Source of the DNA: Microbacterium sp. SYP-A9085
GTDB lineage: Bacteria; Actinomycetota; Actinomycetes; Actinomycetales; Microbacteriaceae
DNA: 64,000 bases
Direction: 5' to 3'
Assembly: GCF_009649635.1 (NCBI RefSeq)
Contig: NZ_WJII01000001.1
Span: 248,001-312,000, forward strand
How positions within the stretch are numbered: position 1 is the first letter of the stretch; every line of letters begins with the position of its first letter. Under the pieces are notes generated by a model that was given only the letters and a program-made list of their open reading frames with translations, did not search any database and was not told where the DNA came from. Both the position numbers and the translations under genes were made by a program. Positions 1 to 64,000 of the stretch are shown here, piece after piece.

Positions 1-468
1 GTCGACGAGGAGTACCCGCCCCGTCCGGAGTCGGTGTACTCGCTCGTGAAGGTGCTCGAGGAGCGGATGGCGACCGAGCTCGTGCGCTGGCATCCCGAGC
101 TGTCCATCACGGCACTGCGCTTCTCGAACGTGATGGCACCCGAGGACTACGCCGCTTTCGCGTCGTACGACGACGATCCCCGCGCCCGCAAGTGGAACCT
201 GTGGGGCTATGTGGATGCGCGCGACGGCGCGCAGGCGGTACAGCGCGCGCTCGAGCGCGCGCCCGCCGGGTTCGACCGGTTCATCGTGGCCGCCGCCGAC
301 ACGGTGATGTCACGCGGCAACGACGAGCTTCTGGATGCCGTGTTCCCCGGCGTCCCCCGCCGGGCCGACGTGGGCGTGCATGACACGCTGCTGTCGATCG
401 ACAAGGCGCGCCGCCTGCTCGGCTACGAGCCGCGCTTCTCGTGGCGCGACCCCGCCGCGCACGCCTGA
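1..468 (+). CDS. NAD-dependent epimerase/dehydratase, C-terminal part (5' end outside window)
   Basis: The frame is open from base 1 to the TGA at 466-468, so the start lies upstream of the window. The visible 155 residues include YSLVK near residue 13, which fits the YxxxK catalytic pair of extended short-chain dehydrogenases. LRFSNVMAP follows, the usual sugar-epimerase segment after the catalytic lysine. The N-terminal Rossmann glycine motif is not in view. Members of this family oxidise and re-reduce nucleotide sugars or related substrates with NAD(P). The substrate cannot be told from this fragment. The helicase gene on the opposite strand ends 6 bp away, so the two are convergent. Confidence 0.85.
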   Translation, partial: VDEEYPPRPESVYSLVKVLEERMATELVRWHPELSITALRFSNVMAPEDYAAFASYDDDPRARKWNLWGYVDARDGAQAVQRALERAPAGFDRFIVAAADTVMSRGNDELLDAVFPGVPRRADVGVHDTLLSIDKARRLLGYEPRFSWRDPAAHA

Positions 469-474
469 CCCCGC

Positions 475-2619
475 TCACCCCTCGAGCACGACGAGCTCCT
501 GCGTGGCGCGGGTCATCGCGACGTAGCGGTCGACGGCGCCGGTGACACCGTCTCCGAACGTTCCCGTCTCGCGGATCAGCACGAGGTCGAACTCCAGCCC
601 CTTCACGTGCGCGGGGCTCAGTGACAGCACGCGGTCCGTCCCCGTGTAGTGGGCATCGCCCACCACGCACGCCGTGCCCTCGGCATGCGCGGCGAGCCAC
701 GCGTCGAGGACCGGGTCGCGGTCGACGGCCGGGCGACGGCGCACCGGGATGCCGGTGACCCGTACGGACGTCGGGATGTCGGCATCCGGCAGCACCGCGC
801 GGATCACGGGGGCCGCGGCATCCATCACCTCCCGCGGAGTGCGGTAGTTCACCGTCAACGACATCTCGCGCACGTGCCGCATCCCGACTCCCGAGAGGCG
901 GTCGGCCCACGACGGCCCGAACCCGCGCCGGGACTGCGCGCGGTCGCCCACGATGGTGAACGAGCGCTGCGGGCACCGCCGCACGAGCATCTGCCACTGC
1001 GCGTCGGTGAGCTCCTGCGCCTCGTCGACGATGACGTGCGCGAACGGACCGGCCAGCGCGTCGGGATCGAGGCGGGCGAAGCCGGTCTCGTCGTCCAGCG
1101 CGTTGCGCAGGTCGTCGCCGCGCAGCATCGAGACGAGGTCCTCGCCGTCGTCGGCCGTCGCTATCAGGTCGTCGGCGATGTCCGCCCGGTAGGCCTGCTG
1201 CGCGGCCGCTTCGGCCGCCCGCTCGCGCCGCACCCGCCCGGCGCGCGGATCGCCCAGGCGCAGGCGCGCGGCATCCAGCAGCGGCAGGTCCTCGACGGTC
1301 CACGCGGCGTCGGCGTCCCGCTGCAGCATCCGCACCTCGTCGCCGGTCAGCCACGGTGCGCAGCGGCGCAGGAACGCGGGCACCGTCCACAGGTCGGTGA
1401 CGACGACGGATGCCTCCACAAGCGGCCACGCGCGACCGAACACGCGGGCCAGACCCTCGTCCTGCCCAAGCGCCTGCCGGAGCAGCCGCAACGGCACGTC
1501 GGCGTCGCCGAGCCGCTCGTGCAGGATCGCCACGAGCGACTCCCAGACCTGATCGCGGGCGTCGTTGTGCGCGGTCCCCAGCTCGACAGCATCGAACGCG
1601 TCTGCCCAGTCGTCGGCGCTGAGCCGCACGTCCGCCCACGGCGTGTGCACGAGCGTGTCCGCGGTGGGCGGCTCCTCGTAGAACCGCACCGCGCGCTCGA
1701 TGGCATCCTCCCAGCGCGCGTCCCCCTTCAACCGCGCCACCCGCGCATCCGGTTCGGGCGCGGCATCCGTGCCCTCTCGCACGAGGTCGGCGAGCGTGCA
1801 CACCTGCACGCCGTCCTCGCCGAGGCCCGGCAGCACATCCGCGACGTACGCGAGATATGGATGATGCGGCCCGATGAACAGCACTCCCCCGCCGCCGCCG
1901 GAAAGCCGCGCGTCGGCGTACAGCAGGTACGCTGCGCGGTGCAGGGCGACGACGGTCTTGCCGGTGCCGGGTCCGCCGGCGACGACGAGCGCGCCGTGCG
2001 ACGGGGCGCGGATGATGGCGTCCTGATCGGACTGGATAGTGGCCAGCACGTCCCGCATGCGCGGTGACCGGCTCGCGCCGAGGCTCGCGATGAACGCGGA
2101 CTGGTCGTCGAGTGCGATGGTGCTGGCGCCCGCGTCGGGCGCGAACACCTCGTCCCAGTAGTCGCTGACCCGGCCCGCGCTCCACCGGTAGCGGCGGCGG
2201 GCGCGCAGCCCCATCGGGTCGGCGGCGGTCGCCGCGAAGAACGGGGCGGCCGCGGGAGCGCGCCAGTCGACCAGCAGCCGAGCCCCGGAAGCATCGGCCA
2301 GGCCGATTCGGCCGATGTAGACGGGATCACCGCCCGCGGGATCCATCCGCCCGAGGCAGATGTCCAGCCGGAAGCGGCGCAGCATCCGCAGCCGCGACTG
2401 CAGACGCCGCACTTCGACGTCCCGCTCGATCGCGTACTGGCCGTGCCCTGCGGGCGTGGCCAGGCTGGCGGCGAGGCGCTCGTCCAGCTCGGCGACCTCG
2501 TCGGCGATCCGGGCGGAGATCGCCGAGAACCGATGGCGGTCGTCGTCGATGAGGTCGGGGGCGGCCTTGGCTGCCAATCGGGCTGGAAGGGCGAAGACGT
2601 CGACGGATGTCGCGGGCAT
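475..2619 (-). CDS. helD: HelD-type UvrD-like superfamily 1 helicase (RNA polymerase recycling factor family)
   Basis: A 714-residue superfamily 1 ATPase of the actinobacterial HelD type. Members bind RNA polymerase and free stalled or post-termination enzyme. Walker A GGPGTGKT lies near residue 213 and Walker B VIVDEAQELTD near residue 533. NYRTPREV follows, and an N-terminal helical part precedes the ATPase core, as in HelD. The frame stays open upstream to 2730, but ATG 2619 is chosen because GCAGGAG sits 5 nt before it and the residues before it look non-coding. The extreme C-terminus (MTRATQELVVLEG) matches the last helicase motif, so the gene is complete. Rifampicin resistance is known for some HelD proteins and cannot be judged here. 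Confidence 0.9.
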   Translation of the reverse strand: MPATSVDVFALPARLAAKAAPDLIDDDRHRFSAISARIADEVAELDERLAASLATPAGHGQYAIERDVEVRRLQSRLRMLRRFRLDICLGRMDPAGGDPVYIGRIGLADASGARLLVDWRAPAAAPFFAATAADPMGLRARRRYRWSAGRVSDYWDEVFAPDAGASTIALDDQSAFIASLGASRSPRMRDVLATIQSDQDAIIRAPSHGALVVAGGPGTGKTVVALHRAAYLLYADARLSGGGGGVLFIGPHHPYLAYVADVLPGLGEDGVQVCTLADLVREGTDAAPEPDARVARLKGDARWEDAIERAVRFYEEPPTADTLVHTPWADVRLSADDWADAFDAVELGTAHNDARDQVWESLVAILHERLGDADVPLRLLRQALGQDEGLARVFGRAWPLVEASVVVTDLWTVPAFLRRCAPWLTGDEVRMLQRDADAAWTVEDLPLLDAARLRLGDPRAGRVRRERAAEAAAQQAYRADIADDLIATADDGEDLVSMLRGDDLRNALDDETGFARLDPDALAGPFAHVIVDEAQELTDAQWQMLVRRCPQRSFTIVGDRAQSRRGFGPSWADRLSGVGMRHVREMSLTVNYRTPREVMDAAAPVIRAVLPDADIPTSVRVTGIPVRRRPAVDRDPVLDAWLAAHAEGTACVVGDAHYTGTDRVLSLSPAHVKGLEFDLVLIRETGTFGDGVTGAVDRYVAMTRATQELVVLEG

Positions 2620-2733
2620 GAGACTCCTGCAGGGTGGGCGGAACGACGATTCTGCACCCGACGGGGGCCCTTGCCGCAAGCCCCCACCCGCTGGATACAA
2701 TGGGAAGGGAAGGATGTCGCAGCGCGGCATCCT

Positions 2734-3483
2734 TCAGGCGTCTGTGCCCCGCGCGCGCACCCAGTCCCGCGGCGGGTTCAGCCAGTTCGGCGGCGGCCCC
2801 GCACTCGGGCGCAGCGGGCGGTAGCGGTGCCATACCGCCAGGAACCGGTTCGACATGTACCACAGTGTGACGGCGGTGACGACGGCGCCCACCACGATCC
2901 CCACTGCGACGGCGACGGCCCCCGGGGCACCGAGCGCCGCGCACAGGCCGCCGCAGAACATCCCGGTCACCGACGCCGTGACCAGGATGCTGAGCATCGA
3001 GGACGAGCCGAGCACCTGCTCGAATCCGCTGCGGTGCCGCAGGAACGAATACGTCACCCGCATCCCCAGCTCGTCGTCGTGCGTCGAGGCGAGGAACGCT
3101 GTCGCGGCGGCGGGATCGATCTCGGCGTACGCGCCGCGGATCCGGTTCATCGCGACGACGTACATGAAGTCCTCCTCCGACACGCACAGCACGCGGATGA
3201 GGGTCAGCAGTCCCACGACGGACAGGAACGCGAGGATGCCGAGGGCGGCGACTGCGAACCACGCCGCGAAGTGGCTGGCCTGGCCGAGCAGCCCGACCGT
3301 GACGAGCCCCGCCGACACGAGCGTGAGATAGATGGTGATCCGCGTGAGCACCTCGCTCTGCGCGGTGCTGCGTGCGGCGAGCAGCCCCCAGTGCTCGGTC
3401 GCGAGGATCTGGAGCCTCCGGGCGAGCGCCGCATCGGCGTCTCCCGCGCCGCCGGTCCCGGCGGAGTCGGCCTGTGTCGCCAT
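2734..3483 (-). CDS. Membrane protein of unknown function (about four membrane segments)
   Basis: A 249-residue protein with a charged N-terminal region and hydrophobic pairs around residues 47-95 and 165-215, suggesting four membrane helices in two hairpins. A soluble stretch of about 65 residues separates them. No catalytic motif is recognised. ATG 3483 is chosen because the following residues (MATQADSAG) begin the likely coding part and a GGTGGG stretch lies upstream; the frame continues upstream with low-quality sequence. It shares direction with helD, whose start is 114 bp away. The retropepsin-like gene begins 74 bp from its start on the other strand, so the two promoters share that gap. 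Confidence 0.75.
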   Translation of the reverse strand: MATQADSAGTGGAGDADAALARRLQILATEHWGLLAARSTAQSEVLTRITIYLTLVSAGLVTVGLLGQASHFAAWFAVAALGILAFLSVVGLLTLIRVLCVSEEDFMYVVAMNRIRGAYAEIDPAAATAFLASTHDDELGMRVTYSFLRHRSGFEQVLGSSSMLSILVTASVTGMFCGGLCAALGAPGAVAVAVGIVVGAVVTAVTLWYMSNRFLAVWHRYRPLRPSAGPPPNWLNPPRDWVRARGTDA

Positions 3484-3556
3484 GGTCCATGGTCCCACCG
3501 CGGTCCCCGCGCGGACATACCCGATCGGCGGCGGGGCACGGACGTAGGGTGGCCCC

Positions 3557-4357
3557 GTGGCATCCGTTCCCCTGGTGGTCCGGCCCGACGACGAGCCGGC
3601 CACGGCGCTGATGTTCGTCATGGCTGCCGTCGACGGCGCGGACGAGGAGTTCCTGCTGGACACGGGCGGGTCGCGCAGCCGTGTGCGCCGCAGCGCCCGC
3701 ACCGACGCGTGGGCCGTGGACGCCGGCGACAGCGGGTCACGCGGCGTGTTCGGGGCGGCCGGGATCGCCCGGCGGGCGCGGGTGCCGTCGCTCACGCTGG
3801 GGCCGATCCAGGCGCGCGATGTGACGATGGATGTCTCCGACGGCGACGCCGACGGGCCGGCGGCGATCCTGGGCCTGGACGTCCTGCGCGGGCATCGGCT
3901 GGGGGTGCGCGCGGCGGCCGGCGTGCTCGAGCTCGATCAGCAGGCTGCGGTCGACCGCTGGCGCCCGCTCGCGCAGTCCTCGCGGGGGCATCCGTTCGTG
4001 ACGGTGGAGTGGGACGGCGCGTCCGCGGCGGCGGTGTGGGACACCGGCGCGAGCATCACCGTCGTCGACACCGCGTTCGCCGCCGCGCATCCGCAGCTGT
4101 TCGCGCCGACCGGCACAGCCGGGGCGGGCATCGATGCGCACGGGCGCACCGGCCAGACGTCGCAGGTGCGGATGGCGCCGTGCGAGATCGGTGGCCGTCG
4201 GTTCTCCGGATCGGTGGCGGCGACCGCACCGATCGGCGGGCTCGCCCGCCCCGGCGATCCGGCGTTCAGCATCATCCTGGGCTATCCGGTCATCGTGCAG
4301 GCGGACTGGGCCGTGGACCTGAGCCTGCGCATGTGGGGATTCCTCGACCGCGTCTGA
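3557..4357 (+). CDS. Retropepsin-like aspartic protease family protein (two DTG half-domains)
   Basis: A 266-residue protein with two copies of a retroviral-type aspartic protease half. LLDTGGSRS lies near residue 34 with ILGLDVL near 108. VWDTGASITVVD lies near 158 with IILGYPVI near 238. Each half thus has the Asp-Thr-Gly loop and the hydrophobic-hydrophobic-Gly partner strand of clan AA peptidases. A single chain with two halves could form the active site that retropepsins build by dimerising. There is no signal peptide or membrane segment, so it is probably cytoplasmic. Start is GTG 3557, preceded by TAGGGTGG. Substrate unknown. Proteolytic activity is inferred from the intact DTG pairs only. 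Confidence 0.8.
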   Translation: MASVPLVVRPDDEPATALMFVMAAVDGADEEFLLDTGGSRSRVRRSARTDAWAVDAGDSGSRGVFGAAGIARRARVPSLTLGPIQARDVTMDVSDGDADGPAAILGLDVLRGHRLGVRAAAGVLELDQQAAVDRWRPLAQSSRGHPFVTVEWDGASAAAVWDTGASITVVDTAFAAAHPQLFAPTGTAGAGIDAHGRTGQTSQVRMAPCEIGGRRFSGSVAATAPIGGLARPGDPAFSIILGYPVIVQADWAVDLSLRMWGFLDRV

Positions 4358-4374
4358 CGACCGGCCCGTGCGCC

Positions 4375-4893
4375 TCAGCGACGGCGGCGGCTGCTCAGCA
4401 GCGGGAACACGAACAGCACGGCCACCATTCCGAGTGCGACGACGATTCCGACGGCCACCGCGATGGGCAGCGTCGTGGCGACGTCGAACAGGAAGAACAC
4501 GACGCCGGCGGTGAGCAGGCTCACGAGGACCAGCACGGCCTTCAGGATCACGTCGGCCTGGGTCACCAGCCGCGCCTTCTCATGCCGGCGGAACATGCTG
4601 CGGTGCAGGCTCACCGGCAGGAAGCCGAGAGTCGTGGTGGCCGCCGCCAGCAGCACCAGGACGAGGTAGGTGACGTGCTGGTGGACGGGCAGGTCCGCGA
4701 ACGTGGACTGGAACGCCACCGTCAGCAGGAATCCGGCGAGGATCTGCGTCCCGGTCTGGGTCACCCGCAGCTCCTGCACGATCTCGAGCCAGTTCCGGTC
4801 GGCGCGCTCGGCGGACGTCTCGTCCCGCCCGTCGGAGACGTCCTCGCGCGCCGACGACTTCTCCTGGTCGCCGGGGGCATCGGCACCGCTCAT
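4375..4893 (-). CDS. DUF6328-like four-helix membrane protein
   Basis: A 172-residue membrane protein. The acidic N-terminus is followed by the RNWLEIVQELRVTQTG stretch and then four hydrophobic helices (about residues 53-70, 78-98, 117-137, 143-165). This matches the layout of the actinobacterial DUF6328 family, whose function is not known. The C-terminus is a run of arginines (LLSSRRRR), which would stay cytoplasmic. ATG 4893 follows a strong GGAGGGAGG Shine-Dalgarno, which settles the start against the longer open frame. It is convergent with the retropepsin-like gene (17 bp between stops). Confidence 0.8.
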   Translation of the reverse strand: MSGADAPGDQEKSSAREDVSDGRDETSAERADRNWLEIVQELRVTQTGTQILAGFLLTVAFQSTFADLPVHQHVTYLVLVLLAAATTTLGFLPVSLHRSMFRRHEKARLVTQADVILKAVLVLVSLLTAGVVFFLFDVATTLPIAVAVGIVVALGMVAVLFVFPLLSSRRRR

Positions 4894-4999
4894 GCATCCT
4901 CCCTCCGCGGGCCGCGTCCGCCGCGGACTCGGACACATGGTGGCATCGGCGCGCGGCCGCCGCCAGGGGCTTGACCGGACCCGTGGATGTCGATCATCC

Positions 5000-5632
5000 T
5001 CACCCGTGCGCGAACGCCGCGGCGAGAACGTCCGCCAGCGCCTGTGCGTCCCGGTGCAGCCCCACGAGTCGTTCGGCCGCGACATCCAGCGCGCGGAGGT
5101 CCTCGCCGTGTCGGTCCTCGACGTCATGCGCACGGGCGAGCCGGAGGTCCGAATGCAGGTTGATGGATGCCGCGGCCGTGCCGGCCACGAGCGCCTGGGC
5201 GGCGACGGCCAGGTCCACCGCAAGGGCGGGGTTTCCGATGTCGGCGAGCAGGCGCAGCACGTCCCGCAGCGGGACACCGACCTCGCCCAGGTCTGCCGAC
5301 GACTGGGCGGCCGCTATCGCGGCGCGTGCGACCCGCTCATCACGCGCAGGATCACGGGCGTTCAGCGCCAGTGCCGCCCCGAGCTCGGCCGACTGCACCC
5401 CGTCCGCCTCGGATCCCTCGAGTGCATCCACGCTCAGCTCGGAGAGCTGGCGGCGGCATTGCGCGATGCGGGCATCATCGGACGAGTAGCCGGCGACCAT
5501 CCGCAGCAGAGCCGCCGAAAGCCCGAGCATGACCGCACTCGCGGCCCCGCCCCCGGGAGCCCCGCTGGGCTGGCCCAGCCGATCCAGCCACGATGCGAGT
5601 GAAATGGATGCCGGCACCCGCGAGGAGTCCAT
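5000..5632 (-). CDS. Cyclodeaminase/cyclohydrolase family protein (FTCD C-terminal type)
   Basis: A 210-residue protein of the formiminotetrahydrofolate cyclodeaminase / methenyl-THF cyclohydrolase (FchA-like) family. These all-helical enzymes act on one-carbon folate intermediates. The N-terminal APGGGAASAVMLGLSAALL is the hallmark glycine/alanine helix. Length is normal for a stand-alone member. No formiminotransferase domain is fused. The gene starts 18 bp after the anti-sigma stop on the same strand and is probably co-transcribed with the sigma/anti-sigma pair, which is unexpected for a folate enzyme. Which folate reaction it performs cannot be decided. Confidence 0.82.
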   Translation of the reverse strand: MDSSRVPASISLASWLDRLGQPSGAPGGGAASAVMLGLSAALLRMVAGYSSDDARIAQCRRQLSELSVDALEGSEADGVQSAELGAALALNARDPARDERVARAAIAAAQSSADLGEVGVPLRDVLRLLADIGNPALAVDLAVAAQALVAGTAAASINLHSDLRLARAHDVEDRHGEDLRALDVAAERLVGLHRDAQALADVLAAAFAHG

Positions 5633-5650
5633 GCCTGCTCCGATCCTTGG

Positions 5651-5932
5651 TCAGGGCTGCACAATCTGCGCATCCACGCGGTCCCGGACCGCGTGCGGGT
5701 CGAGGCCCCGGTCGACAGCGCTGAGCTCGGCGAGGGTCTCCATCTCGTCGCGGCAGGCCGCGCACCCGGCCAGGTGGGCGCGGAACGAGTCGGGCAGGGG
5801 GATGTCGCGATCCAGGAGATCCTCGAGCACTATGTCTGAGCGGTCGAAGCAGGCGTCGCAGGACATCCACGGCTCGAAGCTGCGGGCGGTCTGGGCGAGC
5901 ACGGCGTGCATCCCGGGTTCTTCGATGGTCAT
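5651..5932 (-). CDS. Zinc-finger anti-sigma factor
   Basis: A 93-residue cytoplasmic protein. HLAGCAACRDEM (about residues 53-64) is the HxxxCxxC motif of zinc-containing anti-sigma domains; a second pair, CDACFDRS, lies near residue 25. There is no membrane helix, so it is a soluble anti-sigma factor of the RsrA-like size class. Its ATG overlaps the sigma gene stop in an ATGA (5929-5932), giving 1:1 translational coupling as expected for a sigma/anti-sigma pair. Known relatives hold the sigma factor inactive and release it on redox or envelope stress; which signal applies here is unknown. Confidence 0.88.
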   Translation of the reverse strand: MTIEEPGMHAVLAQTARSFEPWMSCDACFDRSDIVLEDLLDRDIPLPDSFRAHLAGCAACRDEMETLAELSAVDRGLDPHAVRDRVDAQIVQP

Positions 5933-6654
5933 CGGTTCACCTCCTCCGCGGCCGCGGGCGGCAGGAAGCCCTGAGCCTGCAGCTGCTCCCGCAGACGCTT
6001 GCGAGCATCGTGCAGGGTCTTGTACACAGTGTTGCGGGTCGTGCTCAGCCGGTCTGCGACGACGTCGATGGGGATGCCCTCCACGACGATCGCCAGCAGG
6101 ATCCGGCGCTGGTGCGGTGTGAGGCATTCGTCGATCCCCCGGCGCAGGGCCTGCGCCAGCGCGCGGCCCTCGGCATGGGCGAGCGGGTCGCCGATCGGGG
6201 ACGCCAGGTGCGGGATCGCATCCAGGTCGACCTCGGCGTGCGTCCACAGTTCGCGGCGCACGGCGGTCGCCGTGTGCAGGATCGCGAACTTGTACGCCCA
6301 CGTCGTGAAGCGGCTGCGCCCTTCGAAGCTGTCGAGCCTGCGCAGGATCGCCATCACCGCCTCGTCGGCGCTGGACTGCACGATCTCCTCGGCGCGGGCA
6401 CGTCCGAGGCGGCGCGCCTCGCTCATCCGCGCGAGCTTGTATCGCGACGCACGGATCATCAGCTCGTGCAGTCGGCGGATGGCGTCATCCCGGACAAGGC
6501 CGTCGCCGTGCAGGCCCGCGATCCAGTCGTCGTCCGGATCCGCCGGCGCCGCGTCGATCTCGAACGCCACCACGGGGTCGACGGCGCGGGCGACTCCGCC
6601 GTCATCGTCGAGCGGTTCGTCCCGGTCGAGCACATCCTCGGCGCGGTTCTCCAT
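5929..6654 (-). CDS. ECF-type RNA polymerase sigma factor
   Basis: A 241-residue group 4 (ECF) sigma factor. Region 2 spans about residues 60-135, with RRLDSFEGRSRFTTWAYKFA matching the FRGDSSFxTWLYRIA-like signature. Region 4 lies around residues 178-228, with LTPHQRRILLA and a helix-turn-helix (DVVADRLSTTRNTVYKTL). An acidic leader of about 50 residues precedes region 2 and is longer than usual. The anti-sigma gene overlaps the stop. The divergent lipoprotein/DoxX pair is a plausible target, because only 132 bp separate the starts. Confidence 0.92.
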   Translation of the reverse strand: MENRAEDVLDRDEPLDDDGGVARAVDPVVAFEIDAAPADPDDDWIAGLHGDGLVRDDAIRRLHELMIRASRYKLARMSEARRLGRARAEEIVQSSADEAVMAILRRLDSFEGRSRFTTWAYKFAILHTATAVRRELWTHAEVDLDAIPHLASPIGDPLAHAEGRALAQALRRGIDECLTPHQRRILLAIVVEGIPIDVVADRLSTTRNTVYKTLHDARKRLREQLQAQGFLPPAAAEEVNR

Positions 6655-6682
6655 GCCCTGTTTGTATCACCGGCCGGCGAGT

Positions 6683-6721
6683 TCTTACCAGGCATTTCTC
6701 GTCCCGCCGGATCCGGTAAGA
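6683..6721. promoter_or_regulatory. Inverted repeat in the sigma/lipoprotein divergent promoter region
   Basis: TCTTACC (6683-6689) and GGTAAGA (6715-6721) form perfect 7-bp arms separated by 25 bp, between the sigma factor start (6654) and the lipoprotein start (6787). A further GGTAA occurs about 25 bp downstream. This could be a regulatory site for either gene. No clear sigma-70 promoter was found here, and an ECF-type promoter is not certain. Confidence 0.3.
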
Positions 6722-6786
6722 CCGGGCACCGCCACGGCACTGATCGGTAATGGCATTCAGCCACCCGAACAGAGAGGTACCGGATC

Positions 6787-7497
6787 ATGTACGCACACAA
6801 CAACCGTCCCGGGATCGCCGTCGCCACGCTGTCGGTGGTCGGGGTGCTGGGCACGCTGGGACTGGCCGGTTGCGCGCCCGCCGGCTCGGTCACCGCCGAG
6901 GCCGCACCGATCGCCGTCGGCGCCATGGACATGTCGCAGATGCACAAGGGGTCGGATGCCGACGCGCGGGTCGCCATGTATACCGCGATGGCGCACCTGT
7001 GGGCCCAGCACATGGAATGGACGTACGCGACCGTGGTCGCTTTCGCCGAGGGCTCCCCCGCACTGGGTCCGACACTGCAGCGGCTGCTGCAGAATCAGGC
7101 CGACATCGGAGACGCTATCCGTCCGTTCTACGGCGACACGGCCGGCGACCGGCTCACCGCTCTCCTGAAGACGCACATCGAGGAGGCCGTTCCCGTGCTC
7201 ACGGCGGCGAAGGCCGGAGACAGGGCCGGGCTGAAGACATCCCTCGACGCCTGGTACGCGAACGCGACCGAGATCGGCGACTTCCTCGCTTCCGCCAACC
7301 CGCGCTGGCGCAAGAGCGACATGGAGGAGATGATGCGCACGCACATCACGCAGACCGTCGCATACGCGTCGGACGCGCTGGCCGGTGACTACACGAAGGC
7401 GATCGCCGACTACGGCGTCGCCGAGCACCACATGCAGGACATGGCCGACATGCTCGCCGACGGCATCATCCGGCAGTTCCCCAAGCAGTTCCGCTGA
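6787..7497 (+). CDS. Secreted lipoprotein of unknown function, His/Met-rich
   Basis: A 236-residue lipoprotein. A hydrophobic signal peptide ends in the lipobox LAGC near residue 28, so the mature protein should be acylated on that cysteine. Mature-part features include MDMSQMHKG right after the anchor and several His/Met clusters (HLWAQHMEW, EHHMQDMADM), which could bind metal, although this is inference. The rest is predicted helical. It is followed 12 bp later by a DoxX-like membrane gene on the same strand. The divergent ECF sigma/anti-sigma pair may control both. Confidence 0.8.
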   Translation: MYAHNNRPGIAVATLSVVGVLGTLGLAGCAPAGSVTAEAAPIAVGAMDMSQMHKGSDADARVAMYTAMAHLWAQHMEWTYATVVAFAEGSPALGPTLQRLLQNQADIGDAIRPFYGDTAGDRLTALLKTHIEEAVPVLTAAKAGDRAGLKTSLDAWYANATEIGDFLASANPRWRKSDMEEMMRTHITQTVAYASDALAGDYTKAIADYGVAEHHMQDMADMLADGIIRQFPKQFR

Positions 7498-7509
7498 GCG
7501 GCGACGATC

Positions 7510-8130
7510 ATGGCCACGCAGCTGCTGCAGGAATCCGCGCCCCGACCCGCCGGCGACGTCACGTCCGCCGGGGCCGACATCACTCCCGGCCGCCGTGCCG
7601 CCTCGGGCGGGCACTACCTCCGGGCCCGCGAAGCGCGGGCGATAGCGGTGGTGCGGATGGCGTTCGGCGTGATCTGGGCCGTGGATGCGGCGCTGAAGTG
7701 GCTGCCGTCGTTCGCTGCGTACGCCCTCATGGACACGCTCGGCGACGCCGCCGTCGGCCAGCCGCCGCTGGTCCAGGGGTGGATCGACGGCTGGATGAGC
7801 GTGGCGGACGCGTTCCCGGTGGGCCTGGCGATCTCGCTCGCGCTGGCCGAGACATCCATCGCCGTCGGCCTGCTCAGCGGCGCCTTCACGAACGCCGTGT
7901 GCCTGGCGGGCGCCGTCGTGTCGCTGCTGATCTGGTCGACCGGCGAGGGGTTCGGCGGACCGTACGGCGACGGCTCGACGGATGTCGGCGCCTCGCCCAT
8001 CTACATCCTCGTCTTCGCACTGCTGGCCGTGGTCGGTGCCGGCGGCACGTGGGGACTGGACCGGCTGCTGCACCCGCACCTCGGACGGTTCCGGTGGGTC
8101 AGCAGCCGGCCCTCAGGGGGGCTGGACTGA
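7510..8130 (+). CDS. DoxX/DoxD-like membrane protein
   Basis: A 206-residue membrane protein with a polar N-terminal 45 residues, then four hydrophobic segments (about 47-65, 100-120, 126-145, 165-185). REARAIAVVRMAFGVIWAVD at the first helix and ETSIAVGLLSG in the third are typical of DoxX / DoxD (thiosulfate:quinone oxidoreductase small-subunit) relatives. No redox cofactor motif is visible. It lies 12 bp after the lipoprotein gene and is likely its operon partner. A role in redox or envelope maintenance is known for some DoxX relatives; it is not shown here. Confidence 0.78.
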   Translation: MATQLLQESAPRPAGDVTSAGADITPGRRAASGGHYLRAREARAIAVVRMAFGVIWAVDAALKWLPSFAAYALMDTLGDAAVGQPPLVQGWIDGWMSVADAFPVGLAISLALAETSIAVGLLSGAFTNAVCLAGAVVSLLIWSTGEGFGGPYGDGSTDVGASPIYILVFALLAVVGAGGTWGLDRLLHPHLGRFRWVSSRPSGGLD

Positions 8131-8145
8131 CGGCATTTCCTCCTC

Positions 8146-8181
8146 TTGCGGGCCCCGCGATTCAGCGTTAATCTGATTAAC
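8146..8181 (+). promoter_or_regulatory. Leaderless promoter with overlapping palindromic operator of the TetR gene
   Basis: TTGCGG (8146-8151), a 17-bp spacer and TAATCT (8169-8174) form a sigma-70 type promoter. The -10 ends 7 bp before ATG 8182, the geometry of a leaderless transcript starting at or next to the ATG. A perfect 7-1-7 palindrome, GTTAATC T GATTAAC (8167-8181), covers the -10 and the transcription start, as an autoregulatory TetR operator would. Confidence 0.7.
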
Positions 8182-8757
8182 ATGAAATCGCGGGGCTACC
8201 GCATGCGGGCTCGCGCGGACGCGGTCGCCGCTACCGGGGCCCAGATCCTCGCGGCCGCGCAGGCTCGGCTGACAGCACAGGCGTACGACGAGGTCATGCT
8301 CGACGACGTGGCGGCGGATGCCGGGGTGACCGTGCAGACGGTGCTGCGCCGCTTCGGGTCCAAGGAAGGGCTCGTCCGGGCGATCGCCGGGCGGCTGGGC
8401 GACCAGGTGGTCCCGCAGCGGGATTCCGCTCCGGCCGGGAATACCGCGGCCGCGCTGCGCGTGCTGATCGACCACTACGAGCAGTTCGGCGACATAGTGA
8501 TGCAGGTTCTCCGGCAGGAGCTGCGGATTCCGGTGTTCGCCGAGATCACGGCTTTCGGGCGGTCGTATCACGACGCCTGGGTCTCGCGGGTGTTCCAGCC
8601 CTGGCTCGAGGCGGCCGACGATCGCGACATCCTGCACGCCCAGCTCGTCGCCGCGTGCGACGTGTACACGTGGTTCCTGCTGCGCCGCCAGACGGGGCTG
8701 TCGCGCCGCTTCACCGAGGACGCCATCCGAGGACTCGTCGAAGGAGTTCTGACATGA
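8182..8757 (+). CDS. TetR-family transcriptional regulator
   Basis: A 191-residue TetR-type repressor. The N-terminal helix-turn-helix includes YDEVMLDDVAADAGVTVQTV and RRFGSKEGLVRAI (about residues 34-70), which matches the family pattern; the C-terminal ligand domain is predicted helical. ATG 8182 is preferred over the upstream TTG 8146 because that TTG is part of the -35 element and there is no Shine-Dalgarno for either, consistent with leaderless translation from 8182. The stop overlaps the start of the glycosyltransferase (ATGA, 8754-8757). It probably represses itself and that enzyme through the palindrome at 8167-8181. Confidence 0.9.
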   Translation: MKSRGYRMRARADAVAATGAQILAAAQARLTAQAYDEVMLDDVAADAGVTVQTVLRRFGSKEGLVRAIAGRLGDQVVPQRDSAPAGNTAAALRVLIDHYEQFGDIVMQVLRQELRIPVFAEITAFGRSYHDAWVSRVFQPWLEAADDRDILHAQLVAACDVYTWFLLRRQTGLSRRFTEDAIRGLVEGVLT

Positions 8758-9986
8758 AGATCCTGGCATACACCTCGCCCTCGCGAGGCCACCTGTTCCC
8801 GCTGCTGCCGATCCTGATCGCGCTGCGCGACCGCGGCCACGAGGTCGCCGTGCGCACTCTCGCGGCCGGCGTGGACACCGCGCGCGCGTGCCGCTTCACG
8901 GCCGCCGCCATCGATCCGCGCATCGAGGCGATCGAGCAGGACGACTACCGCGCGAAGACGGCGCTGGGCTCAGTGAAGCGCAGCACCGCGGTCTTCGTGG
9001 TCCGCGCGGGCATCGAGGTCCCCGACCTGCGCGCGGCGATCGCCGCAGAGGCCCCCGACATCCTCATCGTCGACATCAACTGCTGGGGCGCCGCGGCGGC
9101 GGCTGAGAAGTCGGGGCTGCCGTGGGCGACGTTCCTGCCGTACCCGGCGCCGTTCCCCGGCGCAGGCATCCCGCCGTTCGGGCCGGGGCTTCGACCCGCG
9201 CGCGGGATCGCCGGCCGGCTGCGCGACCGGCTCCTGGGCCCGATCGTCATCGGCGGCGTCGAACGCTCGATGACGCCCCCGCTGAACACGGTGCGCGGCG
9301 GCGTCGGCGTCCCGCCCACCCGCACCGTCCGGGACATCTTCACCCGCGCGCCGCTCACGCTGTACCTGACCGCGGAGCCGTTCGAGTACCACCGCACCGA
9401 CTGGCCGGCCTCGTACCGGCTCGTCGGCCCGGTCTCCTTCGATCCGCCCGCGGCGGCCCCGGCATGGCTCGACGACATCCACACGCCGATAGTGCTCGTC
9501 ACGACGTCGTCGGAGTTCCAGGACGACGGCTCCCTGATCCAGGCGGCCCTTGACGGCCTGCGCGACGAGGACGTGTTCGTCATCGCCACGCAGCCGGCCG
9601 GCGATCCGACCGCCTTCGAGATCCCGGCCAACGCCCGCGTCGAACGATGGGTGTCGCATGCGGCCGTGCTGCCGCGGGCGGTGTGCGTTGTGACGCACGG
9701 CGGGATGGGAGCGACGCAGAAGGCGCTCGCTGCAGGCGTGCCGGTGGTCGCGGTTCCGTTCGGCCGCGACCAGCACGAGGTCGCGCGGCGCGTCGAGGTC
9801 AGCGACGCCGGCGTGCAACTCCCGTCGTCGAGACTGTCCCCCGCCCGCATCCGCGAGGCCGTCCGCGACGCCCGGACGAAGGGGGAAGCCGCGCGCAGGC
9901 TCGCCGGCGAGCTCGCCGCTGCGGGCGGAGCGGCGCGGGCGGCCGCGGAGGTGGAGGCACTGCCGCGGGCGGTGCAGCGGGCCTAG
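8754..9986 (+). CDS. GT1-family glycosyltransferase (macrolide/UGT-like)
   Basis: A 410-residue GT-B glycosyltransferase of family 1. The N-terminus has the acceptor-site SPSRGHLFPLLPI pattern with the likely catalytic histidine at residue 13. The donor-binding signature THGGMGATQKALAAGVPVV followed by PFGRDQHEVARRV lies near residues 315-350. Relatives transfer sugars from nucleotide donors to natural products or antibiotics; several actinobacterial members inactivate macrolides. Coupling to a TetR regulator by a 4-bp overlap suggests induction by a small-molecule acceptor. The acceptor is unknown. Confidence 0.88.
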   Translation: MKILAYTSPSRGHLFPLLPILIALRDRGHEVAVRTLAAGVDTARACRFTAAAIDPRIEAIEQDDYRAKTALGSVKRSTAVFVVRAGIEVPDLRAAIAAEAPDILIVDINCWGAAAAAEKSGLPWATFLPYPAPFPGAGIPPFGPGLRPARGIAGRLRDRLLGPIVIGGVERSMTPPLNTVRGGVGVPPTRTVRDIFTRAPLTLYLTAEPFEYHRTDWPASYRLVGPVSFDPPAAAPAWLDDIHTPIVLVTTSSEFQDDGSLIQAALDGLRDEDVFVIATQPAGDPTAFEIPANARVERWVSHAAVLPRAVCVVTHGGMGATQKALAAGVPVVAVPFGRDQHEVARRVEVSDAGVQLPSSRLSPARIREAVRDARTKGEAARRLAGELAAAGGAARAAAEVEALPRAVQRA

Positions 9987-9989
9987 CCG

Positions 9990-11012
9990 CTACAACCAGC
10001 TCCGCGACTTGAAGACGAGGTACAGCGTCACGCTGAAGCCGGCCATCACCAGCAGCGCGAGCGGATAGCCGAACGGGAACGACAGTTCCGGCATCGCGTG
10101 GAAGTTCATGCCGTAGATTCCGGCGACCAGCGACGGGGCGAACAGGATCGCCGCCCAGCTGGAGATCTTCTTGGCCTGCTCGGCCTGCTTCAGGCTCGTC
10201 TCGCTCAGTCGCTGCATCTGCTCGTTCTGGCGTTGGGCGACGAGGGTTGCATGCACCTGGAGGGCGTTCTGCAGCGTCTGGCGCAGCTCGTCGGCCTTCT
10301 CGGTGATCCGGATGACGTGGTCGGCGACGTCACGGAACGAGCGCCGCAGCTCCAGGCCCGCGGGGTCGGACTCCGGCAGCCGCGCGCGCACGCCTTCGAT
10401 CATCTGCGCGAGGGGCTTCACGGCGCGCTGGAACTCCATCACCTCGCCGGACAGGTCGTAGATCCGCCGGGCCACGGCGGCGTCCCCGGTGAACAGCTGC
10501 TCCTCGATCTCGTCGATGTCGTTCTCGAGCCCGGCGATGACGGGCGCGTAGTCGTCCACGATCCGGTCGACGATCCCGTAGAGCACGGCGAGCGGTCCCC
10601 GGGCCAGCAGCTCCGGTTCCCGCTCGAGCCGGTCGCGCACCTGCGCGAGGTCGGGAGCCTCGGCGTGCCGGATGACCACGACGAAGTTCGCCCCGACGAA
10701 GAGATGCACTTCGCCGAACTCGACACGCTCGTCGGGATCGAGGTAGCGCGCGGGGCGCAGCACGATGAAGCGGGTGTCCGCGTACTGTTCGAGCTTGGCG
10801 CGCTGGTGCCCGCTGAGCGCGTCCTCGACGGCCAGGGTGTGCAGGCCGAACTCCGCGGCGACCGCGTCCAGTTCGGTCGCGTCGGGCCGATACAGGCCGA
10901 TCCAGGCGAAGCCGCCGTGCTCGTCCAGCGCCTCCCACGTGGCATCCAGGCTCGCCGGTGTCGCCACACGGTGCCCGTCGTCCGCGTAGATGGCATTGCC
11001 CATGACCGTCAC
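9990..11012 (-). CDS. corA: CorA-family magnesium/cobalt transport protein
   Basis: A 340-residue CorA/MIT-family divalent cation channel. The large N-terminal cytoplasmic domain and long stalk helix are followed by two membrane helices at the C-terminus. The GMN selectivity signature is present (YGMNFHAMPELSFPFGYP), and the protein ends with a basic tail (KSRSW). These proteins form pentamers in the inner membrane. GTG 11012 has a GGAG only 3 nt upstream; ATG 11003 (MGNAIYADDG) is an equally plausible start with the same GGAG 12 nt away. It is convergent with the glycosyltransferase, with stops 3 bp apart. Confidence 0.92.
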   Translation of the reverse strand: MTVMGNAIYADDGHRVATPASLDATWEALDEHGGFAWIGLYRPDATELDAVAAEFGLHTLAVEDALSGHQRAKLEQYADTRFIVLRPARYLDPDERVEFGEVHLFVGANFVVVIRHAEAPDLAQVRDRLEREPELLARGPLAVLYGIVDRIVDDYAPVIAGLENDIDEIEEQLFTGDAAVARRIYDLSGEVMEFQRAVKPLAQMIEGVRARLPESDPAGLELRRSFRDVADHVIRITEKADELRQTLQNALQVHATLVAQRQNEQMQRLSETSLKQAEQAKKISSWAAILFAPSLVAGIYGMNFHAMPELSFPFGYPLALLVMAGFSVTLYLVFKSRSWL

Positions 11013-11102
11013 GCGCTCCAGTGTGGCACGGTGGGCGTGAGCCCCGGCGCCGAGCCTGCGCTGGGGACGCGGGGGATGGGGCTCGGGCGCCGGGGAGCCT
11101 TG

Positions 11103-12704
11103 TCAGGGCATCTTCGCGTAGGCCGGCAGGGTCAGGAAGTCCGCGAACCTCTCGGACAGCGCCATCTCGGTGAACGTGTCCCGCGCGTCCGCCCAGCGGC
11201 CGGCGGCGAAGCCATCACCCTCCCGCCGGCGGATGGCGTCCAGCTCCTCCTCGATGATCTGCTCGACCAGGCCACGGGTCACCGCCTGTCCGTCGGCGAG
11301 CGTGACGTCGTTGTGCAGCCACTGCCACACCTGACTGCGGGAGATCTCGGCGGTCGCGGCGTCCTCCATGAGGTTATTGATGCCGACGGCGCCCGAGCCG
11401 CGCAGCCACGACTCCAGGTACTGGATGCCGACGCTCACGTTGCCGCGCAGACCCTCCTCGGTGACCTGTCCACCCGCCGAGGCGATGTCCAGCAGCTGTG
11501 CGGCCGTCACGTCGACCTCGGGTCGTGTGCGCTCGAGCTGATTCGGCCGGTCGCCGAGCACGGCGGTGAACGCCTCGCGGCAGATCTCCACCATGCCGGG
11601 GTGCGCAACCCACGAGCCGTCGAAGCCGTCGGCGGCCTCCCGGCGCTTGTCGTCGAGCACTTTCGCGAACGCCTTTTCGTTGGCTTCCGGATCCCGGCTC
11701 GGGATGTACGCGGCCATCCCGCCGATCGCGTGCGCACCGCGCTTGTGGCACGTCGCCACCAGCAACTCGGTGTACGCCCGCATGAACGGCACCGTCATCG
11801 TGACCGAATTGCGGTCCGGGAGCATGAAGTCGCGGCCGCGCGTGCGGAAGTACTTGATGATGCTGAACTGGTAGTCCCAGCGGCCGGCATTCAGCCCGGC
11901 GGAGTGCTCACGCAGCTCGTAGAGGATCTCCTCCATCTCGAACGCGGCGGGGAACGTCTCGATCAGGCACGTGGCGCGGATGGTCCCCCGGGGGATGCCG
12001 ACGAGCTCCTGCGCGCGGATGAACACGTCGTTCCACAGGCGGGCCTCCAGATAGCTCTCCATCTTCGGCAGGTAGAAGTACGGTCCATGTCCGCGGGCGA
12101 TCTGCGCCCGCCCGCACGTCACGAGGTACAGGGCGAAGTCGACGAGCGCCCCGGACATCGGCTCGCCGTCGACGAGGATGTGCTTCTCGGGCAGATGCCA
12201 TCCGCGTGGCCGCACGACGATCGTGGCCAACTCCGCATCCGGCCCCAGCTCGTAGCGCTTGCCGGCCTTGTTCGTGAAGTCGATAGTGCGGTCGATCGCG
12301 TCGCGCAGGTTCAGCTGCCCCTGAATGACGTTCTCCCACAACGGGGTGTTTGCGTCCTCATGGTCGGCCAGCCACACCTTGGCTCCCGAATTGAGCGCGT
12401 TGATCGTCATCTTCCGGTCGGTCGGGCCGGTGATCTCCACACGCCGGTCGACCAGGCCCGGCGCCGGGGGCGCCACTTGCCAGCCAGGGTCGTCCCGGAT
12501 GGCGGCCGTGTCGGGCCGGAATCCGAACACGTCACCCGCCGCGATCTCCTGGAGCCGGCGCTGGCGCATCGCGAGGAGCTCACGCCGGCGGACATCGAAC
12601 TCCCGATGCAGGGCGGCCAAGACCCCGAGGGCCTCCGGCGTGAGCACCTCCTCGAATCGGTCGAGCATGGGACCCACCACGTGCGCGTTGGTGTCGGTGC
12701 TCAT
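11103..12704 (-). CDS. aceB: Malate synthase A
   Basis: A 533-residue malate synthase A, the second glyoxylate-bypass enzyme, condensing glyoxylate with acetyl-CoA. Length fits isoform A. Diagnostic blocks include LADHEDANTPLWENVI, VRPRGWHLPEKHI, GHGPYFYLPKMES, IRATCLIETFPAAFEMEEI and GGMAAYIPSRDPEANEKAF, and GINNLMEDAATAEISRSQVW near the C-terminus. ATG 12704 has an AAAGG element about 9 nt upstream; the open frame beyond it is not conserved-looking. No isocitrate lyase gene is in the window. It lies 91 bp downstream of the ABC substrate-binding gene on the same strand and could be read through from that operon, but it may have its own promoter. Confidence 0.96.
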   Translation of the reverse strand: MSTDTNAHVVGPMLDRFEEVLTPEALGVLAALHREFDVRRRELLAMRQRRLQEIAAGDVFGFRPDTAAIRDDPGWQVAPPAPGLVDRRVEITGPTDRKMTINALNSGAKVWLADHEDANTPLWENVIQGQLNLRDAIDRTIDFTNKAGKRYELGPDAELATIVVRPRGWHLPEKHILVDGEPMSGALVDFALYLVTCGRAQIARGHGPYFYLPKMESYLEARLWNDVFIRAQELVGIPRGTIRATCLIETFPAAFEMEEILYELREHSAGLNAGRWDYQFSIIKYFRTRGRDFMLPDRNSVTMTVPFMRAYTELLVATCHKRGAHAIGGMAAYIPSRDPEANEKAFAKVLDDKRREAADGFDGSWVAHPGMVEICREAFTAVLGDRPNQLERTRPEVDVTAAQLLDIASAGGQVTEEGLRGNVSVGIQYLESWLRGSGAVGINNLMEDAATAEISRSQVWQWLHNDVTLADGQAVTRGLVEQIIEEELDAIRRREGDGFAAGRWADARDTFTEMALSERFADFLTLPAYAKMP

Positions 12705-12795
12705 GGATTCATACCTTTCGGATCGTCGGATGTCGTCGCGGCCGATGCCGTGCTGCGCTGGAGTGGGGTGCGGGCGGCGCGTGGCCCGAGGGGGG

Positions 12796-13851
12796 TCACG
12801 ATCGCGCCGCAACGCTGCCGAGGTTCTGCACGGCCTGCGTGATGGGGGTGCGGTCGACAAGCTTGGAGACATCCGCGGACGCCCCCGGCCGGAGAGTGCC
12901 GAGCTTCTGCATCCGGCCGACCGTGTAGTCGATGTTGGCCTGATCCAGGCCCTCGTTCTTCGCGAACGCCTGGATGTCCTTCATGTAGACGGTCCACGCC
13001 TGCGTGATGATGTCTTCGCTGAACCCGGTGGCCTTGGCGATGATCGGGACCACTTTCGCTTCGTCGTCGTACATTGTGCGGTGCGCTTTCGTGAGGGCCT
13101 GGGCGAACCGGACGGCCGCCTCGGGGTTGGCCTGCAGCCAGCTCTGGCTGGCGAAGTACGTGCCGTAGAAGTACTTCGGCTCGATGCTGTAGAGGTTGAC
13201 CAGGGAGTGCAGATCCGGGTCCTTGGTTTCGGCCGAGATCAGTTGTTCGGGCTGGAGGATGCCCGACTGGATCTGCCCGGCGACGAGTCCGGAGACGATG
13301 GCGTTCGCGTTGGTCGGGACATAGGAGACGTCGCTCTGGGTGAGGCCGGCGCTTTCCAGAACCATCCGGGTCATCACTTCGCGGAACGAGCCGACCTCCT
13401 GCACGCCGAGGTTCTTGCCGGCCAGCCCCGCCGCGTCGGAGATCGACTTGGGAGTCACCAGGTCGACGACGAGCCGGTCCGCATAGCTGGCGATGATGTT
13501 CAGCTTCGCCCCGGTGACGTACGCGTTGATGACCGGTTCGATGCTCGCGCCGCCGATGTCGAAGGACCCGCTGACGACGCCCTTGACGGCGTCGCCGCCG
13601 GCCTTCAGATTGGTCGTCTGCACGGTCAGCCCGAGCTCCTTGAAGTACCCCAGGTCCTGCGCGACGGCAATGTCGGAGTTCGAGAAGCTCGTGACGCTCG
13701 TCGGCAGCGCGACGCGGATGGTGACGGGTGCGAAGCTCTCGCCGGGGCTGCCGCCCGGCTCGGCGGCCGTGCCTGAGCAGGCCGTGGCGACGAGGGCGAT
13801 GCCGAGTGTGAGCGCCGCGGCGGTCATTCCCTTTCCGGTGGTGATGCGCAT
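12796..13851 (-). CDS. ABC transporter substrate-binding lipoprotein (NitT/TauT, SsuA/THI5-like)
   Basis: A 351-residue extracytoplasmic solute-binding protein. The signal peptide ends in a lipobox (ALVATACSG) near residue 24. The mature part starts with IRVALPTSVTSFSNSDIAVAQDLGYFKE, and SFDIGGASIEPVINAY follows, as in SsuA/TauA/THI5-type binding proteins. Such systems import small anions or ring compounds such as sulfonates, nitrate or pyrimidines. The ligand here is unknown. ATG 13851 has an AAGAGGA site. It is the third gene of a minus-strand set (ATPase, permease, binding protein) with an 89-bp gap before it. Co-regulation by the LacI protein is likely from the shared operator box. Confidence 0.9.
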   Translation of the reverse strand: MRITTGKGMTAAALTLGIALVATACSGTAAEPGGSPGESFAPVTIRVALPTSVTSFSNSDIAVAQDLGYFKELGLTVQTTNLKAGGDAVKGVVSGSFDIGGASIEPVINAYVTGAKLNIIASYADRLVVDLVTPKSISDAAGLAGKNLGVQEVGSFREVMTRMVLESAGLTQSDVSYVPTNANAIVSGLVAGQIQSGILQPEQLISAETKDPDLHSLVNLYSIEPKYFYGTYFASQSWLQANPEAAVRFAQALTKAHRTMYDDEAKVVPIIAKATGFSEDIITQAWTVYMKDIQAFAKNEGLDQANIDYTVGRMQKLGTLRPGASADVSKLVDRTPITQAVQNLGSVAARS

Positions 13852-13940
13852 GGTTCCTCTTCCCTGCTTTTGAATCCGGACCCGTCCGGCAGTGCGCTTC
13901 CGGGTCGATATGGACGAACTGCTCCTCCAGGGCGCGGTCC

Positions 13941-14795
13941 TCAGGTCGCCGCCCGCCGCCACGGCGCCATGCGGGCTTCCACCAGGCCGAGCAGCGAGGT
14001 GAGCACGACGCCGATCACCGACAGCAGGACGATCGGCACGAACATCCGCGCCGTCTGGAAGTTGTTGGCGTTGGTCACGATCAGGTTGCCGAGGCCCGTG
14101 ATCGCGGTGAAGAACTCGGCGACGATGATGCCGATGAGGGCGCGGCCGATGGCAAGCCGGAGCCCGGTGACGATGTACGGCAGCGCGGACGGCAGGAGCA
14201 GGTCGCGCCACAGCTTGCGCTCGCTCGAGCAGAACGACCGCGAGACCTCGAGCAGGTCGGGATCCACTTCCTGCACGCCGCGCATCGTGTTGATGAGGAC
14301 GGGGAAGATCGTGAAGAAGAAGACCACCACGATCTTAGCGATGTCGCCGTACCCGAACCAGATCACGATGACGGGGATCAGGGCGACGGCAGGGACCGCG
14401 TACAGGGCGTTCAGCGGGATCTCGATCATCGCGTCGAACGTCTCGCTGCGGCCAGCCCACAGACCCAGGATGATCCCGACGATCGAGCCGATCAGCGCGC
14501 CGATCACCATCACCAGAAGGGTGTGGCCGGTGGCCACGATCAGCGTTCCGTCCTTGACCATGTCGACGAAGGCGCCGGCGATCGCGGTGGGATACGTGAA
14601 CAGCACCGGGTTCACCGAGCGTCCGTAGATCTCCCAGATGATGAGCAGGACGATGGTGGATGCCGCGGCGATCAGCTGGCGACGGCGGGGGCTGAGGGAC
14701 CGCGGGCTGTGAGGGCGCCGGCGCCGCTTCAGGACCCGCCCGCTGCGCAGGGCCGCGACCGTCGCCGTGTCGACGCCGACGCGTGCGTGCATCAT
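13941..14795 (-). CDS. ABC transporter permease (NitT/TauT type)
   Basis: A 284-residue BPD-type inner-membrane permease with about six helices. An arginine-rich N-terminus (KRRRRPHSPRSLSPRRR) precedes the first helix. The cytoplasmic EAA-like loop that contacts the ATPase is LLPSALPYIVTGLRLAIGRA near residues 192-211. Start ATG 14795 overlaps the stop of the ATPase gene (ATGATG context at 14792-14795). Pairing with an SsuB-like ATPase and an SsuA-like binding protein fixes the family but not the substrate. Confidence 0.9.
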   Translation of the reverse strand: MMHARVGVDTATVAALRSGRVLKRRRRPHSPRSLSPRRRQLIAAASTIVLLIIWEIYGRSVNPVLFTYPTAIAGAFVDMVKDGTLIVATGHTLLVMVIGALIGSIVGIILGLWAGRSETFDAMIEIPLNALYAVPAVALIPVIVIWFGYGDIAKIVVVFFFTIFPVLINTMRGVQEVDPDLLEVSRSFCSSERKLWRDLLLPSALPYIVTGLRLAIGRALIGIIVAEFFTAITGLGNLIVTNANNFQTARMFVPIVLLSVIGVVLTSLLGLVEARMAPWRRAAT

Positions 14796-15610
14796 GAGCG
14801 GACCTCCATCGCGTCATCGGAGGAGCCGTCGGATGCCGGCGGTCGTCCGTGCGCCGCCGCCTGCGTGTTCTGCAGGGTTTCCCACAGGCGCGCGCGCAAC
14901 GGGGCGTACTCGGGGTTCGAGCGGATCGTGCGCGGATTGCGCGGCCGCGCGATGGGGACCGTGGTCTCGAGCAGCACCTGGGTCGGTGGACCGCCGAGCA
15001 CGATGATGCGGTCGGCCATCAGGATCGCCTCGTCGAGGTCGTGGGTTACCAGCAGCGCGTTCATGTCGCTCTGGCTGTCCCACAGGTGGAGGATCTCGCC
15101 CTGGAGCACCTCCCGGGTGATCGCATCCACAGCGCTCAGCGGCTCGTCGAGCAGGAGCAGCTCGGGCTCCATGCACAGGGCCCGCGCTATTCCCGCGCGC
15201 TGCTTCATGCCGCCGGACAGCTGGAACGGGTATTTGCGGCGGCTTTCGGTCAGGTGCATCATCTCGAGGAGCCGATCGATCCGGCCGTCGGGGTCGGGCC
15301 GGCCGATCACGTCAAGCCCGTAGGAGACGTTCTTCTCGACCGTCTTCCAGGGGAACAGCCCGAAATGCTGGAACACCATGGCGACGCGGGACTCGGGCCC
15401 GACGACGGGCTTGTCGTGAAGCGCGATGCTCCCGTCGACGTGGGGGATCAGACCTGCGACGGTGCGCAAGAGCGTGGTCTTCCCGCATCCCGACGTCCCG
15501 ATGATGGCGACGAATTCTCCGTCTTCGGCAGACAGGGAGAGGTGCTGCATGATCGTGGCGCCGCCGAGGTGGACTTCCAGATCGTCGACGATCAGGCTTG
15601 CGTGCGCCAA
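14792..15610 (-). CDS. ABC transporter ATP-binding protein (NitT/TauT, SsuB-like)
   Basis: A 272-residue ABC ATPase. Walker A GTSGCGKTT, Q-loop MVFQHFGLFPW, signature LSGGMKQRAGIARAL and Walker B LLLLDEPL are all intact, with the H-loop in LLVTHDLDEAI. Start TTG 15610 is preferred because GAAGGAG lies 7 nt upstream; ATG 15628 would place that Shine-Dalgarno inside the coding sequence. The C-terminal 40 residues are polar and variable. It is the first gene of the transporter operon, transcribed from the promoter at 15693-15720, whose start region is covered by a putative LacI operator. Confidence 0.9.
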   Translation of the reverse strand: MAHASLIVDDLEVHLGGATIMQHLSLSAEDGEFVAIIGTSGCGKTTLLRTVAGLIPHVDGSIALHDKPVVGPESRVAMVFQHFGLFPWKTVEKNVSYGLDVIGRPDPDGRIDRLLEMMHLTESRRKYPFQLSGGMKQRAGIARALCMEPELLLLDEPLSAVDAITREVLQGEILHLWDSQSDMNALLVTHDLDEAILMADRIIVLGGPPTQVLLETTVPIARPRNPRTIRSNPEYAPLRARLWETLQNTQAAAHGRPPASDGSSDDAMEVRS

Positions 15611-15662
15611 GGCGATTCTCCTTCGCATGCGGCCCGAACCGGACCGCGGCGTCCAAGGATCG

Positions 15663-15720
15663 GGTAACGGCTTTCAGTAACCGTTTTCACCCACAGTAGC
15701 CAGGCCGCCGATTTTGTCAA
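15663..15720 (-). promoter_or_regulatory. ABC operon promoter with putative LacI operator
   Basis: On the minus strand, TTGACA (15720-15715) and TACTGT (15698-15693) are spaced 16 bp apart. Directly downstream, 15663-15688 holds AACGG/CCGTT arms around a TTACTGAAA core. The same core word occurs, with small changes, at the lacI and creatininase promoters. The position over the transcription start fits repression. Confidence 0.65.
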
Positions 15721-15751
15721 GGGGTCGAAATCAGCGGACCCCCCGAACGGT

Positions 15752-16807
15752 TCAGACCGCCGGCGAAGCTTCGGATGCCCGGCCGCGGGCCTGCCGGGCC
15801 GATGCGCCACAGCTGTCGCGCACGACCAGCCGCGTCGCGACGCGGATCCGGCGGCGTCCCGGGCGCCCGTCGCCGTTGATGTCCTTGACGAGCGCTTCCA
15901 TCGCGCGCACGCCGAGTTCCTGGGCGGCCACCGACACGGTGGTCAGCGACGGGCGCAGGAATGCCGACATCGGCACGTCGTCGAAGCCCACCAGGGCCAC
16001 GTCACCGGGGACCGCCAGGCCGAGATCGGCGACGGCCGCCATCGCCCCCAGCGCCATCCGGTCGTTCGCGGCGAAGATGGCCGTGGGCGGGTCGGGCAGC
16101 CGCAGCAGCCGCAGCGCGGCCGCGTGCCCGACAGCTTCGCTGAAGTCTCCGTCGACGATGAGGTCCTCGTCGACGGCCCCCCCGGCGGCCTCGATCGCCT
16201 GCACGTAGCCGCGTCGGCGCTCGGTCACCGTGGTGGAGCTGGTGCCGGCCGCGATGAAGCCGATCCGGGTGTGGCCGAGGCCCAGCAGGTGCTCGGTGGC
16301 ATCGCGGGCGGCACCGATGTTGTCGATGCGCACCGTCGAGAAGGCCTTCGACGGGCGGCCGATGAACACGACCTTCGTGCCGTAGGTCGCCACCGACGAC
16401 TCCGACAGCTGGATCTCATCGCCTCCGCCGACCACCACCAGGCCGTCGACCCGCTTCAGGAGCAGCGCCTCGATGTACGAGGCCGCCTTCTCCGGCAGCC
16501 GGTCGGTGCTGCAGAACATCACCGTGAAACCGTTCGCACTGGCGACATCCTCGATACCGCGTGCGACCTCGGGATAGTACGGGTTGGAGATGTCCGGCAC
16601 GAGGATGCCGATCAGCCCGCTCCGCTTCTGCAGCAGGCGCCGCGCGTTGTCATTGGGCCGATACCCGAGCCGGACGATCGCCTCGAGGACGCGTTCCCGG
16701 GTCTGCGGGCGCACGGGGTAGTCGTTCGTGGAACCGTTCGCGACCCGCGAGACGGTGGCGACCGAGACACCCGCCGCCTCGGCCACGTCACGAATCGTGA
16801 TCGCCAT
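15752..16807 (-). CDS. LacI-family transcriptional regulator
   Basis: A 351-residue LacI/GalR repressor. The N-terminal helix-turn-helix ITIRDVAEAAGVSVATVSRV (residues 3-22) and hinge helix NDNARRLLQKRSGLIGILVP are canonical. The effector domain shows DISNPYYPEVARGIE and the C-terminal VALVGFDDVPMSAFLRPSLTTV. Length is slightly above average because of a polar tail. The gene sits between the minus-strand ABC operon and the plus-strand creatininase operon. All three start regions, including its own, carry similar CTGAAA-centred boxes, so autoregulation and control of both operons are likely. The effector is unknown. Confidence 0.93.
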   Translation of the reverse strand: MAITIRDVAEAAGVSVATVSRVANGSTNDYPVRPQTRERVLEAIVRLGYRPNDNARRLLQKRSGLIGILVPDISNPYYPEVARGIEDVASANGFTVMFCSTDRLPEKAASYIEALLLKRVDGLVVVGGGDEIQLSESSVATYGTKVVFIGRPSKAFSTVRIDNIGAARDATEHLLGLGHTRIGFIAAGTSSTTVTERRRGYVQAIEAAGGAVDEDLIVDGDFSEAVGHAAALRLLRLPDPPTAIFAANDRMALGAMAAVADLGLAVPGDVALVGFDDVPMSAFLRPSLTTVSVAAQELGVRAMEALVKDINGDGRPGRRRIRVATRLVVRDSCGASARQARGRASEASPAV

Positions 16808-16819
16808 GGCTACAACCTT

Positions 16820-16868
16820 TTCTGTAACGCATTTCTGAAACGGTAACCGACGTCACCCATGCGGTCAA
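16820..16868 (-). promoter_or_regulatory. lacI promoter with putative auto-operator
   Basis: Minus-strand TTGACC (16868-16863), 17-bp spacer, TACCGT (16845-16840). The box TTTCTGAAACGGTAACC (16832-16848 on the plus strand) overlaps the -10, and a further TTCTGTAACG lies at 16820-16829 downstream of the start point. Both resemble the boxes at the ABC and creatininase promoters, implying autoregulation. Confidence 0.6.
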
Positions 16869-16911
16869 TCGAGTCTATCGATGCCCCACGCTGTGCTCTG
16901 AGACGGATCTC

Positions 16912-16977
16912 TTGTGCAGCCCTGAGGCGAGTGCTATCTTCCGCATGTAACCCTTTACTGAAACCGATAACTAGGAG
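16912..16977 (+). promoter_or_regulatory. Creatininase-operon promoter, putative LacI operator and ribosome binding site
   Basis: TTGTGC (16912-16917), 17-bp spacer, TATCTT (16935-16940). The box GTAACCCTTTACTGAAACC with GATAAC (16947-16971) covers the predicted transcription start. AGGAG (16973-16977) precedes ATG 16986 by 8 nt. The TTTACTGAAA core is shared with the other two sites of this regulon. Confidence 0.65.
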
Positions 16978-16985
16978 AACTAGCA

Positions 16986-17882
16986 ATGAGTGACCTGGAC
17001 TACGTGCACCAGGACGCGGACAACGCGTCACGGAAGCACAACATTCTGTCGTTGTCGTTCGCCGAAGTCGCCGAACGGCTGAAGGAGAAGGATCAGGACA
17101 CGGTGCTGATCTCCCTCGGCAGCACGGAGAAGCACGGTGCCCACATTCCGCTCGGGACGGACAGCTACGTGACCATGGAGGTCGTCAAGCGCACCGCCGA
17201 GGCGACCGACATCCTGTACACGCCGCTGATGCCCTTCGGGTACTCCCCCCACCACATGGGCCGCCACCTCGAGGGCGCCGGCACCATCACGCTGCGCGCC
17301 GAGACGTACCGCAACATCATGCACGACATCGGGCGGAGCCTGATCTTCCACGGCTTCAAGCGCCTGATCTTCGTCAGCCACCACGGCTCGAACGTGAAGC
17401 CGATCGACGAGGTGCTGCGGCAGCTGCGGTACGAGACGAACGCGTACATCTCGTACTACAAGACGCCCACCGAGCGCGACGCGTCGTTCCTCGACGACAT
17501 CTTCGAGAACCCGCCGGAGGAGACCCCCGGGTGGCACTCCAGCGAGCTGGAGACCTCCGCGCTGATGGCCGCCGGCGAGGAACTCGTACACATGGAGCGG
17601 GCCGTCCAGGATCGCGCGCACGTCCCCGCGTACATGACGGACAAGTTCACGAAGTCCGACGGCACCGCCACCGTGAAATTCCTCGGCTCGGAGAACATCT
17701 GGGTGCCGATGGACCACCACGAGTACTGCGACACCGCAGTAATCGGCAACCCGTTCCGGTCGACGCGCGAGAAGGGGCTGCGGATGCTGGATCGCATGTC
17801 CGAGCACCTGTCTGCGTACGTGCAGGAGGTGCGCAAGTTCCCGGTCGAGACGACGGACACCGACTACCCGGGCCGGGCCTGA
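16986..17882 (+). CDS. Creatininase-family amidohydrolase/hydrolase
   Basis: A 298-residue member of the creatininase superfamily (creatinine amidohydrolase, FAPy deformylase ArfB, MftE, and the inositol-pathway hydrolase IolN). Metal-site elements are visible: GSTEKHGAHIPLGTDSY near residues 45-61 (Glu, His and Asp ligands), SHHGSNVKPI near 131 (HHG) and HSSELETS near 182 (Glu). The fold and metal ligands are well supported; the substrate is not. It is the first gene of a four-gene operon with an aldolase, a Tm-1-like protein and a zinc alcohol dehydrogenase. A ring-opening hydrolase acting after an oxidation would fit that set, but this is inference. Confidence 0.9.
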   Translation: MSDLDYVHQDADNASRKHNILSLSFAEVAERLKEKDQDTVLISLGSTEKHGAHIPLGTDSYVTMEVVKRTAEATDILYTPLMPFGYSPHHMGRHLEGAGTITLRAETYRNIMHDIGRSLIFHGFKRLIFVSHHGSNVKPIDEVLRQLRYETNAYISYYKTPTERDASFLDDIFENPPEETPGWHSSELETSALMAAGEELVHMERAVQDRAHVPAYMTDKFTKSDGTATVKFLGSENIWVPMDHHEYCDTAVIGNPFRSTREKGLRMLDRMSEHLSAYVQEVRKFPVETTDTDYPGRA

Positions 17883-17914
17883 ACGCCCACTCCGAAGCCG
17901 AGAAGGGATCCGCC

Positions 17915-18580
17915 ATGGCTTCCGATGTCGCCCCGGGCATGCTGCGGCTGCTGCGCGAAGAGCTCGTCGCGATCTCGCGTCGCGCGTACAACCGGGGCCT
18001 GGTCCCCGGCGTCAGCGGCAACAACAGCCTGCGCGTGCCGGGCACCGACCTGGTGCTGATCAAGGCGACCAGCTGCTGCCAGGGCGATATGACGGTGCAG
18101 GACACGGTGCTCGTGACGATCGCCGGTGAGGTCCTGGATACCGGGCGCAAGCCCTCCAAGGAGTGGCAGTTCCACCTCGGCATCTACCGGGAGCGCCCGG
18201 ATGTCGGCGGGGTGGCCCACCTGCATCCGCCGTACTCAGTCGCCTTCTCCGTAGCCGGCCAGGTGCCCAAGCTCGTCAACGCCGCCGCGCGTGGGCACCT
18301 GCGCCAGTTGGGCAGGGTTGACCTGATGCCCGCGGGCTCGATAGAACTGGCGGACGCGATCATCCACGAGTTCGAGAACCCGGAGGTCCACGGCGTGCTC
18401 ATGCGCGAACACGGCACCGTCACGATCGGCCCGGACCTGCGCACGGCGTACCACCGCACCGAATACCTTGAGGACAACGCCAGGATCGCCTACCTCGCCG
18501 CCCAGATCGCCGGCGTCCGGCCGGCGGAGCTCCAGCTCGCCGTCGACCTCGACCCGCTTGCCGAAGTGAACGACGGATGA
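17915..18580 (+). CDS. Class II aldolase/adducin-family protein
   Basis: A 221-residue class II aldolase family protein (fuculose-phosphate aldolase / ribulose-phosphate epimerase fold). Typical elements are GLVPGVSGNNSLRVPGTD, VAHLHPPYSVAFS (HxH zinc ligands near residue 95), and MREHGTVTIGPDLRTAYHRTEYLED near 155. A catalytic acid equivalent to the Glu of FucA is not certain, so it could be a decarboxylase or epimerase rather than an aldolase. ATG 17915 follows AGAAGGGA. The stop overlaps the start of the next gene by ATGA (18577-18580). Confidence 0.9.
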   Translation: MASDVAPGMLRLLREELVAISRRAYNRGLVPGVSGNNSLRVPGTDLVLIKATSCCQGDMTVQDTVLVTIAGEVLDTGRKPSKEWQFHLGIYRERPDVGGVAHLHPPYSVAFSVAGQVPKLVNAAARGHLRQLGRVDLMPAGSIELADAIIHEFENPEVHGVLMREHGTVTIGPDLRTAYHRTEYLEDNARIAYLAAQIAGVRPAELQLAVDLDPLAEVNDG

Positions 18581-19839
18581 CCCCCACCGTGGCCGTCGTG
18601 GCCACCGTCGACACGAAGGCCGGCGAAACGGAGTTCCTCCGCGGCGAGCTCGTCTCACGCGGGTGCCGTGTCGTGGTGGTCGATGTGGGGCTGCACACCG
18701 ACCGGTTGACGACGGGAGCGGACGACGTCGACGCCAACGCGGTGGCCGCCGCCGCCGGGAGCACGGTCGAGGGTCTGCGCACGCACGCGCGTCGCGACCA
18801 CGCGATGGCGACGATGGCGGCTGGCGCCGCCGACATCCTGAATCGCCGGCGCCGCGAGGGCGCGCTGGATGCGGTCCTCGGCATCGGCGGCAATCAGGGC
18901 ACGGCGATCGCCGCCGCCGCGATGCGGGAACTGCCCTTCGGCATGCCGAAGTACATCGTCTCCACCGTTGCGTCCGGCAACGTGCGCGGCTATGTCGGCG
19001 ACTGCGACATCGTCTTCGCGTTCTCGGTGGGAGACCTGCTCGGAGGGCCGAATGCCGTGACCGGCACGATCCTGCGGCAGGCGGCGGCCGCCGTCGCGGC
19101 GATGGCCGCCATCGGCGCAGATGGCGCCGCGGCATCCGGGCGCCGACCGCGGATCGCTATCACGGCGTTCGGAAATACCCAGCACGCCGTCGACCGCGCG
19201 ATCGAACGGTTCGGGGACGCCGGCGTGGATGTCGTGCCGTTCCACGCGTCCGGCGCATCCGGATCGGCGATGGAGCGGTTCATCGCCGATGGCATGTTCG
19301 ACGGCGTGCTCGATATGACGACCCACGAAGTGCTCGCCGAGCTGTACCCGGACGACATCTACACGCCGGTGCGGGCGGGCCGGTTGACGGCGGCCGGCGC
19401 CGCCGGTCTTCCCCAGGTCGTCGTGCCGGGCGGGCTGGAGTATCACTGCTTCGCGGCAGCCGAAACGATCCCGGAGGTGTTGCGGGAACGCCGCACCCAC
19501 TTCCACAACCCGAACAACACGAATGTGCGCTCGTCCGCCGACGAGCTGACCGCGGTGGCGCGCCTAATGGCCGAGCGGCTCAACGCGGCCAGCGGGCCGG
19601 TGGCGGTGATGATCCCACTGCTGGGCTGGTCGCAGGTGGGTTCTCCAGGCGGCGTCTTGCACGACCCCGAGACCAACGACGCGTTCGTGCGCGAGCTCAA
19701 TCGCCGAGCGGGCGCGCAATTGATGGTTCGCGAGTTGCCGCTGGCGATCAACGACGACGAGTTCGGATATCTGGCGGCTCAGCAGCTCCTGGAGTTCATG
19801 GGCATCGACCATCACCGACGTGACACAGAAGCGAGGTAG
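18577..19839 (+). CDS. Tm-1-like ATP-binding domain protein (UPF0261 family)
   Basis: A 420-residue protein matching the UPF0261/Tm-1 N-terminal domain family. The beginning VAVVATVDTKAGETEFLRGEL is the family signature. GIGGNQGTAIAAAAMRELP and PKYIVSTVASGNVRGYVGD lie near 108-145, and the second half has GLEYHCFAAAETIP and IPLLGWSQVGSPGG. The plant Tm-1 protein binds ATP and blocks tobamovirus replication, whereas the bacterial members have no firmly assigned role. Translational coupling to the aldolase gene upstream suggests a catabolic function in this pathway. Confidence 0.88.
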   Translation: MTPTVAVVATVDTKAGETEFLRGELVSRGCRVVVVDVGLHTDRLTTGADDVDANAVAAAAGSTVEGLRTHARRDHAMATMAAGAADILNRRRREGALDAVLGIGGNQGTAIAAAAMRELPFGMPKYIVSTVASGNVRGYVGDCDIVFAFSVGDLLGGPNAVTGTILRQAAAAVAAMAAIGADGAAASGRRPRIAITAFGNTQHAVDRAIERFGDAGVDVVPFHASGASGSAMERFIADGMFDGVLDMTTHEVLAELYPDDIYTPVRAGRLTAAGAAGLPQVVVPGGLEYHCFAAAETIPEVLRERRTHFHNPNNTNVRSSADELTAVARLMAERLNAASGPVAVMIPLLGWSQVGSPGGVLHDPETNDAFVRELNRRAGAQLMVRELPLAINDDEFGYLAAQQLLEFMGIDHHRRDTEAR

Positions 19840-19843
19840 TGCC

Positions 19844-20959
19844 GTGCAGACACAAGGCATCGTCGAATTTCCCCCCGTGCCGTCCCAGCTGCCCGCGACG
19901 ATGCGGGCGGCCGTGCTGTTCGGTCCCGGCGACCTGCGCGTCGTGGACCGGGACGTGCCGTCACCGGGTCCCGAGGAGGTGCTGGTGCGGGTCGCGGCGT
20001 GCGGTGCGTGCGGGACAGACCTGAAGATCCTCGACGGGCACTTCCCGCAGACGCCGCCGTACGGTCAGTTCACGCCGGGCCACGAGTGGACCGGGACGGT
20101 GGTGGCGGTCGGGTCGACCGTCGACGAGTTCGCGGTCGGCGACCACGTGTGCATCGAGGCGCACCGCGGGTGCGGACGCTGCGACAACTGCATCGTCGGC
20201 AAATACACAGCGTGCCTGAATTACAACAACGCGGCGAAGGGCCACCGGGCGACCGGGATGACCGCCGACGGCGGGTTCGCGGAGTACGCCGTGCATCACG
20301 TGTCCGCGCTGTACCGGATGCCGGCGGGGCTCACCCCGGAGGACGCCGTGCTGATCACGACGGCGGGGACGAGCCTGTACGGCCTGGACCACCTGGGCGG
20401 CTATATCGCCGGCGAGAGTGTGGTGATCTACGGCCCGGGAGCTGTGGGCATCATGGCGGCGCAGGTGTGCAAGGCGCTCGGCGCCGACACCGTGATCCTC
20501 GTCGGCACCCGGCAGTCGCGACTGGATCGGGCACGAGCCGTGGGCATCGAGCACGTGATCAACTCGCGCGAGGTCGACCCGATCGAGGCCATCAAGGAAC
20601 TGACCGGGTCCGAGGGCGCGGACCTGACGATCGACGCGTCGGGCGCCCCGCCGATCCCGCAGCTGTGCGTGGAGGGCACCAAGCGCGGTGGCAGCATCCT
20701 GTTCCTGGCGTTCTATCCCGGCCCGGTGGAGTTCGACCTGAGCGCCGCGATCCGCAAGGACATCACGTTGCACACCTCACGCGGTGAAGGCGGGAACAAC
20801 GTGAAGCGTGCGGTCTCGCTCGCGGCGCACGGCGCCCTGCATTGCAAGGAACTCGTATCGCACCGCTTCGGCCTTGAGGACATCGGCGAGGCGTTCCGCG
20901 TCATCCGCGAGCGCATCGACGACCCGATGAAGGTGGTCATCACCCCGTACCGGGAGTGA
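19844..20959 (+). CDS. Zinc-binding alcohol dehydrogenase (MDR family)
   Basis: A 371-residue medium-chain dehydrogenase. The catalytic zinc motif is CGACGTDLKIL (Cys near 49) with GHEWTGTVVAVG. The structural zinc lobe CGRCDNCIVGKYTAC is intact, and the cofactor motif is VVIYGPGAVGIMAAQV near 195-210. It resembles sorbitol/threonine dehydrogenase-type enzymes. GTG 19844 is chosen because GCGAGG lies 8 nt upstream; a start at 19820 would overlap the previous gene by 20 bp. It is the last gene of the LacI-controlled operon. Pairing of an MDR dehydrogenase with a creatininase-family hydrolase recalls IolM/IolN of the Thermotoga inositol pathway. Confidence 0.92.
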   Translation: MQTQGIVEFPPVPSQLPATMRAAVLFGPGDLRVVDRDVPSPGPEEVLVRVAACGACGTDLKILDGHFPQTPPYGQFTPGHEWTGTVVAVGSTVDEFAVGDHVCIEAHRGCGRCDNCIVGKYTACLNYNNAAKGHRATGMTADGGFAEYAVHHVSALYRMPAGLTPEDAVLITTAGTSLYGLDHLGGYIAGESVVIYGPGAVGIMAAQVCKALGADTVILVGTRQSRLDRARAVGIEHVINSREVDPIEAIKELTGSEGADLTIDASGAPPIPQLCVEGTKRGGSILFLAFYPGPVEFDLSAAIRKDITLHTSRGEGGNNVKRAVSLAAHGALHCKELVSHRFGLEDIGEAFRVIRERIDDPMKVVITPYRE

Positions 20960-20987
20960 CCGGGCCGCGCCGTGAATCCGGCCTGCA

Positions 20988-21123
20988 TCACCGATTCACA
21001 AACCCGGTCGAGCTCGTGAACGCGGCACCGATGCCAGACCCGACGGCGGATCCGACGATCGCGACCAGGAGTCAGGTGCCGAGCATCTCCGCGAGAGCGC
21101 GCCTCCAGAGCGAGTGCGTGCTC
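20988..21123 (-). pseudogene. Remnant of an aquaporin/MIP-family N-terminus
   Basis: Read on the minus strand, this gap encodes SLWRRALAEMLGT, an in-frame TGA, then LLVAIVGSAVGSGIGAA, and soon another stop. The pattern (RRxLAExLGTxLLVxxVVGSGI) is that of the first helix of MIP-family channels, including arsenic-resistance-associated ones. Only about 45 residues remain and the frame is broken, so this is a relic. The rest of the 290-bp gap (20960-21249) shows nothing else clear. Confidence 0.45.
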
Positions 21124-21249
21124 AGCGAGATTGACGCTGTTCGGGGCGGCGGGCCGCAGGTCCGCACGCGCAGCCAACACGCGCCGCGTGCGGCCATGTA
21201 GATTACGGCCACTGACGCCCGTTCTCCCCCATCGCCGAAGGAGTCGCCA

Positions 21250-21855
21250 ATGCCGGACACCACCTGCCACATGTCGATCTCGCTCGACGGCTTCGTCGCC
21301 GGCCCCGACCAGAGCCGGGACAACCCGTTGGGTCGGCGCGGAATCGAACTCCACCGATGGCACATCGGCGACGAGCGCGCCACCGAGGCGGACAGCGTCG
21401 CGGCGGAATGGCTGATGCGGCCCCGTGGTGCGTATGTGATGGGCCGCAACATGTTCGGGCCGGTCCGCGGAGAGTGGGAGGGCGATTGGCGCGGGTGGTG
21501 GGGGTCTGAGCCGCCCTACCATGCGCCGGTGTTCGTGCTCACCCATCACGCTCATGAGCCGATCCAGATGGAGGGCGGCACCACGTTCCACTTCGTCACC
21601 GATGGCTTCGACGCCGCTTTTGCCCGGGCGCTCGATGCCGCCGGCGAGGACGGCGTGGACATCGCCGGCGGCGCATCCACCGTGCGCCAGGCGCTGATGG
21701 CCGGGGTCGTCGACGAACTCACGCTTGACATCGCGCCGGTGCTGCTGGGCTCCGGCGAGCGGATCTTCGACGGCGTCGACGGTTTCGCGTTCGAGCCGGT
21801 GGAAGTGCTGCATTCGCCGCTGGCGACCCACGTCCGGTACCGCCGAACGATCTGA
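21250..21855 (+). CDS. Dihydrofolate reductase family protein (RibD C-terminal-like)
   Basis: A 201-residue protein of the bacterial DHFR/RibD-C superfamily. Visible elements are HMSISLDGFVAGPDQSRDNP at the N-terminus, YVMGRNMFGP near 60, PVFVLTHHAHEP near 93, and VDIAGGASTVRQALMAGVVDELTLDIAPVLLGSG spread over about 135-170, where the glycine turn contacts NADPH. Members reduce pterin- or flavin-precursor-like substrates, but most are uncharacterised. The gene stands alone. Confidence 0.9.
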   Translation: MPDTTCHMSISLDGFVAGPDQSRDNPLGRRGIELHRWHIGDERATEADSVAAEWLMRPRGAYVMGRNMFGPVRGEWEGDWRGWWGSEPPYHAPVFVLTHHAHEPIQMEGGTTFHFVTDGFDAAFARALDAAGEDGVDIAGGASTVRQALMAGVVDELTLDIAPVLLGSGERIFDGVDGFAFEPVEVLHSPLATHVRYRRTI

Positions 21856-21970
21856 GACCCGCCGCATCGCCACCGGAAGTCGCGTCGGCGATCGAACGCC
21901 AGCGGTGCCGCTCGTGATTCCATGAAGTCATGAGCAAGACATCCACCGCCCCCTCCCGCATGGTGTTGCG

Positions 21971-22414
21971 GTGACCACGTCACCGCCGCAGACGCCGTAC
22001 CGACAACTGATCCACGAGGTCACCGAGACTGTCGCACTGCCCCATACGTACACGCTCCTCATCTGGTGCACGACCATGGTCACGGTGGAGCACCACGGAC
22101 TGCCGGATCTGGTCTCGATCGTGCTCATGCTCGCGGGCGCCTGCGCCGCCTATGTCGGCGTGGGTCGTATCGCACATCGCCGGCACGGGGCGCGGCCCGC
22201 TGTCGAACGTCGGGCCATCGCGCACCCTTATCTCGTGGCCAGCGGGAACATCGCGACTCTGCTGGCTGCAACCGGGGTGTGCTGGGCGGTCTCGACCGTT
22301 CCGCCCGTGCACGTTGCCTGGCTGCTCACGGGCCTGGCGGGAACGACGACGTACCTGGCGGGAGTCGCTGTGCAGGCGTACGTCGTGGCACGCCTTGCAC
22401 CGGTGACGGAATGA
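21971..22414 (+). CDS. Small membrane protein of unknown function
   Basis: A 147-residue protein with four predicted membrane helices (about residues 25-40, 48-66, 87-107, 115-138). No family motif is recognised. Start GTG 21971 overlaps, as GTGA, the stop of a 14-codon reading frame beginning at ATG 21930; this short frame has no good Shine-Dalgarno. The gene is convergent with the VOC-family gene (40 bp between stops). Confidence 0.65.
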   Translation: MTTSPPQTPYRQLIHEVTETVALPHTYTLLIWCTTMVTVEHHGLPDLVSIVLMLAGACAAYVGVGRIAHRRHGARPAVERRAIAHPYLVASGNIATLLAATGVCWAVSTVPPVHVAWLLTGLAGTTTYLAGVAVQAYVVARLAPVTE

Positions 22415-22454
22415 ACCGCGACCGGTGACGGGGACCGCCGTGCCCGGGTGGGGC

Positions 22455-22880
22455 TCAGCCCGCGGCTCCGGCGCGCATCTTCTTGGCCATCTCCATCATC
22501 TCGGGCGTCGGCTGCGAGATAGCGATGATGTTGTCTTCACTGTCACTGAACCACGCGCCGCGCATGCCATCCATGTCGGCGACCCCGTCCTCGGTCTTCA
22601 GCCCCGGAAGGTCGTAGTCGTGGAAGACGACGCCGTGCGTGCGCAACTCCGTCATGTCGCGGTCGAGGTTGTCGGTCGCGAGGTTGAGTGCGGTGTTCTT
22701 GGCGGTGCCCGCGTAGTTGGTCTGATACACCAGCACCACGGTGCCGCCGATCTCGTAGAACGTGTCGCCGGACTCCCCACTGTAGACGGGGTCGCGGCCT
22801 AGAACGTCGTGCCACCAGCGCTTCGCGCGGTCGAGGTCCGCTGCCGGGAGGACGGCCGTCGCCATGAGGTTCTCGAACAT
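22455..22880 (-). CDS. VOC-family (glyoxalase/bleomycin-resistance-like) protein
   Basis: A 141-residue vicinal-oxygen-chelate protein with two beta-alpha-beta-beta-beta repeats. ATAVLPAADLDRAKRWWHDVLG is the usual first strand and helix, and GMRGAWFSDSEDNIIAI is the usual end of the second module. Metal ligands are not clearly conserved, so a binding or resistance role is as likely as catalysis. ATG 22880 follows CGAGGATC, a good ribosome site, which rules out the longer frame. The 284 bp between its start and the stop of the next minus-strand gene hold no convincing gene. Confidence 0.85.
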   Translation of the reverse strand: MFENLMATAVLPAADLDRAKRWWHDVLGRDPVYSGESGDTFYEIGGTVVLVYQTNYAGTAKNTALNLATDNLDRDMTELRTHGVVFHDYDLPGLKTEDGVADMDGMRGAWFSDSEDNIIAISQPTPEMMEMAKKMRAGAAG

Positions 22881-23164
22881 GATGATCCTCGGTCCGGGGG
22901 CGTTGTCATCCCACACCGGCCCAGCGCAGCGCCGCGGCGATTCGGGTGCGCGAATGTGGCCCCCGCGGGGAGTGTAGCGCCGCATCCGACCCTGCGGAAG
23001 TGTCGATCTCGAGCGTCGCCGTCGGCCGGACGGAGCCAAGTGCCGGGCTGCCTGCCGATGTGCAGCGCCTGTCCGCATTCGTGCGACGCGCGGGGATGTC
23101 GGTCGCGGTGCCGGTGTCGCTCACCAGCGGCGTGATCGCCAGCCGGCTCGGCCCAGGGCCTCGC

Positions 23165-23965
23165 TCATGCGGGGACCGGCGGGCGGCCCATGACGCGGAA
23201 GGAAATCGTCACCACCGCCACCGCGCCCACGGCAACCAGGGCAGCGACCGCCGCTGCCACCGAGTGTGGCTCGCCGGTCAACCGCGCCACGGCCACCCAA
23301 ACGAGCCCCCAGCACAGCGAGAGAGCGGGCGCCAGGCGCCCGAAGCTACGCCAGGCCAGTGCTGCTCCGACGGCGCCCGCCATCAGGAGCACGATAACCG
23401 CCCAGACATCCGCGGACGGGCCTCCGGTGAACCCCGCCGCAACCAGAACAGCGGTGATGTTCGCGGCGGTGGCCACACACACCCAGCCGAGATACAGTCC
23501 GATGACCCCGTCCACCAGCACGGTCTCGACCCATCCGCTGCTCCGGGTGTCGGCGCATACGAGGAACGAGAAGGCGAGGACGGCAAGCAGCAGCACGATC
23601 ACGACCACGCTGACCAGCAGCCATCCGGCCTGCACGCTGAGAATCCAGGCGGCATTCAATGCGAGGGATGCCGCCACCCAGTAGCCGAGCCGCCGTAGCC
23701 GCGGAGAGGCGGTCTGTGCAGGTAGAGCCTGCCAGACCGCGAATGCGGCCAAGCCCAGGTAGATCATCGACCAGATCGCGAAGGCGGGGACGGCCGGTGC
23801 GATCCGGGTCGCGTCTGCGGCCAGTGCACCCCCGGCCGCTTCCTGGATGGGGGTGCCGCCGAAGGCCCCGGATCCGACAGCGGCTGAGATGATCGCGACG
23901 ACGGCAACGACGATCACGACGGTCTGCCGGACGCGGTCTGCGGGGTGGATGCTGGCATTGTTCAC
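23165..23965 (-). CDS. TspO/MBR-like tryptophan-rich sensory membrane protein of the carotenoid operon
   Basis: A 266-residue integral membrane protein with about seven hydrophobic helices. The FAIWSMIYLGLAAFAVWQA and LNAAWILSVQAG blocks resemble the W-rich repeats of the TspO/MBR family, although the protein is longer than classical TspO (about 160 residues). GTG 23965 overlaps the crtI stop (GTGA) and follows GAAGGAGCC. TspO proteins bind tetrapyrroles and modulate pigment gene expression in photosynthetic bacteria. Its place as the fourth coupled gene of a crt operon suggests a pigment-linked role, but this is inference. It could alternatively be an uncharacterised family. Confidence 0.75.
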   Translation of the reverse strand: MNNASIHPADRVRQTVVIVVAVVAIISAAVGSGAFGGTPIQEAAGGALAADATRIAPAVPAFAIWSMIYLGLAAFAVWQALPAQTASPRLRRLGYWVAASLALNAAWILSVQAGWLLVSVVVIVLLLAVLAFSFLVCADTRSSGWVETVLVDGVIGLYLGWVCVATAANITAVLVAAGFTGGPSADVWAVIVLLMAGAVGAALAWRSFGRLAPALSLCWGLVWVAVARLTGEPHSVAAAVAALVAVGAVAVVTISFRVMGRPPVPA

Positions 23966-25521
23966 AGTGGCTCCTTCAACGGTCGGGTGGAGGTGTCTGC
24001 GCGCAGGCGCTTGATGACGAGTTCCGCGCTGATCAGGCACATCGGCAGACCGATGCCCGGGATCGTGCTCCCCCCGGCGTAGAACAGGCCCTCGATCTTC
24101 GCGGAAGCGTTTCGCCCGCGCAGGAACGCGCTCTGGCGAAGGGTGTGCGCCGGCCCCAGCGCACCGCCCCGCCAGGCGTTGAGCTCGTCGGCGAAGTCCG
24201 CCGGACCCGCCGTGCGTCGCACGACTATCCGCTCGCGCAGGTCGGGGATGTCCGCCCACGCGGCGATCTGCTCGACGGCGTCATCGGCGACCCGTTCCAC
24301 AACCGGGTCTCCCCCACCGGATTCGCCCCCATGTCCGATGGTGACGTCGGCGGGTACCGGCACCAGCAAGAACAGGTTCTCACAGCCGTCCGGAGCCACC
24401 GTGGGATCGGTCGCACTGGGCCGACATACGTACATCGACGCGGGACGGGGTATCGCGGTCGGGGTGTGGAAGATCGCTGCGAAGTTGTCCTCCCAGTCCT
24501 TCGTGAACAGCAGAGTGTGGTGGGCGAGTTGCGGCAGCTCGCCGGTGACACCCAGGCAGACCACCACGGCGCCCGGGCCGGGGGATCGCTTCTCCCACCA
24601 TCGCTCGGGATAGGTCTGCAGTCGCCTCGGCAGAAGAGCGGTCTCGGTGTGGTGCAGGTCGGCGGTCGAGACGACGCAGTCAGCGGCCACGGTCTCGGCA
24701 CGGCCGGCGACATCCTCGATCCGGACGCCGGTGACCCGTGCCTTGCCTGACCGGGTGATCGTCTCGATCGCGGTCGCGGTCACTCCGGTACGGATCACCA
24801 CTCCCGCCCCGACCGCAAGCCCGCGGATGCGCTCAATGACGCGAGCGATCCCGCCGATCGGGTACCACACGCCCTGGTCCAGATCGAGATGGCTCATCAG
24901 GTGATAGAGACTGGGCGTGAGATGGGGCGCGGACCCGAGGAAGACTGCCGGGTATCCGAGGATCTGTCGCAGTCGCCGGTCTGCGAACGAGCGCGCGACG
25001 AAAGAGTCCAGAGGTTCCCGCAGAAGCCGGGGCAACCGCGTCGCTCTGGCAAGCACGGCTCGGGTCACGAGGGGGCGATAGGCGGCGAAGGTGGTGTACA
25101 GGAACGAGTCCAGCGCCAGCCGATATGTGTCCGCGGCGGAATCCAGATACCGCACGAGCCTGAGGCCTGCACCCGGTTCGATTCGCTCGAACAGGTCGGT
25201 CACCGCCCGCCGGCCGCTGCGCACATCGACGGGGAGATCGTCGTCCTGAAACAGCACCCGGTAGCCGGGGTCGAGCAGTTGCAGGTCGAGCTGGGCCGGA
25301 GTCCTGGTGCCCATCAGGTGGAAGAAGTGATCGAAGACCTCGGGCATGAGATACCACGACGGTCCCGTGTCGAACCGGAAGCCCGCCTTCTCCCACGACC
25401 CGGCGCGGCCGCCGACCTGGTCCCGGGCTTCGAGCAGCGTCACGTCATAGCCGGAGCGCGCAAGCAACGCAGACGAGGCGAGGCCGGCGATGCCCGCGCC
25501 GATCACGACGGCTCGGCTCAC
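23962..25521 (-). CDS. crtI: Phytoene desaturase CrtI
   Basis: A 519-residue FAD-dependent phytoene desaturase converting phytoene to lycopene. The N-terminal dinucleotide motif is VVIGAGIAGLASSALLARSG (residues 5-24), followed by EARDQVGGRAGSWEKAGFRFDTGPSWYLMPE in separate short blocks. The C-terminal carotenoid-desaturase signature is FYAGGSTIPGIGLPMCLIS. Length is normal. The start ATG overlaps the crtB stop and its stop overlaps the TspO-like gene, so crtE-crtB-crtI-tspO are one coupled operon. The number of desaturation steps (three or four) cannot be read from sequence; the downstream cyclases imply lycopene. Confidence 0.95.
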   Translation of the reverse strand: MSRAVVIGAGIAGLASSALLARSGYDVTLLEARDQVGGRAGSWEKAGFRFDTGPSWYLMPEVFDHFFHLMGTRTPAQLDLQLLDPGYRVLFQDDDLPVDVRSGRRAVTDLFERIEPGAGLRLVRYLDSAADTYRLALDSFLYTTFAAYRPLVTRAVLARATRLPRLLREPLDSFVARSFADRRLRQILGYPAVFLGSAPHLTPSLYHLMSHLDLDQGVWYPIGGIARVIERIRGLAVGAGVVIRTGVTATAIETITRSGKARVTGVRIEDVAGRAETVAADCVVSTADLHHTETALLPRRLQTYPERWWEKRSPGPGAVVVCLGVTGELPQLAHHTLLFTKDWEDNFAAIFHTPTAIPRPASMYVCRPSATDPTVAPDGCENLFLLVPVPADVTIGHGGESGGGDPVVERVADDAVEQIAAWADIPDLRERIVVRRTAGPADFADELNAWRGGALGPAHTLRQSAFLRGRNASAKIEGLFYAGGSTIPGIGLPMCLISAELVIKRLRADTSTRPLKEPL

Positions 25522-26411
25522 TTCAGCGTCCTCCGCAGTCCTGTCAGCTGCGCGCGTAGGACGATGATGGCCTTGCGCGCTCCGGACACGCGCACGCGCG
25601 TGGTGAGCAGCTGCGCGGCTGGCACCGCACGCGCGCGAACGCAGAGCGCCCGGAACAGGTCATGTGCGGCCAGCACGGCCGCTCGGCTGCCCCTCGGCAA
25701 CTCGTCGATGATCGAGTGTGCTGCCAGAAGGTCGACTTCGATGTGGGTGACCAGTTCGTCCCGTTGGGCATCGGTCAGCCGCTCGGGGGTGATGCCCGGA
25801 AAGTAGTTCCTTCCCAACTGCCGCCAGTCCTCGGACAGATCGCGAAGGAAATTGATCTTCTGGAAGGCAGCGCCCAGGCGACGGGCGCCGGCTTCCAGGC
25901 GTTCGCGCTGTTCTTCTGTGACCGGTTGATCCAGCAGAAAGACCCGCAGGCACATGAGGCCGACGACTTCGGCAGAGCCGTAGATGTAATCCTCGATGTT
26001 CCGCGTGGTGAACGGCGCAGGATCGAGATCGCGACGCATCGAGGCGAAGAACGGGCCCGTCAGCTCTGACCCGATACCTGCGGCCCGTGCGGTTTCGGCG
26101 AAGGCATGAACGACAAGATTCGTGCTGTACGCGGTGGCCACGGCGCGGTCGACGTCCTCCTCCAGCGCGTCCAAGATCGCCCGCTGGTCATCGACGCTCA
26201 GCCCGGCGGCGGCGGCGGCGCCATCGACGAGCTCATCGGCGATACGCACCAGACCGTAGATGTTGCGGATATGAACGCGCACCCGCGCGTCGAGGAGACG
26301 CGTGGCCACGCCGAAGGACGTCGAGTAGTGCCCGATGACCCGCGCGGCACTGGACTGCGCGCAACGGCTGTATCGCGCGAGGCTCGTCTCCTCCGTGGTG
26401 CTCGCGGTCAT
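25518..26411 (-). CDS. crtB: Phytoene synthase CrtB
   Basis: A 297-residue squalene/phytoene synthase condensing two geranylgeranyl diphosphates to phytoene. Both aspartate-rich magnesium sites are present: RIADELVD (56-63) and NFLRDLSEDW (187-196), and YYSTSF-like HYSTSFG lies near residue 29. The stop overlaps crtI by ATGA and the start overlaps the crtE stop likewise (26408-26411). Length is typical for actinobacteria. Confidence 0.95.
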   Translation of the reverse strand: MTASTTEETSLARYSRCAQSSAARVIGHYSTSFGVATRLLDARVRVHIRNIYGLVRIADELVDGAAAAAGLSVDDQRAILDALEEDVDRAVATAYSTNLVVHAFAETARAAGIGSELTGPFFASMRRDLDPAPFTTRNIEDYIYGSAEVVGLMCLRVFLLDQPVTEEQRERLEAGARRLGAAFQKINFLRDLSEDWRQLGRNYFPGITPERLTDAQRDELVTHIEVDLLAAHSIIDELPRGSRAAVLAAHDLFRALCVRARAVPAAQLLTTRVRVSGARKAIIVLRAQLTGLRRTLK

Positions 26412-27481
26412 CGCATCCGCCCTCCCGCCACCTCGGCGACCTCGCCGAGGTGCTCTCGCAGAGCCCGGGGGATACTGAGGTCGCTGAGTGCCGCCTGCGC
26501 TGCTGCGACATGCTCGGCGACGAGGTCTTCGACGGCTGCGCGCGCGCCGGAGACCTCCAGCAGTCTGCGCGCTTCAGCCTCATTCGACACCGCGCCATCC
26601 CGCCCTAACGCCTCCAGCAGAGCATCGCGGAACGATGTCTGCAGCGCATAGGCCACCAGCGGGGTCATCGTCGCACGGCGCAGGTCCGAACTGGTGCTCT
26701 TGCCCATGTCGGTGAACCGTCCGAACACGCCGAGGAGGTCGTCGCGCAGTTGGAACGCCGTGCCCGCGTGGCGGCCGTAGTCGTCGAGCGCGGCGAGGAC
26801 CGAATCGGCAGCACCGGCGATGATCGCACCGGCTCGCAACGGGGCCCGGAACGAATAGTGGGCCGTCTTCGCGTCGCTCATCGCGAGCACCTCCGGCAGC
26901 ACCGGCGGAAGCACACCGGTCGTGAGCCCGACATCCGCCAATTCGCCGGCGGCAGTCACGGCGAGAGACTCCTCCATCAATTCGAGTAGTAGTCGGCGCT
27001 GCGCGGGTTGCAGCGCAGCAGCAGCCACGAGGCCCTGCGCGGCGTGGATGAGGAGGTCGCCTCCGAGGATGCCTGCCGCCTGCGCCCAGGCGAAGGCCGC
27101 GGACTCGCCGCGGTGCAGCGCCTGCGCACGGAACGCGCCGACCAGGTTCGGGCGCCCGCGTCGGATCGTGTCGTCGTCGATGACATCGTCATGCATGAGG
27201 AAAGCCGTATGGAGCAACTCGAAGGCGACCGCAACCTCGACGGCGGCTTCATGCTCCGCGCCGCCGAACGCCCGGTGGGTGGACGTGACAAGCGCCGGCC
27301 GGATCCGCTTTCCGCCTCTGGTCGCCTCGTGAACCTGCTCCCAGAGGGCCGTGAACGCGGCGCCCAGTTGCCGAGCGTGCACAAGACGCTTCGCGAAGAA
27401 CTCGTCGAGCCGTTCATCGACCGCGGCAGCATCCTCAAGGTCATGCGACACCGATGAAAGTATGGCGACCCCATTGCCCAT
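26408..27481 (-). CDS. crtE: Geranylgeranyl diphosphate synthase CrtE (polyprenyl synthetase)
   Basis: A 357-residue trans-polyprenyl diphosphate synthase making the C20 precursor of carotenoids. The first Asp-rich motif is HDDVIDDD (97-104) followed by RRGRP; the second is QLRDDLLGVFG (244-254), whose final Asp is replaced as in other actinobacterial IdsA/CrtE proteins. KRIRPALV (58-65) is the diphosphate-binding block. ATG 27481 follows GGGGGAAGCC. It is the first gene of the crt operon and faces the MarR regulator, with only 77 bp between starts. Confidence 0.93.
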   Translation of the reverse strand: MGNGVAILSSVSHDLEDAAAVDERLDEFFAKRLVHARQLGAAFTALWEQVHEATRGGKRIRPALVTSTHRAFGGAEHEAAVEVAVAFELLHTAFLMHDDVIDDDTIRRGRPNLVGAFRAQALHRGESAAFAWAQAAGILGGDLLIHAAQGLVAAAALQPAQRRLLLELMEESLAVTAAGELADVGLTTGVLPPVLPEVLAMSDAKTAHYSFRAPLRAGAIIAGAADSVLAALDDYGRHAGTAFQLRDDLLGVFGRFTDMGKSTSSDLRRATMTPLVAYALQTSFRDALLEALGRDGAVSNEAEARRLLEVSGARAAVEDLVAEHVAAAQAALSDLSIPRALREHLGEVAEVAGGRMR

Positions 27482-27513
27482 GGCTTCCCCCAGAATCCGT
27501 CTCGCTCGGCAGG

Positions 27514-27552
27514 AATGTAGCCTAGCATGCAATATCCATTCGCAGATATGAT
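27514..27552. promoter_or_regulatory. Divergent crtE/marR control region with inverted repeat
   Basis: ATATC (27532-27536) and GATAT (27545-27549) are inverted with an 8-bp spacer. TATGAT (27547-27552) is a good -10 box that ends 6 bp before GTG 27559, pointing to a leaderless marR transcript; no clear -35 is seen. On the minus strand TACATT (27519-27514) could serve crtE. A MarR dimer bound at the repeat would affect both genes. Confidence 0.45.
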
Positions 27553-27558
27553 CAGATC

Positions 27559-28113
27559 GTGAACGCACCCCCCGCCGAGCCCGATGCCACGCATCGGATG
27601 ATCGACCCCCGCGTGCTCGACCCCCGGGGCGATGTGGTCGACTACCTGGCGATGAATGACGCCGAGGTGACACAGGTCGTTCGCGTGCTCGCGGCGATGA
27701 GGCGATGGCGTGAGGCGGAAGAGCAGATGAGCCTGCATTCCCGCAACCACATGAAGCTGAACGAGACCGACATGAAGGCACTGCGATTCCTTGTGGCGGC
27801 AAAGAACGAGGGCCGCACCGTCACACCCGGGGCGCTGTCCGAACATCTGCACATCTCATCGGCATCCACGACCAAGCTCCTCGATCGGCTCACCGCCGCG
27901 GGTCACATAGAACGCGCACCACACCCCTCCGACCGGCGGGCTGTCGTGGTCACAATCATGCAGAGCACACACGAGCAGGTTCGTGACACGGTGGGTGTGC
28001 GCCAGGCGCGCCGGTTCCGCGTCGCGGCAGCCCTCTCGCCGCAAGAGCGTGAAGTCGTCATCCGCTTTGTGAACGCGTTGGCTGACACCGCCGCAGACCA
28101 GCCGACGTCGTGA
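27559..28113 (+). CDS. MarR-family regulator of the carotenoid cluster (CrtR-like)
   Basis: A 184-residue MarR protein. The winged helix covers about residues 70-130, with VTPGALSEHLHISSASTTKLLDRLTAAGHIER and the wing HPSDRRAVVVTI (shown here in parts). It is encoded divergently from crtE, the same arrangement as CrtR of Corynebacterium glutamicum, a MarR repressor of crt genes that responds to GGPP. A like role is inferred from position. GTG 27559 appears to be leaderless. Its last 56 bp overlap the 3' end of crtU on the opposite strand. Confidence 0.9.
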   Translation: MNAPPAEPDATHRMIDPRVLDPRGDVVDYLAMNDAEVTQVVRVLAAMRRWREAEEQMSLHSRNHMKLNETDMKALRFLVAAKNEGRTVTPGALSEHLHISSASTTKLLDRLTAAGHIERAPHPSDRRAVVVTIMQSTHEQVRDTVGVRQARRFRVAAALSPQEREVVIRFVNALADTAADQPTS

Positions 28114-29725
28114 CATTCTCCTCACGCGGCGCATGGTCCCGTCGTGCTCGCGGCCTCGCCAGCAGGCCGCTCATGGGGACCGTCCAGACGTCGTGCCCTG
28201 CCAGACCCCAGCCGGCCAGCAACCGATCGGCGGCGAGGATACCGGTCGTCGCCGCCCGCTCCATCAAGGCCACTGGATAATCGCACCGCACAGCGTCGCC
28301 CGCCAGCACAAGTCGCGACCAGGGCGTGACGACGCCCGGACGCGCGGCCCACTCCTCGGGGGTGATCACGGGGCAGTCATCCCTCACCAGAATCTCCCGA
28401 TGCAGCGTGGCCGCCGATGCGGTCTCCGGGTAGATGCGGTGCAGTTCACGTTCCATCCGCGCAACAAGCCGAGCAGCGGCGCACGGGTCCAACCCCACCG
28501 TCGCGTCGCAGGCGTAAGCGTGGAGTTCGATGACGGATCCGCGATGACCTGCCGACCAGGTGGCGGCGCCCTGTTCGAATCTCTCGAGCACCGTCACGTT
28601 GTCGACCGGTCCGTACCCGCTCGTACCAACGAATGCGGGGCGGGACTCGTCCACCAGTGTGTCCAACCACAGCCGCACCACGGTGAACGGGGGCGCATTC
28701 TGCGTGCGGCACACCTGTTCCCGCCACTGCGCTCCACCCGCAGCATCCAAGCCTTGGACGAGTGCGCGGGCGGCTCGGGGGTCTGCAGCCAGCACCACCG
28801 CGTCCGCGGCGATCCTCTCATCGCCTGTCGTCACGATGGCGGCACCATCGGTGAGGTGGATGCTCGTGGCCGAAGCGCCTGTGCGGGTGGTCACACCCTG
28901 CGCGTGGAGGTGGCTTCCGAGGGGACCCCAGAGCGTTGAGTCATAGTCGTCGACGGGCACATCGAACAGCAACCCCTCGGCCGATCCGAGGAAGTAGGTG
29001 TGGAACATGGCGATCAGCTCCCCGGCGGCGAAGTGCTCCGGGTGCGCGAAGAACGACCGCGCGAAGACCTCGAGCGCGAGATCCCGCGCGCCGGCGGGGA
29101 AGCGCAGCCGCTGCAGAAACGCTGCCGCCGATTCGCCGTCGTAGCGCGAGAACGTCTCGGGGAACGACACGCGCAGAAGCTCGACAGCGGCCGGGATGTT
29201 GACGCGGGCGAGCGTGCGAACAGTGAAACCGGAACTGCGTCGCATGAATCCGAGAACGCTGAACGGCGGTGTCCGGGGAAGACCTGCGAACGAGTCGCGA
29301 GTCCCATCCGACCGCTGCAGAGGGTAGTCCTCCACCGGCATGAGGCTGACGAGTCCGGGATCGGCCCTGCGTAGAAGTGATCGCAGGTTGTAGTACTGCC
29401 GGAAGAAGGCGTGGAAGCCACGGCTCATGGTGCGCCCATCTCCGGTCGGCCACGCGGACACCCGCCCCCCGAGCCGGTCACCCGATTCCAGCAGCGTCAC
29501 CCGGATGCCGCGGTCAGCGAGCGATGCGGCCGCAGAGAGCCCTGCAATCCCCCCGCCGATCACCACGACGTGCCGTTGCACGTCCGACTGCATCTCGCCC
29601 GGGGTTCCCGGGTGTCGGACGGCCCTGCGGTCGCGTCCGGGCCGCGCGACACGATGCCCACCGGGTTCGGCGCTCCGGTGCCGATGCGTCTGACTGCGGC
29701 GCACTCGATCAGGTCTCGACGTCAT
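28058..29725 (-). CDS. crtU: Isorenieratene synthase / beta-carotene desaturase-methyltransferase CrtU
   Basis: A 555-residue FAD-dependent enzyme. After an Arg-rich leader, VVVIGGGIAGLSAAASLADR binds FAD. Then come RGFHAFFRQYYNLRSLLRR, VEDYPLQRSDGTRDSF and FHTYFLGSAEGLLFDVP, which identify CrtU, the enzyme that desaturates and migrates methyl groups on beta-ionone rings to give aromatic carotenoids, rather than a second CrtI. The C-terminus has RLVLAGDAVRCDYPVALMERA. ATG 29725 overlaps crtYd by 17 bp and has GGAA 9 nt upstream; ATG 29593 is a shorter alternative without the leader. Product expected: isorenieratene via beta-isorenieratene. Confidence 0.88.
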   Translation of the reverse strand: MTSRPDRVRRSQTHRHRSAEPGGHRVARPGRDRRAVRHPGTPGEMQSDVQRHVVVIGGGIAGLSAAASLADRGIRVTLLESGDRLGGRVSAWPTGDGRTMSRGFHAFFRQYYNLRSLLRRADPGLVSLMPVEDYPLQRSDGTRDSFAGLPRTPPFSVLGFMRRSSGFTVRTLARVNIPAAVELLRVSFPETFSRYDGESAAAFLQRLRFPAGARDLALEVFARSFFAHPEHFAAGELIAMFHTYFLGSAEGLLFDVPVDDYDSTLWGPLGSHLHAQGVTTRTGASATSIHLTDGAAIVTTGDERIAADAVVLAADPRAARALVQGLDAAGGAQWREQVCRTQNAPPFTVVRLWLDTLVDESRPAFVGTSGYGPVDNVTVLERFEQGAATWSAGHRGSVIELHAYACDATVGLDPCAAARLVARMERELHRIYPETASAATLHREILVRDDCPVITPEEWAARPGVVTPWSRLVLAGDAVRCDYPVALMERAATTGILAADRLLAGWGLAGHDVWTVPMSGLLARPRARRDHAPREENVTTSAGLRRCQPTRSQSG

Positions 29726-30035
29726 CGGCCGGTTCCGTTGTCCGGGCACGCAACCAGACGACGAGGGTGAGCGTGACCATTGCGAACCCGAACCCGAAAT
29801 CCTCGACCGGGATGTCCCAGGGGAACCGGATACCGGAGAACTGCGCAGCGTCGTATTGAACGATCGGGGCGGTCAGCTTCGTGAGCCATCCATCCACGAG
29901 GACCTGGAATCCGAACACGATCGCCATCGTGATCCAGTACCGCGCCGAACCGAAGATCCCTGTGCGCGCCCACACCACTTCGACCAGGACGACGGCGGCG
30001 AGGGCGGCGAGGGTGAGAGCACTGTACTCAGGCAC
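29709..30035 (-). CDS. crtYd: Lycopene beta-cyclase subunit CrtYd
   Basis: A 108-residue membrane protein with three hydrophobic helices and the family motif DIPVEDFGFGFAM (near residues 73-85), in which the Pro-x-Glu-Asp group is conserved in heterodimeric lycopene cyclases. It pairs with CrtYc encoded just upstream; GTG 30035 overlaps the crtYc stop by 8 bp. The two subunits together close lycopene ends. Beta rings are inferred because CrtU, which needs them, is next in the operon. Confidence 0.88.
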   Translation of the reverse strand: MPEYSALTLAALAAVVLVEVVWARTGIFGSARYWITMAIVFGFQVLVDGWLTKLTAPIVQYDAAQFSGIRFPWDIPVEDFGFGFAMVTLTLVVWLRARTTEPADDVET

Positions 30036-30432
30036 CCCTACCGCCGCCCGTCTCCGCGTATCCGTCGGCCCGGTCGCGGACGAGGCCGTCCGGCCAGCGA
30101 AATCGCAGGCGCCCCGGTGTGCGGGCCAAGCGAATGATCTTGCCCACCGCCTCGAAGGTCAGCACGCCGCACAGGGGGATCACGAGGAAGAACACCAGCT
30201 CTTCCACGGGGATGACTCCGAGCCTCAGCCCCGTGACGTAACGATCGTTGTAGGTCCAATGTCCCCGGACGATGCCGGCGAGATCCCATAGCGTGAAGGC
30301 CACGAACGTCGGGAGCACCGCTATCAGTAGACGTCGCGGTGACCGGTAGACCCGCGCCCCGACCACGAACTCCAGGGGAAGAGTGATCACGACGCACGCG
30401 GCCATGAGGAGCAGGTACTGTTCATGCCCCAT
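30028..30432 (-). CDS. crtYc: Lycopene beta-cyclase subunit CrtYc
   Basis: A 134-residue membrane protein with three helices. TLPLEFVVGARVYRSPRR near residue 18 and VIPVEELVFFLVIPLCG near 73 are the two conserved blocks of CrtYc/CrtYe-type cyclase subunits, with the PVEE motif intact. ATG 30432 follows GAGGAGGATTC, a strong ribosome site. It is the first gene of the crtYc-crtYd-crtU operon and is divergent from the cytochrome P450 gene (66 bp between starts). Confidence 0.9.
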   Translation of the reverse strand: MGHEQYLLLMAACVVITLPLEFVVGARVYRSPRRLLIAVLPTFVAFTLWDLAGIVRGHWTYNDRYVTGLRLGVIPVEELVFFLVIPLCGVLTFEAVGKIIRLARTPGRLRFRWPDGLVRDRADGYAETGGGRGA

Positions 30433-30461
30433 GAATCCTCCTCGACGATCCGGATTGCATC

Positions 30462-30475
30462 CTGATCTAGATTAG
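30462..30475. promoter_or_regulatory. Near-perfect palindrome between crtYc and the P450 gene
   Basis: CTGATCT/AGATTAG forms a 14-bp palindrome with one mismatch, centred between the two divergent starts. TAGATT (30468-30473) inside it could be a -10 for the P450. The CTGATC half also occurs, on the minus strand, in the crtE/marR gap (27550s), so one regulator might act at both places. Confidence 0.4.
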
Positions 30476-30498
30476 AGCCAAGCGAGAGGAAGTGCCGC

Positions 30499-31704
30499 GT
30501 GACTGAGACGAACAGTTCCCGGCGTGCCACCCGACAAGGCGACGACGCCGAATCGAGGGTGGAACACCACGGCGCGGTGTGGCGGATCCGATCGCTGCAC
30601 CTTGCGCGCCAGATACTCGCAGCGCGCGATGCCACCACGCAGGCAGGGTTCACCGCCGAAGCGATCCCGAAGGGGTATCTCCGACATCATCCGATCCTGA
30701 TCTCGGATGGGCCGCTGCACGACGATCAGCGACGCAAGGTCGGCCGGTTCTTCGCCCCCCGGGTTGTCGCGGAACGGTACGGCGACGACATGTGCCGTAC
30801 TGCGGCGCGGCTGTTGGACGACGCCGCGCGACGTGGCTGCTGTCGGCTGGATCAGATCGCCCTGGAATACACCGTCGAGATCACCCGCCGTGCGATCGGG
30901 CTGGAACACTCCTCAGTGGCGGGCATGTCCCGCCGACTGGAAGCGTTCTTCCGGCAACCGCCGTTCGACATCACCGCGCCGAAGCTGGGACGCAGCAAGC
31001 GTCAATGGGCACTCGCGGCCTGGAACGGCCTGCTCCCCGTCCTCCGGTTCTGGTTCGCTGATGTCCGTCCCGCCATCCAGGCCCTCCGGAAGTCCCCGAG
31101 ACAGAACGTGATCAGCCACCTCATCGCTGAGGGATACAGCAACACGGACATTCTCGTGGAGTGTGTCACCTACGGCACGGCGGGCATGGTGACCACGCGC
31201 GAATTCCTCACGATGGCCTGTTGGCACCTCCTCGACGACGATCCGCTCCGCAATCGGTACCTGCTCGCCGAGCGCGAGGAGCGTCACGCGATCCTCGAAG
31301 AGATCATCCGCCTCGAGCCCGTCGTCGGACATCTCTACCGCCGCGTGCGATCCGAACTGACCATCTGCGAAGACGACCACGAGTGGATGCTCCGCCCCGG
31401 CGACCTCGTCGACGTGTGCGTTCGCCCGGCCAACGCCGACAAGGCCGATGTCGGCGAGAACCCGCTTCTGATCTGCCCCGGTCGCGACATGCGCCATGGA
31501 GTAGACCCCGCCGGTCTTTCCTTCAGCCACGGTCCACACAAGTGTCCCGGTCATGCTCTGGCCATCGCCGAGGCCGACGCGTTCCTCACCGACCTGCTCC
31601 GCCGGCGACCCACTCTCGTCACGGCACCACGACTCGACTGGGACGACCTGGTCACCGGCTACACGTTGCGCGGCATGATCCTCGGAATGAGCAGCCAGAC
31701 ATAA
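30499..31704 (+). CDS. Cytochrome P450, candidate carotenoid ring hydroxylase
   Basis: A 401-residue soluble bacterial P450. Helix I has YGTAGMVTTRE near 225-235 (AGxxT), the ExxR pair is EIIR (268-271), and the heme loop FSHGPHKCPG has its cysteine ligand at residue 349. There is no membrane anchor. Redox partners are not encoded nearby. It faces crtYc across a 66-bp gap carrying a shared palindrome, which argues for membership of the carotenoid island. In Brevibacterium linens, hydroxylation of isorenieratene to the 3,3'-dihydroxy form is reported to depend on a P450, so the same role is proposed here by inference. Confidence 0.9.
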   Translation: MTETNSSRRATRQGDDAESRVEHHGAVWRIRSLHLARQILAARDATTQAGFTAEAIPKGYLRHHPILISDGPLHDDQRRKVGRFFAPRVVAERYGDDMCRTAARLLDDAARRGCCRLDQIALEYTVEITRRAIGLEHSSVAGMSRRLEAFFRQPPFDITAPKLGRSKRQWALAAWNGLLPVLRFWFADVRPAIQALRKSPRQNVISHLIAEGYSNTDILVECVTYGTAGMVTTREFLTMACWHLLDDDPLRNRYLLAEREERHAILEEIIRLEPVVGHLYRRVRSELTICEDDHEWMLRPGDLVDVCVRPANADKADVGENPLLICPGRDMRHGVDPAGLSFSHGPHKCPGHALAIAEADAFLTDLLRRRPTLVTAPRLDWDDLVTGYTLRGMILGMSSQT

Positions 31705-32142
31705 GATCGCATGGTCACGATGAGGATCCGGCGGCCGGTGATCCGACGGAGGTCCTCGAGCAGGGCGGCCTCGGATCATGTCCTCCTTGAGGTTCGATGC
31801 CGCTGCGGGCACATCGGGCACCACGCATCCGCCTCCGGAAGCGCAGCTCGTCGACGGACGGCCTGATATGACCGCTCCGCAGCAGATCGAGGCAGCCAAC
31901 CACCTTGTGGATGCGGGCCGGACGAGGCGGTCGCGCTGACTCTGAGCGGGGACGGCGCCGTGGTCGTCTCGTCGGAGGGCGCCCTGCGTGTTCCGACGCC
32001 TCGGGTTGCGGTGTGCGCGCCGACGAGGTCGAGCGCCTCGAGAATGCGCCGATGTTCTGAGCGTGCCCCGGGCGTGTGCACGGGCAGTTCCTGATCAATC
32101 ACGTGCAGATCGGTGCGACATACGCTCACGGTAATCACACGG
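31705..32142. pseudogene. Gene debris: frameshifted small ORF and zinc alcohol dehydrogenase fragment
   Basis: No intact gene fills this 438-bp stretch. On the plus strand, ATG 31868 begins TAPQQIEAANHLVDAG; the reading then continues only after frame changes as DEAVALTLSGDGAVVV (from 31921) and ADEVERLENAPMF with a stop at 32060. That succession through all three frames looks like a broken small gene of unknown family. On the minus strand, 32138 down to about 32070 encodes VCRTDLHVIDQELPVHTPG, the start of a zinc alcohol dehydrogenase, with no continuation. The rest is unassigned. Confidence 0.45.
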
Positions 32143-32231
32143 CGGAGACGGAGGGATTTGAACCCTCGGTCCCCTTACGAGGACTCCACCTTAGCAGGGT
32201 GGTGCACTAGGCCTGACTATGCGACGTCTCC
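32143..32231 (-). tRNA. tRNA-Ser (GCU anticodon)
   Basis: An 89-nt class II tRNA. The acceptor arm GGAGACG/CGTCTCC is perfect, with a G discriminator. The anticodon arm CCACC-CTGCTAA-GGTGG gives GCU. The long variable arm is as expected for serine, and the T-loop GGTTCAAATCC is standard. The terminal CCA is not encoded. It reads AGC/AGU codons. Confidence 0.95.
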
Positions 32232-32374
32232 CCGCATCAGAGCCTGGGCCCAGACGCGTCTGTCCATGATAACCGGTCCGCCGACGACCGACGAACCGCA
32301 GGAAATAGGGCATTCGCCCGATGTACGCGGGGTACCTCAGCGCGGAGCGTAGATGGTGCAACCAAGGAGACACC

Positions 32375-32584
32375 ATGACTCTGCACCCTTCACTCGGCTA
32401 CACGATCATCACCCAGGAGCTCGAGGAGCGCGCCCGTCTCGCCGAGCTCGACCGTTTCATCAAGGAGCACCCGGACCAGGTCCTCCGACCCGCCCGGGGC
32501 CGGTGGGCGCGGCTGATTCACCGCATCCTCCCTGCCCGGGCCTCGTCCCGGTCGCTTCAGGCGCCGTGCGAGACGGCGTCCTGA
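32375..32584 (+). CDS. Small conserved-looking protein of unknown function
   Basis: A 69-residue basic protein. The N-terminal half is predicted helical (ITQELEERARLAELDRFIK), then a basic stretch (RGRWARLIHRILPARAS). ATG 32375 has a strong AAGGAGACACC ribosome site, which supports real translation. No known motif. It lies 56 bp before the LuxR-type giant regulator and may be co-transcribed with it. Confidence 0.7.
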   Translation: MTLHPSLGYTIITQELEERARLAELDRFIKEHPDQVLRPARGRWARLIHRILPARASSRSLQAPCETAS

Positions 32585-32640
32585 TCGTCCGGCGGCCGAT
32601 CCGCGCGGACCGTGTCCGAGGGGGCTGGCACCATGGAGGA

Positions 32641-35559
32641 ATGCCCTTCACCGCCAGCGCCTCGCCGAGCGCCGCCCGCATGGTCGGCCGCGACGAGGAG
32701 CGCGCCCGGCTGATGGCGCTGTTCGACCGGGCGTCCGCGGGCGAGCCGTCCGCGGTCGTCGTGGCCGGCGAGGCCGGCATCGGCAAGTCCCGCCTCCTCC
32801 GCGAGTTCGCCGACGCGGTGGCCGACAGGGCGGATGTCGCCGTCGGCCGCTGCGTCGACCTCGGCGGCACCCCCGCCCCGTACGGCGCGATCCTCGGGCT
32901 GCTGCGCGATATCACCGCGCAACGCGGCGCCGCCGACGTCTGGCAGGCCGCGGGCCCCGGACGTGCGGCGCTGCTCCTGCTGATGCCCGAACTCGCGGAG
33001 GCCCCCGAGGTCGCGGCATCCGCCTCCCCCACTGCGGCCGTGACCAGCCCCGACCGGCTGCGCGAGGCGTTCGTGACCGCCGTGGAGTCGCTGGCCGAGC
33101 ACCGCCCGCTTGTGCTCATGATCGAGGACCTGCACTGGGCAGACGAGGGCACGCTCACCCTGCTGTCGTTCCTGTTACGCGTCGTCACGCGCGGTCGCCT
33201 GCTCGTCGTGCTCGGCTGGCGCACCGACGAGGGCGGCCGCAGCGACCCGGTGCGCCTGTTCCTCGGCGAGGCGGAGCGCGCCCACCTCATGGAGCGGATC
33301 ACGCTCGACCGGCTCGACCCGGCATCCGTGCGCACCCTCATCTCCACCCTCACCCGGATCGACGACCCCGAGGTCCTGCACCGCCTCGAGGAGCGTGCAG
33401 AGGGGATCCCGTTCTTCGTCGAGGAGCTCTCGCGCTGCGCCGACGGCCCCCTCCCCGACACGCTGCGCGACATCCTCCTGGCCCGCTACGGGCTGCTGGA
33501 CGAGGATGCCGCGGCCGTCGTCCGCGTCGTCTCGGCATCCGACGCCCCGCTCGAGCACGAGACGCTCGCGGCGGTCAGCCGACTCGACGAGGGCCGGCTC
33601 AACGACGCCATCCGCGCGGCGGTCCGCACCGGCATCCTCGTCGTGGACGACGACCGGTACGCCTTCCGGCACGCGCTGCTGCGCGAGGCGGTCCACGGCG
33701 AGCTGCTGCCCGGTGAGCGCGCGTCGCTGCACCGCGCGTACGCCGAGCACATGCAGGCGCTGATGGATGCCGACCCGCGCCGCGATCTGCACGCAGCTCT
33801 CGCCCACCACTGGCAGTATGCGCACGACCGGCGACGGGCGCTCATCGCCGCGGTGACCGCCATGTTCTCCGCGAAGGCCCGCTACGCATTCTCGAGCGCG
33901 GCCCGCTTCGGCGGGCTCGTCCTGGAACTGTGGGATCAGGTCGACGACGCCGAAAAGGCGGCCGGCATCGACCGGCTCACGCTCATGCTGCGGATCGGCT
34001 CGATCCTGCGCAACGCCGGCGACAGCGAACGCGCCCTGACCGTCGTCGACAGCGCACTCGCCGATGCTCGCCAGACCCGGATCGATCCCGTCCTGCACGT
34101 CCGGCTGCTGCGCGACAAGGCCGTATACCTCACGAATCTCGCCCGGCCGGGATCCGTCGACCTCCTGCGACAGGCCCTCACGATCATCCAGGGACAGGTC
34201 GACGACGATCGCCTCAGCGCCGGCGTGCTGTGCAACCTCGCCGGCCGCTACATGGTCGCCGGGCACTTCCCCGAGGCCATCGACGCATCCACACGTGCGT
34301 GGGACTGCGCGGTCCGCGCCGGCGCCGAGCAGGAGATGTCGGTGGCCCGGAACGTCCGCGGCGGCTCGCGCGCGCACGTCGGCGATCTGGACGGCGCGTT
34401 CGACGACTACACCGCCGCCCTCGAGCACGCATCGGACCCGTCCGCGAAACTGCGGTACCGGGTGAACTACTCCGACCTGCTCACGATCCTCGGGCGCTAC
34501 CGCGAAGCGCTGACGATCGCCGAGGAGGGGCTCGCGCAGGCGCGCGCGCTCGGCGTCGAACGCACGTCGGGGTCCCTGATGACGCAGAACATGGTCCAGC
34601 CGCTGCTCGAGCTCGGCCGGATCGACCGCGTCGACGAGCTGCTCGCGCAAGATCTCGAGCAGCGCACATTCCCCGTGTTCCGCATGTACACCACGACCTC
34701 CCGTGTGCGCGCGCTGGCCTGGCACGGCCATCAGGAAAAAGCCGCCGCCCTGTTGCGCGAGCAGCAGGCGGCGCTGGAAGCCGCGGAGATCACGGAGCGC
34801 CAGGTCTGGTACTACCGGCTTCACGCCCGCATCGCGATCGCCCTGTCCGCCGGCGACCCGGCGGCGGCGTTCGACGTCGTGCGCGAGATGCTCGACGACG
34901 ACGGACCGCAGGCCGCCCACCGCGTCCGCATTCTGTTCGAGGCCGCCGCCATCATCGGCGCCCTGCACGCGCGGGGCGTGGGCGTGGCCGACGCCGTCTC
35001 CCAGGTGCGGGATGCCTGGACGGCAGCGCCCGAGCCGCTGCGGCCCGCCGCGTGGAACGGGATCCTCGACGCGCTCCTCGCGCCCGACCCGGATGCGCTC
35101 CAGCATGCCGTGATCCTCGCCGACGGCGACGACATCCCGGCGACGTTCCGCGTCGTCACCCGGCTCGAACTCGCGCGGAGCCTCGTCGCGGCGGGGCGGC
35201 GGACGGATGCCGCCGACGTGCTGTCCGAGGCATCCCGGATCGCCGCCGAGCTGGCGCACGTGCCGCTGCAGCGCGCCGTCGCCGAGTTCGGCGCAGCGTC
35301 CGGTCTCGTGCACGAGCACAGGGATGCCGCGGCCGGGCCGCTGCTCGCCGAGCTCACCGCCCGCGAGCGTCAGGTGCTCGAACTGCTGGCCGAGGGACTG
35401 AGCAACGGCCAGATAGCGAAGCGGCTGTTCATCAGCGTCAAGACCGCGAGCGTGCACGTGTCGGCGATCCTGCGCAAGCTCGGCGTCGCAACGCGCACCG
35501 AAGCCGCCGTCATCGCGACCAGCGGTCGCGTCGCCGTGGCCCACAGCGCCGACGGCTGA
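32641..35559 (+). CDS. LuxR-family transcriptional regulator with AAA ATPase domain (LAL/MalT-like)
   Basis: A 972-residue large ATP-binding LuxR regulator. The N-terminal AAA module has VGRDEERARL, Walker A GEAGIGKS (43-50) and a Walker B-like LVLMIEDLHWADEGT near 160. A long helical tetratricopeptide-like middle follows. The C-terminal LuxR helix-turn-helix starts LTARERQVLELLAEGLSNG and continues IAKRLFISVKTASVHVSAI. ATG 32641 sits directly after GGAGG, closer than ideal. No ligand or target genes can be named, and the neighbours (tRNA, HAD phosphatase) give no hint. Confidence 0.9.
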   Translation: MPFTASASPSAARMVGRDEERARLMALFDRASAGEPSAVVVAGEAGIGKSRLLREFADAVADRADVAVGRCVDLGGTPAPYGAILGLLRDITAQRGAADVWQAAGPGRAALLLLMPELAEAPEVAASASPTAAVTSPDRLREAFVTAVESLAEHRPLVLMIEDLHWADEGTLTLLSFLLRVVTRGRLLVVLGWRTDEGGRSDPVRLFLGEAERAHLMERITLDRLDPASVRTLISTLTRIDDPEVLHRLEERAEGIPFFVEELSRCADGPLPDTLRDILLARYGLLDEDAAAVVRVVSASDAPLEHETLAAVSRLDEGRLNDAIRAAVRTGILVVDDDRYAFRHALLREAVHGELLPGERASLHRAYAEHMQALMDADPRRDLHAALAHHWQYAHDRRRALIAAVTAMFSAKARYAFSSAARFGGLVLELWDQVDDAEKAAGIDRLTLMLRIGSILRNAGDSERALTVVDSALADARQTRIDPVLHVRLLRDKAVYLTNLARPGSVDLLRQALTIIQGQVDDDRLSAGVLCNLAGRYMVAGHFPEAIDASTRAWDCAVRAGAEQEMSVARNVRGGSRAHVGDLDGAFDDYTAALEHASDPSAKLRYRVNYSDLLTILGRYREALTIAEEGLAQARALGVERTSGSLMTQNMVQPLLELGRIDRVDELLAQDLEQRTFPVFRMYTTTSRVRALAWHGHQEKAAALLREQQAALEAAEITERQVWYYRLHARIAIALSAGDPAAAFDVVREMLDDDGPQAAHRVRILFEAAAIIGALHARGVGVADAVSQVRDAWTAAPEPLRPAAWNGILDALLAPDPDALQHAVILADGDDIPATFRVVTRLELARSLVAAGRRTDAADVLSEASRIAAELAHVPLQRAVAEFGAASGLVHEHRDAAAGPLLAELTARERQVLELLAEGLSNGQIAKRLFISVKTASVHVSAILRKLGVATRTEAAVIATSGRVAVAHSADG

Positions 35560-35571
35560 CCAGTCACACCG

Positions 35572-35656
35572 CGGAGGGTGTGGGATTCGAACCCACGGGA
35601 CATTGCTGCCCACTGGTTTTCAAGACCAGATCCTTCGGCCGCTCGGACAACCCTCC
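35572..35656 (-). tRNA. tRNA-Ser (UGA anticodon)
   Basis: An 85-nt class II tRNA. Acceptor arm GGAGGGT/ACCCTCC with G discriminator; anticodon arm CTGGT-CTTGAAA-ACCAG gives UGA; a long variable arm and T-loop GGTTCGAATCC are present. CCA is not encoded. It lies 12 bp from the stop of the LuxR gene, on the opposite strand, and upstream of nothing else on its strand for 2.9 kb. Confidence 0.95.
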
Positions 35657-35728
35657 CGACGGCGAACCGTCAGGGCCCGAGTCTACCGGTGACGATTCCA
35701 CACGCGCAGTCGCGGCGCGGCGCCGGCC

Positions 35729-36613
35729 CTACAGCCGCCGCAGCACCGCCGCGACGCCGCCGTCGCCGACCGACAGCGTGGTTTCGCCCGCGGCATCCCG
35801 CACCTCGTCCGGGCCCTGCGCCATCGCCACCGCGCGCCCGCCGTGGTCGAGCGCCCACCGGAACATGCCCAGGTCGTTGCGGCCGTCGCCGATCACGAGC
35901 ACCTGCGCGGGGTCGATGCCGAGCCAGCCGCGCACCATCTCCAGCGCGCTCGCCTTGTCCACACCCATGGGGGCGATGTCCAGCCACGCCGTCCAGCCGA
36001 TCGCGTACGACACCTGGTTCAGCCCGATCCGGTGCACCAGGTCGACGAAGTCCTGCTCTGTCTGCCCCGGCGAGACCACCACGACGCGGGAGACGGGGTG
36101 TGCGCTCAGCTCGGCGAACGGCACTCGCCGCGCCTGCGCGAGATTCCAGTCGCCCATCGGCTTCGTGTACAACCGCTGCCCGTCGGCCAGCTCGACCATG
36201 TAGTGCGCGTCGGTGACGTTGTCGTGGATCAGCCGCAGCACCTCGGTGGGATCGAACGTCTCGGTGTGGAACCGCTCGTACCGCACCTCGTCGCCGTCGA
36301 TCCGCCGCATGATCGCCGCGCCGTTGGAGCACACGACGTATTCGGGAGCCAGGCCCAGAACCCGCAGCACCCCACGGGTGCCCTCCCAGCTGCGCCCGGT
36401 GGCCAGCATCACCTCGTGCCCGGCCGCCTGCGCGTGGGCGACGGCATCCACCACCCCCGGGCTCAGCGTCTCGTCCTCCAGCAGCACGGTGCCGTCCACG
36501 TCGAGCGCTATCAGCATCCGCGTCGCGACGTGCGCGGCGATCTCGTCGACGACGCGTGCCGCCTCTGCGGGTGCGTCGACCTCGATGCTTCCCGTCTCGG
36601 GCAGGCGGCTCAC
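35729..36613 (-). CDS. HAD-family hydrolase (Cof-like phosphatase)
   Basis: A 294-residue haloacid-dehalogenase superfamily phosphatase with a large C2 cap. Motif I is LDVDGTVL near residue 34 (nucleophile Asp plus acid Asp), motif [11 protein letters not shown], motif III lysine in [10 protein letters not shown], and motif [14 protein letters not shown]. The order and spacing fit Cof-type sugar-phosphate or flavin-phosphate phosphatases. GTG 36613 overlaps the serS stop as GTGA, so it is translationally coupled to seryl-tRNA synthetase. Substrate unknown. Confidence 0.9.
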
Positions 36614-37872
36614 GCCACCGGCTCCAGCACGTCCAGTCCGAGGTAGGGGCGCAGCACCTCCGGCACCACCACCGAGCCGTCGGCGCGCTGGTGCGTCTCC
36701 AGGAGCGCCACGATCCACCGGGTGGTGGCGAGCGTGCCGTTCAGCGTCGCGACATGCTGCGTCTTCGTCCCGTCCGGGCGGTAGCGGATGTCCAGGCGGC
36801 GGGCCTGGAACGTCGTACAGTTCGACGTCGACGTGAGCTCGCGGTACGCGTCCTGCGTGGGCACCCACGCCTCGATGTCGTACTTGCGCGCCGCGGACGA
36901 GCCGAGGTCGCCGGCGGCGACGTCGATCACCCGGTATGACAGACCCAGGTCCTGCAGCATCGCCTCCTGCATCGCGACCAGCCGCAGGTGCTCGGCCTCG
37001 GCATCCGACGGCTCCGTGTACACGAACATCTCGAGTTTGTTGAACTGGTGCACGCGGATGATGCCGCGGGTGTCCTTGCCATACGAGCCCGCCTCGCTGC
37101 GGTAGCACGTGGACCAGCCGGCGTACCGCTTCGCGCCGCGGGACAGATCCAGGATCTCGCCCATGTGGTACCCCGCCAGCGGCACCTCGCTGGTGCCCAC
37201 CAGGTACAGGTCCTGCTTCTCCAGCCGGTACACCTCGTCGGAGTGCTGGCCGAGAAACCCGGTGCCGGCCATCACCTCGGGGCGTACCAGGGTCGGCGGG
37301 ATCATCGGCACGAATCCGGCATCGATCGCCCGCTGCAGCGCCAGCGACATCAGCGCGTACTCGAGCCGCGCGCCGACGCCCTTCAGGAAGTAGAACCGGC
37401 TGCCGGACACCTTCGTGCCGCGCTCCATGTCGATCGCGTCCAGCAGCTCGCCGATCTCGAGGTGATCGCGCGGCGTGAAGTCGAACGTCGGGATCTGCCC
37501 GTGCGTGCGCAGCGTGACGAAATCCGCTTCGCCGCCGGCGGGGACCACCTCCAGCACGATGTTCTCGATGTCCGACAGCACGCGGTTCGCGTACTCCTCC
37601 GCATCGGTCACCGCCTGCTGCGCCTGCTTGACGCGCTCGCTGAGGTCCTTGGCCTGGGCGACCAGCGCCGGCTTCTCGTCCTTGCTCGCGGCCGCCACCG
37701 TCTTGCCGTGCGCGTTCTGCTCCGCCCGCAGCTGCTCGTATGTCGTGATCGCGGCGCGCCGGCGCGCGTCGGCGACCAGCGCCTCGTCCACGGACTCCGG
37801 CGATTCGCCCCGCTTGATCTGAGAACGCTTGACCAGCTCGGGATTCTCGCGCAGCAGGACGGGATCGATCAT
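36610..37872 (-). CDS. serS: Seryl-tRNA synthetase
   Basis: A 420-residue class II aminoacyl-tRNA synthetase. The N-terminal antiparallel coiled-coil arm (about residues 30-100) recognises the long variable arm of tRNA-Ser. Motif 2 is [18 protein letters not shown] near 255 and motif 3 is [15 protein letters not shown] near 385. Typical length; ATG 37872 begins [11 protein letters not shown] as in other SerRS. Two tRNA-Ser genes lie within 6 kb on the same strand. The downstream HAD gene is coupled by overlap. Confidence 0.97.
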
Positions 37873-37914
37873 CCGACAAGTCTATCCAGCCGCCTGCGCC
37901 GGTATCGTGGGGCC

Positions 37915-38898
37915 ATGACGGACGAGTCCCCGCAGCATCGCCGCGCCGCCCTCGTCTACAACCCGACCAAGGTCGACGGCGGAAAGCTCCGGCAGCGCGT
38001 CGAGCAGGCGTCGCAGCAGGCCGGGTGGCGGCATCCCCTCTTCTATCAGACGACGCCCGAGGACCTGGGTGAGGATGCCACGGCACGGGCGCTGCGCGAA
38101 GGCGCTGACGCCGTTCTCGTGGCCGGCGGCGACGGTACGGTGCGCGCCGTGGCCGGCGCCCTCATTGAGAGCCGCGTGCCGCTGACGATAGTGCCCAGCG
38201 GCACCGGGAACCTCTTCGCCCGCAACCTCGAGCTGCCGCTGACCGACCAGGACGCGGCGATCGGCGCGGCGTTCGCCGGCGACATCCGCGAGATCGACAT
38301 CGGGATGGCGCTGCTGACGCGTCCCGACGGCGCGACCGAGGAGCACGCATTCGTCGTGATGGCCGGGATCGGGCTGGACGCCGCGATGATCGCGAACACC
38401 CGGAGTCAGCTGAAGAAGACAATGGGCTGGGTGGCGTACGTGGACGGCGCGGCCCGGTCACTGCCCGCCGCGCGGCCGTTCCGCGTCGTGTACGAGCTGG
38501 AGGCCCACCGCCTGCACTCGGCGAGGGTGCAGAGCATGCTCTTCGCGAACTGCGGCGCGCTGCCCGGCGGCATCGCGCTCGTGCCGGACGCGTCGGTCAC
38601 GGACGGGCTGCTGGATGTCGCGATGATCCAGCCCACCGGCTGGTACGGCTGGCTCGGCGTGTGGCGCAAGGTCTGGTGGGACAACAGCGTGCTGCGGCGC
38701 ACCCGCGCCGGGCGCCGCATCGTGGAGCGCCGGCGCGACACGTCGGTGCGCTACCTGCGCGGCACGTCGATCGAGGCTGCCGTCGAAGGGCCGCAGCCGG
38801 TCGAGCTGGACGGCGACGAGTTCGGCGAGGCCGACCGGATCCGCTGCCGCGTGCTGCCGGGCGCACTGCGCGTGGCCATGCCGCCGCGGGCGCGCTGA
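37915..38898 (+). CDS. Diacylglycerol kinase-family lipid kinase
   Basis: A 327-residue member of the DAGK catalytic-domain family (DgkB/YegS-like), which phosphorylates diacylglycerol or related lipids. ALVYNPTKV opens the fold, VAGGDGTVRAVAGAL (near 67-81) is the nucleotide-binding GGDGT motif, and PSGTGNLFARNL (near 94-105) is the second. Length is typical. It is divergent from serS with 42 bp between starts. ATG 37915 has GTGGGG upstream as a weak ribosome site. Confidence 0.92.
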   Translation: MTDESPQHRRAALVYNPTKVDGGKLRQRVEQASQQAGWRHPLFYQTTPEDLGEDATARALREGADAVLVAGGDGTVRAVAGALIESRVPLTIVPSGTGNLFARNLELPLTDQDAAIGAAFAGDIREIDIGMALLTRPDGATEEHAFVVMAGIGLDAAMIANTRSQLKKTMGWVAYVDGAARSLPAARPFRVVYELEAHRLHSARVQSMLFANCGALPGGIALVPDASVTDGLLDVAMIQPTGWYGWLGVWRKVWWDNSVLRRTRAGRRIVERRRDTSVRYLRGTSIEAAVEGPQPVELDGDEFGEADRIRCRVLPGALRVAMPPRAR

Positions 38899-38900
38899 CC

Positions 38901-38971
38901 CGGTTCGGGGCGCATTCCTGCAGATTCACCCGCACGAATCCGCCCCGAGTGCAGACATCCGCCCCGAACCG
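38901..38971. repeat. Inverted repeat with 12-bp perfect arms after the lipid kinase gene
   Basis: CGGTTCGGGGCG (38901-38912) and CGCCCCGAACCG (38960-38971) are exact complements separated by 47 bp. The word ATCCGCCCCGA also occurs twice within it (from 38938 and 38957). It begins just after the stop and could act as a terminator, or be an interspersed repeat. Confidence 0.6.
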
Positions 38972-38978
38972 CGGGATG

Positions 38979-39028
38979 CCGGGCATGACGCGCACGGCAG
39001 GCCGGGAATGACGCGCACGCACGCCGGG
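38979..39028. repeat. Short tandem repeat upstream of the LLM oxidoreductase
   Basis: Two copies of a 22-23 bp unit (CCGGGCATGACGCGCACG... and CCGGGAATGACGCGCACG...) plus the start of a third. The second copy includes ATG 39008, an alternative start for the following gene. Confidence 0.55.
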
Positions 39029-39040
39029 TTGCGACAAGGG

Positions 39041-40096
39041 ATGAGTACCGCAGCCGCACCCGCCCTGTCCGTCCTCGACCTGGTGCCGGTGCGCACCGGT
39101 CAGACCAGCGCGCAGGCGGTCGCGGCATCCCTCGACCTCGTCGCGCACGCCGACGCGCTCGGCCTGCGCCGCTACTGGTTCGCCGAGCACCACAACATGC
39201 CGGCGGTCGCCTCGACCACTCCCCCGGTGCTGGCCGCGGCCGCCGCCGCGCGCACACGCCGGATCCGGATCGGGTCGGGCGGTGTGATGCTGCCCAACCA
39301 CTCGCCGCTCGTGGTGGCCGAGCAGTTCGCCGCGCTCGAGGCGCTGGCGCCGGGCCGGGTCGACCTCGGCATCGGCCGGGCGCCGGGCAGCGACCCGGTT
39401 ATCACGCAACTGCTGCGGATGTCGGGGACCACGAGTGACGTGGAGCGGTTCCCCGAGCACGTGCGCGACATCGCCCGCCTCGTGGGGGCGGAGGGCGCGA
39501 CGGTTCAGTTCACCAGCGGCGGCACGTACGATGTGCGCGCGACCCCGGCCGCCACCGGCGCCCCAGAGATCTGGCTGCTCGGCTCGAGTGACTACTCGGC
39601 GCAGCTCGCGGCATCCCTCGGCCTTCCGTACGTGTTCGCGAACCACTTTTCCGGCGACGGCCTCGAGCGCGCCCTCGACCTGTACCGGAGCCAGTACCGG
39701 CCGAGCGACCGGCATCCCGAGCCACGCACGTTCCTCACCGCGAATGCGGTGGCCGCCCCCACGGCGGCCGAGGCCGCGGAGCGGGCGCTGCCGCAGCTGC
39801 GCAGCATGGCGCGGCTGCGCACGAACCAGCCGCTGCGGCCGCTGGAGACCGTCGAGCAGGCGCAGTCGGCGCCGATGGACGGGATGGCGCAGACGATCAT
39901 GGACGGCATGCGCGCGAAGTGGTTCATCGGCACTGGCGCCGACGTCGCCGCCACGGTGCGGGAGTTCGCGGTCCGGTGGGGCGTGGACGAGGTGATGCTC
40001 TCGCCGATCGCGGGCGCGTACGACGGTGAGCCGATGGATGCCGCGCCCGGCCGCGTGCAGACGCTCGACCTGCTCGCCGGCGCGCTCGTCGGCTGA
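39041..40096 (+). CDS. LLM-class flavin-dependent oxidoreductase (luciferase-like)
   Basis: A 351-residue luciferase-like monooxygenase family protein with the single-chain pattern. LSVLDLVPVRTGQTSAQA at the N-terminus, YWFAEHHNMPAVASTTP near 44, IGSGGVMLPNHSPLVVAEQF near 80 and RVDLGIGRAPGSDP near 105 are hallmark blocks. Such enzymes use FMNH2 or F420. ATG 39041 is chosen by comparison with family N-termini; ATG 39008 lies inside a short tandem repeat. Substrate unknown. A strong hairpin follows the stop (40122-40148). Confidence 0.9.
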   Translation: MSTAAAPALSVLDLVPVRTGQTSAQAVAASLDLVAHADALGLRRYWFAEHHNMPAVASTTPPVLAAAAAARTRRIRIGSGGVMLPNHSPLVVAEQFAALEALAPGRVDLGIGRAPGSDPVITQLLRMSGTTSDVERFPEHVRDIARLVGAEGATVQFTSGGTYDVRATPAATGAPEIWLLGSSDYSAQLAASLGLPYVFANHFSGDGLERALDLYRSQYRPSDRHPEPRTFLTANAVAAPTAAEAAERALPQLRSMARLRTNQPLRPLETVEQAQSAPMDGMAQTIMDGMRAKWFIGTGADVAATVREFAVRWGVDEVMLSPIAGAYDGEPMDAAPGRVQTLDLLAGALVG

Positions 40097-40121
40097 GTCG
40101 CCTCGGCCGAGCCGAGGGGAT

Positions 40122-40148
40122 CGGCCGGCGCGAGGATCGCGCCGGCCG
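40122..40148 (+). terminator. GC-rich hairpin after the LLM oxidoreductase gene
   Basis: CGGCCGGCGCG (40122-40132) and CGCGCCGGCCG (40138-40148) form an 11-bp perfect stem with a 5-nt loop. A smaller stem, CCTCGGC/GCCGAGG (40101-40117), precedes it. There is no U-tract, as is common in actinobacterial terminators. Confidence 0.5.
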
Positions 40149-40270
40149 CAAAGGCCCTCGCCTCGGCCGATCTCCTCGCGTGGGCCGGCTGACACAACAC
40201 CAGCCGATCGGCGCCGAACACCGACCGATCGGGGGATCCGGCACGCGGGCACGGCGGCGACGCTGGAGTG

Positions 40271-40696
40271 ATGACACAGACCCTCCCCTCCGCCGCCGCA
40301 CGCGAGGCCGTGCGCGCCGCGTTCCGCCCCGTCATCCTGCTCGTTTCCGGGTTCCTCGCCGTCAGCACGGGGATGCTCATCTTCCTCGCCGGCGCGTCGG
40401 CCGCCGGCGCGGGCTTCGAGGGCGCCATCTGGATCCGCTGCTCGCTCGTGCTGGGCAGCGCGACAGTCGTGCTCCTTTTCGCGGTCCGCGCCGCCCGCGG
40501 GTCGCGCCCCGCATGGACGCGACTGCGCATCGTCAGCGCCGCCGTCGTGGTCGCCATCGTCGTCATCGTGTCGATTCCCGGCTTCCTGCCGGACTGGGTC
40601 CGCGCCGAGCAGGCCCTGTGCGGCGTCCTGCTCCTGCCCGCGGCGATCCTCGTGAATCTGCCGCGCACCCGCGCGCTGTTCGCCGTCCGGGCGTAG
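40271..40696 (+). CDS. Small four-helix membrane protein preceding a two-component system
   Basis: A 141-residue protein with four hydrophobic segments (about 22-42, 53-70, 90-107, 117-133) and no known motif. ATG 40271 is chosen; GTG 40268 directly before it is possible, and GGAG lies just upstream of both. It ends 9 bp before the sensor kinase start, so it is probably the first gene of that operon and may assist or be a target of the kinase. Confidence 0.75.
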   Translation: MTQTLPSAAAREAVRAAFRPVILLVSGFLAVSTGMLIFLAGASAAGAGFEGAIWIRCSLVLGSATVVLLFAVRAARGSRPAWTRLRIVSAAVVVAIVVIVSIPGFLPDWVRAEQALCGVLLLPAAILVNLPRTRALFAVRA

Positions 40697-40705
40697 GGTC
40701 GGCAC

Positions 40706-41818
40706 GTGATCGACCCGCGCTGGCGGACCACGCTCGCCGTCGCCCCGTATATCGTGCTCGGGATGCTGACGGCGTTCGCGGTCCTCGCGGAATGGGGCGC
40801 GTGGGCGCGGCTGGCGCCGGCGCTCATCCTGTGCACCGCGTACGGGCTGAACATCCTCGTGATGCGGACGCTCCCGTTCGCGTGGCGCGACCGCCCCGCG
40901 GCGGTGGCGGCGTTCATGACCGTGGCGATAGCGCTGAACCTCGCGCTCGTGCTGCGCAACGGCACGTTCGGCTTCCTGGCGATAGCGACGTTCTCGTTCG
41001 CGTACTCGATCGTGGCGTGGCCGTGGGAGCTGCTGGCGGTGGCGGGCACGGCGGCGGTGGCCGGTCTCGCGCAGAGCTCCTCGTTCGGGCACGACGTCGC
41101 CGGTATCGGCGGCAGGATCGCGGTGATCCTGCTCAACATCGCGGTCATGTGCGGGATGTCGTTCGGCCTGCTCCTGGCCGAGCGCAGCGTGCAACGGGAT
41201 GCCGTCGAGCACGAGCGGGCGCGCCTGGCCGGAGAGATCCACGACACCCTCGCTCAGGGGTTCACCGGCATCATCACGCAGCTGCAGGCCGCGGAGCAGG
41301 CCACCGACGATGACCTGCGCCGCCGCCACACCGACGCCGCACTGGCGCTCGCCCGCGACGGTCTTGCCGAGGCGCGGCGCTCGATGCAGGATCTGCGCCC
41401 GCTCGTCCTGCATGGCACCTCGTTGCCCGACGCGCTGACGAACGTCGCCGGGAGTTGGTCGGCGCGCACCGGGATCCCCGCGACCGTGACGACATCCGGC
41501 ACCGCCCCGGCCCTGTCCACGGCGACCGAGGTGGCCCTGCTGCGCACCGCGCAGGAGGCGCTGGCAAACGTCGAACGGCACGCGGCCGCGCACCGGGTCA
41601 CGCTCACCCTGCGGATGGATGCCGCCCGCATCCGCCTGGACGTGCGCGACGACGGCCGCGGCTTCGACTTCGTCGACAGCCTGCGGCATCCGTCCGACGG
41701 CACCGGCGGGTTCGGGCTGACCGCGATGCGCAACCGCCTCGCATCGGCGGCCGGCGAGCTCGTCATCGAGTCGCGGCCCGGGCACGGGACCGTTGTGCGC
41801 GCAGAGGTCCCCGCGTGA
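40706..41818 (+). CDS. Two-component sensor histidine kinase (NarL/DesK type)
   Basis: A 370-residue membrane kinase. Five or six helices cover residues 10-160 with almost no extracellular loop, suggesting intramembrane sensing. The HisKA_3 phospho-acceptor is ARLAGEIHDTLAQGFTGII (His near 178). The ATPase domain has TAQEALANVERHA (N box) and VRDDGRGF (G1) with GGFGLTAMRNRL (G2). Start GTG 40706. The stop overlaps the response regulator by GTGA (41815-41818). Confidence 0.92.
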   Translation: MIDPRWRTTLAVAPYIVLGMLTAFAVLAEWGAWARLAPALILCTAYGLNILVMRTLPFAWRDRPAAVAAFMTVAIALNLALVLRNGTFGFLAIATFSFAYSIVAWPWELLAVAGTAAVAGLAQSSSFGHDVAGIGGRIAVILLNIAVMCGMSFGLLLAERSVQRDAVEHERARLAGEIHDTLAQGFTGIITQLQAAEQATDDDLRRRHTDAALALARDGLAEARRSMQDLRPLVLHGTSLPDALTNVAGSWSARTGIPATVTTSGTAPALSTATEVALLRTAQEALANVERHAAAHRVTLTLRMDAARIRLDVRDDGRGFDFVDSLRHPSDGTGGFGLTAMRNRLASAAGELVIESRPGHGTVVRAEVPA

Positions 41819-42444
41819 GCCCGGTCACCTTGCTCGTGGTCGATGACCACCCCGTCGTGCGCGACGGCATCGTCGGCATGGTCGCCTCCGCCGACGACAT
41901 CGAGGTGGTCGGTGAGGCGGCCAACGGGGCCGAAGCCGTCGCCCTGGCCCAGGTGCTCGACCCCGACGTCGTGCTGATGGACCTGCGGATGCCGCGGATG
42001 GACGGCGTCGCCGCCGTCCGCGAGTTCGTGCGACTGCGCCTGCGCAGCCGAATCGTCGTGCTGACGACGTTCGACGCCGACGCCGACGTCCTCCCCGCGA
42101 TCACCGCCGGGGCCACCGGGTACCTCCTGAAGGACGCGCCGCGTGACGAGCTGCTGCGCGCTGTCCGCGCCGCGGCGCAAGGCGGCACGGTGCTCGCACC
42201 CTCGGTCGCGTCCCGCCTCGTGCACCGGGTGCGCACACGCGACGAGGACCTCCTCACCCCACGCGAGCTCGAGATCCTCGCCCTGGTCGCGGACGGCGCC
42301 ACGAACGGCGCCGCCGGCAGGGCCCTGCACCTGAGCGAGGCGACCGTGAAGACGCACCTGCTGAGCGTCTACACCAAGCTCGGCGTCGGCGATCGCGCCG
42401 CCGCTGTGGCCGAGGGCTTCCGCCGCGGCCTCCTGGACGGCTGA
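41815..42444 (+). CDS. Two-component response regulator (NarL/LuxR type)
   Basis: A 209-residue response regulator. The receiver domain has VVDDHPVVRDG (acidic pair), the phospho-Asp in VLMDLRMPRMDG near 56, and the lysine in GYLLKDAPRDEL. The LuxR-type helix-turn-helix is LTPRELEILALVADGATNGA with SEATVKTHLLSVYTKLGV. Coupled to the kinase by a 4-bp overlap. Targets are not known; the upstream small membrane protein is the nearest candidate. Confidence 0.95.
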   Translation: MSPVTLLVVDDHPVVRDGIVGMVASADDIEVVGEAANGAEAVALAQVLDPDVVLMDLRMPRMDGVAAVREFVRLRLRSRIVVLTTFDADADVLPAITAGATGYLLKDAPRDELLRAVRAAAQGGTVLAPSVASRLVHRVRTRDEDLLTPRELEILALVADGATNGAAGRALHLSEATVKTHLLSVYTKLGVGDRAAAVAEGFRRGLLDG

Positions 42445-42468
42445 CACGCTCCTTCGAAAGGCATCCCC

Positions 42469-43212
42469 ATGCGCTCTTCGCTCTTCACGACGCAGACGAC
42501 GTCCGACGGCGTCATCGAACATGACTTCTCGATCGGTGACGTCCCGGGCGTGCTCTGGGCCCCGCCGGCACCGCCCGCCGGGACGCCGCTGCTGCTGCTC
42601 GGTCACGGCGGCGGCCTGCACAAGCGTTCGCCCGGGCTCGTCGGCCGGGCGCGCGACGCCGTGCTTCGCGACGGGTTCATCGTCGCGGCGATCGACGCGC
42701 CGGGGCACGGCGACCGGCCGCGGAACGCCCAGGACCGGCGATGGGTGGACGAGATGCTGGCCGACCGCGCGGCCGGCCGCTCGATGGCGGCCACGATCAC
42801 CGCATACAACGCGTCGCTCGCGGAACGGGCCGTGCCGGAGTGGCAGGCCACGATCGACGCGCTCACGGCACTGCCGGAGATCGGGCCGGACGCGCCCATC
42901 GGGTTCTCCGGGATGACCCTGGCCAGCGCGATCGGGATGCCGCTGGTGGTGGCCGATCGCCGCATCACCGCGGCGATCTTCGGCGGGGTATTCGTCTACG
43001 ACGCGCTGATCGCCGCCGCGCGGCGGATCACGATCCCGATCGAGTTCCTGCTGCCGTGGGATGACCCCGAGATCAGCCGCGCGTCCGGGATCGGCCTGTT
43101 CGACGCGTTCGCGTCCGAGGACAAGACGCTGCACGCGTTCCCCGGCAGCCACTTCACGGTGCCGGTCGACCGCATCGACACGCGCTTCTTCGCCCGGCAG
43201 CTGATCCGGTAG
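42469..43212 (+). CDS. Alpha/beta hydrolase
   Basis: A 247-residue alpha/beta-hydrolase. LLLLGHGGGLHKRSPG (oxyanion loop near 43-58), IDAPGHGDRPRN near 82, the nucleophile elbow IGFSGMTLAS near 144 and a C-terminal GSHFTVP histidine near 225 suggest an intact Ser-Asp-His triad. Resembles dienelactone-hydrolase-like or esterase relatives. It starts 24 bp after the response regulator and has a CGAAAGG ribosome site, so it may be in the same operon. Substrate unknown. Confidence 0.88.
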   Translation: MRSSLFTTQTTSDGVIEHDFSIGDVPGVLWAPPAPPAGTPLLLLGHGGGLHKRSPGLVGRARDAVLRDGFIVAAIDAPGHGDRPRNAQDRRWVDEMLADRAAGRSMAATITAYNASLAERAVPEWQATIDALTALPEIGPDAPIGFSGMTLASAIGMPLVVADRRITAAIFGGVFVYDALIAAARRITIPIEFLLPWDDPEISRASGIGLFDAFASEDKTLHAFPGSHFTVPVDRIDTRFFARQLIR

Positions 43213-43234
43213 CCGGCACCGGCGGCCTGAACGG

Positions 43235-44194
43235 TCAGTCTTCGGGGGCGCCGGAGATGAGCCCGCGCAGCCAGTCGCGCGCCTCCACGAACACGTCGTC
43301 CGCGTACCGGTCCGGGTAGTGCACAATCGCTCGGTCGGCGCGCGGGTACGACCCGAGGAACACGACATTGGGGCTGAAGCGGCGCAGCCCGAGCAGCGCG
43401 TCGGCCATCCGCTCGTCGAAGACGTGCCCGTCCGCGTCGATCACGAACCGGTAGCGTCCCAGTTCGTCGCCGATCGGGCGGGAGGCCAGCAGCGACAGGT
43501 TGATGCCCCGGGTCGCGAACTGCTCGAGCATGTCCAGCAGCGCGCCGGGGTGGTCGCCGGGCAGCTCGACGATCAGGGACGTCTTGTCAGCACCGGTGGG
43601 CGAGGGCGGTGCCACGGTGCGGCCGACCAGGACGAACCGGGTCACCGCGTTCGGGTTGTCACCGATGTCCTCGGCGAGCAGTTCGAGCTCGTGGTGGTCG
43701 AGGATCCCGGGCGGCGCTATCGCAGCATCCGCGTTCGTGGTCCCGTCCAGCATCTCGATCGCCGCCGCGACGTTGCTGGACGCGGGCAGGTGCGCGTGCG
43801 CAGGCAGGTGCGCCCCGAGCCACTGGAGGCACTGGGCGTAGGCGACGGGGTGGGCGGCGACGAGCGCGACATCCTCGAGCCTTGTGCCGGGAACGGCGAC
43901 CAGCACGAACCGCACCGGGACGAGGTATTCGCCGATGATCCGCAGCCCCGGGATCGTCGCGAGCGCGTCCTGCGTCGTGGTCACGCCGCCGTCGACCGAG
44001 TTCTCGATCGCGATCATCGCGGCATCCGACCGGCCCTCGACGACGTCGGCGAGCGCCTCCGGAACGTTGCGCACGGGGTGCCAGATCTGGCCTCGCGCCT
44101 CGGGCACCTGCGCGAGTGCCGCCTCGGTGAACGTCCCCGCGGGGCCCAGATAGCTGTACGTGCGGCGGTCGGGCGGGGCGGCGGGCTCGGTCAC
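43235..44194 (-). CDS. pheA: Prephenate dehydratase
   Basis: A 319-residue monofunctional prephenate dehydratase making phenylpyruvate for phenylalanine synthesis. The catalytic domain has YLGPAGTFTEAAL, AAMIAIENSVDGGV and NVAAAIEMLD, and ends with the TRF motif in NAVTRFVLVG. A C-terminal ACT domain (from about residue 203, SLIVELPGDHPGALLDMLEQF) provides phenylalanine feedback, with the ESRP-like motif seen as ASRPIGDELGRYRFVID. GTG 44194 start. No chorismate mutase domain is fused. Confidence 0.95.
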   Translation of the reverse strand: MTEPAAPPDRRTYSYLGPAGTFTEAALAQVPEARGQIWHPVRNVPEALADVVEGRSDAAMIAIENSVDGGVTTTQDALATIPGLRIIGEYLVPVRFVLVAVPGTRLEDVALVAAHPVAYAQCLQWLGAHLPAHAHLPASSNVAAAIEMLDGTTNADAAIAPPGILDHHELELLAEDIGDNPNAVTRFVLVGRTVAPPSPTGADKTSLIVELPGDHPGALLDMLEQFATRGINLSLLASRPIGDELGRYRFVIDADGHVFDERMADALLGLRRFSPNVVFLGSYPRADRAIVHYPDRYADDVFVEARDWLRGLISGAPED

Positions 44195-44271
44195 GCGCTC
44201 AGCCTACTCGGCGGGTGATCCGGACGTCCCTCCCGGTGTCGCCCCCGCGCACAAGCAGGCAGACTGGGGGC

Positions 44272-45912
<1,641 letters not shown>

Positions 45913-45943
45913 GCGCGCCCCGCCCCGCGCGCCGCGCGCCCCG

Positions 45944-46013
45944 CCGAACCCACTCCCTGTTGCCGAACCCACCCGCTATCGGCGATGGGTTCGGCGCTGG
46001 AGGGTGGGTTCGG
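45944..46013. repeat. Nested double palindrome between pgm and glycerate kinase
   Basis: Outer arms CCGAACCCAC (45944-45953) and GTGGGTTCGG (46004-46013), inner arms GCCGAACCCA (45962-45971) and TGGGTTCGGC (45986-45995), all perfect. The two left arms are also near copies of each other. It sits between two convergent genes and its right side encodes the last residues of glycerate kinase, so it may be a bidirectional terminator. Confidence 0.7.
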
Positions 46014-47136
46014 GGCGATGCGCGGCGAGCGTCCGCCCCGCAGCGCGCAGCCAGCGGCCGGGGTCGGCGCGGGATGCGTCCGCGCTGCCGGCGAGGTCGG
46101 CCAGTGAGATGACCTCGGCGAAGGCGGAGGTGTCGGCATCCGACGCCACCCGCCCCGCGACCAGCGCGACCGGCACGCCGGCGGCATGAGCGAGCGCGGC
46201 GACGTGCGCGGGTGCCTTGCCCGCGGCGGACTGGCCGTCGTACGAGCCTTCCCCGGTGACGACGAGGGATGCCGCGGCCACGGCATCGCCCAGTCCGATC
46301 AACGCCGCGACCTCGGCCGACCCCGCCGCCACGCGCGCGCCCCACGCCTGCAACGCGAAGCCGGTTCCCCCTGCGGCGCCGGCTCCCGCGGCGGCGGGAT
46401 CAGCGGCGGGAAGCGCCGCGGCGAGCGCCGCCGCGTAGTGCGCGAGCGCGGCATCCACGCCCGGGATGTCGCCGGACGCGAAACCCTTCTGCGGCCCGAA
46501 CACGGCCGCGGCCCCGGTCGGGCCGAGCAGCGGGGTGCGCACGTCCGACAGCACGACGGCGGCGCCGGGCGGGAGAGCCCGCAGACCGGAGACATCCACG
46601 GTCTGGATCGCGGCGAGTCCGCGCGCACCCGGGGCGACGGTCCGGCCGGTCGCGTCGAGGAACCGCGCGCCCAGCGCCGCCAGCATCCCCGCCCCGCCGT
46701 CCGTCGACGCGCTGGATCCGATGCCGAGGATGAGCCGGGTCACGCCCCCCTCGAGCGCCGCGGCGATCGCCTGCCCGAACCCGGTCGTGTGCGCATCCCA
46801 CGGCACCCGGTCGTCGCCGAGCAGTTCGATGCCGCTCGTGGAGGCCAGCTCGACGACACCGGTGCCGCCGGTCGCGTCCACCGTCGGCGGCAGCCGCAGC
46901 CACGCGGTGCCGTGCGCGCGCCCGTCCGGACCGGCGACGGTCAGCGGCATCCGCCGGGCGTCCGGCACCGCGGCGGCGAACGCGACGAGCGTGCCCTCGC
47001 CGCCGTCGGCCATCGGCCGCGCGACGATCACGACGTCCGGGTCGACGTCCCGCCAGCCCGCGGCCAGCGCGGCGCACGCATCCGCGGCCGTGATCGAGCC
47101 CTTGAAACTGTCGGGGGCCAGCACCACGGTGGTCAC
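45976..47136 (-). CDS. Glycerate kinase (GlxK/GarK family)
   Basis: A 386-residue type I glycerate kinase phosphorylating D-glycerate. Family blocks include VVLAPDSFKGSITAADACAA at the N-terminus, ARPMADGGEGTLVAF near 39, GIGSSASTDGGAGMLAALG near 141 and VTGEGSYDGQSAAGKAP near 290. Start ATG 47136. The last dozen residues (PTLQRRTHRR) are encoded inside a nested palindrome, so the stop may have moved into a former intergenic repeat. Related loci often process glycolate, glycerate or sugar acids; no other such gene is adjacent. Confidence 0.93.
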   Translation of the reverse strand: MTTVVLAPDSFKGSITAADACAALAAGWRDVDPDVVIVARPMADGGEGTLVAFAAAVPDARRMPLTVAGPDGRAHGTAWLRLPPTVDATGGTGVVELASTSGIELLGDDRVPWDAHTTGFGQAIAAALEGGVTRLILGIGSSASTDGGAGMLAALGARFLDATGRTVAPGARGLAAIQTVDVSGLRALPPGAAVVLSDVRTPLLGPTGAAAVFGPQKGFASGDIPGVDAALAHYAAALAAALPAADPAAAGAGAAGGTGFALQAWGARVAAGSAEVAALIGLGDAVAAASLVVTGEGSYDGQSAAGKAPAHVAALAHAAGVPVALVAGRVASDADTSAFAEVISLADLAGSADASRADPGRWLRAAGRTLAAHRPEPTLQRRTHRR

Positions 47137-47212
47137 AGCGCGAGTCTAGGGCGGTGCGTCCGCGCGGCTCGACCCCGGCAGAATGGAAAGCGTCCGCGAT
47201 CAGAGGAGTGAC

Positions 47213-48190
47213 ATGACCTGGCTTGTGACCGGTGGAGCCGGCTATATCGGCGCACACATCGTCCGCGCCCTCGCCGCCGCCGGAATCGAGCCCGTCGTGG
47301 TCGACGACCTGTCCAGCGGGCACGCGGCGTTCGTCCCCGACGGCGTCGCGTTCGTGCGCGGGTCGATCCTCGACCGCGAGCTGCTCGAGCGGACGCTGCG
47401 CGAGCACGCGGTGCAGGGCGTCATCCACGTCGCCGGGTTCAAGTACGCCGGGGTGTCGGTGCAGCGCCCGCTGCACACGTACGCGCAGAACGTCGAGGGC
47501 ACGCGCGTCGTGCTCGAGGCGATGGCGGCGGCGGATGTCGCGAACCTCGTGTTCTCGTCGTCGGCGGCCGTGTACGGCACCCCGGATGTCGCCCTCGTGA
47601 CCGAGGACACCGGGAAGCATCCCACCTCGCCGTACGGGCAGTCCAAGCTCATCGGCGAATGGCTGATCGCCGACCAGGGGGTCGCGACGGCCGGAGCCGC
47701 GCATCCGCTGCGGCACACGTCGCTGCGCTACTTCAACGTCGTCGGATCCGGCGACCCGACGGTGTACGACACGAGCCCGCACAACCTGTTCCCGCTCGTG
47801 TTCGAGGCGCTGCTCGAGGGGCGCGTGCCGAGGATCTTCGGCGACGATTACGCAACCCCCGACGGCACGAACCTGCGCGACTACGTGCACGTCGCCGACA
47901 TCGCCGCCGCGCACGTGGTGGCCGCGCAGCGGCTGTCCGGCGGGGAGCCGATCGAGCCCGCGTACAACCTGGGCTCGCAGAACGGGCTCAGCGTGCGGGA
48001 GATCATGGACGCGATGGCCCGCGTCACCGGCATTCCGTTCACGCCCGAGGTCGCACCGCGCCGCCCCGGCGACCCCGACCGCATCGTCGCCACCGGCGAA
48101 CTCGCCGCCCGCGACCTCGACTGGGCGAACCGATACACCGTCGACGAGATGGTGCGCAGCGGGTGGGAGGCGCGGCGGGCCGTCGCCTGA
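47213..48190 (+). CDS. galE: UDP-glucose 4-epimerase
   Basis: A 325-residue extended SDR epimerase of the Leloir pathway. TWLVTGGAGYIGAHIVRAL binds NAD, VIHVAGFKYAGVSVQRPL replaces the usual HFAA block, and SSSAAVYGTP and YGQSKLIGE give the Ser and Tyr-x-x-x-Lys catalytic groups. TNLRDYVHVAD and the C-terminal RRPGDPDRIVA are GalE hallmarks. ATG 47213 has GAGGAGTGAC upstream; the open frame from 47183 lacks a ribosome site. It is separated from galT-galK by the LacI gene on the other strand. Confidence 0.95.
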   Translation: MTWLVTGGAGYIGAHIVRALAAAGIEPVVVDDLSSGHAAFVPDGVAFVRGSILDRELLERTLREHAVQGVIHVAGFKYAGVSVQRPLHTYAQNVEGTRVVLEAMAAADVANLVFSSSAAVYGTPDVALVTEDTGKHPTSPYGQSKLIGEWLIADQGVATAGAAHPLRHTSLRYFNVVGSGDPTVYDTSPHNLFPLVFEALLEGRVPRIFGDDYATPDGTNLRDYVHVADIAAAHVVAAQRLSGGEPIEPAYNLGSQNGLSVREIMDAMARVTGIPFTPEVAPRRPGDPDRIVATGELAARDLDWANRYTVDEMVRSGWEARRAVA

Positions 48191-48365
48191 CGGGTGGCCC
48201 GAGCGTGGGCCCATGAGTGGCGGCCCCGCCGGTTGACGGTCGCCCACGGAACGGGGGGAGAACCCGGCGGGCGTCGAGTGACGGCCGGTCGGGCCCCGTG
48301 TCGGCGTTCGTCTGAGACACGCCGCGATCCCGACGACCGCCCCGGCGTGGCGGGCAAGATCTCCG

Positions 48366-48440
48366 ACGCCGGGCACGCCGGGTCGGCGAGCACGCCGAGC
48401 ACGCCGAGTCAGCGAGCACGCCGGGCACGCCGGGTCAGCG
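48366..48440. repeat. 26-bp tandem repeat, 2.9 copies
   Basis: Unit ACGCCGGGCACGCCGGGT plus CGGCGAGC repeats at 48366, 48392 and 48418; each unit is itself built from two ACGCCGRG[C/T] 9-mers. The last copy overlaps the stop codon of the LacI gene. It fills the convergent gap after galE. Confidence 0.75.
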
Positions 48441-49475
48441 GGGCGAGGGCCCCGTGCTCTCCCGCACGACAAGCCGCGCGGGGATCGTCTCGGGCGCCGG
48501 CCGGGCCGCGCCCTCGATGCCCGACACGAGCACGTCCACGGCGCGGGTGCCGAGCGCGGTGAAGTCCTGCCGCACCGTGGTCAGCGGCGGACGGTAGTCC
48601 GCGGCATCCTCCACGTCGTCGAAGCCGACCACGCTGACGTCGTCGGGCACGCCGCGCCCTGCGTCGGCGAGAGCCCGCAGCAGCCCGAGCGCCATCTGGT
48701 CGTTCGCCGCGAACACCGCAGTCACCGACGGATCGGCGGCGAGCAGCCCGCCGATGCGGTGGCCGGATGTCGCGGTCCAGTCGCCGCGCAGCGGCTCGGG
48801 CGCCACGGCTCCGGCATCGGCGAGCGCCGCGCGCCAGCCGCGGTCGCGCTCGTCGGCCGAGAACGAGCCGCGCGGCCCCGCGACATGGTGCACGGTCGCG
48901 TGGCCCAGCCCGAGCAGATGCGCCGTGGCCGCCCGCGCGCCCGCCGCGTGCGCGGTCTGCACGATCGCGAAGCCGACGGGACCGCCCGCGTCGGGCGCGT
49001 CGACCACGACCAGCCGCAGATCCGCAGGAACGTCGGCGCCGCGGAGGAGCGCCGTGGCCTCGTTGAGCACTATCGCGCCGTCGACGCCTTGATCGCGCAG
49101 CCGCTCGAAGGCCGCGCCGATCGGCGCGCCCGTGGCGAGCGAGGTTTCGCCGCCGAGCGTGACGACGGTGAGTGCATAACCGCGTGCGGCCGCGGCATCG
49201 GCCACCGCCTGCAGCATCCGCGAGTTGCCGACGGTCGCGAGCGATGACACCACCAGGCCGATCGTCTGCGAGCGGCCGGTGCGCAGGGCGCGCGCGGCGC
49301 GGTGCGGCCGGTAGCCGAGATGCTGCATGGCCGCCTCCACGCGTGCCCGCGTGACGGGGTCGACGCGCGGGCTGGCATTGACGACCCGCGACACGGTCTG
49401 GCCGGAGACGCCGGCCAGCGCCGCGACATCCGCCATCGACACGCGCCGCCCCGTCGTCTCCACCGCGCCCCCCAT
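48435..49475 (-). CDS. LacI-family repressor of the galactose genes (GalR-like)
   Basis: A 346-residue LacI-type regulator. The helix-turn-helix VSMADVAALAGVSGQTVSRV lies near residues 13-32, with hinge RPHRAARALRTGRSQTIGLV. The effector domain ends with VSVVGFDDVEDAADYRPPLT. ATG 49475 has AGGAG immediately upstream, closer than ideal; GTG or ATG 33-39 bp further in is possible, and the frame is open to 49535. It faces galT, and the two 16-bp inverted operators in between make it the likely galactose-responsive repressor of galT-galK and of itself. Confidence 0.9.
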   Translation of the reverse strand: MGGAVETTGRRVSMADVAALAGVSGQTVSRVVNASPRVDPVTRARVEAAMQHLGYRPHRAARALRTGRSQTIGLVVSSLATVGNSRMLQAVADAAAARGYALTVVTLGGETSLATGAPIGAAFERLRDQGVDGAIVLNEATALLRGADVPADLRLVVVDAPDAGGPVGFAIVQTAHAAGARAATAHLLGLGHATVHHVAGPRGSFSADERDRGWRAALADAGAVAPEPLRGDWTATSGHRIGGLLAADPSVTAVFAANDQMALGLLRALADAGRGVPDDVSVVGFDDVEDAADYRPPLTTVRQDFTALGTRAVDVLVSGIEGAARPAPETIPARLVVRESTGPSPR

Positions 49476-49519
49476 CTCCTGTCCGCGCCGCCTCGTGCAG
49501 AACTCCGCCGATCGCACGT

Positions 49520-49565
49520 GTGTTGACGATAACACAGGCGCTTGCTACCGTGTGATCGTCAACAC
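49520..49565. promoter_or_regulatory. galTK promoter with two inverted 16-bp operators
   Basis: GTGTTGACGATAACAC (49520-49535) and GTGTGATCGTCAACAC (49550-49565) are reverse complements of each other with one mismatch, centres 30 bp apart. TTGACG (49523-49528), 17 bp, TACCGT (49546-49551) form the galT promoter, so one operator covers the -35 and the other the -10 and start point. Confidence 0.75.
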
Positions 49566-49580
49566 GGAGGAGTTCCGCAC

Positions 49581-50750
49581 ATGCCCCTGGACATTCCCGG
49601 CGCCCCGGTGACCCTCGGCGCGGGCGTGGTCAAGCGCGCCACGCGTCTGGCCGACGGTCGCGAGCTCATCTACTACGACGACCCGGATACGACACTCGGC
49701 CCGGTCCGCGCCGCCGACACCCGCCCACTCGACGCGCGCCCCGAGACCGCGACGATGCGGCTGGATGTCCTCACCGGTGACTGGATCTCCGTGGCCGCCG
49801 CGCGACAGCACCGCGCGTTCCTGCCACCGGCGGAGCTCGACCCGCTCGCGCCGCAGTCGGCGACGAACCCGTCCGAGGTGCCGTCGCAATACGACGTCGC
49901 GGTGTTCGAGAACCGCTCGCCGTCGTTCGGCCCCGCTCTGGCCAAGCCTCATGGCGAGGCACCCGGCGCCGTGGACCCGCCCGAGGGTCTCGCCGACCTT
50001 GCGACCCTCAGCCTCGGCCGCGAGCGCACGAGCGTCGGCCGCTGCGAAGTCGTGTGCTTCAGCCCCGACACCACCGGGTCGTTCGGCACCCAGACCGTCA
50101 CGCGCGCCCGCACCGTGATCGAGGCGTGGGCCGACCGCACCGCGGCGCTGTCGGCGCTGCCGGGCGTCGAGCAGGTGTTCCCGTTCGAGAACCGCGGCGA
50201 GGCGATCGGAGTGACCCTGGGCCACCCGCACGGCCAGATCTACGCGTACCCATACCTGACGCCGCGCACGCAGCGGACGCTCGGCAGCATCGACCGCACC
50301 TCCCCCGCGCTGTTCCAGGACATCCTCGACTTCGAGCGCGCGGGGCACCGCATAGTGCTCGAGGGCCTGCGGTGGACGGCGTTCGTTCCGTTCGCCGCCC
50401 GCTGGCCGCTCGAGGTGCACCTCATGCCGCACCGCCACGTGGCCGATTTCGCGCAGACGACGGATGCCGAGCGCGACGAGCTCGCGCGCCTGTACCTGTT
50501 GCTGCTGCGCGGCGTCGACGCTCTGTACGACACGCCCACCCCGTACATCGCCGCCTGGCACCAGGCGCCCGTGCACGTCGCGCGCGACGCGTACCGCCTG
50601 CACCTGGAGCTGACCAGCCCGCGGCGCGCGGCCGACAAGCTGAAGTACCTCGCGGGATCGGAGGCGGCGATGGGCGCCTGGATCGGCGACATCCCGCCCG
50701 AGACGTCCGCGGCGCGCCTGCGCGCGGCGCTCGAGGGAGTGTCCCTGTGA
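49581..50750 (+). CDS. galT: Galactose-1-phosphate uridylyltransferase
   Basis: A 389-residue HIT-superfamily enzyme exchanging UMP between UDP-glucose and galactose-1-phosphate. The catalytic GHPHGQIYAYPY block lies near 213, with SVAAARQHRAFLPP near the N-terminus and EVHLMPHRHVADF near 277 for the second His cluster. ATG 49581 has GGAGGAG about 9 nt upstream, deciding against the longer frame from 49542. The stop overlaps galK (GTGA, 50747-50750). Confidence 0.95.
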   Translation: MPLDIPGAPVTLGAGVVKRATRLADGRELIYYDDPDTTLGPVRAADTRPLDARPETATMRLDVLTGDWISVAAARQHRAFLPPAELDPLAPQSATNPSEVPSQYDVAVFENRSPSFGPALAKPHGEAPGAVDPPEGLADLATLSLGRERTSVGRCEVVCFSPDTTGSFGTQTVTRARTVIEAWADRTAALSALPGVEQVFPFENRGEAIGVTLGHPHGQIYAYPYLTPRTQRTLGSIDRTSPALFQDILDFERAGHRIVLEGLRWTAFVPFAARWPLEVHLMPHRHVADFAQTTDAERDELARLYLLLLRGVDALYDTPTPYIAAWHQAPVHVARDAYRLHLELTSPRRAADKLKYLAGSEAAMGAWIGDIPPETSAARLRAALEGVSL

Positions 50751-51919
50751 CGGCGAGGGATGCCGCGGCGGCTCTGTTCGCGAGCATGACGGATCGGCCG
50801 GCGGCCGGTTCCTGGTCGGCGCCCGGGCGCGTGAACCTGGTCGGCGAGCACACCGACTACAACGACGGCTTCGTGCTGCCGTTCGCGATCGCGCATCGCA
50901 CCCACGCCGTCGTCGGCCGGCGCGACGACGCCCGCATCCGGGTCGCGTCGACGTTCGCGGACGCACCGGTGGAGGTCACGCTCGACGAGCTCGAGGCCCT
51001 CTTCCCGAGCGAAGGCGCCCCGCGCGTCGCGGAGTGGGCCGCGTACCCGCTGGGCGTCGCCTGGGCGCTGCGCCACGCGGCCACCGCGCCGCCTGTCGGC
51101 GTAGACATCGCGATCGCGTCCGACGTGCCGGTCGGGGCGGGGCTGTCGTCGTCGGCCGCGATCGAGGGGGCCGTGGCATCCGCCCTCACCGACGTGTGGG
51201 GGCTGGGGCTCGACCCGGTCGCCCTCGCCCGTGTCGGCCGCCGTGCCGAGAATGAGGCCGTGGGCGCCCCGACCGGGATCATGGACCAGATGGCGTCGAT
51301 GCTGGGCCGCGCGGATGCCGCGATCTTCCTGGACTGCCGGTCACTGCACGCCGAGGTCGTGGATCTGGGGTTCGCGGCCGCGGGGCTGGAGGTCGTCGTG
51401 ATCGACACCGGCGTCACGCATGCGCACGCCACCGGCGGGTACCGCGACCGACGGGAGGCGTGCGAGCGGGGTGCGGACACGATGGGCGTGCGCGCGCTCC
51501 GCGACCTGTCGGTGGCGGACCTCCCGCGCGCCGAGCAGGCGCTGGATGCCGAGACGTTCCGCCGCGTGCGCCATGTCGTGACCGAGAACCAGCGGGTCCT
51601 CGATGCCGTGCGGATGCTGCACGCGCACGGCTCTGCCCAGATCGGTCCGTTGCTGGACTCGTCGCACGCCTCGTTGCGCGACGACTTCGAGATTTCGACG
51701 CCGGAGCTGGACACCGCCGTCGACGCCGCGCGCGCCGCCGGCGCGATCGGCGCGCGGATGACCGGCGGCGGGTTCGGCGGCGCCGCGATAGCGCTGACTC
51801 CGCACGACTGTGTCGACGCGGTGCGCGATGGCGCATCCGCGGCGTTCGTCTCCGCCGGCTATCCCGCCCCGCACGTGTTCACCGTCACGCCGTCCGAAGG
51901 CGCCCGCCGCGACGCGTGA
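50747..51919 (+). CDS. galK: Galactokinase
   Basis: A 390-residue GHMP kinase. The galactokinase signature GRVNLVGEHTDYNDGFVLP lies near 28-46, the ATP-binding VPVGAGLSSSAAIEG near 126-140, and the C-terminal ARMTGGGFGGAAIAL near 342. GTG 50747 overlaps the galT stop. It is the last gene of the galTK operon; a tandem repeat array follows its stop. Confidence 0.96.
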   Translation: MTARDAAAALFASMTDRPAAGSWSAPGRVNLVGEHTDYNDGFVLPFAIAHRTHAVVGRRDDARIRVASTFADAPVEVTLDELEALFPSEGAPRVAEWAAYPLGVAWALRHAATAPPVGVDIAIASDVPVGAGLSSSAAIEGAVASALTDVWGLGLDPVALARVGRRAENEAVGAPTGIMDQMASMLGRADAAIFLDCRSLHAEVVDLGFAAAGLEVVVIDTGVTHAHATGGYRDRREACERGADTMGVRALRDLSVADLPRAEQALDAETFRRVRHVVTENQRVLDAVRMLHAHGSAQIGPLLDSSHASLRDDFEISTPELDTAVDAARAAGAIGARMTGGGFGGAAIALTPHDCVDAVRDGASAAFVSAGYPAPHVFTVTPSEGARRDA

Positions 51920-51943
51920 CGTCCCGCTTCCGGCCCCCCTTGC

Positions 51944-52130
51944 GCGAGGCATCCCCCAACTCCGCGAGGCATCCCTCAACTTCGCGAGACATCCCTCAAC
52001 TCCGCGAGACATCCCTCAAGTGCGCGAGGCATCCCTCACGCGCCACCGCTGCCTCGCGCGTTTCGGGGCTGCCTCGCGAGTTTCGGGGCTGTCTCGCGAG
52101 TTTCGGGGCTGCCTCGCGGTTCGCTGAAAC
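51944..52130. repeat. Two-part 20-bp tandem repeat array between galK and the DNA methyltransferase
   Basis: Five copies of a 20-bp unit GCGAGGCATCCCTCAACTCC (51944, 51964, 51984, 52004, 52024) are followed by about four copies of another 20-bp unit GCCTCGCGAGTTTCGGGGCT (52051, 52071, 52091, 52111). The unit beginnings GCGAGGC and GCCTCGC are inverted, so the halves can pair. The array fills the gap between two convergent genes. Confidence 0.85.
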
Positions 52131-52143
52131 TCGCGCCGCGCGC

Positions 52144-53067
52144 CTACTTCGCGGCGATTACGACGCTCGCGTCCGGCATCCGCGTCCGCATCACCGCTAT
52201 CGCCTCGGCGTTGTCGTCGACGAGCACGGCGTGCCGGCCGAGGGATGCCGCGACCGCGCCGGTGGTGCCGCTGCCGGCGAACAGGTCCAGCACGGTGTCG
52301 CCTTCGCGGGTCGATGCCTGCACGATCCGGCGCAGGATGCCGGCGGGCTTCTGCGTCGGGTAGCCGGTCTTCTCGCGCCCGGTCGTCGGCACTATCGTGT
52401 GCCACCAGACATCGGTCGGCAGCTTGCCGCGTGCGGCCTTCTCGGGGGTGACCAGTCCCGGTGCCATGTACGGCTCGCGGTCCACGGCGGTCGAGTCGAA
52501 CCAGTACCGCTTCGGGTCCTTCACGTACACGAGGATCGTGTCATGCTTGGCCGGCCAGCGGCGCCGGGACTTCGCGCCATAGTCGTACGCCCACACGATC
52601 TCGTTGAGGAACCGCTCGCGGCCGAACAGTGCATCCATCAGCACTTTCGCGTAGTGGGCCTCGCGGTAGTCGAGGTGCAGATACAGCGTGCCGTCGTCGG
52701 CCAGCAGCCGCCACGCCTCGCGCAGCCGCGGCTCCAGGAATCCCCAGTAATCGTCGAACCGGTCGTCGTACGCGCGCAGGTCGCCGCGCAGCCGCTCGTA
52801 CTCGCGCCCGTGGAACCCGCGACGCACGATCCGCGGCTCGTCGACAGGTCCGTCCGGGTCGGGGACGGGGTCCCGGGATGCCGCCGTCCGCGCGGTCTCC
52901 ACAGAGCGCTGCCGCACCCGGCCGGTGTTGAACGGCGGGTCGAGGTAGACGAGCGTGAACGACGCGTCGGGCAGGGAACGAGCGATGCGGAGGTTGTCGC
53001 CGTAGTGGATCTCGACGCTCCCTCGTGGCGCCACGGCGCCCGCGTCCACGGGGTCGACCGCGGTCAT
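52144..53067 (-). CDS. Site-specific DNA methyltransferase (N6-adenine/N4-cytosine class), solitary
   Basis: A 307-residue amino-methyltransferase. The catalytic motif VYLDPPFNTG lies near residue 42 and the SAM-binding motif VLDLFAGSGTTGAVAAS near 270, giving the beta-class order. KTGYPTQKPAGILRRIV just before motif I is also typical. No restriction endonuclease gene is adjacent, so it is a solitary enzyme. A polar insertion of about 35 residues after DPPF (RQRSVETARTAASRDP) is unusual. ATG 53067 overlaps the lipoate ligase stop by ATGA. Target sequence unknown. Confidence 0.9.
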   Translation of the reverse strand: MTAVDPVDAGAVAPRGSVEIHYGDNLRIARSLPDASFTLVYLDPPFNTGRVRQRSVETARTAASRDPVPDPDGPVDEPRIVRRGFHGREYERLRGDLRAYDDRFDDYWGFLEPRLREAWRLLADDGTLYLHLDYREAHYAKVLMDALFGRERFLNEIVWAYDYGAKSRRRWPAKHDTILVYVKDPKRYWFDSTAVDREPYMAPGLVTPEKAARGKLPTDVWWHTIVPTTGREKTGYPTQKPAGILRRIVQASTREGDTVLDLFAGSGTTGAVAASLGRHAVLVDDNAEAIAVMRTRMPDASVVIAAK

Positions 53068-54113
53068 GGCACGCGGTGCAGCCACGCGTCGGTGGCGAAC
53101 TTCGACGCCACGAGCGCTTCCGCCTCGAGATATTCCTCTTCGGTGATATGCCCCGTCGTCGCGCCGTACAGGTTCGTGAAAGTGTCGAGGAAGCGCTCGA
53201 TGATGGCCTCGCGCGGCAGGCCGGTCTGGCTGCGCAGCGGGTCGACGCGCTTGGCCGCCGACACGGTGCCCTTGTCGCTGAGCTTTTCGCGGCCGATCCG
53301 GAGCACCTCGGTCATCACCTGGCCGTCCATGTCGTAGCTGAGCGTGGCGTGGTGCAGGACGCCCCCGTTGGCGAGCCGCTTCTGGGCGGCACCGCCGATC
53401 TTGCCGCTGGGCCCGGCGATGTCGTTGAGCGGCTGGTACACGGCGTCGATGCCCAGGGAGCGCAGCGCCTGCAGCACCCAGTCGTCGAGGAACGCGTACG
53501 AGTCGGCGAACGTCATCCCGGCGACGAGGGATGCCGGCACGTACAGCGAATACGTGACGATCGAGTTCGCGCCCATCATCATGGCCCCGCCGCCGGAGAT
53601 CCGCCGCACGACGTCGTATCCGTGCATGCGCGCCCCGTCGGGGTCGACCTCGTTGCGCAGCGACTGGAACGAGCCGATCACGACGGCCGATTCGTTCCAC
53701 TCCCACATCCGCAGCGACGGATTGCGCCGGCCGTCGCCGACACGGGTGGTGAGCACTTCGTCGAGAGCGAGGTTCATGCGCGGCGACACGGGCTTCTCGT
53801 GCAGGATCTCCCAGGAGAAATCCCGCCAGCCCGGAGCCGTCACGAGCGCCCGGCGCACGGCGGTGCCCACCGATTCCGGAGTGAAGCCGAGCAGCTGCGC
53901 GCCTTCGGGGAGTGCGGAGCGGACCGCGGCGGCGATGGCCGCGACATCCGCGGTCTCTGGCAGCCCGGTGACGGCGGCGTCGATATCGGCGAGCGCATCG
54001 TCGGGTTCGAGGAAGAAGTCCCCCGCGAGATGGAAGTCGGCGATGTGGCCTTCCCGGACGTCGAGGTCGACGACGACGAGTTTTCCTCCGGGGACCTTGT
54101 ACTCACCGTGCAT
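53064..54113 (-). CDS. Lipoate-protein ligase A family protein with N-terminal accessory domain
   Basis: A 349-residue lipoate/biotin-protein ligase family protein. The N-terminal 90 residues (MHGEYKVPGGKLVVVDLDV..., short blocks) match the LplA accessory domain that is C-terminal in E. coli LplA, so the order is permuted. The catalytic part has RRISGGGAMMMGANSIVTYS near 163-182 and the lipoyl-AMP lysine in SGKIGGAAQKR near 226. The enzyme attaches lipoate or octanoate to dehydrogenase complexes. It is coupled to the DNA methyltransferase downstream. The 189-bp gap before it is the helicase leader on the other strand. Confidence 0.9.
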   Translation of the reverse strand: MHGEYKVPGGKLVVVDLDVREGHIADFHLAGDFFLEPDDALADIDAAVTGLPETADVAAIAAAVRSALPEGAQLLGFTPESVGTAVRRALVTAPGWRDFSWEILHEKPVSPRMNLALDEVLTTRVGDGRRNPSLRMWEWNESAVVIGSFQSLRNEVDPDGARMHGYDVVRRISGGGAMMMGANSIVTYSLYVPASLVAGMTFADSYAFLDDWVLQALRSLGIDAVYQPLNDIAGPSGKIGGAAQKRLANGGVLHHATLSYDMDGQVMTEVLRIGREKLSDKGTVSAAKRVDPLRSQTGLPREAIIERFLDTFTNLYGATTGHITEEEYLEAEALVASKFATDAWLHRVP

Positions 54114-54302
54114 GCTCCCAGCCTAGGGCCGGTAGTGTAGGGGTCGCGGCCTCGGCCGCTGCGTCGTCGATGCGCGCTCCTGCCAGGGTTCCGGCCCGGT
54201 GCAGACCTTCTTCGAACGGCGATCCCGTGCATCCGCACATGCGCCGTCCGGCGCCGCCGCATTCTGCGCACCGACCTGTGTGCGCCCTCCCGAAAGCATC
54301 CT
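54114..54302. other. Leader region between the lipoate ligase and the DEAD-box helicase, with possible Cys-rich ORF
   Basis: On the plus strand TAGTGT near 54132 could be a -10, leaving a long untranslated leader for the helicase. On the minus strand a frame reading RCAECGGAGRRMCGC then SPFEEGLHRAGTLA ends at 54103, 11 bp inside the lipoate ligase gene. Its third-position GC is lower than in neighbouring genes and no ribosome site is seen, so coding is doubtful. Confidence 0.3.
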
Positions 54303-55976
54303 GTGACTTCCTTCCTCTCGCTCGGCGTTCCCGAGCCCCTCGCCGCCGTCCTGTCCGCCGAGGGCAAGACCGACGCGTTCCCCATTCAGGCCGACACGCT
54401 GCCCGACTCGCTGTCCGGCCGCGACGTGCTCGGCCGCGGCCGGACCGGCAGCGGCAAGACGATCGCGTTCGCGCTTCCGCTGGTGGCGCGGCTCGCGGCG
54501 TCCGCTCGTCCACGTCGGGCGGGTCGCCCGCGCGGCCTCGTCTTGGCTCCGACGCGCGAGCTGGCGTCACAGATTGCGGCGACCGTGGCCCCGCTGGCCC
54601 AGGCCGTGGGCCTGACGGTGACGACGGTGTTCGGTGGTGTGAGCCAGCGCCCGCAGGAGCAGGTGCTCGGTCGCGGCGTCGACATCGTTGTGGCGTGTCC
54701 TGGGCGCTTGGAGGACCTGAAGAAGCAGGGCATCGTCGACCTCGGCGCGATCGAGATCACGGTGCTGGACGAGGCCGACCACATGGCCGACCTCGGGTTC
54801 CTGCCCGGTGTGACGCGGATCATGGCGGCGACTCCGGTGGTCGGACAGCGGATGCTGTTCAGCGCGACCCTGGACCGCGGTGTGGACAAGCTCGTGGCCC
54901 GGTTCCTGCACGACGCGGTGTCGCATTCGGTGGACGATGCGTCGGTGCCGCAGGGCGTCATGACCCATCGCGTGTTCGTGGTGCCGGACGGCGACGACAA
55001 GACAGCGCTCGTGCGTCACCTCGCGTCCGGGCGAGGCCGTCGCATCCTGTTCACCCGCACGAAGCATCAGGCCAAGCGGCTCGCGAAGCAGCTGACCGCG
55101 GCCGGCATCCCGGCGGTCGACCTGCACGGCAACCTGTCGCAGAACGCGCGAGAGCGCAACCTCGCCGCGTTCGGCGCGGATCCGGCGGATGGCGGCGTCC
55201 GGGTGCTGGTGGCGACGGATGTCGCGGCCCGCGGTGTGCACGTCGACGACGTGGAGCTCGTGGTGCACGTCGACCCGCCAGTGGAGCCCAAGGCGTACCT
55301 GCACCGCTCGGGCCGCACGGCCCGCGCGGGGGCCGAGGGCGTCGTCGTCACGGTCACGCTCGACGAGCAGCGCCGCGACGTCACTGATCTGCTGCGCCAC
55401 GCGAAGCTGACCGCGCCGTTCGAGTCGGTGACGGCCCACGACGAGACGGTGTCGGCGCTGGTCGGGGAGCCTGCGCCGCGGGTCGAGCCGAAGGTCGCTG
55501 CGGGAGGGGCTGCCGGTGGTGGCCGCCCTTCGGCGGGCGGCAGTCGCTCCGGAGGCAGTCGCTCCGGTGGCGGTGCTTCGGCCGGTGGCCGGTCGGGCGG
55601 TGGTCGCTCCGGCGGCGCTGCGCGGGGGTCGCGCGGCGGGCGATCCGGTGAGCAGGCCGCCCAGCGCGGCGCTTCCGGGGGCCGCTCCGACGGATCGGCG
55701 GCGCAGCGTCGCCGCGGCAGCGCGGACGGGTCTGACGCGGGCCGCTCGATGGCTTCAGGCGCGAGCCGGCGGAACGAAGGCAACGGCGGCCGCGCGAGCG
55801 AGACCGGCCGCGGATCCGCCGCACGAGGCGGCAAGGGCCGCGCGACGTCCGGCCGGACGCAGTCGCACGCCCCCGCCGCGCAAAGCGGGCGCACCGCGTC
55901 GGGCAAGCCGACGATCGGCGCCACCGTGGGCGCCATCCGCGGTTCGCGCCGCGCGTCGCACCCGGGCGGTCGCTGA
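54303..55976 (+). CDS. DEAD-box RNA helicase with low-complexity Arg/Gly/Ser tail
   Basis: A 557-residue DEAD-box ATP-dependent RNA helicase. Q motif FPIQADTLP near 24, Walker A GRTGSGKT (46-53), PTRELASQ near 82, Walker B LDEADHM near 156, SAT motif FSATLDRG near 184 and the C-terminal HRSGRTARAG near 332 are complete. From about residue 395 the protein is a Gly/Ser/Arg-rich disordered tail with repeats such as [10 protein letters not shown], likely RNA-binding or condensate-forming. GTG 54303 starts without a clear ribosome site. Such helicases often act in cold adaptation or ribosome assembly. Confidence 0.93.
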   Translation: MTSFLSLGVPEPLAAVLSAEGKTDAFPIQADTLPDSLSGRDVLGRGRTGSGKTIAFALPLVARLAASARPRRAGRPRGLVLAPTRELASQIAATVAPLAQAVGLTVTTVFGGVSQRPQEQVLGRGVDIVVACPGRLEDLKKQGIVDLGAIEITVLDEADHMADLGFLPGVTRIMAATPVVGQRMLFSATLDRGVDKLVARFLHDAVSHSVDDASVPQGVMTHRVFVVPDGDDKTALVRHLASGRGRRILFTRTKHQAKRLAKQLTAAGIPAVDLHGNLSQNARERNLAAFGADPADGGVRVLVATDVAARGVHVDDVELVVHVDPPVEPKAYLHRSGRTARAGAEGVVVTVTLDEQRRDVTDLLRHAKLTAPFESVTAHDETVSALVGEPAPRVEPKVAAGGAAGGGRPSAGGSRSGGSRSGGGASAGGRSGGGRSGGAARGSRGGRSGEQAAQRGASGGRSDGSAAQRRRGSADGSDAGRSMASGASRRNEGNGGRASETGRGSAARGGKGRATSGRTQSHAPAAQSGRTASGKPTIGATVGAIRGSRRASHPGGR

Positions 55977-55987
55977 GCCTCGGCACC

Positions 55988-56040
55988 GTGTCTCAGAAGA
56001 TGCGGCCTCTCGCGGCGCTAGGCCGCATCTTCTGAGACAC
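55988..56040. repeat. Perfect 21-bp hairpin (repeat copy H1)
   Basis: GTGTCTCAGAAGATGCGGCCT... arms at 55988-56008 and 56020-56040 are perfectly complementary over 21 bp with an 11-nt loop. It starts 12 bp after the helicase stop and can act as a terminator in both directions. It is the best copy of a family of at least five. Confidence 0.85.
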
Positions 56041-56051
56041 CGCCGGCGGAC

Positions 56052-56365
56052 GTTGCAGAACATGCCGGTTGTCGCAGGGCCAGGGCGCATCTTGTGTGAC
56101 ATCCCCAGCACGGATGCCGCCCATCCCGACGACCCACGCCGCGCGGCGGCGTCGGCTGTCCGCCGGCGTCAGGCGCCGCGAACACCGCGTCGCAGAACGT
56201 GCGGCCCGTCGACTCCTTAGTGCGCATCTTCTGCGACACGTCCCGATGAATGTCGCACAACATGTGGATTGCGGCGGTCGCAAACCGCATCTTCTGCGAC
56301 ATCCCGGCCGGAACGGCACACAACGCGCGACCAGGAGCCGGCGCACGCCGCGTGTTCTGCAACAC
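56052..56365. repeat. Four degenerate relatives of the H1 hairpin (H2-H5)
   Basis: H2 56052-56100, H3 56189-56239, H4 56252-56300 and H5 56315-56365 each begin with a left arm like GTCGCAGAACGTGCGG and end with a right arm like GCGCATCTTCTGCGACAC, about 50 bp apart. Pairing is imperfect in each. H1-H5 occupy most of the 410-bp gap between the convergent helicase and hydrolase genes. Confidence 0.75.
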
Positions 56366-56386
56366 GGACCTGCGCGTCCCGTCTCC

Positions 56387-57238
56387 TCAGCCGCGCGCCG
56401 GGAACCTCGCGTCGAGCCACGCGATCACGTCCGCGCGCACCTCGGCCTGTGCCACCTCGTTGAAAAGCTCGTGCCGCGCGTCCGGATACACCAGCGTCGT
56501 GACATCCGTGAACCCCGACCGCGTGCGATACGCCTCCGCGAGCCGGTGCACGCTGCGGGGCCCGCCGACCGGATCGTCCCGTCCGACGATCAGCAACAGC
56601 GGGATGTCGCGGCCCAGGTCCTTGCGCGGCCGGCCGAACAGCCGCGCCGCGTCGATGGGCCCGAACAGGCGCAGCAGCGGCGTCGCCACCGTCAACGGAT
56701 CGGCGACGAACTCCTCCGCGACCCGCAGGTCGGACGAGAGCCACGCCAGGCCCGTGGCATCCGTCGCCTTCCACTTCGCGTTCAGGTCCCCCGCGTTCAG
56801 GGCGCCGGGCACCCGCAGCGCGGAGCCGGACAGGATGATCCCGTCGTACGCCTCCGGGTGCGCGTTGACGAGGATCTGGGCAAGGAACGAGCCCCAGGAA
56901 TGGCCGAGGATCACGAGCGGCAGGTCGGGGTTCTCGTCGCGGATCAGCTGCGTGAAAAGCCACGAGGCGTCGACGGCGGCGCGATGCCCGCCGACGCCGA
57001 GCCGGCCGAGGCGGCTCGCGTCGCCGCCGTGCTGCTTCATTCCGGTCCGCCCGTGGCCGCGGTGGTCGTCGGCATAGACCGTGAAACCGTCGGCCGTGAG
57101 GGCCTCGATCAGGGCTCGGTAGCGGCCGGCGTGCTCGCCCACACCGTGCAGCAGCTGGATCACCGCCCGCGCCGCGCCCTGCGCGGGGTGCACGTCGTAG
57201 ACGATGGAGACGCCGTGTGCGTCGGTGAACTCGGGCAT
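56387..57238 (-). CDS. Alpha/beta hydrolase (monoacylglycerol lipase / lysophospholipase-like)
   Basis: A 283-residue serine hydrolase. LLHGVGEHAGRYRAL near 29 is the oxyanion block, DHRGHGRTG near 58, the nucleophile elbow LGHSWGSFLAQ near 110, an Asp in LLIVGRDDPVGG near 225 and the His in YPDARHELFNE near 256 complete the triad. This is the pattern of monoglyceride lipase / PldB-like enzymes. No signal peptide, so cytoplasmic. ATG 57238. It is divergent from the MarR gene across a 74-bp gap. Confidence 0.92.
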   Translation of the reverse strand: MPEFTDAHGVSIVYDVHPAQGAARAVIQLLHGVGEHAGRYRALIEALTADGFTVYADDHRGHGRTGMKQHGGDASRLGRLGVGGHRAAVDASWLFTQLIRDENPDLPLVILGHSWGSFLAQILVNAHPEAYDGIILSGSALRVPGALNAGDLNAKWKATDATGLAWLSSDLRVAEEFVADPLTVATPLLRLFGPIDAARLFGRPRKDLGRDIPLLLIVGRDDPVGGPRSVHRLAEAYRTRSGFTDVTTLVYPDARHELFNEVAQAEVRADVIAWLDARFPARG

Positions 57239-57273
57239 GGCGGGAGCCTAGCGAACTCCCCACCCCGAAGGGA

Positions 57274-57305
57274 TTTACTTAGCAAGACTAATAAGCTAGA
57301 CTAAG
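57274..57305 (+). promoter_or_regulatory. MarR gene promoter with repeated operator-like words
   Basis: TTTACT (57274-57279), 17 bp, TAGACT (57297-57302) place the start point about 3 bp before ATG 57313, so the mRNA is nearly leaderless and no Shine-Dalgarno is seen. CTTAG (57278-57282) and CTAAG (57301-57305) are inverted, and AGACTAA is directly repeated at 57285 and 57298. Confidence 0.5.
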
Positions 57306-57312
57306 CATTAGT

Positions 57313-57765
57313 ATGGTGGAGTCGGCGGATCACACGGAAGTCCTGGATGAGGATGCCTTCGCCGCGCGCGATCTGCGCATGGCGACGTTCCGACTGAGCC
57401 GCCGGCTGCGCGCAGAGCGCGCGCTGGACACGATGAGCGATGCGCAGTTCGCGGTCCTGGCCACCCTGCGCGCGCACGGCCCCCACACGCTGGGCGAGCT
57501 CGCGGAACGCGAGCGGGTGACGTCTCCCTCGATGAATCGCACCGTGAACTGCCTGGAGGAGGCCGGCTGGGTCACCCGGACGCCCGACGACGTGGACCGG
57601 CGCAAGGTCAACATCCAGATCACCGACGCCGGCCGCGACCTGGTCACCGAGACGGTGCGCCGCCGCGACCTGTGGCTCGCGAACGTCGTGGCCGGGCTCT
57701 CCCCCGCGCAGCGCCGCACGCTGACCCGCGCCGCCGCGATCATGAGCGAGGTGGCCGCCCGATGA
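57313..57765 (+). CDS. MarR-family transcriptional regulator
   Basis: A 150-residue MarR protein. The winged helix includes LTLGELAERERV-like HTLGELAERERVTSPSMNRT (residues 58-77) and the wing TPDDVDRRKVNIQITDAG. It is coupled to the MFS exporter gene downstream (ATGA, 57762-57765), the usual layout of a repressor that controls a drug efflux pump. The start is nearly leaderless. Confidence 0.92.
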   Translation: MVESADHTEVLDEDAFAARDLRMATFRLSRRLRAERALDTMSDAQFAVLATLRAHGPHTLGELAERERVTSPSMNRTVNCLEEAGWVTRTPDDVDRRKVNIQITDAGRDLVTETVRRRDLWLANVVAGLSPAQRRTLTRAAAIMSEVAAR

Positions 57766-59141
57766 AGGCGATGTTCCGCTCCCTCGGCCTCTTCAACTAC
57801 CGGGTCTGGTTCATCGGCGCGCTGATCTCGAACATCGGCGGCTGGATGCAGGCCACAGCCCAGGACTGGGTCGTGCTCACCGAGCTCACGCACAACGACG
57901 CCACCGCGATGGGCGTCACGATGGCACTGCAGTTCGGGCCGCCGCTTGTGCTTGTCAGCATCACCGGATGGGTCGCGGACCACTTCGATCGGCGCAAGCT
58001 GCTGATGTGCACGCAGAGCGCGCTGGGTCTGCTCGCGATCACCGTCGGCATCCTGCTGCTGACGCACGTCATGACGCTGCCGATGATGTGGACGTTCGCC
58101 GGACTGTTCGGCGTCGCGAACGCGTTCGACAGTCCCGCGCGACAGGCGTTCGTGTCGGATGTCGTCTCCCGCGAGAACGCGGCGAACGCCGTCGCGCTGA
58201 ACTCGGCATCCTTCAACACCGCACGCCTGATCGGTCCGGCGGTAGGCGGCGTCATGATCGTCCTGGTCGGCACCGGCTGGATGTTCATCGTGAACGCGGC
58301 GACGTTCGTGGCGATGCTGATAGCGCTGTCGATCATGCGGACGGACGAGCTGCAGCCGCGCGTGAAGGCGACGGATGCCACGCGCCTCGCGGACGGCTTC
58401 CGGTACGTGGCGCGCCGCAACGACCTCATCGTGCTGTTCGTGATCGTGTTCCTGATCGGCGCGTTCGGGATGAATTTCGCGATCTTCGCCTCGACGATGG
58501 CGCTGGAATTCGGGTTGAAGGCGGACGGGTACGGTGCGCTGAGCTCGCTGCTGGCGATCGGGTCCCTCGCCGGCGCGCTGATGGCGGCCCGGCGGGAACG
58601 GGCGCGGATCCGCGTCGTCATCTATGCCGCCGGCGGTTTCGGCCTGGCCTCGCTGGTCTCGTCGCTCATGCCGGTGTACTGGATGTACGGCGCGATGGTC
58701 GTGTTCGTCGGATACGCCACGGTCTCGATGCTGACCACCGCCAACGGCTACGTGCAGACAACGACGGACTCGCAGCTGCGCGGACGCGTGCTGGCGCTGT
58801 ACATGGCGGTCATCATGGGATCCACGCCCGTCGGCGCACCGATTGTCGGGTGGGTGGCGACGGCGTTCGGCCCGCGCCTGGCGATCCAGGTGGGCGGCAC
58901 GGCCGGGATCGTCTCGTGCATCATCGGCGCGGTGTGGCTCGTGACCTCCGGCCGGATGCATCGCAGCACCGAGCGGCGGTTCGCGCTCGTGATCGACGAG
59001 ACCCGTCCCATCCGGGTCGTCGAGCGGATAGCGCCGGAGGAGTTCAGCGACGAGATAGCGCAGACCACCCCGATCAAGCTGCCCGGTGGCGACCTGGATG
59101 CGGCGCTGCATCCGCACCGCGGCGACGGCGCGCGCCCGTAA
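57762..59141 (+). CDS. MFS transporter (EntS-like exporter family)
   Basis: A 459-residue major facilitator with about twelve helices. The NIGGWMQATAQDWVVLTEL block in helix 1 and GWVADHFDRRKLLMCTQ (loop 2-3 motif A) match the Enterobactin-exporter-like branch of the family. AFDSPARQAFVSDVV follows in loop 4-5. The C-terminal 60 residues are polar. Coupling with a MarR regulator suggests drug or metabolite export. Substrate unknown. Confidence 0.92.
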   Translation: MKAMFRSLGLFNYRVWFIGALISNIGGWMQATAQDWVVLTELTHNDATAMGVTMALQFGPPLVLVSITGWVADHFDRRKLLMCTQSALGLLAITVGILLLTHVMTLPMMWTFAGLFGVANAFDSPARQAFVSDVVSRENAANAVALNSASFNTARLIGPAVGGVMIVLVGTGWMFIVNAATFVAMLIALSIMRTDELQPRVKATDATRLADGFRYVARRNDLIVLFVIVFLIGAFGMNFAIFASTMALEFGLKADGYGALSSLLAIGSLAGALMAARRERARIRVVIYAAGGFGLASLVSSLMPVYWMYGAMVVFVGYATVSMLTTANGYVQTTTDSQLRGRVLALYMAVIMGSTPVGAPIVGWVATAFGPRLAIQVGGTAGIVSCIIGAVWLVTSGRMHRSTERRFALVIDETRPIRVVERIAPEEFSDEIAQTTPIKLPGGDLDAALHPHRGDGARP

Positions 59142-59142
59142 G

Positions 59143-60078
59143 ATGCTGACCCTCGCCGACCTCGTCGTGCGGGCGATGGCGTGGCGGCTCGCCCGCACCG
59201 GCGGGCCGGTCGATCCGCGCGCCGACGTGGACACCGCGTCGTTGCAGCGGCGGTTCCCGGAGCTCGCGGATGTTCAGCTCAGCGATGTGCGGGTCGTGGG
59301 TCCGCACGGCCCTGTTCCGACGCGCCTGTACCGGAAGCGGGATGCCGGGGCCCGCAACGCCCTGGTCTGGGTGCACGGCGGTGCCTTCGTGGGCGGCACG
59401 CTGGAGATGCCGGAGTCGAACTGGGTCGCCCTCGCGTTCGCCGCGCGCGGCATCCCGGTCCTTGCCGTCGACTACCGCAAGGCGCTGCGCGGCACGCGGT
59501 TCCCCGTGCCCATGGACGACGTGCACGCGACCTGGGTCCATGCGACGGCGGGTGCGGAAACGCTGTTCGGGGTGGATGCCGCGCACGTGCATTTCGGAGG
59601 GGCCAGCGCCGGGGGCACGCTGGTCACCGGGGCAACCCTCCGGCTGCGCGATGAGGGTGGCCGGATGCCGGCATCCGTCGTGCTCGCGTACCCGATGCTG
59701 CACCCGGACCTGCCGCCGAACACGGCCGAGACGCTCGCGCTCACCGCGACCATGCCGGCGCGGCTGCGATTCCGCCCGGCCGTCGTGCGGGCGCTCGCGA
59801 AACACTACGCCGGGGCGCGCGGCATCCGGGACCCGCACGCATTCGCCGGAGTGTCCACCGACCTGCGCGGATTCCCGCCGACATATCTGCTGGTCGCGAT
59901 GATCGACGACCTGCGCTCCTCCGGCGACCTGTTCGCCCGGCAGCTGCGGGATGCCGGTGTCCGCGTCGAGCTGTACGCGGAGCGCAGCGCCACGCACGGG
60001 CACCTCAACCACCCCGAAGCGGCCTCTGCGCAGCGCAGCGTGCGGCGGATGATCGGATGGGTGGACGGGTTCGGGTAG
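59143..60078 (+). CDS. Alpha/beta hydrolase (HSL family carboxylesterase)
   Basis: A 311-residue hormone-sensitive-lipase-type esterase. VWVHGGAFVGGTL near 84 gives the HGG oxyanion motif, GGASAGGTLVTGA near 160 the GxSxG nucleophile, and MIDDLRSSGD near 268 with THGHLNHP near 296 the Asp and His. ATG 59143 begins directly after the MFS stop at 59141, so the two are probably co-transcribed. Substrate unknown. Confidence 0.9.
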   Translation: MLTLADLVVRAMAWRLARTGGPVDPRADVDTASLQRRFPELADVQLSDVRVVGPHGPVPTRLYRKRDAGARNALVWVHGGAFVGGTLEMPESNWVALAFAARGIPVLAVDYRKALRGTRFPVPMDDVHATWVHATAGAETLFGVDAAHVHFGGASAGGTLVTGATLRLRDEGGRMPASVVLAYPMLHPDLPPNTAETLALTATMPARLRFRPAVVRALAKHYAGARGIRDPHAFAGVSTDLRGFPPTYLLVAMIDDLRSSGDLFARQLRDAGVRVELYAERSATHGHLNHPEAASAQRSVRRMIGWVDGFG

Positions 60079-60112
60079 ACCGGCAAACATATCGGCACGG
60101 AACTGCCCGCCG

Positions 60113-60275
60113 TTATTGGCTCGCCGGGCACGTGAAGGTGTGCACACCCGGGCCCACGTCGGTGGCCGTCCCATCAGGCAGGATCACCCTTCCCGTGGTG
60201 CCCCCCGGAAGACGCACGGTCGTCGTCATACCGGACTCGGCGATGGTCCACTCGCACGAGATCGTCCCGTAGGGG
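60113..60275 (-). pseudogene. Alpha-L-rhamnosidase C-terminal fragment
   Basis: The minus strand encodes YGTISCEWTIAESGMTTTV, then LPGGTTGRVILPDGTATDV, ending at TAA 60113. This is the small C-terminal beta-domain found at the end of bacterial alpha-L-rhamnosidases (PGTTATVVLPDG type). The catalytic domain is missing; upstream the sequence switches to an unrelated fragment near 60280. It is a relic, not a gene. Confidence 0.6.
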
Positions 60276-60280
60276 CAGTC

Positions 60281-60451
60281 GTGCCGGGCACGATGCCGCT
60301 CACGTCGGTCGCGATGCGCGGGCAGGAGATCGGCGAGGTCGGAATCGAGCTCCTGCGCACTGAGTTGACCGATGCGGTCGCGACCCATCGCCACGTCGCC
60401 GTGACGCTGCAACCGGAACTCGTCATCCGGGAAAGCACGGTCGGCCGCTAG
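60281..60451 (+). pseudogene. LacI-family regulator C-terminal fragment
   Basis: The plus strand encodes MPLTSVAMRGQEIGEVGIEL, then LRTELTDAVATHRHVAVTLQPELVIRESTV (given in parts), ending at TAG 60449. This is the last 50 residues of a LacI-type effector domain, in which LTSV, the GEVGIELL helix and LVIRESTV are typical. DNA-binding and most of the effector domain are absent. It abuts the rhamnosidase relic, so both may come from one decayed sugar locus. The rest of 60452-60573 holds nothing recognisable. Confidence 0.6.
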
Positions 60452-60573
60452 ATCCCGCGCATCCAGTCTGGCGGCGCCTCAGCCTGCCCACTTGACCGAA
60501 CGACTTACATATCAACAATGACGGCGCACGCTGCGCACGCACTCTCTTCGTCCCAGACGGCGGTCAGCTCGCA

Positions 60574-61314
60574 CTAATGCGTCGAAGAACGCGCCACTCG
60601 GTTTGCCGTGCGGTTCAAGTGATCGCGCATGATCGCACTGGCACCGTCGATGTTGCGTGCGGCGACCGCACTAATGAAACGCCGGTGCTCCTCCACGCCA
60701 CTAAGGTCATGGTGCGCAGCCTTCTCCAGCGACTGCAGAATCGGCTGTCTGATCGACGCGAGGAGCAGGACGATCGCTGGGCTGTGCGCCGCTTCCGCCA
60801 CCCGCATGTGGAAGTCGAGTGAGGCGTGCACGTCGTAGTCGCCCCGCTCACGGCTGGCATACGCCCCATCGCAGAGAGCCTGGAGATCCGCGATGTCCTC
60901 CTCTGTCGCCCGTCTGCAGACCAGAGGCACCACACCCAGCTCGAGCACGGTTCGCGCCTCCGTGATCTCTTCCGCACTCAATGCGGAAAGCGACAGCAGA
61001 TCGCCGATTCCGCCGCGAACCACCTCGACGGACGGCACCGTCACGGTGGCTCCGCCGCCGACGCCGACTTTGACCTTGATCAGGCCGTTCGTCTCGACGA
61101 TGCGCAATCCCTCCCTGAGGGTCATCCGGCTCACACCGAGCCTCTCGCACAGTTCGCGCTCCGGGGGCAGTCGATCACCCACGGCGATCTGCCCCTCTTG
61201 GATCATGAACCGAATCCGATCGGCTACCGCCTGTGACGAACGCTGCGCCTCGATGGGAGCGAAGAGTTCCGGCGACACCGTCTTGGATGCTCTCTTACGA
61301 CCCAGATCCGTCAT
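60574..61314 (-). CDS. GntR-family transcriptional regulator (FadR subfamily)
   Basis: A 246-residue FadR-type regulator. The winged helix near residues 28-95 has [40 protein letters not shown] and [12 protein letters not shown]. The C-terminal all-helical FCD domain shows [25 protein letters not shown] and the final [12 protein letters not shown] histidines that bind metal and ligand in this family. ATG 61314 follows GAGGGCGAAG and lies 8 bp after the MFS stop, so both are one operon. The probable operator is the palindrome at 62561-62573. Confidence 0.92.
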
Positions 61315-61322
61315 CTTCGCCC

Positions 61323-62534
61323 TCAACTCATCGGCTTCTCCGCGGCTCCACCTTGGCGCCCCTTGCGCGAGAACAACGAAACAAATGCAGGAGTCGAGAT
61401 CACGAGACTCGTGATTCCGGCGGCGATCGACGCGCTGGGCAAGAGCATAACAAGCCCCGCCGTACCCAGAGGGGACACCAGGAGGCACGTCGACCGAAAC
61501 GCGCCCATCACGGCGATCACACGCCCACGGTCATCGGGGCCGACCGAGTCCGCGGCGAGTGCGAGGCCGATGGTCTGCAGCACCCCCGCGCCTGCTCCCG
61601 CCACCGCCAGCGCCACCCCCACCAGCATGATCGGGCCGGGAAACAGGACTGCCACCGCCATCCCCAGTCCCGCGCTCGCGGTTCCGATCATGTTCGCCAC
61701 ACGGGGACCCTTCGCCTGCACCCGTCCCGCGACCGCGGTCCCTCCCAGGGACGCGAGGTTCGTCAGAGTCACGAGGACTCCGACCACGGGGATCGAGTGC
61801 CCTGCCGCCGTGAGGATCACGGGAAGGTAGGAGTTCAGCACGCCACGCCACGCGCCGGCCACAGCCGTCATGCTCGCGGCGGTGCGCACGCCTGGCGATG
61901 AAGTCCACCGCCCATCCCCATCCCCGTCTTTCGCGCGGGGCTTCGCCGCGAACGGCTCGAAACGCGCCAGCGCCAGCGCCGGCAGCAGTGCGAAGCCGGA
62001 CAGGCCGGCAGCGATCAGCATCCCCCCGGGCAGCGACCAGCCCCCGACGACACCGGCGAGAACCGGGCCGATCAGCTGGCCAACGCCCTGCACGACGTTG
62101 AACCTCGACAGCGCAGCCACCGCGGAGTCCGAGCCGCGAACGACGTGGGTCTGAGCACCTGTCCAGAAGTAGGCCCGCGCCACACCCTGCAGCAGCTGCT
62201 GCACGACGAACGCCCACAGCGCGGCGCTGAACCACAGCACCGTGCACGAGATCACGGACAGGATCGTGGCGACGACGATGAAGTACTTGGTCGGGAAGCG
62301 GCTCATCAACGCGCCCATTCCGACGCGGGCCACGGTCTGCGAGACCGCCGAGATCGCGACGATGATCCCTACGACGCCGATGGGATGGCCCGCATGCACC
62401 GCCAGGAGTGGCACGACGATCCCGATGACGCCTTGCGCAGTCGAGAACGTGATGTTGCCCAACTGGGTGAACACCTGGTCACGGATCCTCGACGAAGACG
62501 GGCCCGATGGGTCTGATCCGACGATCCCGGACAT
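61323..62534 (-). CDS. MFS transporter
   Basis: A 403-residue major facilitator with twelve hydrophobic segments. Motif A-like [14 protein letters not shown] lies in loop 2-3, and [20 protein letters not shown] in helix 4 resembles sugar-acid or drug exporters of the family. A soluble central loop ([15 protein letters not shown]) separates the halves. It is upstream of the GntR gene and faces the dehydrogenase/aldolase operon, so uptake of the pathway substrate is plausible. Confidence 0.9.
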
Positions 62535-62560
62535 GGCACCCCCTCAGGCTGATAATCGTA

Positions 62561-62573
62561 ATGGTTAGACCAT
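62561..62573. promoter_or_regulatory. GntR/FadR-type operator palindrome
   Basis: ATGGTTAGACCAT is a perfect 5-3-5 palindrome and fits the FadR-subfamily consensus TGGT-N3-ACCA. It lies 27 bp upstream of the MFS start and 88 bp upstream of the dehydrogenase start, in the divergent gap, so the local GntR protein probably binds here. Confidence 0.65.
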
Positions 62574-62660
62574 AATCATGCCGAAGAACGTGATAAAGTT
62601 CTGGCTCTAGGAGAAAAAGTTTCTGTAGTATGAAATGTATTGAACCGCAAGGGGGGTGTC

Positions 62661-63557
62661 ATGAACACAAACCATGTCGGGGTCGTGGGGCTCGGTGTAA
62701 TGGGAAGGACTCTCAGCGAGGGGCTCATCGCGGCCGAGCACCCGGCCAGCGTCTGGGACCGCCACTCGGATCGCATCGCCATGACCGCGATACTCGGGGC
62801 GGCACCCACCATGAGTCCGAAGCACCTCGCCGAGCAGACCGACGTCATCTTCCTCACACTGCCGAACCCCGCCGCCGTCCGCGAGGTTCTCTTCGATGGA
62901 GAGGACGCCCTCACGAGGGGCCTCCAGCCGAGCGCGCTCATCATCGACATGTCGACGAGCGACCCCGCCCTGGCGCATGAGGCGGCGCAACGGATCTCGG
63001 AGCTCGGAATCGGTGCGCAGTACGTCGACGCTCCTGTCTCAGGGAAGTCCCCGAAGCTCACCGTCATGGTCGGTGGGACGCCAGGCACGCTTCGCGACGC
63101 CGAGGCCATCGTCAACGACATCGCCACCTCGATCATCTACACCGGCGCGATCGGCCAGGGGTTCGCGACGAAGCTCGTGCATCAGCACGTCAAATACGCC
63201 ACGCACCTCGCCGTCTGCGAAGCTCTGTTCATCGCCGAGAAGGCGGGACTCGATATCCCGCTGGTCATCGAAGCCCTGGAGAAGTCCACCGGCGTCGAGG
63301 GAGGCTTCAAGAGCGCGGTCGAGTACTACAAGGGCAACAAGCGCGGAATCGCCGCACGCGCGCCATCGACGACCATCGCCAAGGACATGAACCTCGCCTC
63401 CGCACTCGCCGCATCGGTGTCGACCGAGAGCGCGACGCTCCTCGCGACGGCGGAGTTCTTCACCGCAGTCGTCGCCTCCGAATACGCGAAGAAGCCGTAC
63501 CCCGAGAGCACGAAGCTTCTCCAGTCCCTGCGCAGCAGAGCGGAGGCGAGCGCGTGA
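62661..63557 (+). CDS. NAD(P)-dependent beta-hydroxyacid dehydrogenase (HIBADH / GarR / LtnD family)
   Basis: A 298-residue 3-hydroxyisobutyrate-dehydrogenase-type enzyme. VGVVGLGVMGRTLSEGL at the N-terminus is the cofactor motif, YVDAPVSGKSPKLTVMVGG near 116 the substrate-binding loop (APVSG), and FATKLVHQHVKYATHLAVCE near 166 carries the catalytic lysine, although the usual NN of KxxNN is HQ here. ATG 62661 follows AAGGGGGG. The GTGA overlap with the class II aldolase gene links it to acid-sugar routes such as threonate oxidation (LtnD). Substrate is inferred only. Confidence 0.9.
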   Translation: MNTNHVGVVGLGVMGRTLSEGLIAAEHPASVWDRHSDRIAMTAILGAAPTMSPKHLAEQTDVIFLTLPNPAAVREVLFDGEDALTRGLQPSALIIDMSTSDPALAHEAAQRISELGIGAQYVDAPVSGKSPKLTVMVGGTPGTLRDAEAIVNDIATSIIYTGAIGQGFATKLVHQHVKYATHLAVCEALFIAEKAGLDIPLVIEALEKSTGVEGGFKSAVEYYKGNKRGIAARAPSTTIAKDMNLASALAASVSTESATLLATAEFFTAVVASEYAKKPYPESTKLLQSLRSRAEASA

Positions 63558-64000
63558 CCCTCGGCGCAGAAACCCGAGTGAAGCTCGCCCAGGCGTGCCG
63601 GATCATCGCGAACGCAGGGCTGGCAGAGGACATCCTCGGGCACGTGAGTCTCCGCACAGATGACGGAATCGCAATCCGCTGCCGCGGACCACGGGAGAGC
63701 GGGCTGCTGTTCACCGTCGCAGACGACATCCATGAGGTGATCACCGGAGTTCCGTTACCGGGAGGCTATCAAGCCCCTAACGAGCTTCTGCTGCACGCCG
63801 AGGTCATGCGCATCCGTCCCGACGCGCAGTCGGTCGTGCATGCCCACGCGACATCGGCCGTCGCCGCCGACCTGGCCGGCATCGCCCTGGCGCCGATCGT
63901 GGGCGCGTACAACATCCCGGCGATGCGAATGGCAGCCCGGAGCATCCCGGTGTATCCGCGCAGCCTGCTCATCAATACGGACAGACTCGGACACGACGTC
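63554..64000 (+). CDS. Class II aldolase/adducin-family protein, N-terminal part (runs off window)
   Basis: An open frame from GTG 63554 to the end of the window, 149 codons without a stop. ACRIIANAGLAEDILGHVSL near the N-terminus and SVVHAHATSAVAADLAG near 95-110 are typical of the family, with the HAH zinc ligands. GTG overlaps the dehydrogenase stop. Together with an LtnD-like dehydrogenase, it resembles the OtnC-type decarboxylase of the threonate/erythronate pathway, but other substrates are possible. A kinase (OtnK) would be expected just downstream, outside the window. Confidence 0.88.
   Translation, partial: MTLGAETRVKLAQACRIIANAGLAEDILGHVSLRTDDGIAIRCRGPRESGLLFTVADDIHEVITGVPLPGGYQAPNELLLHAEVMRIRPDAQSVVHAHATSAVAADLAGIALAPIVGAYNIPAMRMAARSIPVYPRSLLINTDRLGHDV

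Follow-up and report, generated by a model that had tools for sequence, protein, structure and literature searches.

The closest described system is the isorenieratene cluster of Brevibacterium linens and B. aurantiacum, reportedly set out in Krubasik and Sandmann 2000 and in Dufosse and de Echanove 2005. It has in common with the locus addressed here crtE, crtB, crtI, crtYc, crtYd, crtU and a cytochrome P450 that falls in the same clade, and in most cases a MarR gene as well. The order differs, however, being crtE-P450-crtYc-crtYd-crtU with crtI-crtB apart in most, and the Brevibacterium loci fetched contain no TspO match and a P450 about 49-56% identical to ours. In Acidipropionibacterium thoenii, A. 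jensenii and Tessaracoccus sp. SD287 (loci L029, L059 and L022), eight genes stand in identical order and orientation (crtI-crtB-crtE, marR, crtU-crtYd-crtYc, P450), with the P450 57-58% and crtU 64-65% identical, whereas their crtI is of a different lineage and the fetched stretches hold no TspO match. The C50 clusters of congeners (marR, crtE-crtB-crtI, crtEb) likewise place a MarR gene divergent from the crtE side, and in seven of the ten their crtI groups with the one studied here; unlike our locus, they carry crtEb, and they have no match to its crtYc, crtYd, P450 or TspO and no match of CrtU length. Additionally, CrtR of Corynebacterium glutamicum resembles the present MarR protein in being encoded divergently from crtE, and Rhodobacter TspO (formerly CrtK) is a TspO-fold protein encoded among carotenoid genes.

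The window, a stretch of 64,000 nucleotides from Microbacterium sp. SYP-A9085, contains such a cluster at 23165-31704, composed of crtE-crtB-crtI-TspO, a MarR gene and crtU-crtYd-crtYc with a facing P450:

23165..23965, minus strand: TspO-like membrane protein, 266 aa (PF03073, 25.6 bits, cut-off 24); its start overlaps the crtI stop
23962..25521, minus strand: crtI, phytoene desaturase (TIGR02734, 569.9 bits)
25518..26411, minus strand: crtB, phytoene synthase (PF00494, 123.4 bits)
26408..27481, minus strand: crtE, geranylgeranyl diphosphate synthase (PF00348, 161.5 bits)
27559..28113, plus strand: MarR-family gene, CrtR-like (PF12802, 47.4 bits), divergent from crtE
28058..29593, minus strand: crtU, beta-carotene desaturase/methyltransferase (isorenieratene synthase; PF01593, FAD protein)
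29709..30035, minus strand: crtYd, lycopene cyclase subunit (TIGR03462, 59.9 bits, cut-off 39.4)
30028..30432, minus strand: crtYc, lycopene cyclase subunit (TIGR03462, 80.3 bits, cut-off 39.4)
30499..31704, plus strand: cytochrome P450 of a crtU-linked clade, probable isorenieratene ring hydroxylase (PF00067, 30.6 bits, cut-off 22.8)

Gene presence, order, linkage and kinship are direct observations. The gene island claimed by the first-pass annotation is real, as every gene that it named is an open frame with a family match, and its P450 facing crtYc is confirmed as a divergent pair, 66 bp apart. The crtE/crtB (26408-26411) and crtB/crtI (25518-25521) overlaps are four bases long, like that of crtI and tspO, and the end of the MarR gene overlaps the end of crtU by 56 bp. 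CrtU is 50-70% identical to CrtU-type proteins encoded in crt clusters (the query sequence started one codon ahead of the annotated ATG in the 28058..29593 frame). Base composition does not delimit the island convincingly: the G+C content of 66-68% at 24-32 kb gives way to mostly 69-75% beyond, yet values of 66-67% also occur at 12-18 kb.

We consider that the cluster encodes a pathway for a hydroxylated aromatic C40 carotenoid, under CrtR-type control and of chimeric origin, with a probability of roughly 0.7. The early steps follow from known families. CrtE would provide geranylgeranyl diphosphate, CrtB phytoene and CrtI lycopene; the CrtYc/CrtYd pair would then close the rings to beta-carotene, which CrtU would convert to isorenieratene. 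With crtE, crtB, crtI, a beta-type lycopene cyclase (crtYc/crtYd) and crtU present together, this orange aromatic pigment is the most likely product of the gene set, and the family matches of all six genes bear out the same prediction in the first-pass annotation. The absence of a C50 branch that it noted also holds, since crtEb is found neither in the window nor, with a congener CrtEb query, at the three UbiA loci of the genome, whose genes are a haem O synthase, MenA and one near a type III PKS. The last was considered as a crtEb beside a CrtI-like fragment and was discarded, its neighbours being the type III PKS and an FAD monooxygenase and the congener CrtEb having no match to it. A second carotenoid pathway is equally unsupported, as the genome has a single match above the CrtI cut-off. 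Relatives are typically of the C50 type, as had been supposed: the CrtEb query finds crtEb near crtI at all 11 crtI loci inspected, which come from 10 congeners and a further genome of the order. Conversely, crtU is rare in Microbacteriaceae (3 of 398 genomes sampled), and a search of open papers by title and abstract opening found none evidently on a crtU cluster in this family.

Beyond isorenieratene, the substrate of the P450, the regulation and the role of TspO are what we infer. The P450 would add hydroxyl groups to the aromatic rings, with 3-hydroxy- and 3,3'-dihydroxyisorenieratene as the most likely products. Its electrons would come from a ferredoxin whose gene lies outside the cluster, in which neither a ferredoxin nor a reductase was identified; a search for the Fer4_15 family showed one member some 39 kb away. 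The protein bears the expected signatures, EIIR at 268-271 (ExxR) and FSHGPHKCPG at 342-351 (FxxGxHxCxG), and is modelled with an ordinary P450 fold. The P450 is linked to crtU in the genomes surveyed. In Microbacteriaceae, the 3 genomes of 398 that have the one gene are those that have the other, and the two adjoin each other in a second congener. The direct crtI-tspO overlap was met at no other locus among those examined. A scan with three crtU-linked proteins as queries, in which the best 80 of 100 loci were kept, places crtU in 62 of 82 P450 loci, in several orders and orientations, and elsewhere in the genome for 16 of the remaining 20; the four P450 genomes found without crtU, all among these 20, are metagenome assemblies. 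Among 306 genomes of the class, four have a P450 at least 45% identical over most of its length, and all four have crtU. The clade, which thus follows crtU across many actinobacterial families, includes in the tree the proteins of Brevibacterium linens ATCC 9172 and B. aurantiacum ATCC 9175, and by clade membership and linkage the P450 is a crtU partner akin to that of Brevibacterium, in support of the first reading. PMC12096840 reports P450-dependent hydroxylation of isorenieratene in B. aurantiacum as an activity, which the clade may explain at the level of the gene. One P450 clade is, therefore, a candidate source of the hydroxylase activity reported in cheese bacteria.

It is rather improbable, in our estimate, that the pathway ends at isorenieratene or that the P450 has an earlier or different target, such as beta-carotene ahead of CrtU or some other end group. 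A close P450 is missing from 55 of the 59 crtU genomes in the class sample, so that the enzyme is not part of every isorenieratene-type pathway. Among solved enzymes the protein has only distant kin, the best profile match being P450BioI at 69 bits, so its substrate is not readable from sequence, and the predicted structure gave no substrate information either. Furthermore, every one of the 88 rows of the clade has AGMVTT in the I helix and lacks the acidic residue normally present at this place. Against this stand the linkage of P450 and crtU in differing orders and orientations and the B. aurantiacum member of the clade. A hydroxylated aromatic carotenoid is, hence, the best prediction, and the pathway would be of a known kind, as in Brevibacterium.

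The history of the cluster looks chimeric, with a resident and an acquired part, since that of crtU and the P450 differs from that of crtI. In most of the congeners sampled (seven), the crtI of the C50 cluster groups with the present one (support 97/94), and a tree joining the latter to the Propionibacteriaceae trio is rejected (p 7.9e-5), while crtU and the P450 appear to side with Propionibacteriaceae-type clusters and crtYc/Yd do so less clearly, a Microbacteriaceae clade not being rejected for them (p 0.13). The donor-group supports behind this reading are unstarred. The trees and tests were made under several choices: 15 Brevibacterium loci were thinned from those for crtI, crtB, MarR, crtU and crtYc/Yd; rows below 40% identity were excluded for crtI and crtB, below 30% for MarR, and below 50% identity or 75% coverage for crtU, together with loci L158-L180; L152 was left out of the crtI tree and test; and the AU test for the P450 was run on 36 rows chosen by hand. 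The window and five others made up the tested Microbacteriaceae groups, with the Pseudoclavibacter row L081 placed on the other side; the Propionibacteriaceae groups were named with knowledge of the gene order or of the P450 tree. A single transfer of the whole cluster from a Propionibacteriaceae-like donor seems unlikely to us; the shared eight-gene order speaks for it, and the crtB and MarR trees fail to settle the origin between the two accounts, but the placement of crtI among congeners speaks against it. The chimeric origin has a precedent in Brevibacterium, for which gain of CrtU by displacement of C50 genes is proposed in PMC2889829. Here nature has likely remodelled a cluster for C50 pigments into one for an aromatic C40 pigment.

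The tspO gene, the sole TspO match of the genome, shares the four bases GTGA (23962-23965) with crtI, and AAGGAG, which resembles a ribosome-binding site, lies five bases before the GTG. Translational coupling, as first claimed, is plausible from this overlap and spacing. The predicted fold, together with a PF03073 match narrowly over its cut-off, places the protein in the TspO/MBR family: residues 8-180 reach Z 12.7-13.5 to three TspO entries (RsTSPO, BcTSPO), with the next unrelated row at Z 8.6. This second structure aligner recovered TspO where Foldseek alone failed at E 0.001 (TspO 4ryi_A at E 8.2, TM 0.69 by target). Solved TspO chains have about 151-157 residues, and the 266-residue protein adds further helices beyond its TspO-like part. 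Plausibly co-translated with CrtI, it would probably tune or sense the pathway. The claim that the arrangement is undescribed holds for the direct overlap among the loci examined, but not for TspO near crt genes, as TspO lies in one stretch with them in 11 of the 82 P450 loci, all of other lineages (again from the best 80 of 100 loci), and in Rhodobacter it is encoded among crt genes and affects their expression, according to PMC10604819. Both facts, with the overlap and the singularity of the gene, argue for a role in the pathway. That TspO is a bystander, a resident gene landed behind crtI, is nonetheless a serious possibility, if the less favoured one: TspO is widespread in the family, with 188 of 398 genomes having it, the 29 best other TspO matches have no match to the window's crt genes within 1.5 kb flanks, TspO is missing from the 11 crtI loci of relatives, and the protein is closer to crt-unlinked TspO (up to 65% identical) than to that of the P450 loci (38-49%).

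A long shot would be a patchwork in which an imported crtU, crtYc/Yd and P450 module displaced the resident C50 branch and the sole TspO gene was recruited to the crt operon, its product now binding or sensing the aromatic carotenoid and tying pigment synthesis to light or porphyrin stress. Isorenieratene was docked into a modelled human TSPO, according to PMC6627809; this is no evidence for the bacterial protein, but it makes the link between TspO and isorenieratene testable. The cluster offers a simple system for asking what TspO does beside carotenoid genes.

The MarR gene, unmentioned in the first-pass annotation, holds the same position in related clusters. Being CrtR-like, it makes the cluster plausibly a regulated unit; its product may repress crtE, with release by light or an isoprenoid precursor. 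In PMC5401885, P450 and crtU are listed among the genes near crtR. The earlier description of a complete, regulated pathway is plausible as to regulation but not borne out as to completeness, no redox partner of the P450 having been identified in the cluster and the product being a prediction. A search for an operator of the MarR protein shared by the two divergent promoters showed a short near-palindrome in each, absent from the inspected stretches of related clusters, and one ten-base word that differs by a single base between the two.

The interval 23165-31704 is filled by nine reading frames, and it is a real, well-formed aromatic carotenoid cluster, representing a known kind of pathway. 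The genes are laid out as follows:

crtE, crtB, crtI and a TspO-like gene: minus strand, successive, each start sharing four bases with the preceding stop
MarR gene: plus strand, 77 bp from the start side of crtE, its 3' end sharing 56 bp with that of crtU
crtYd and crtYc: minus strand, upstream of crtU
P450 gene: 66 bp beyond crtYc, running in the opposite direction to crtYc

Family matches concur with the gene names of the first-pass annotation, and the P450 that it described as facing crtYc is indeed divergent from it across a short gap. The name CrtU rests on the neighbours and on kin in other crtU clusters, since the families listed include no dedicated CrtU model and the highest-scoring NCBIfam family, the related HpnE, reaches 162.1 bits, short of its 283.05-bit cut-off. 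The P450 is probably the hydroxylase of the cluster, as a candidate.

The annotation had also stated that Microbacteriaceae more often carry C50 genes and that crtEb is absent here, and the loci read support both statements. The CrtI query from the window matches 12 of 20 relatives' genomes, the window's genome being counted among the 20. The other 11 crtI loci, read at 12-15 kb, come from ten congeners and a further genome from the same order. In every one of them a CrtEb-like gene lies close beyond crtI, and one such protein matches NF009608, the lycopene elongase model, at 430.5 bits. Neither the window nor any of the genome's three UbiA loci matches the same CrtEb query, and the same holds for six crtU clusters. 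The three UbiA matches are haem O synthase, MenA, and a third gene near a type III polyketide synthase and an FAD monooxygenase; this last group, on contig 6 (L142:8155-11975), is perhaps a prenylated polyketide or quinone cluster. The CrtI family cut-off is exceeded by one gene in the genome.

The I helix of the P450 reads AGMVTT in all 88 clade rows (two genomes counted twice) and AGM[VI]TT in six outside rows as well, at a position where P450s usually carry an acidic residue. Clade members include Brevibacterium linens ATCC 9172 and B. aurantiacum ATCC 9175. A review, in the passages concerned, associates 3-hydroxy- and 3,3'-dihydroxyisorenieratene with these two species, and states that isorenieratene is hydroxylated by a P450-dependent monooxygenase in B. 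aurantiacum (PMC12096840, crediting Dufosse and de Echanove 2005). We infer that the gene behind this hydroxylation is the P450 adjoining crtU. The sole Fer4_15 ferredoxin match in the genome (G000:C1:318600-318770), about 39 kb from the P450, is a candidate electron donor.

The P450 goes together with crtU in the genome samples searched. In the family sample, crtU occurs in 3 of 398 genomes and the P450 in those same 3; in the genus sample, crtU occurs in 2 of 149, the second also carrying an adjoining P450. In this second species of the genus (L143, genome G529), crtU and P450 are both of the other, Leucobacter-like type and are differently arranged, an indication that the genus acquired these genes on two separate occasions. 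Scanning named genomes with a three-P450 alignment gave 100 relatives; crtU is present in 62 of the 82 fetched stretches (the best 80 of the 100, plus two further loci). Among the remaining 20 genomes, 16 carry crtU elsewhere, some only as partial matches at contig ends, and it was not found in four, all metagenome assemblies, two of which show crtYc and crtYd at a contig end. The class sample comprises 306 genomes: 59 carry crtU, and 20 contain some P450 match with an E value of at most 1e-40. Four of these matches reach 45% identity over most of their length, with crtU in all four genomes (adjoining in 3), and crtU is found in 3 of the 16 with a more distant match. By this co-occurrence, the P450 clade is a marker of a subset of crtU clusters, with the caveat that every sequence used to start these searches was itself linked to crtU and biases them accordingly.

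The TspO-like protein narrowly exceeds its Pfam cut-off and is the sole TspO match in the genome; over residues 8-180, its predicted fold scores far better against three TspO entries than against unrelated rows. TspO is frequent in the family (188 of 398 genomes). The 29 best other matches have no crt gene resembling those of the window in their 1.5 kb flanks, and TspO does not occur in the 11 crtI loci of relatives. Among the 82 P450 loci it is found in 13, of which 11 share the stretch with other crt genes, the nearest crt or P450 gene being at most about 3.4 kb off; in some, tspO is followed by a gene that looks idi-like by eye and by crtE-crtI-crtB-crtYc-crtYd-crtU. Published excerpts describe a Rhodobacter TspO encoded among crt genes and reducing their expression (PMC10604819), and a light-induced tspO adjoining a photolyase gene in Mycobacterium kansasii (PMC9861118). 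TspO beside carotenoid genes is thus a known theme, and the direct coupling to crtI, which the annotation did not know as a described arrangement, is a local variant. In family genomes, TspO often adjoins, mostly divergently, a separate MarR-family gene (L099:2317-2796 and similar loci among L093-L120), one such protein being matched in 14 of 30 TspO loci. Divergent from tspO and the crt genes in Propionibacteriaceae-like genomes (L037, L089, L044, L049) stands a regulator that looks MerR-like by eye and may belong to the light-sensing B12 type.

The MarR gene of the window is positioned divergent from crtE, like that of CrtR, the MarR-type crt operon repressor of C. glutamicum (PMC5401885). 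The portions of the CrtR literature consulted report interference by isoprenoid pyrophosphates (PMC5401885, PMC7432914), and light-dependent control by a group in whose hands the GGPP effect failed to reproduce (PMC6739363). A search of promoters established no shared operator for the window protein.

From its gene trees, we read the cluster as probably mixed in origin. Its eight-gene order is the same as in Acidipropionibacterium thoenii, A. jensenii and Tessaracoccus sp. SD287. The P450 groups with these three and Tessaracoccus oleiagri (90/93), and crtYc/Yd with the three (81); crtU falls in a small set also holding Kocuria (86), nested in a set with the same four (83), all these supports being unstarred. 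The tests reject a single clade of the window with five further Microbacteriaceae for crtU (p 1.4e-5) and P450 (p 2.4e-4) but not for crtYc/Yd (p 0.13). The same-family P450 loci group with Leucobacter, in keeping with the Microbacteriaceae placement given in the annotation. A clade with the four Propionibacteriaceae remains compatible with the crtU and P450 data (p 0.14 and 0.19). Arrival of the whole cluster in a single transfer is the less likely reading. In the crtI tree, the window gene falls instead with crtI from the C50 clusters of seven congeners (97/94), three further congeners being placed elsewhere, and a grouping with the three genomes of the same gene order is rejected (p 7.9e-5). 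The crtB and MarR trees do not resolve origin. A mixed origin would resemble the displacement proposed earlier for Brevibacterium, as put in part of that report (PMC2889829). About 440 bp past the P450 lies a tRNA-Ser gene (32141-32231), which with a second (35571-35656) flanks a LuxR-type ATPase regulator (32353-35559); this region is a possible edge of an acquired segment.
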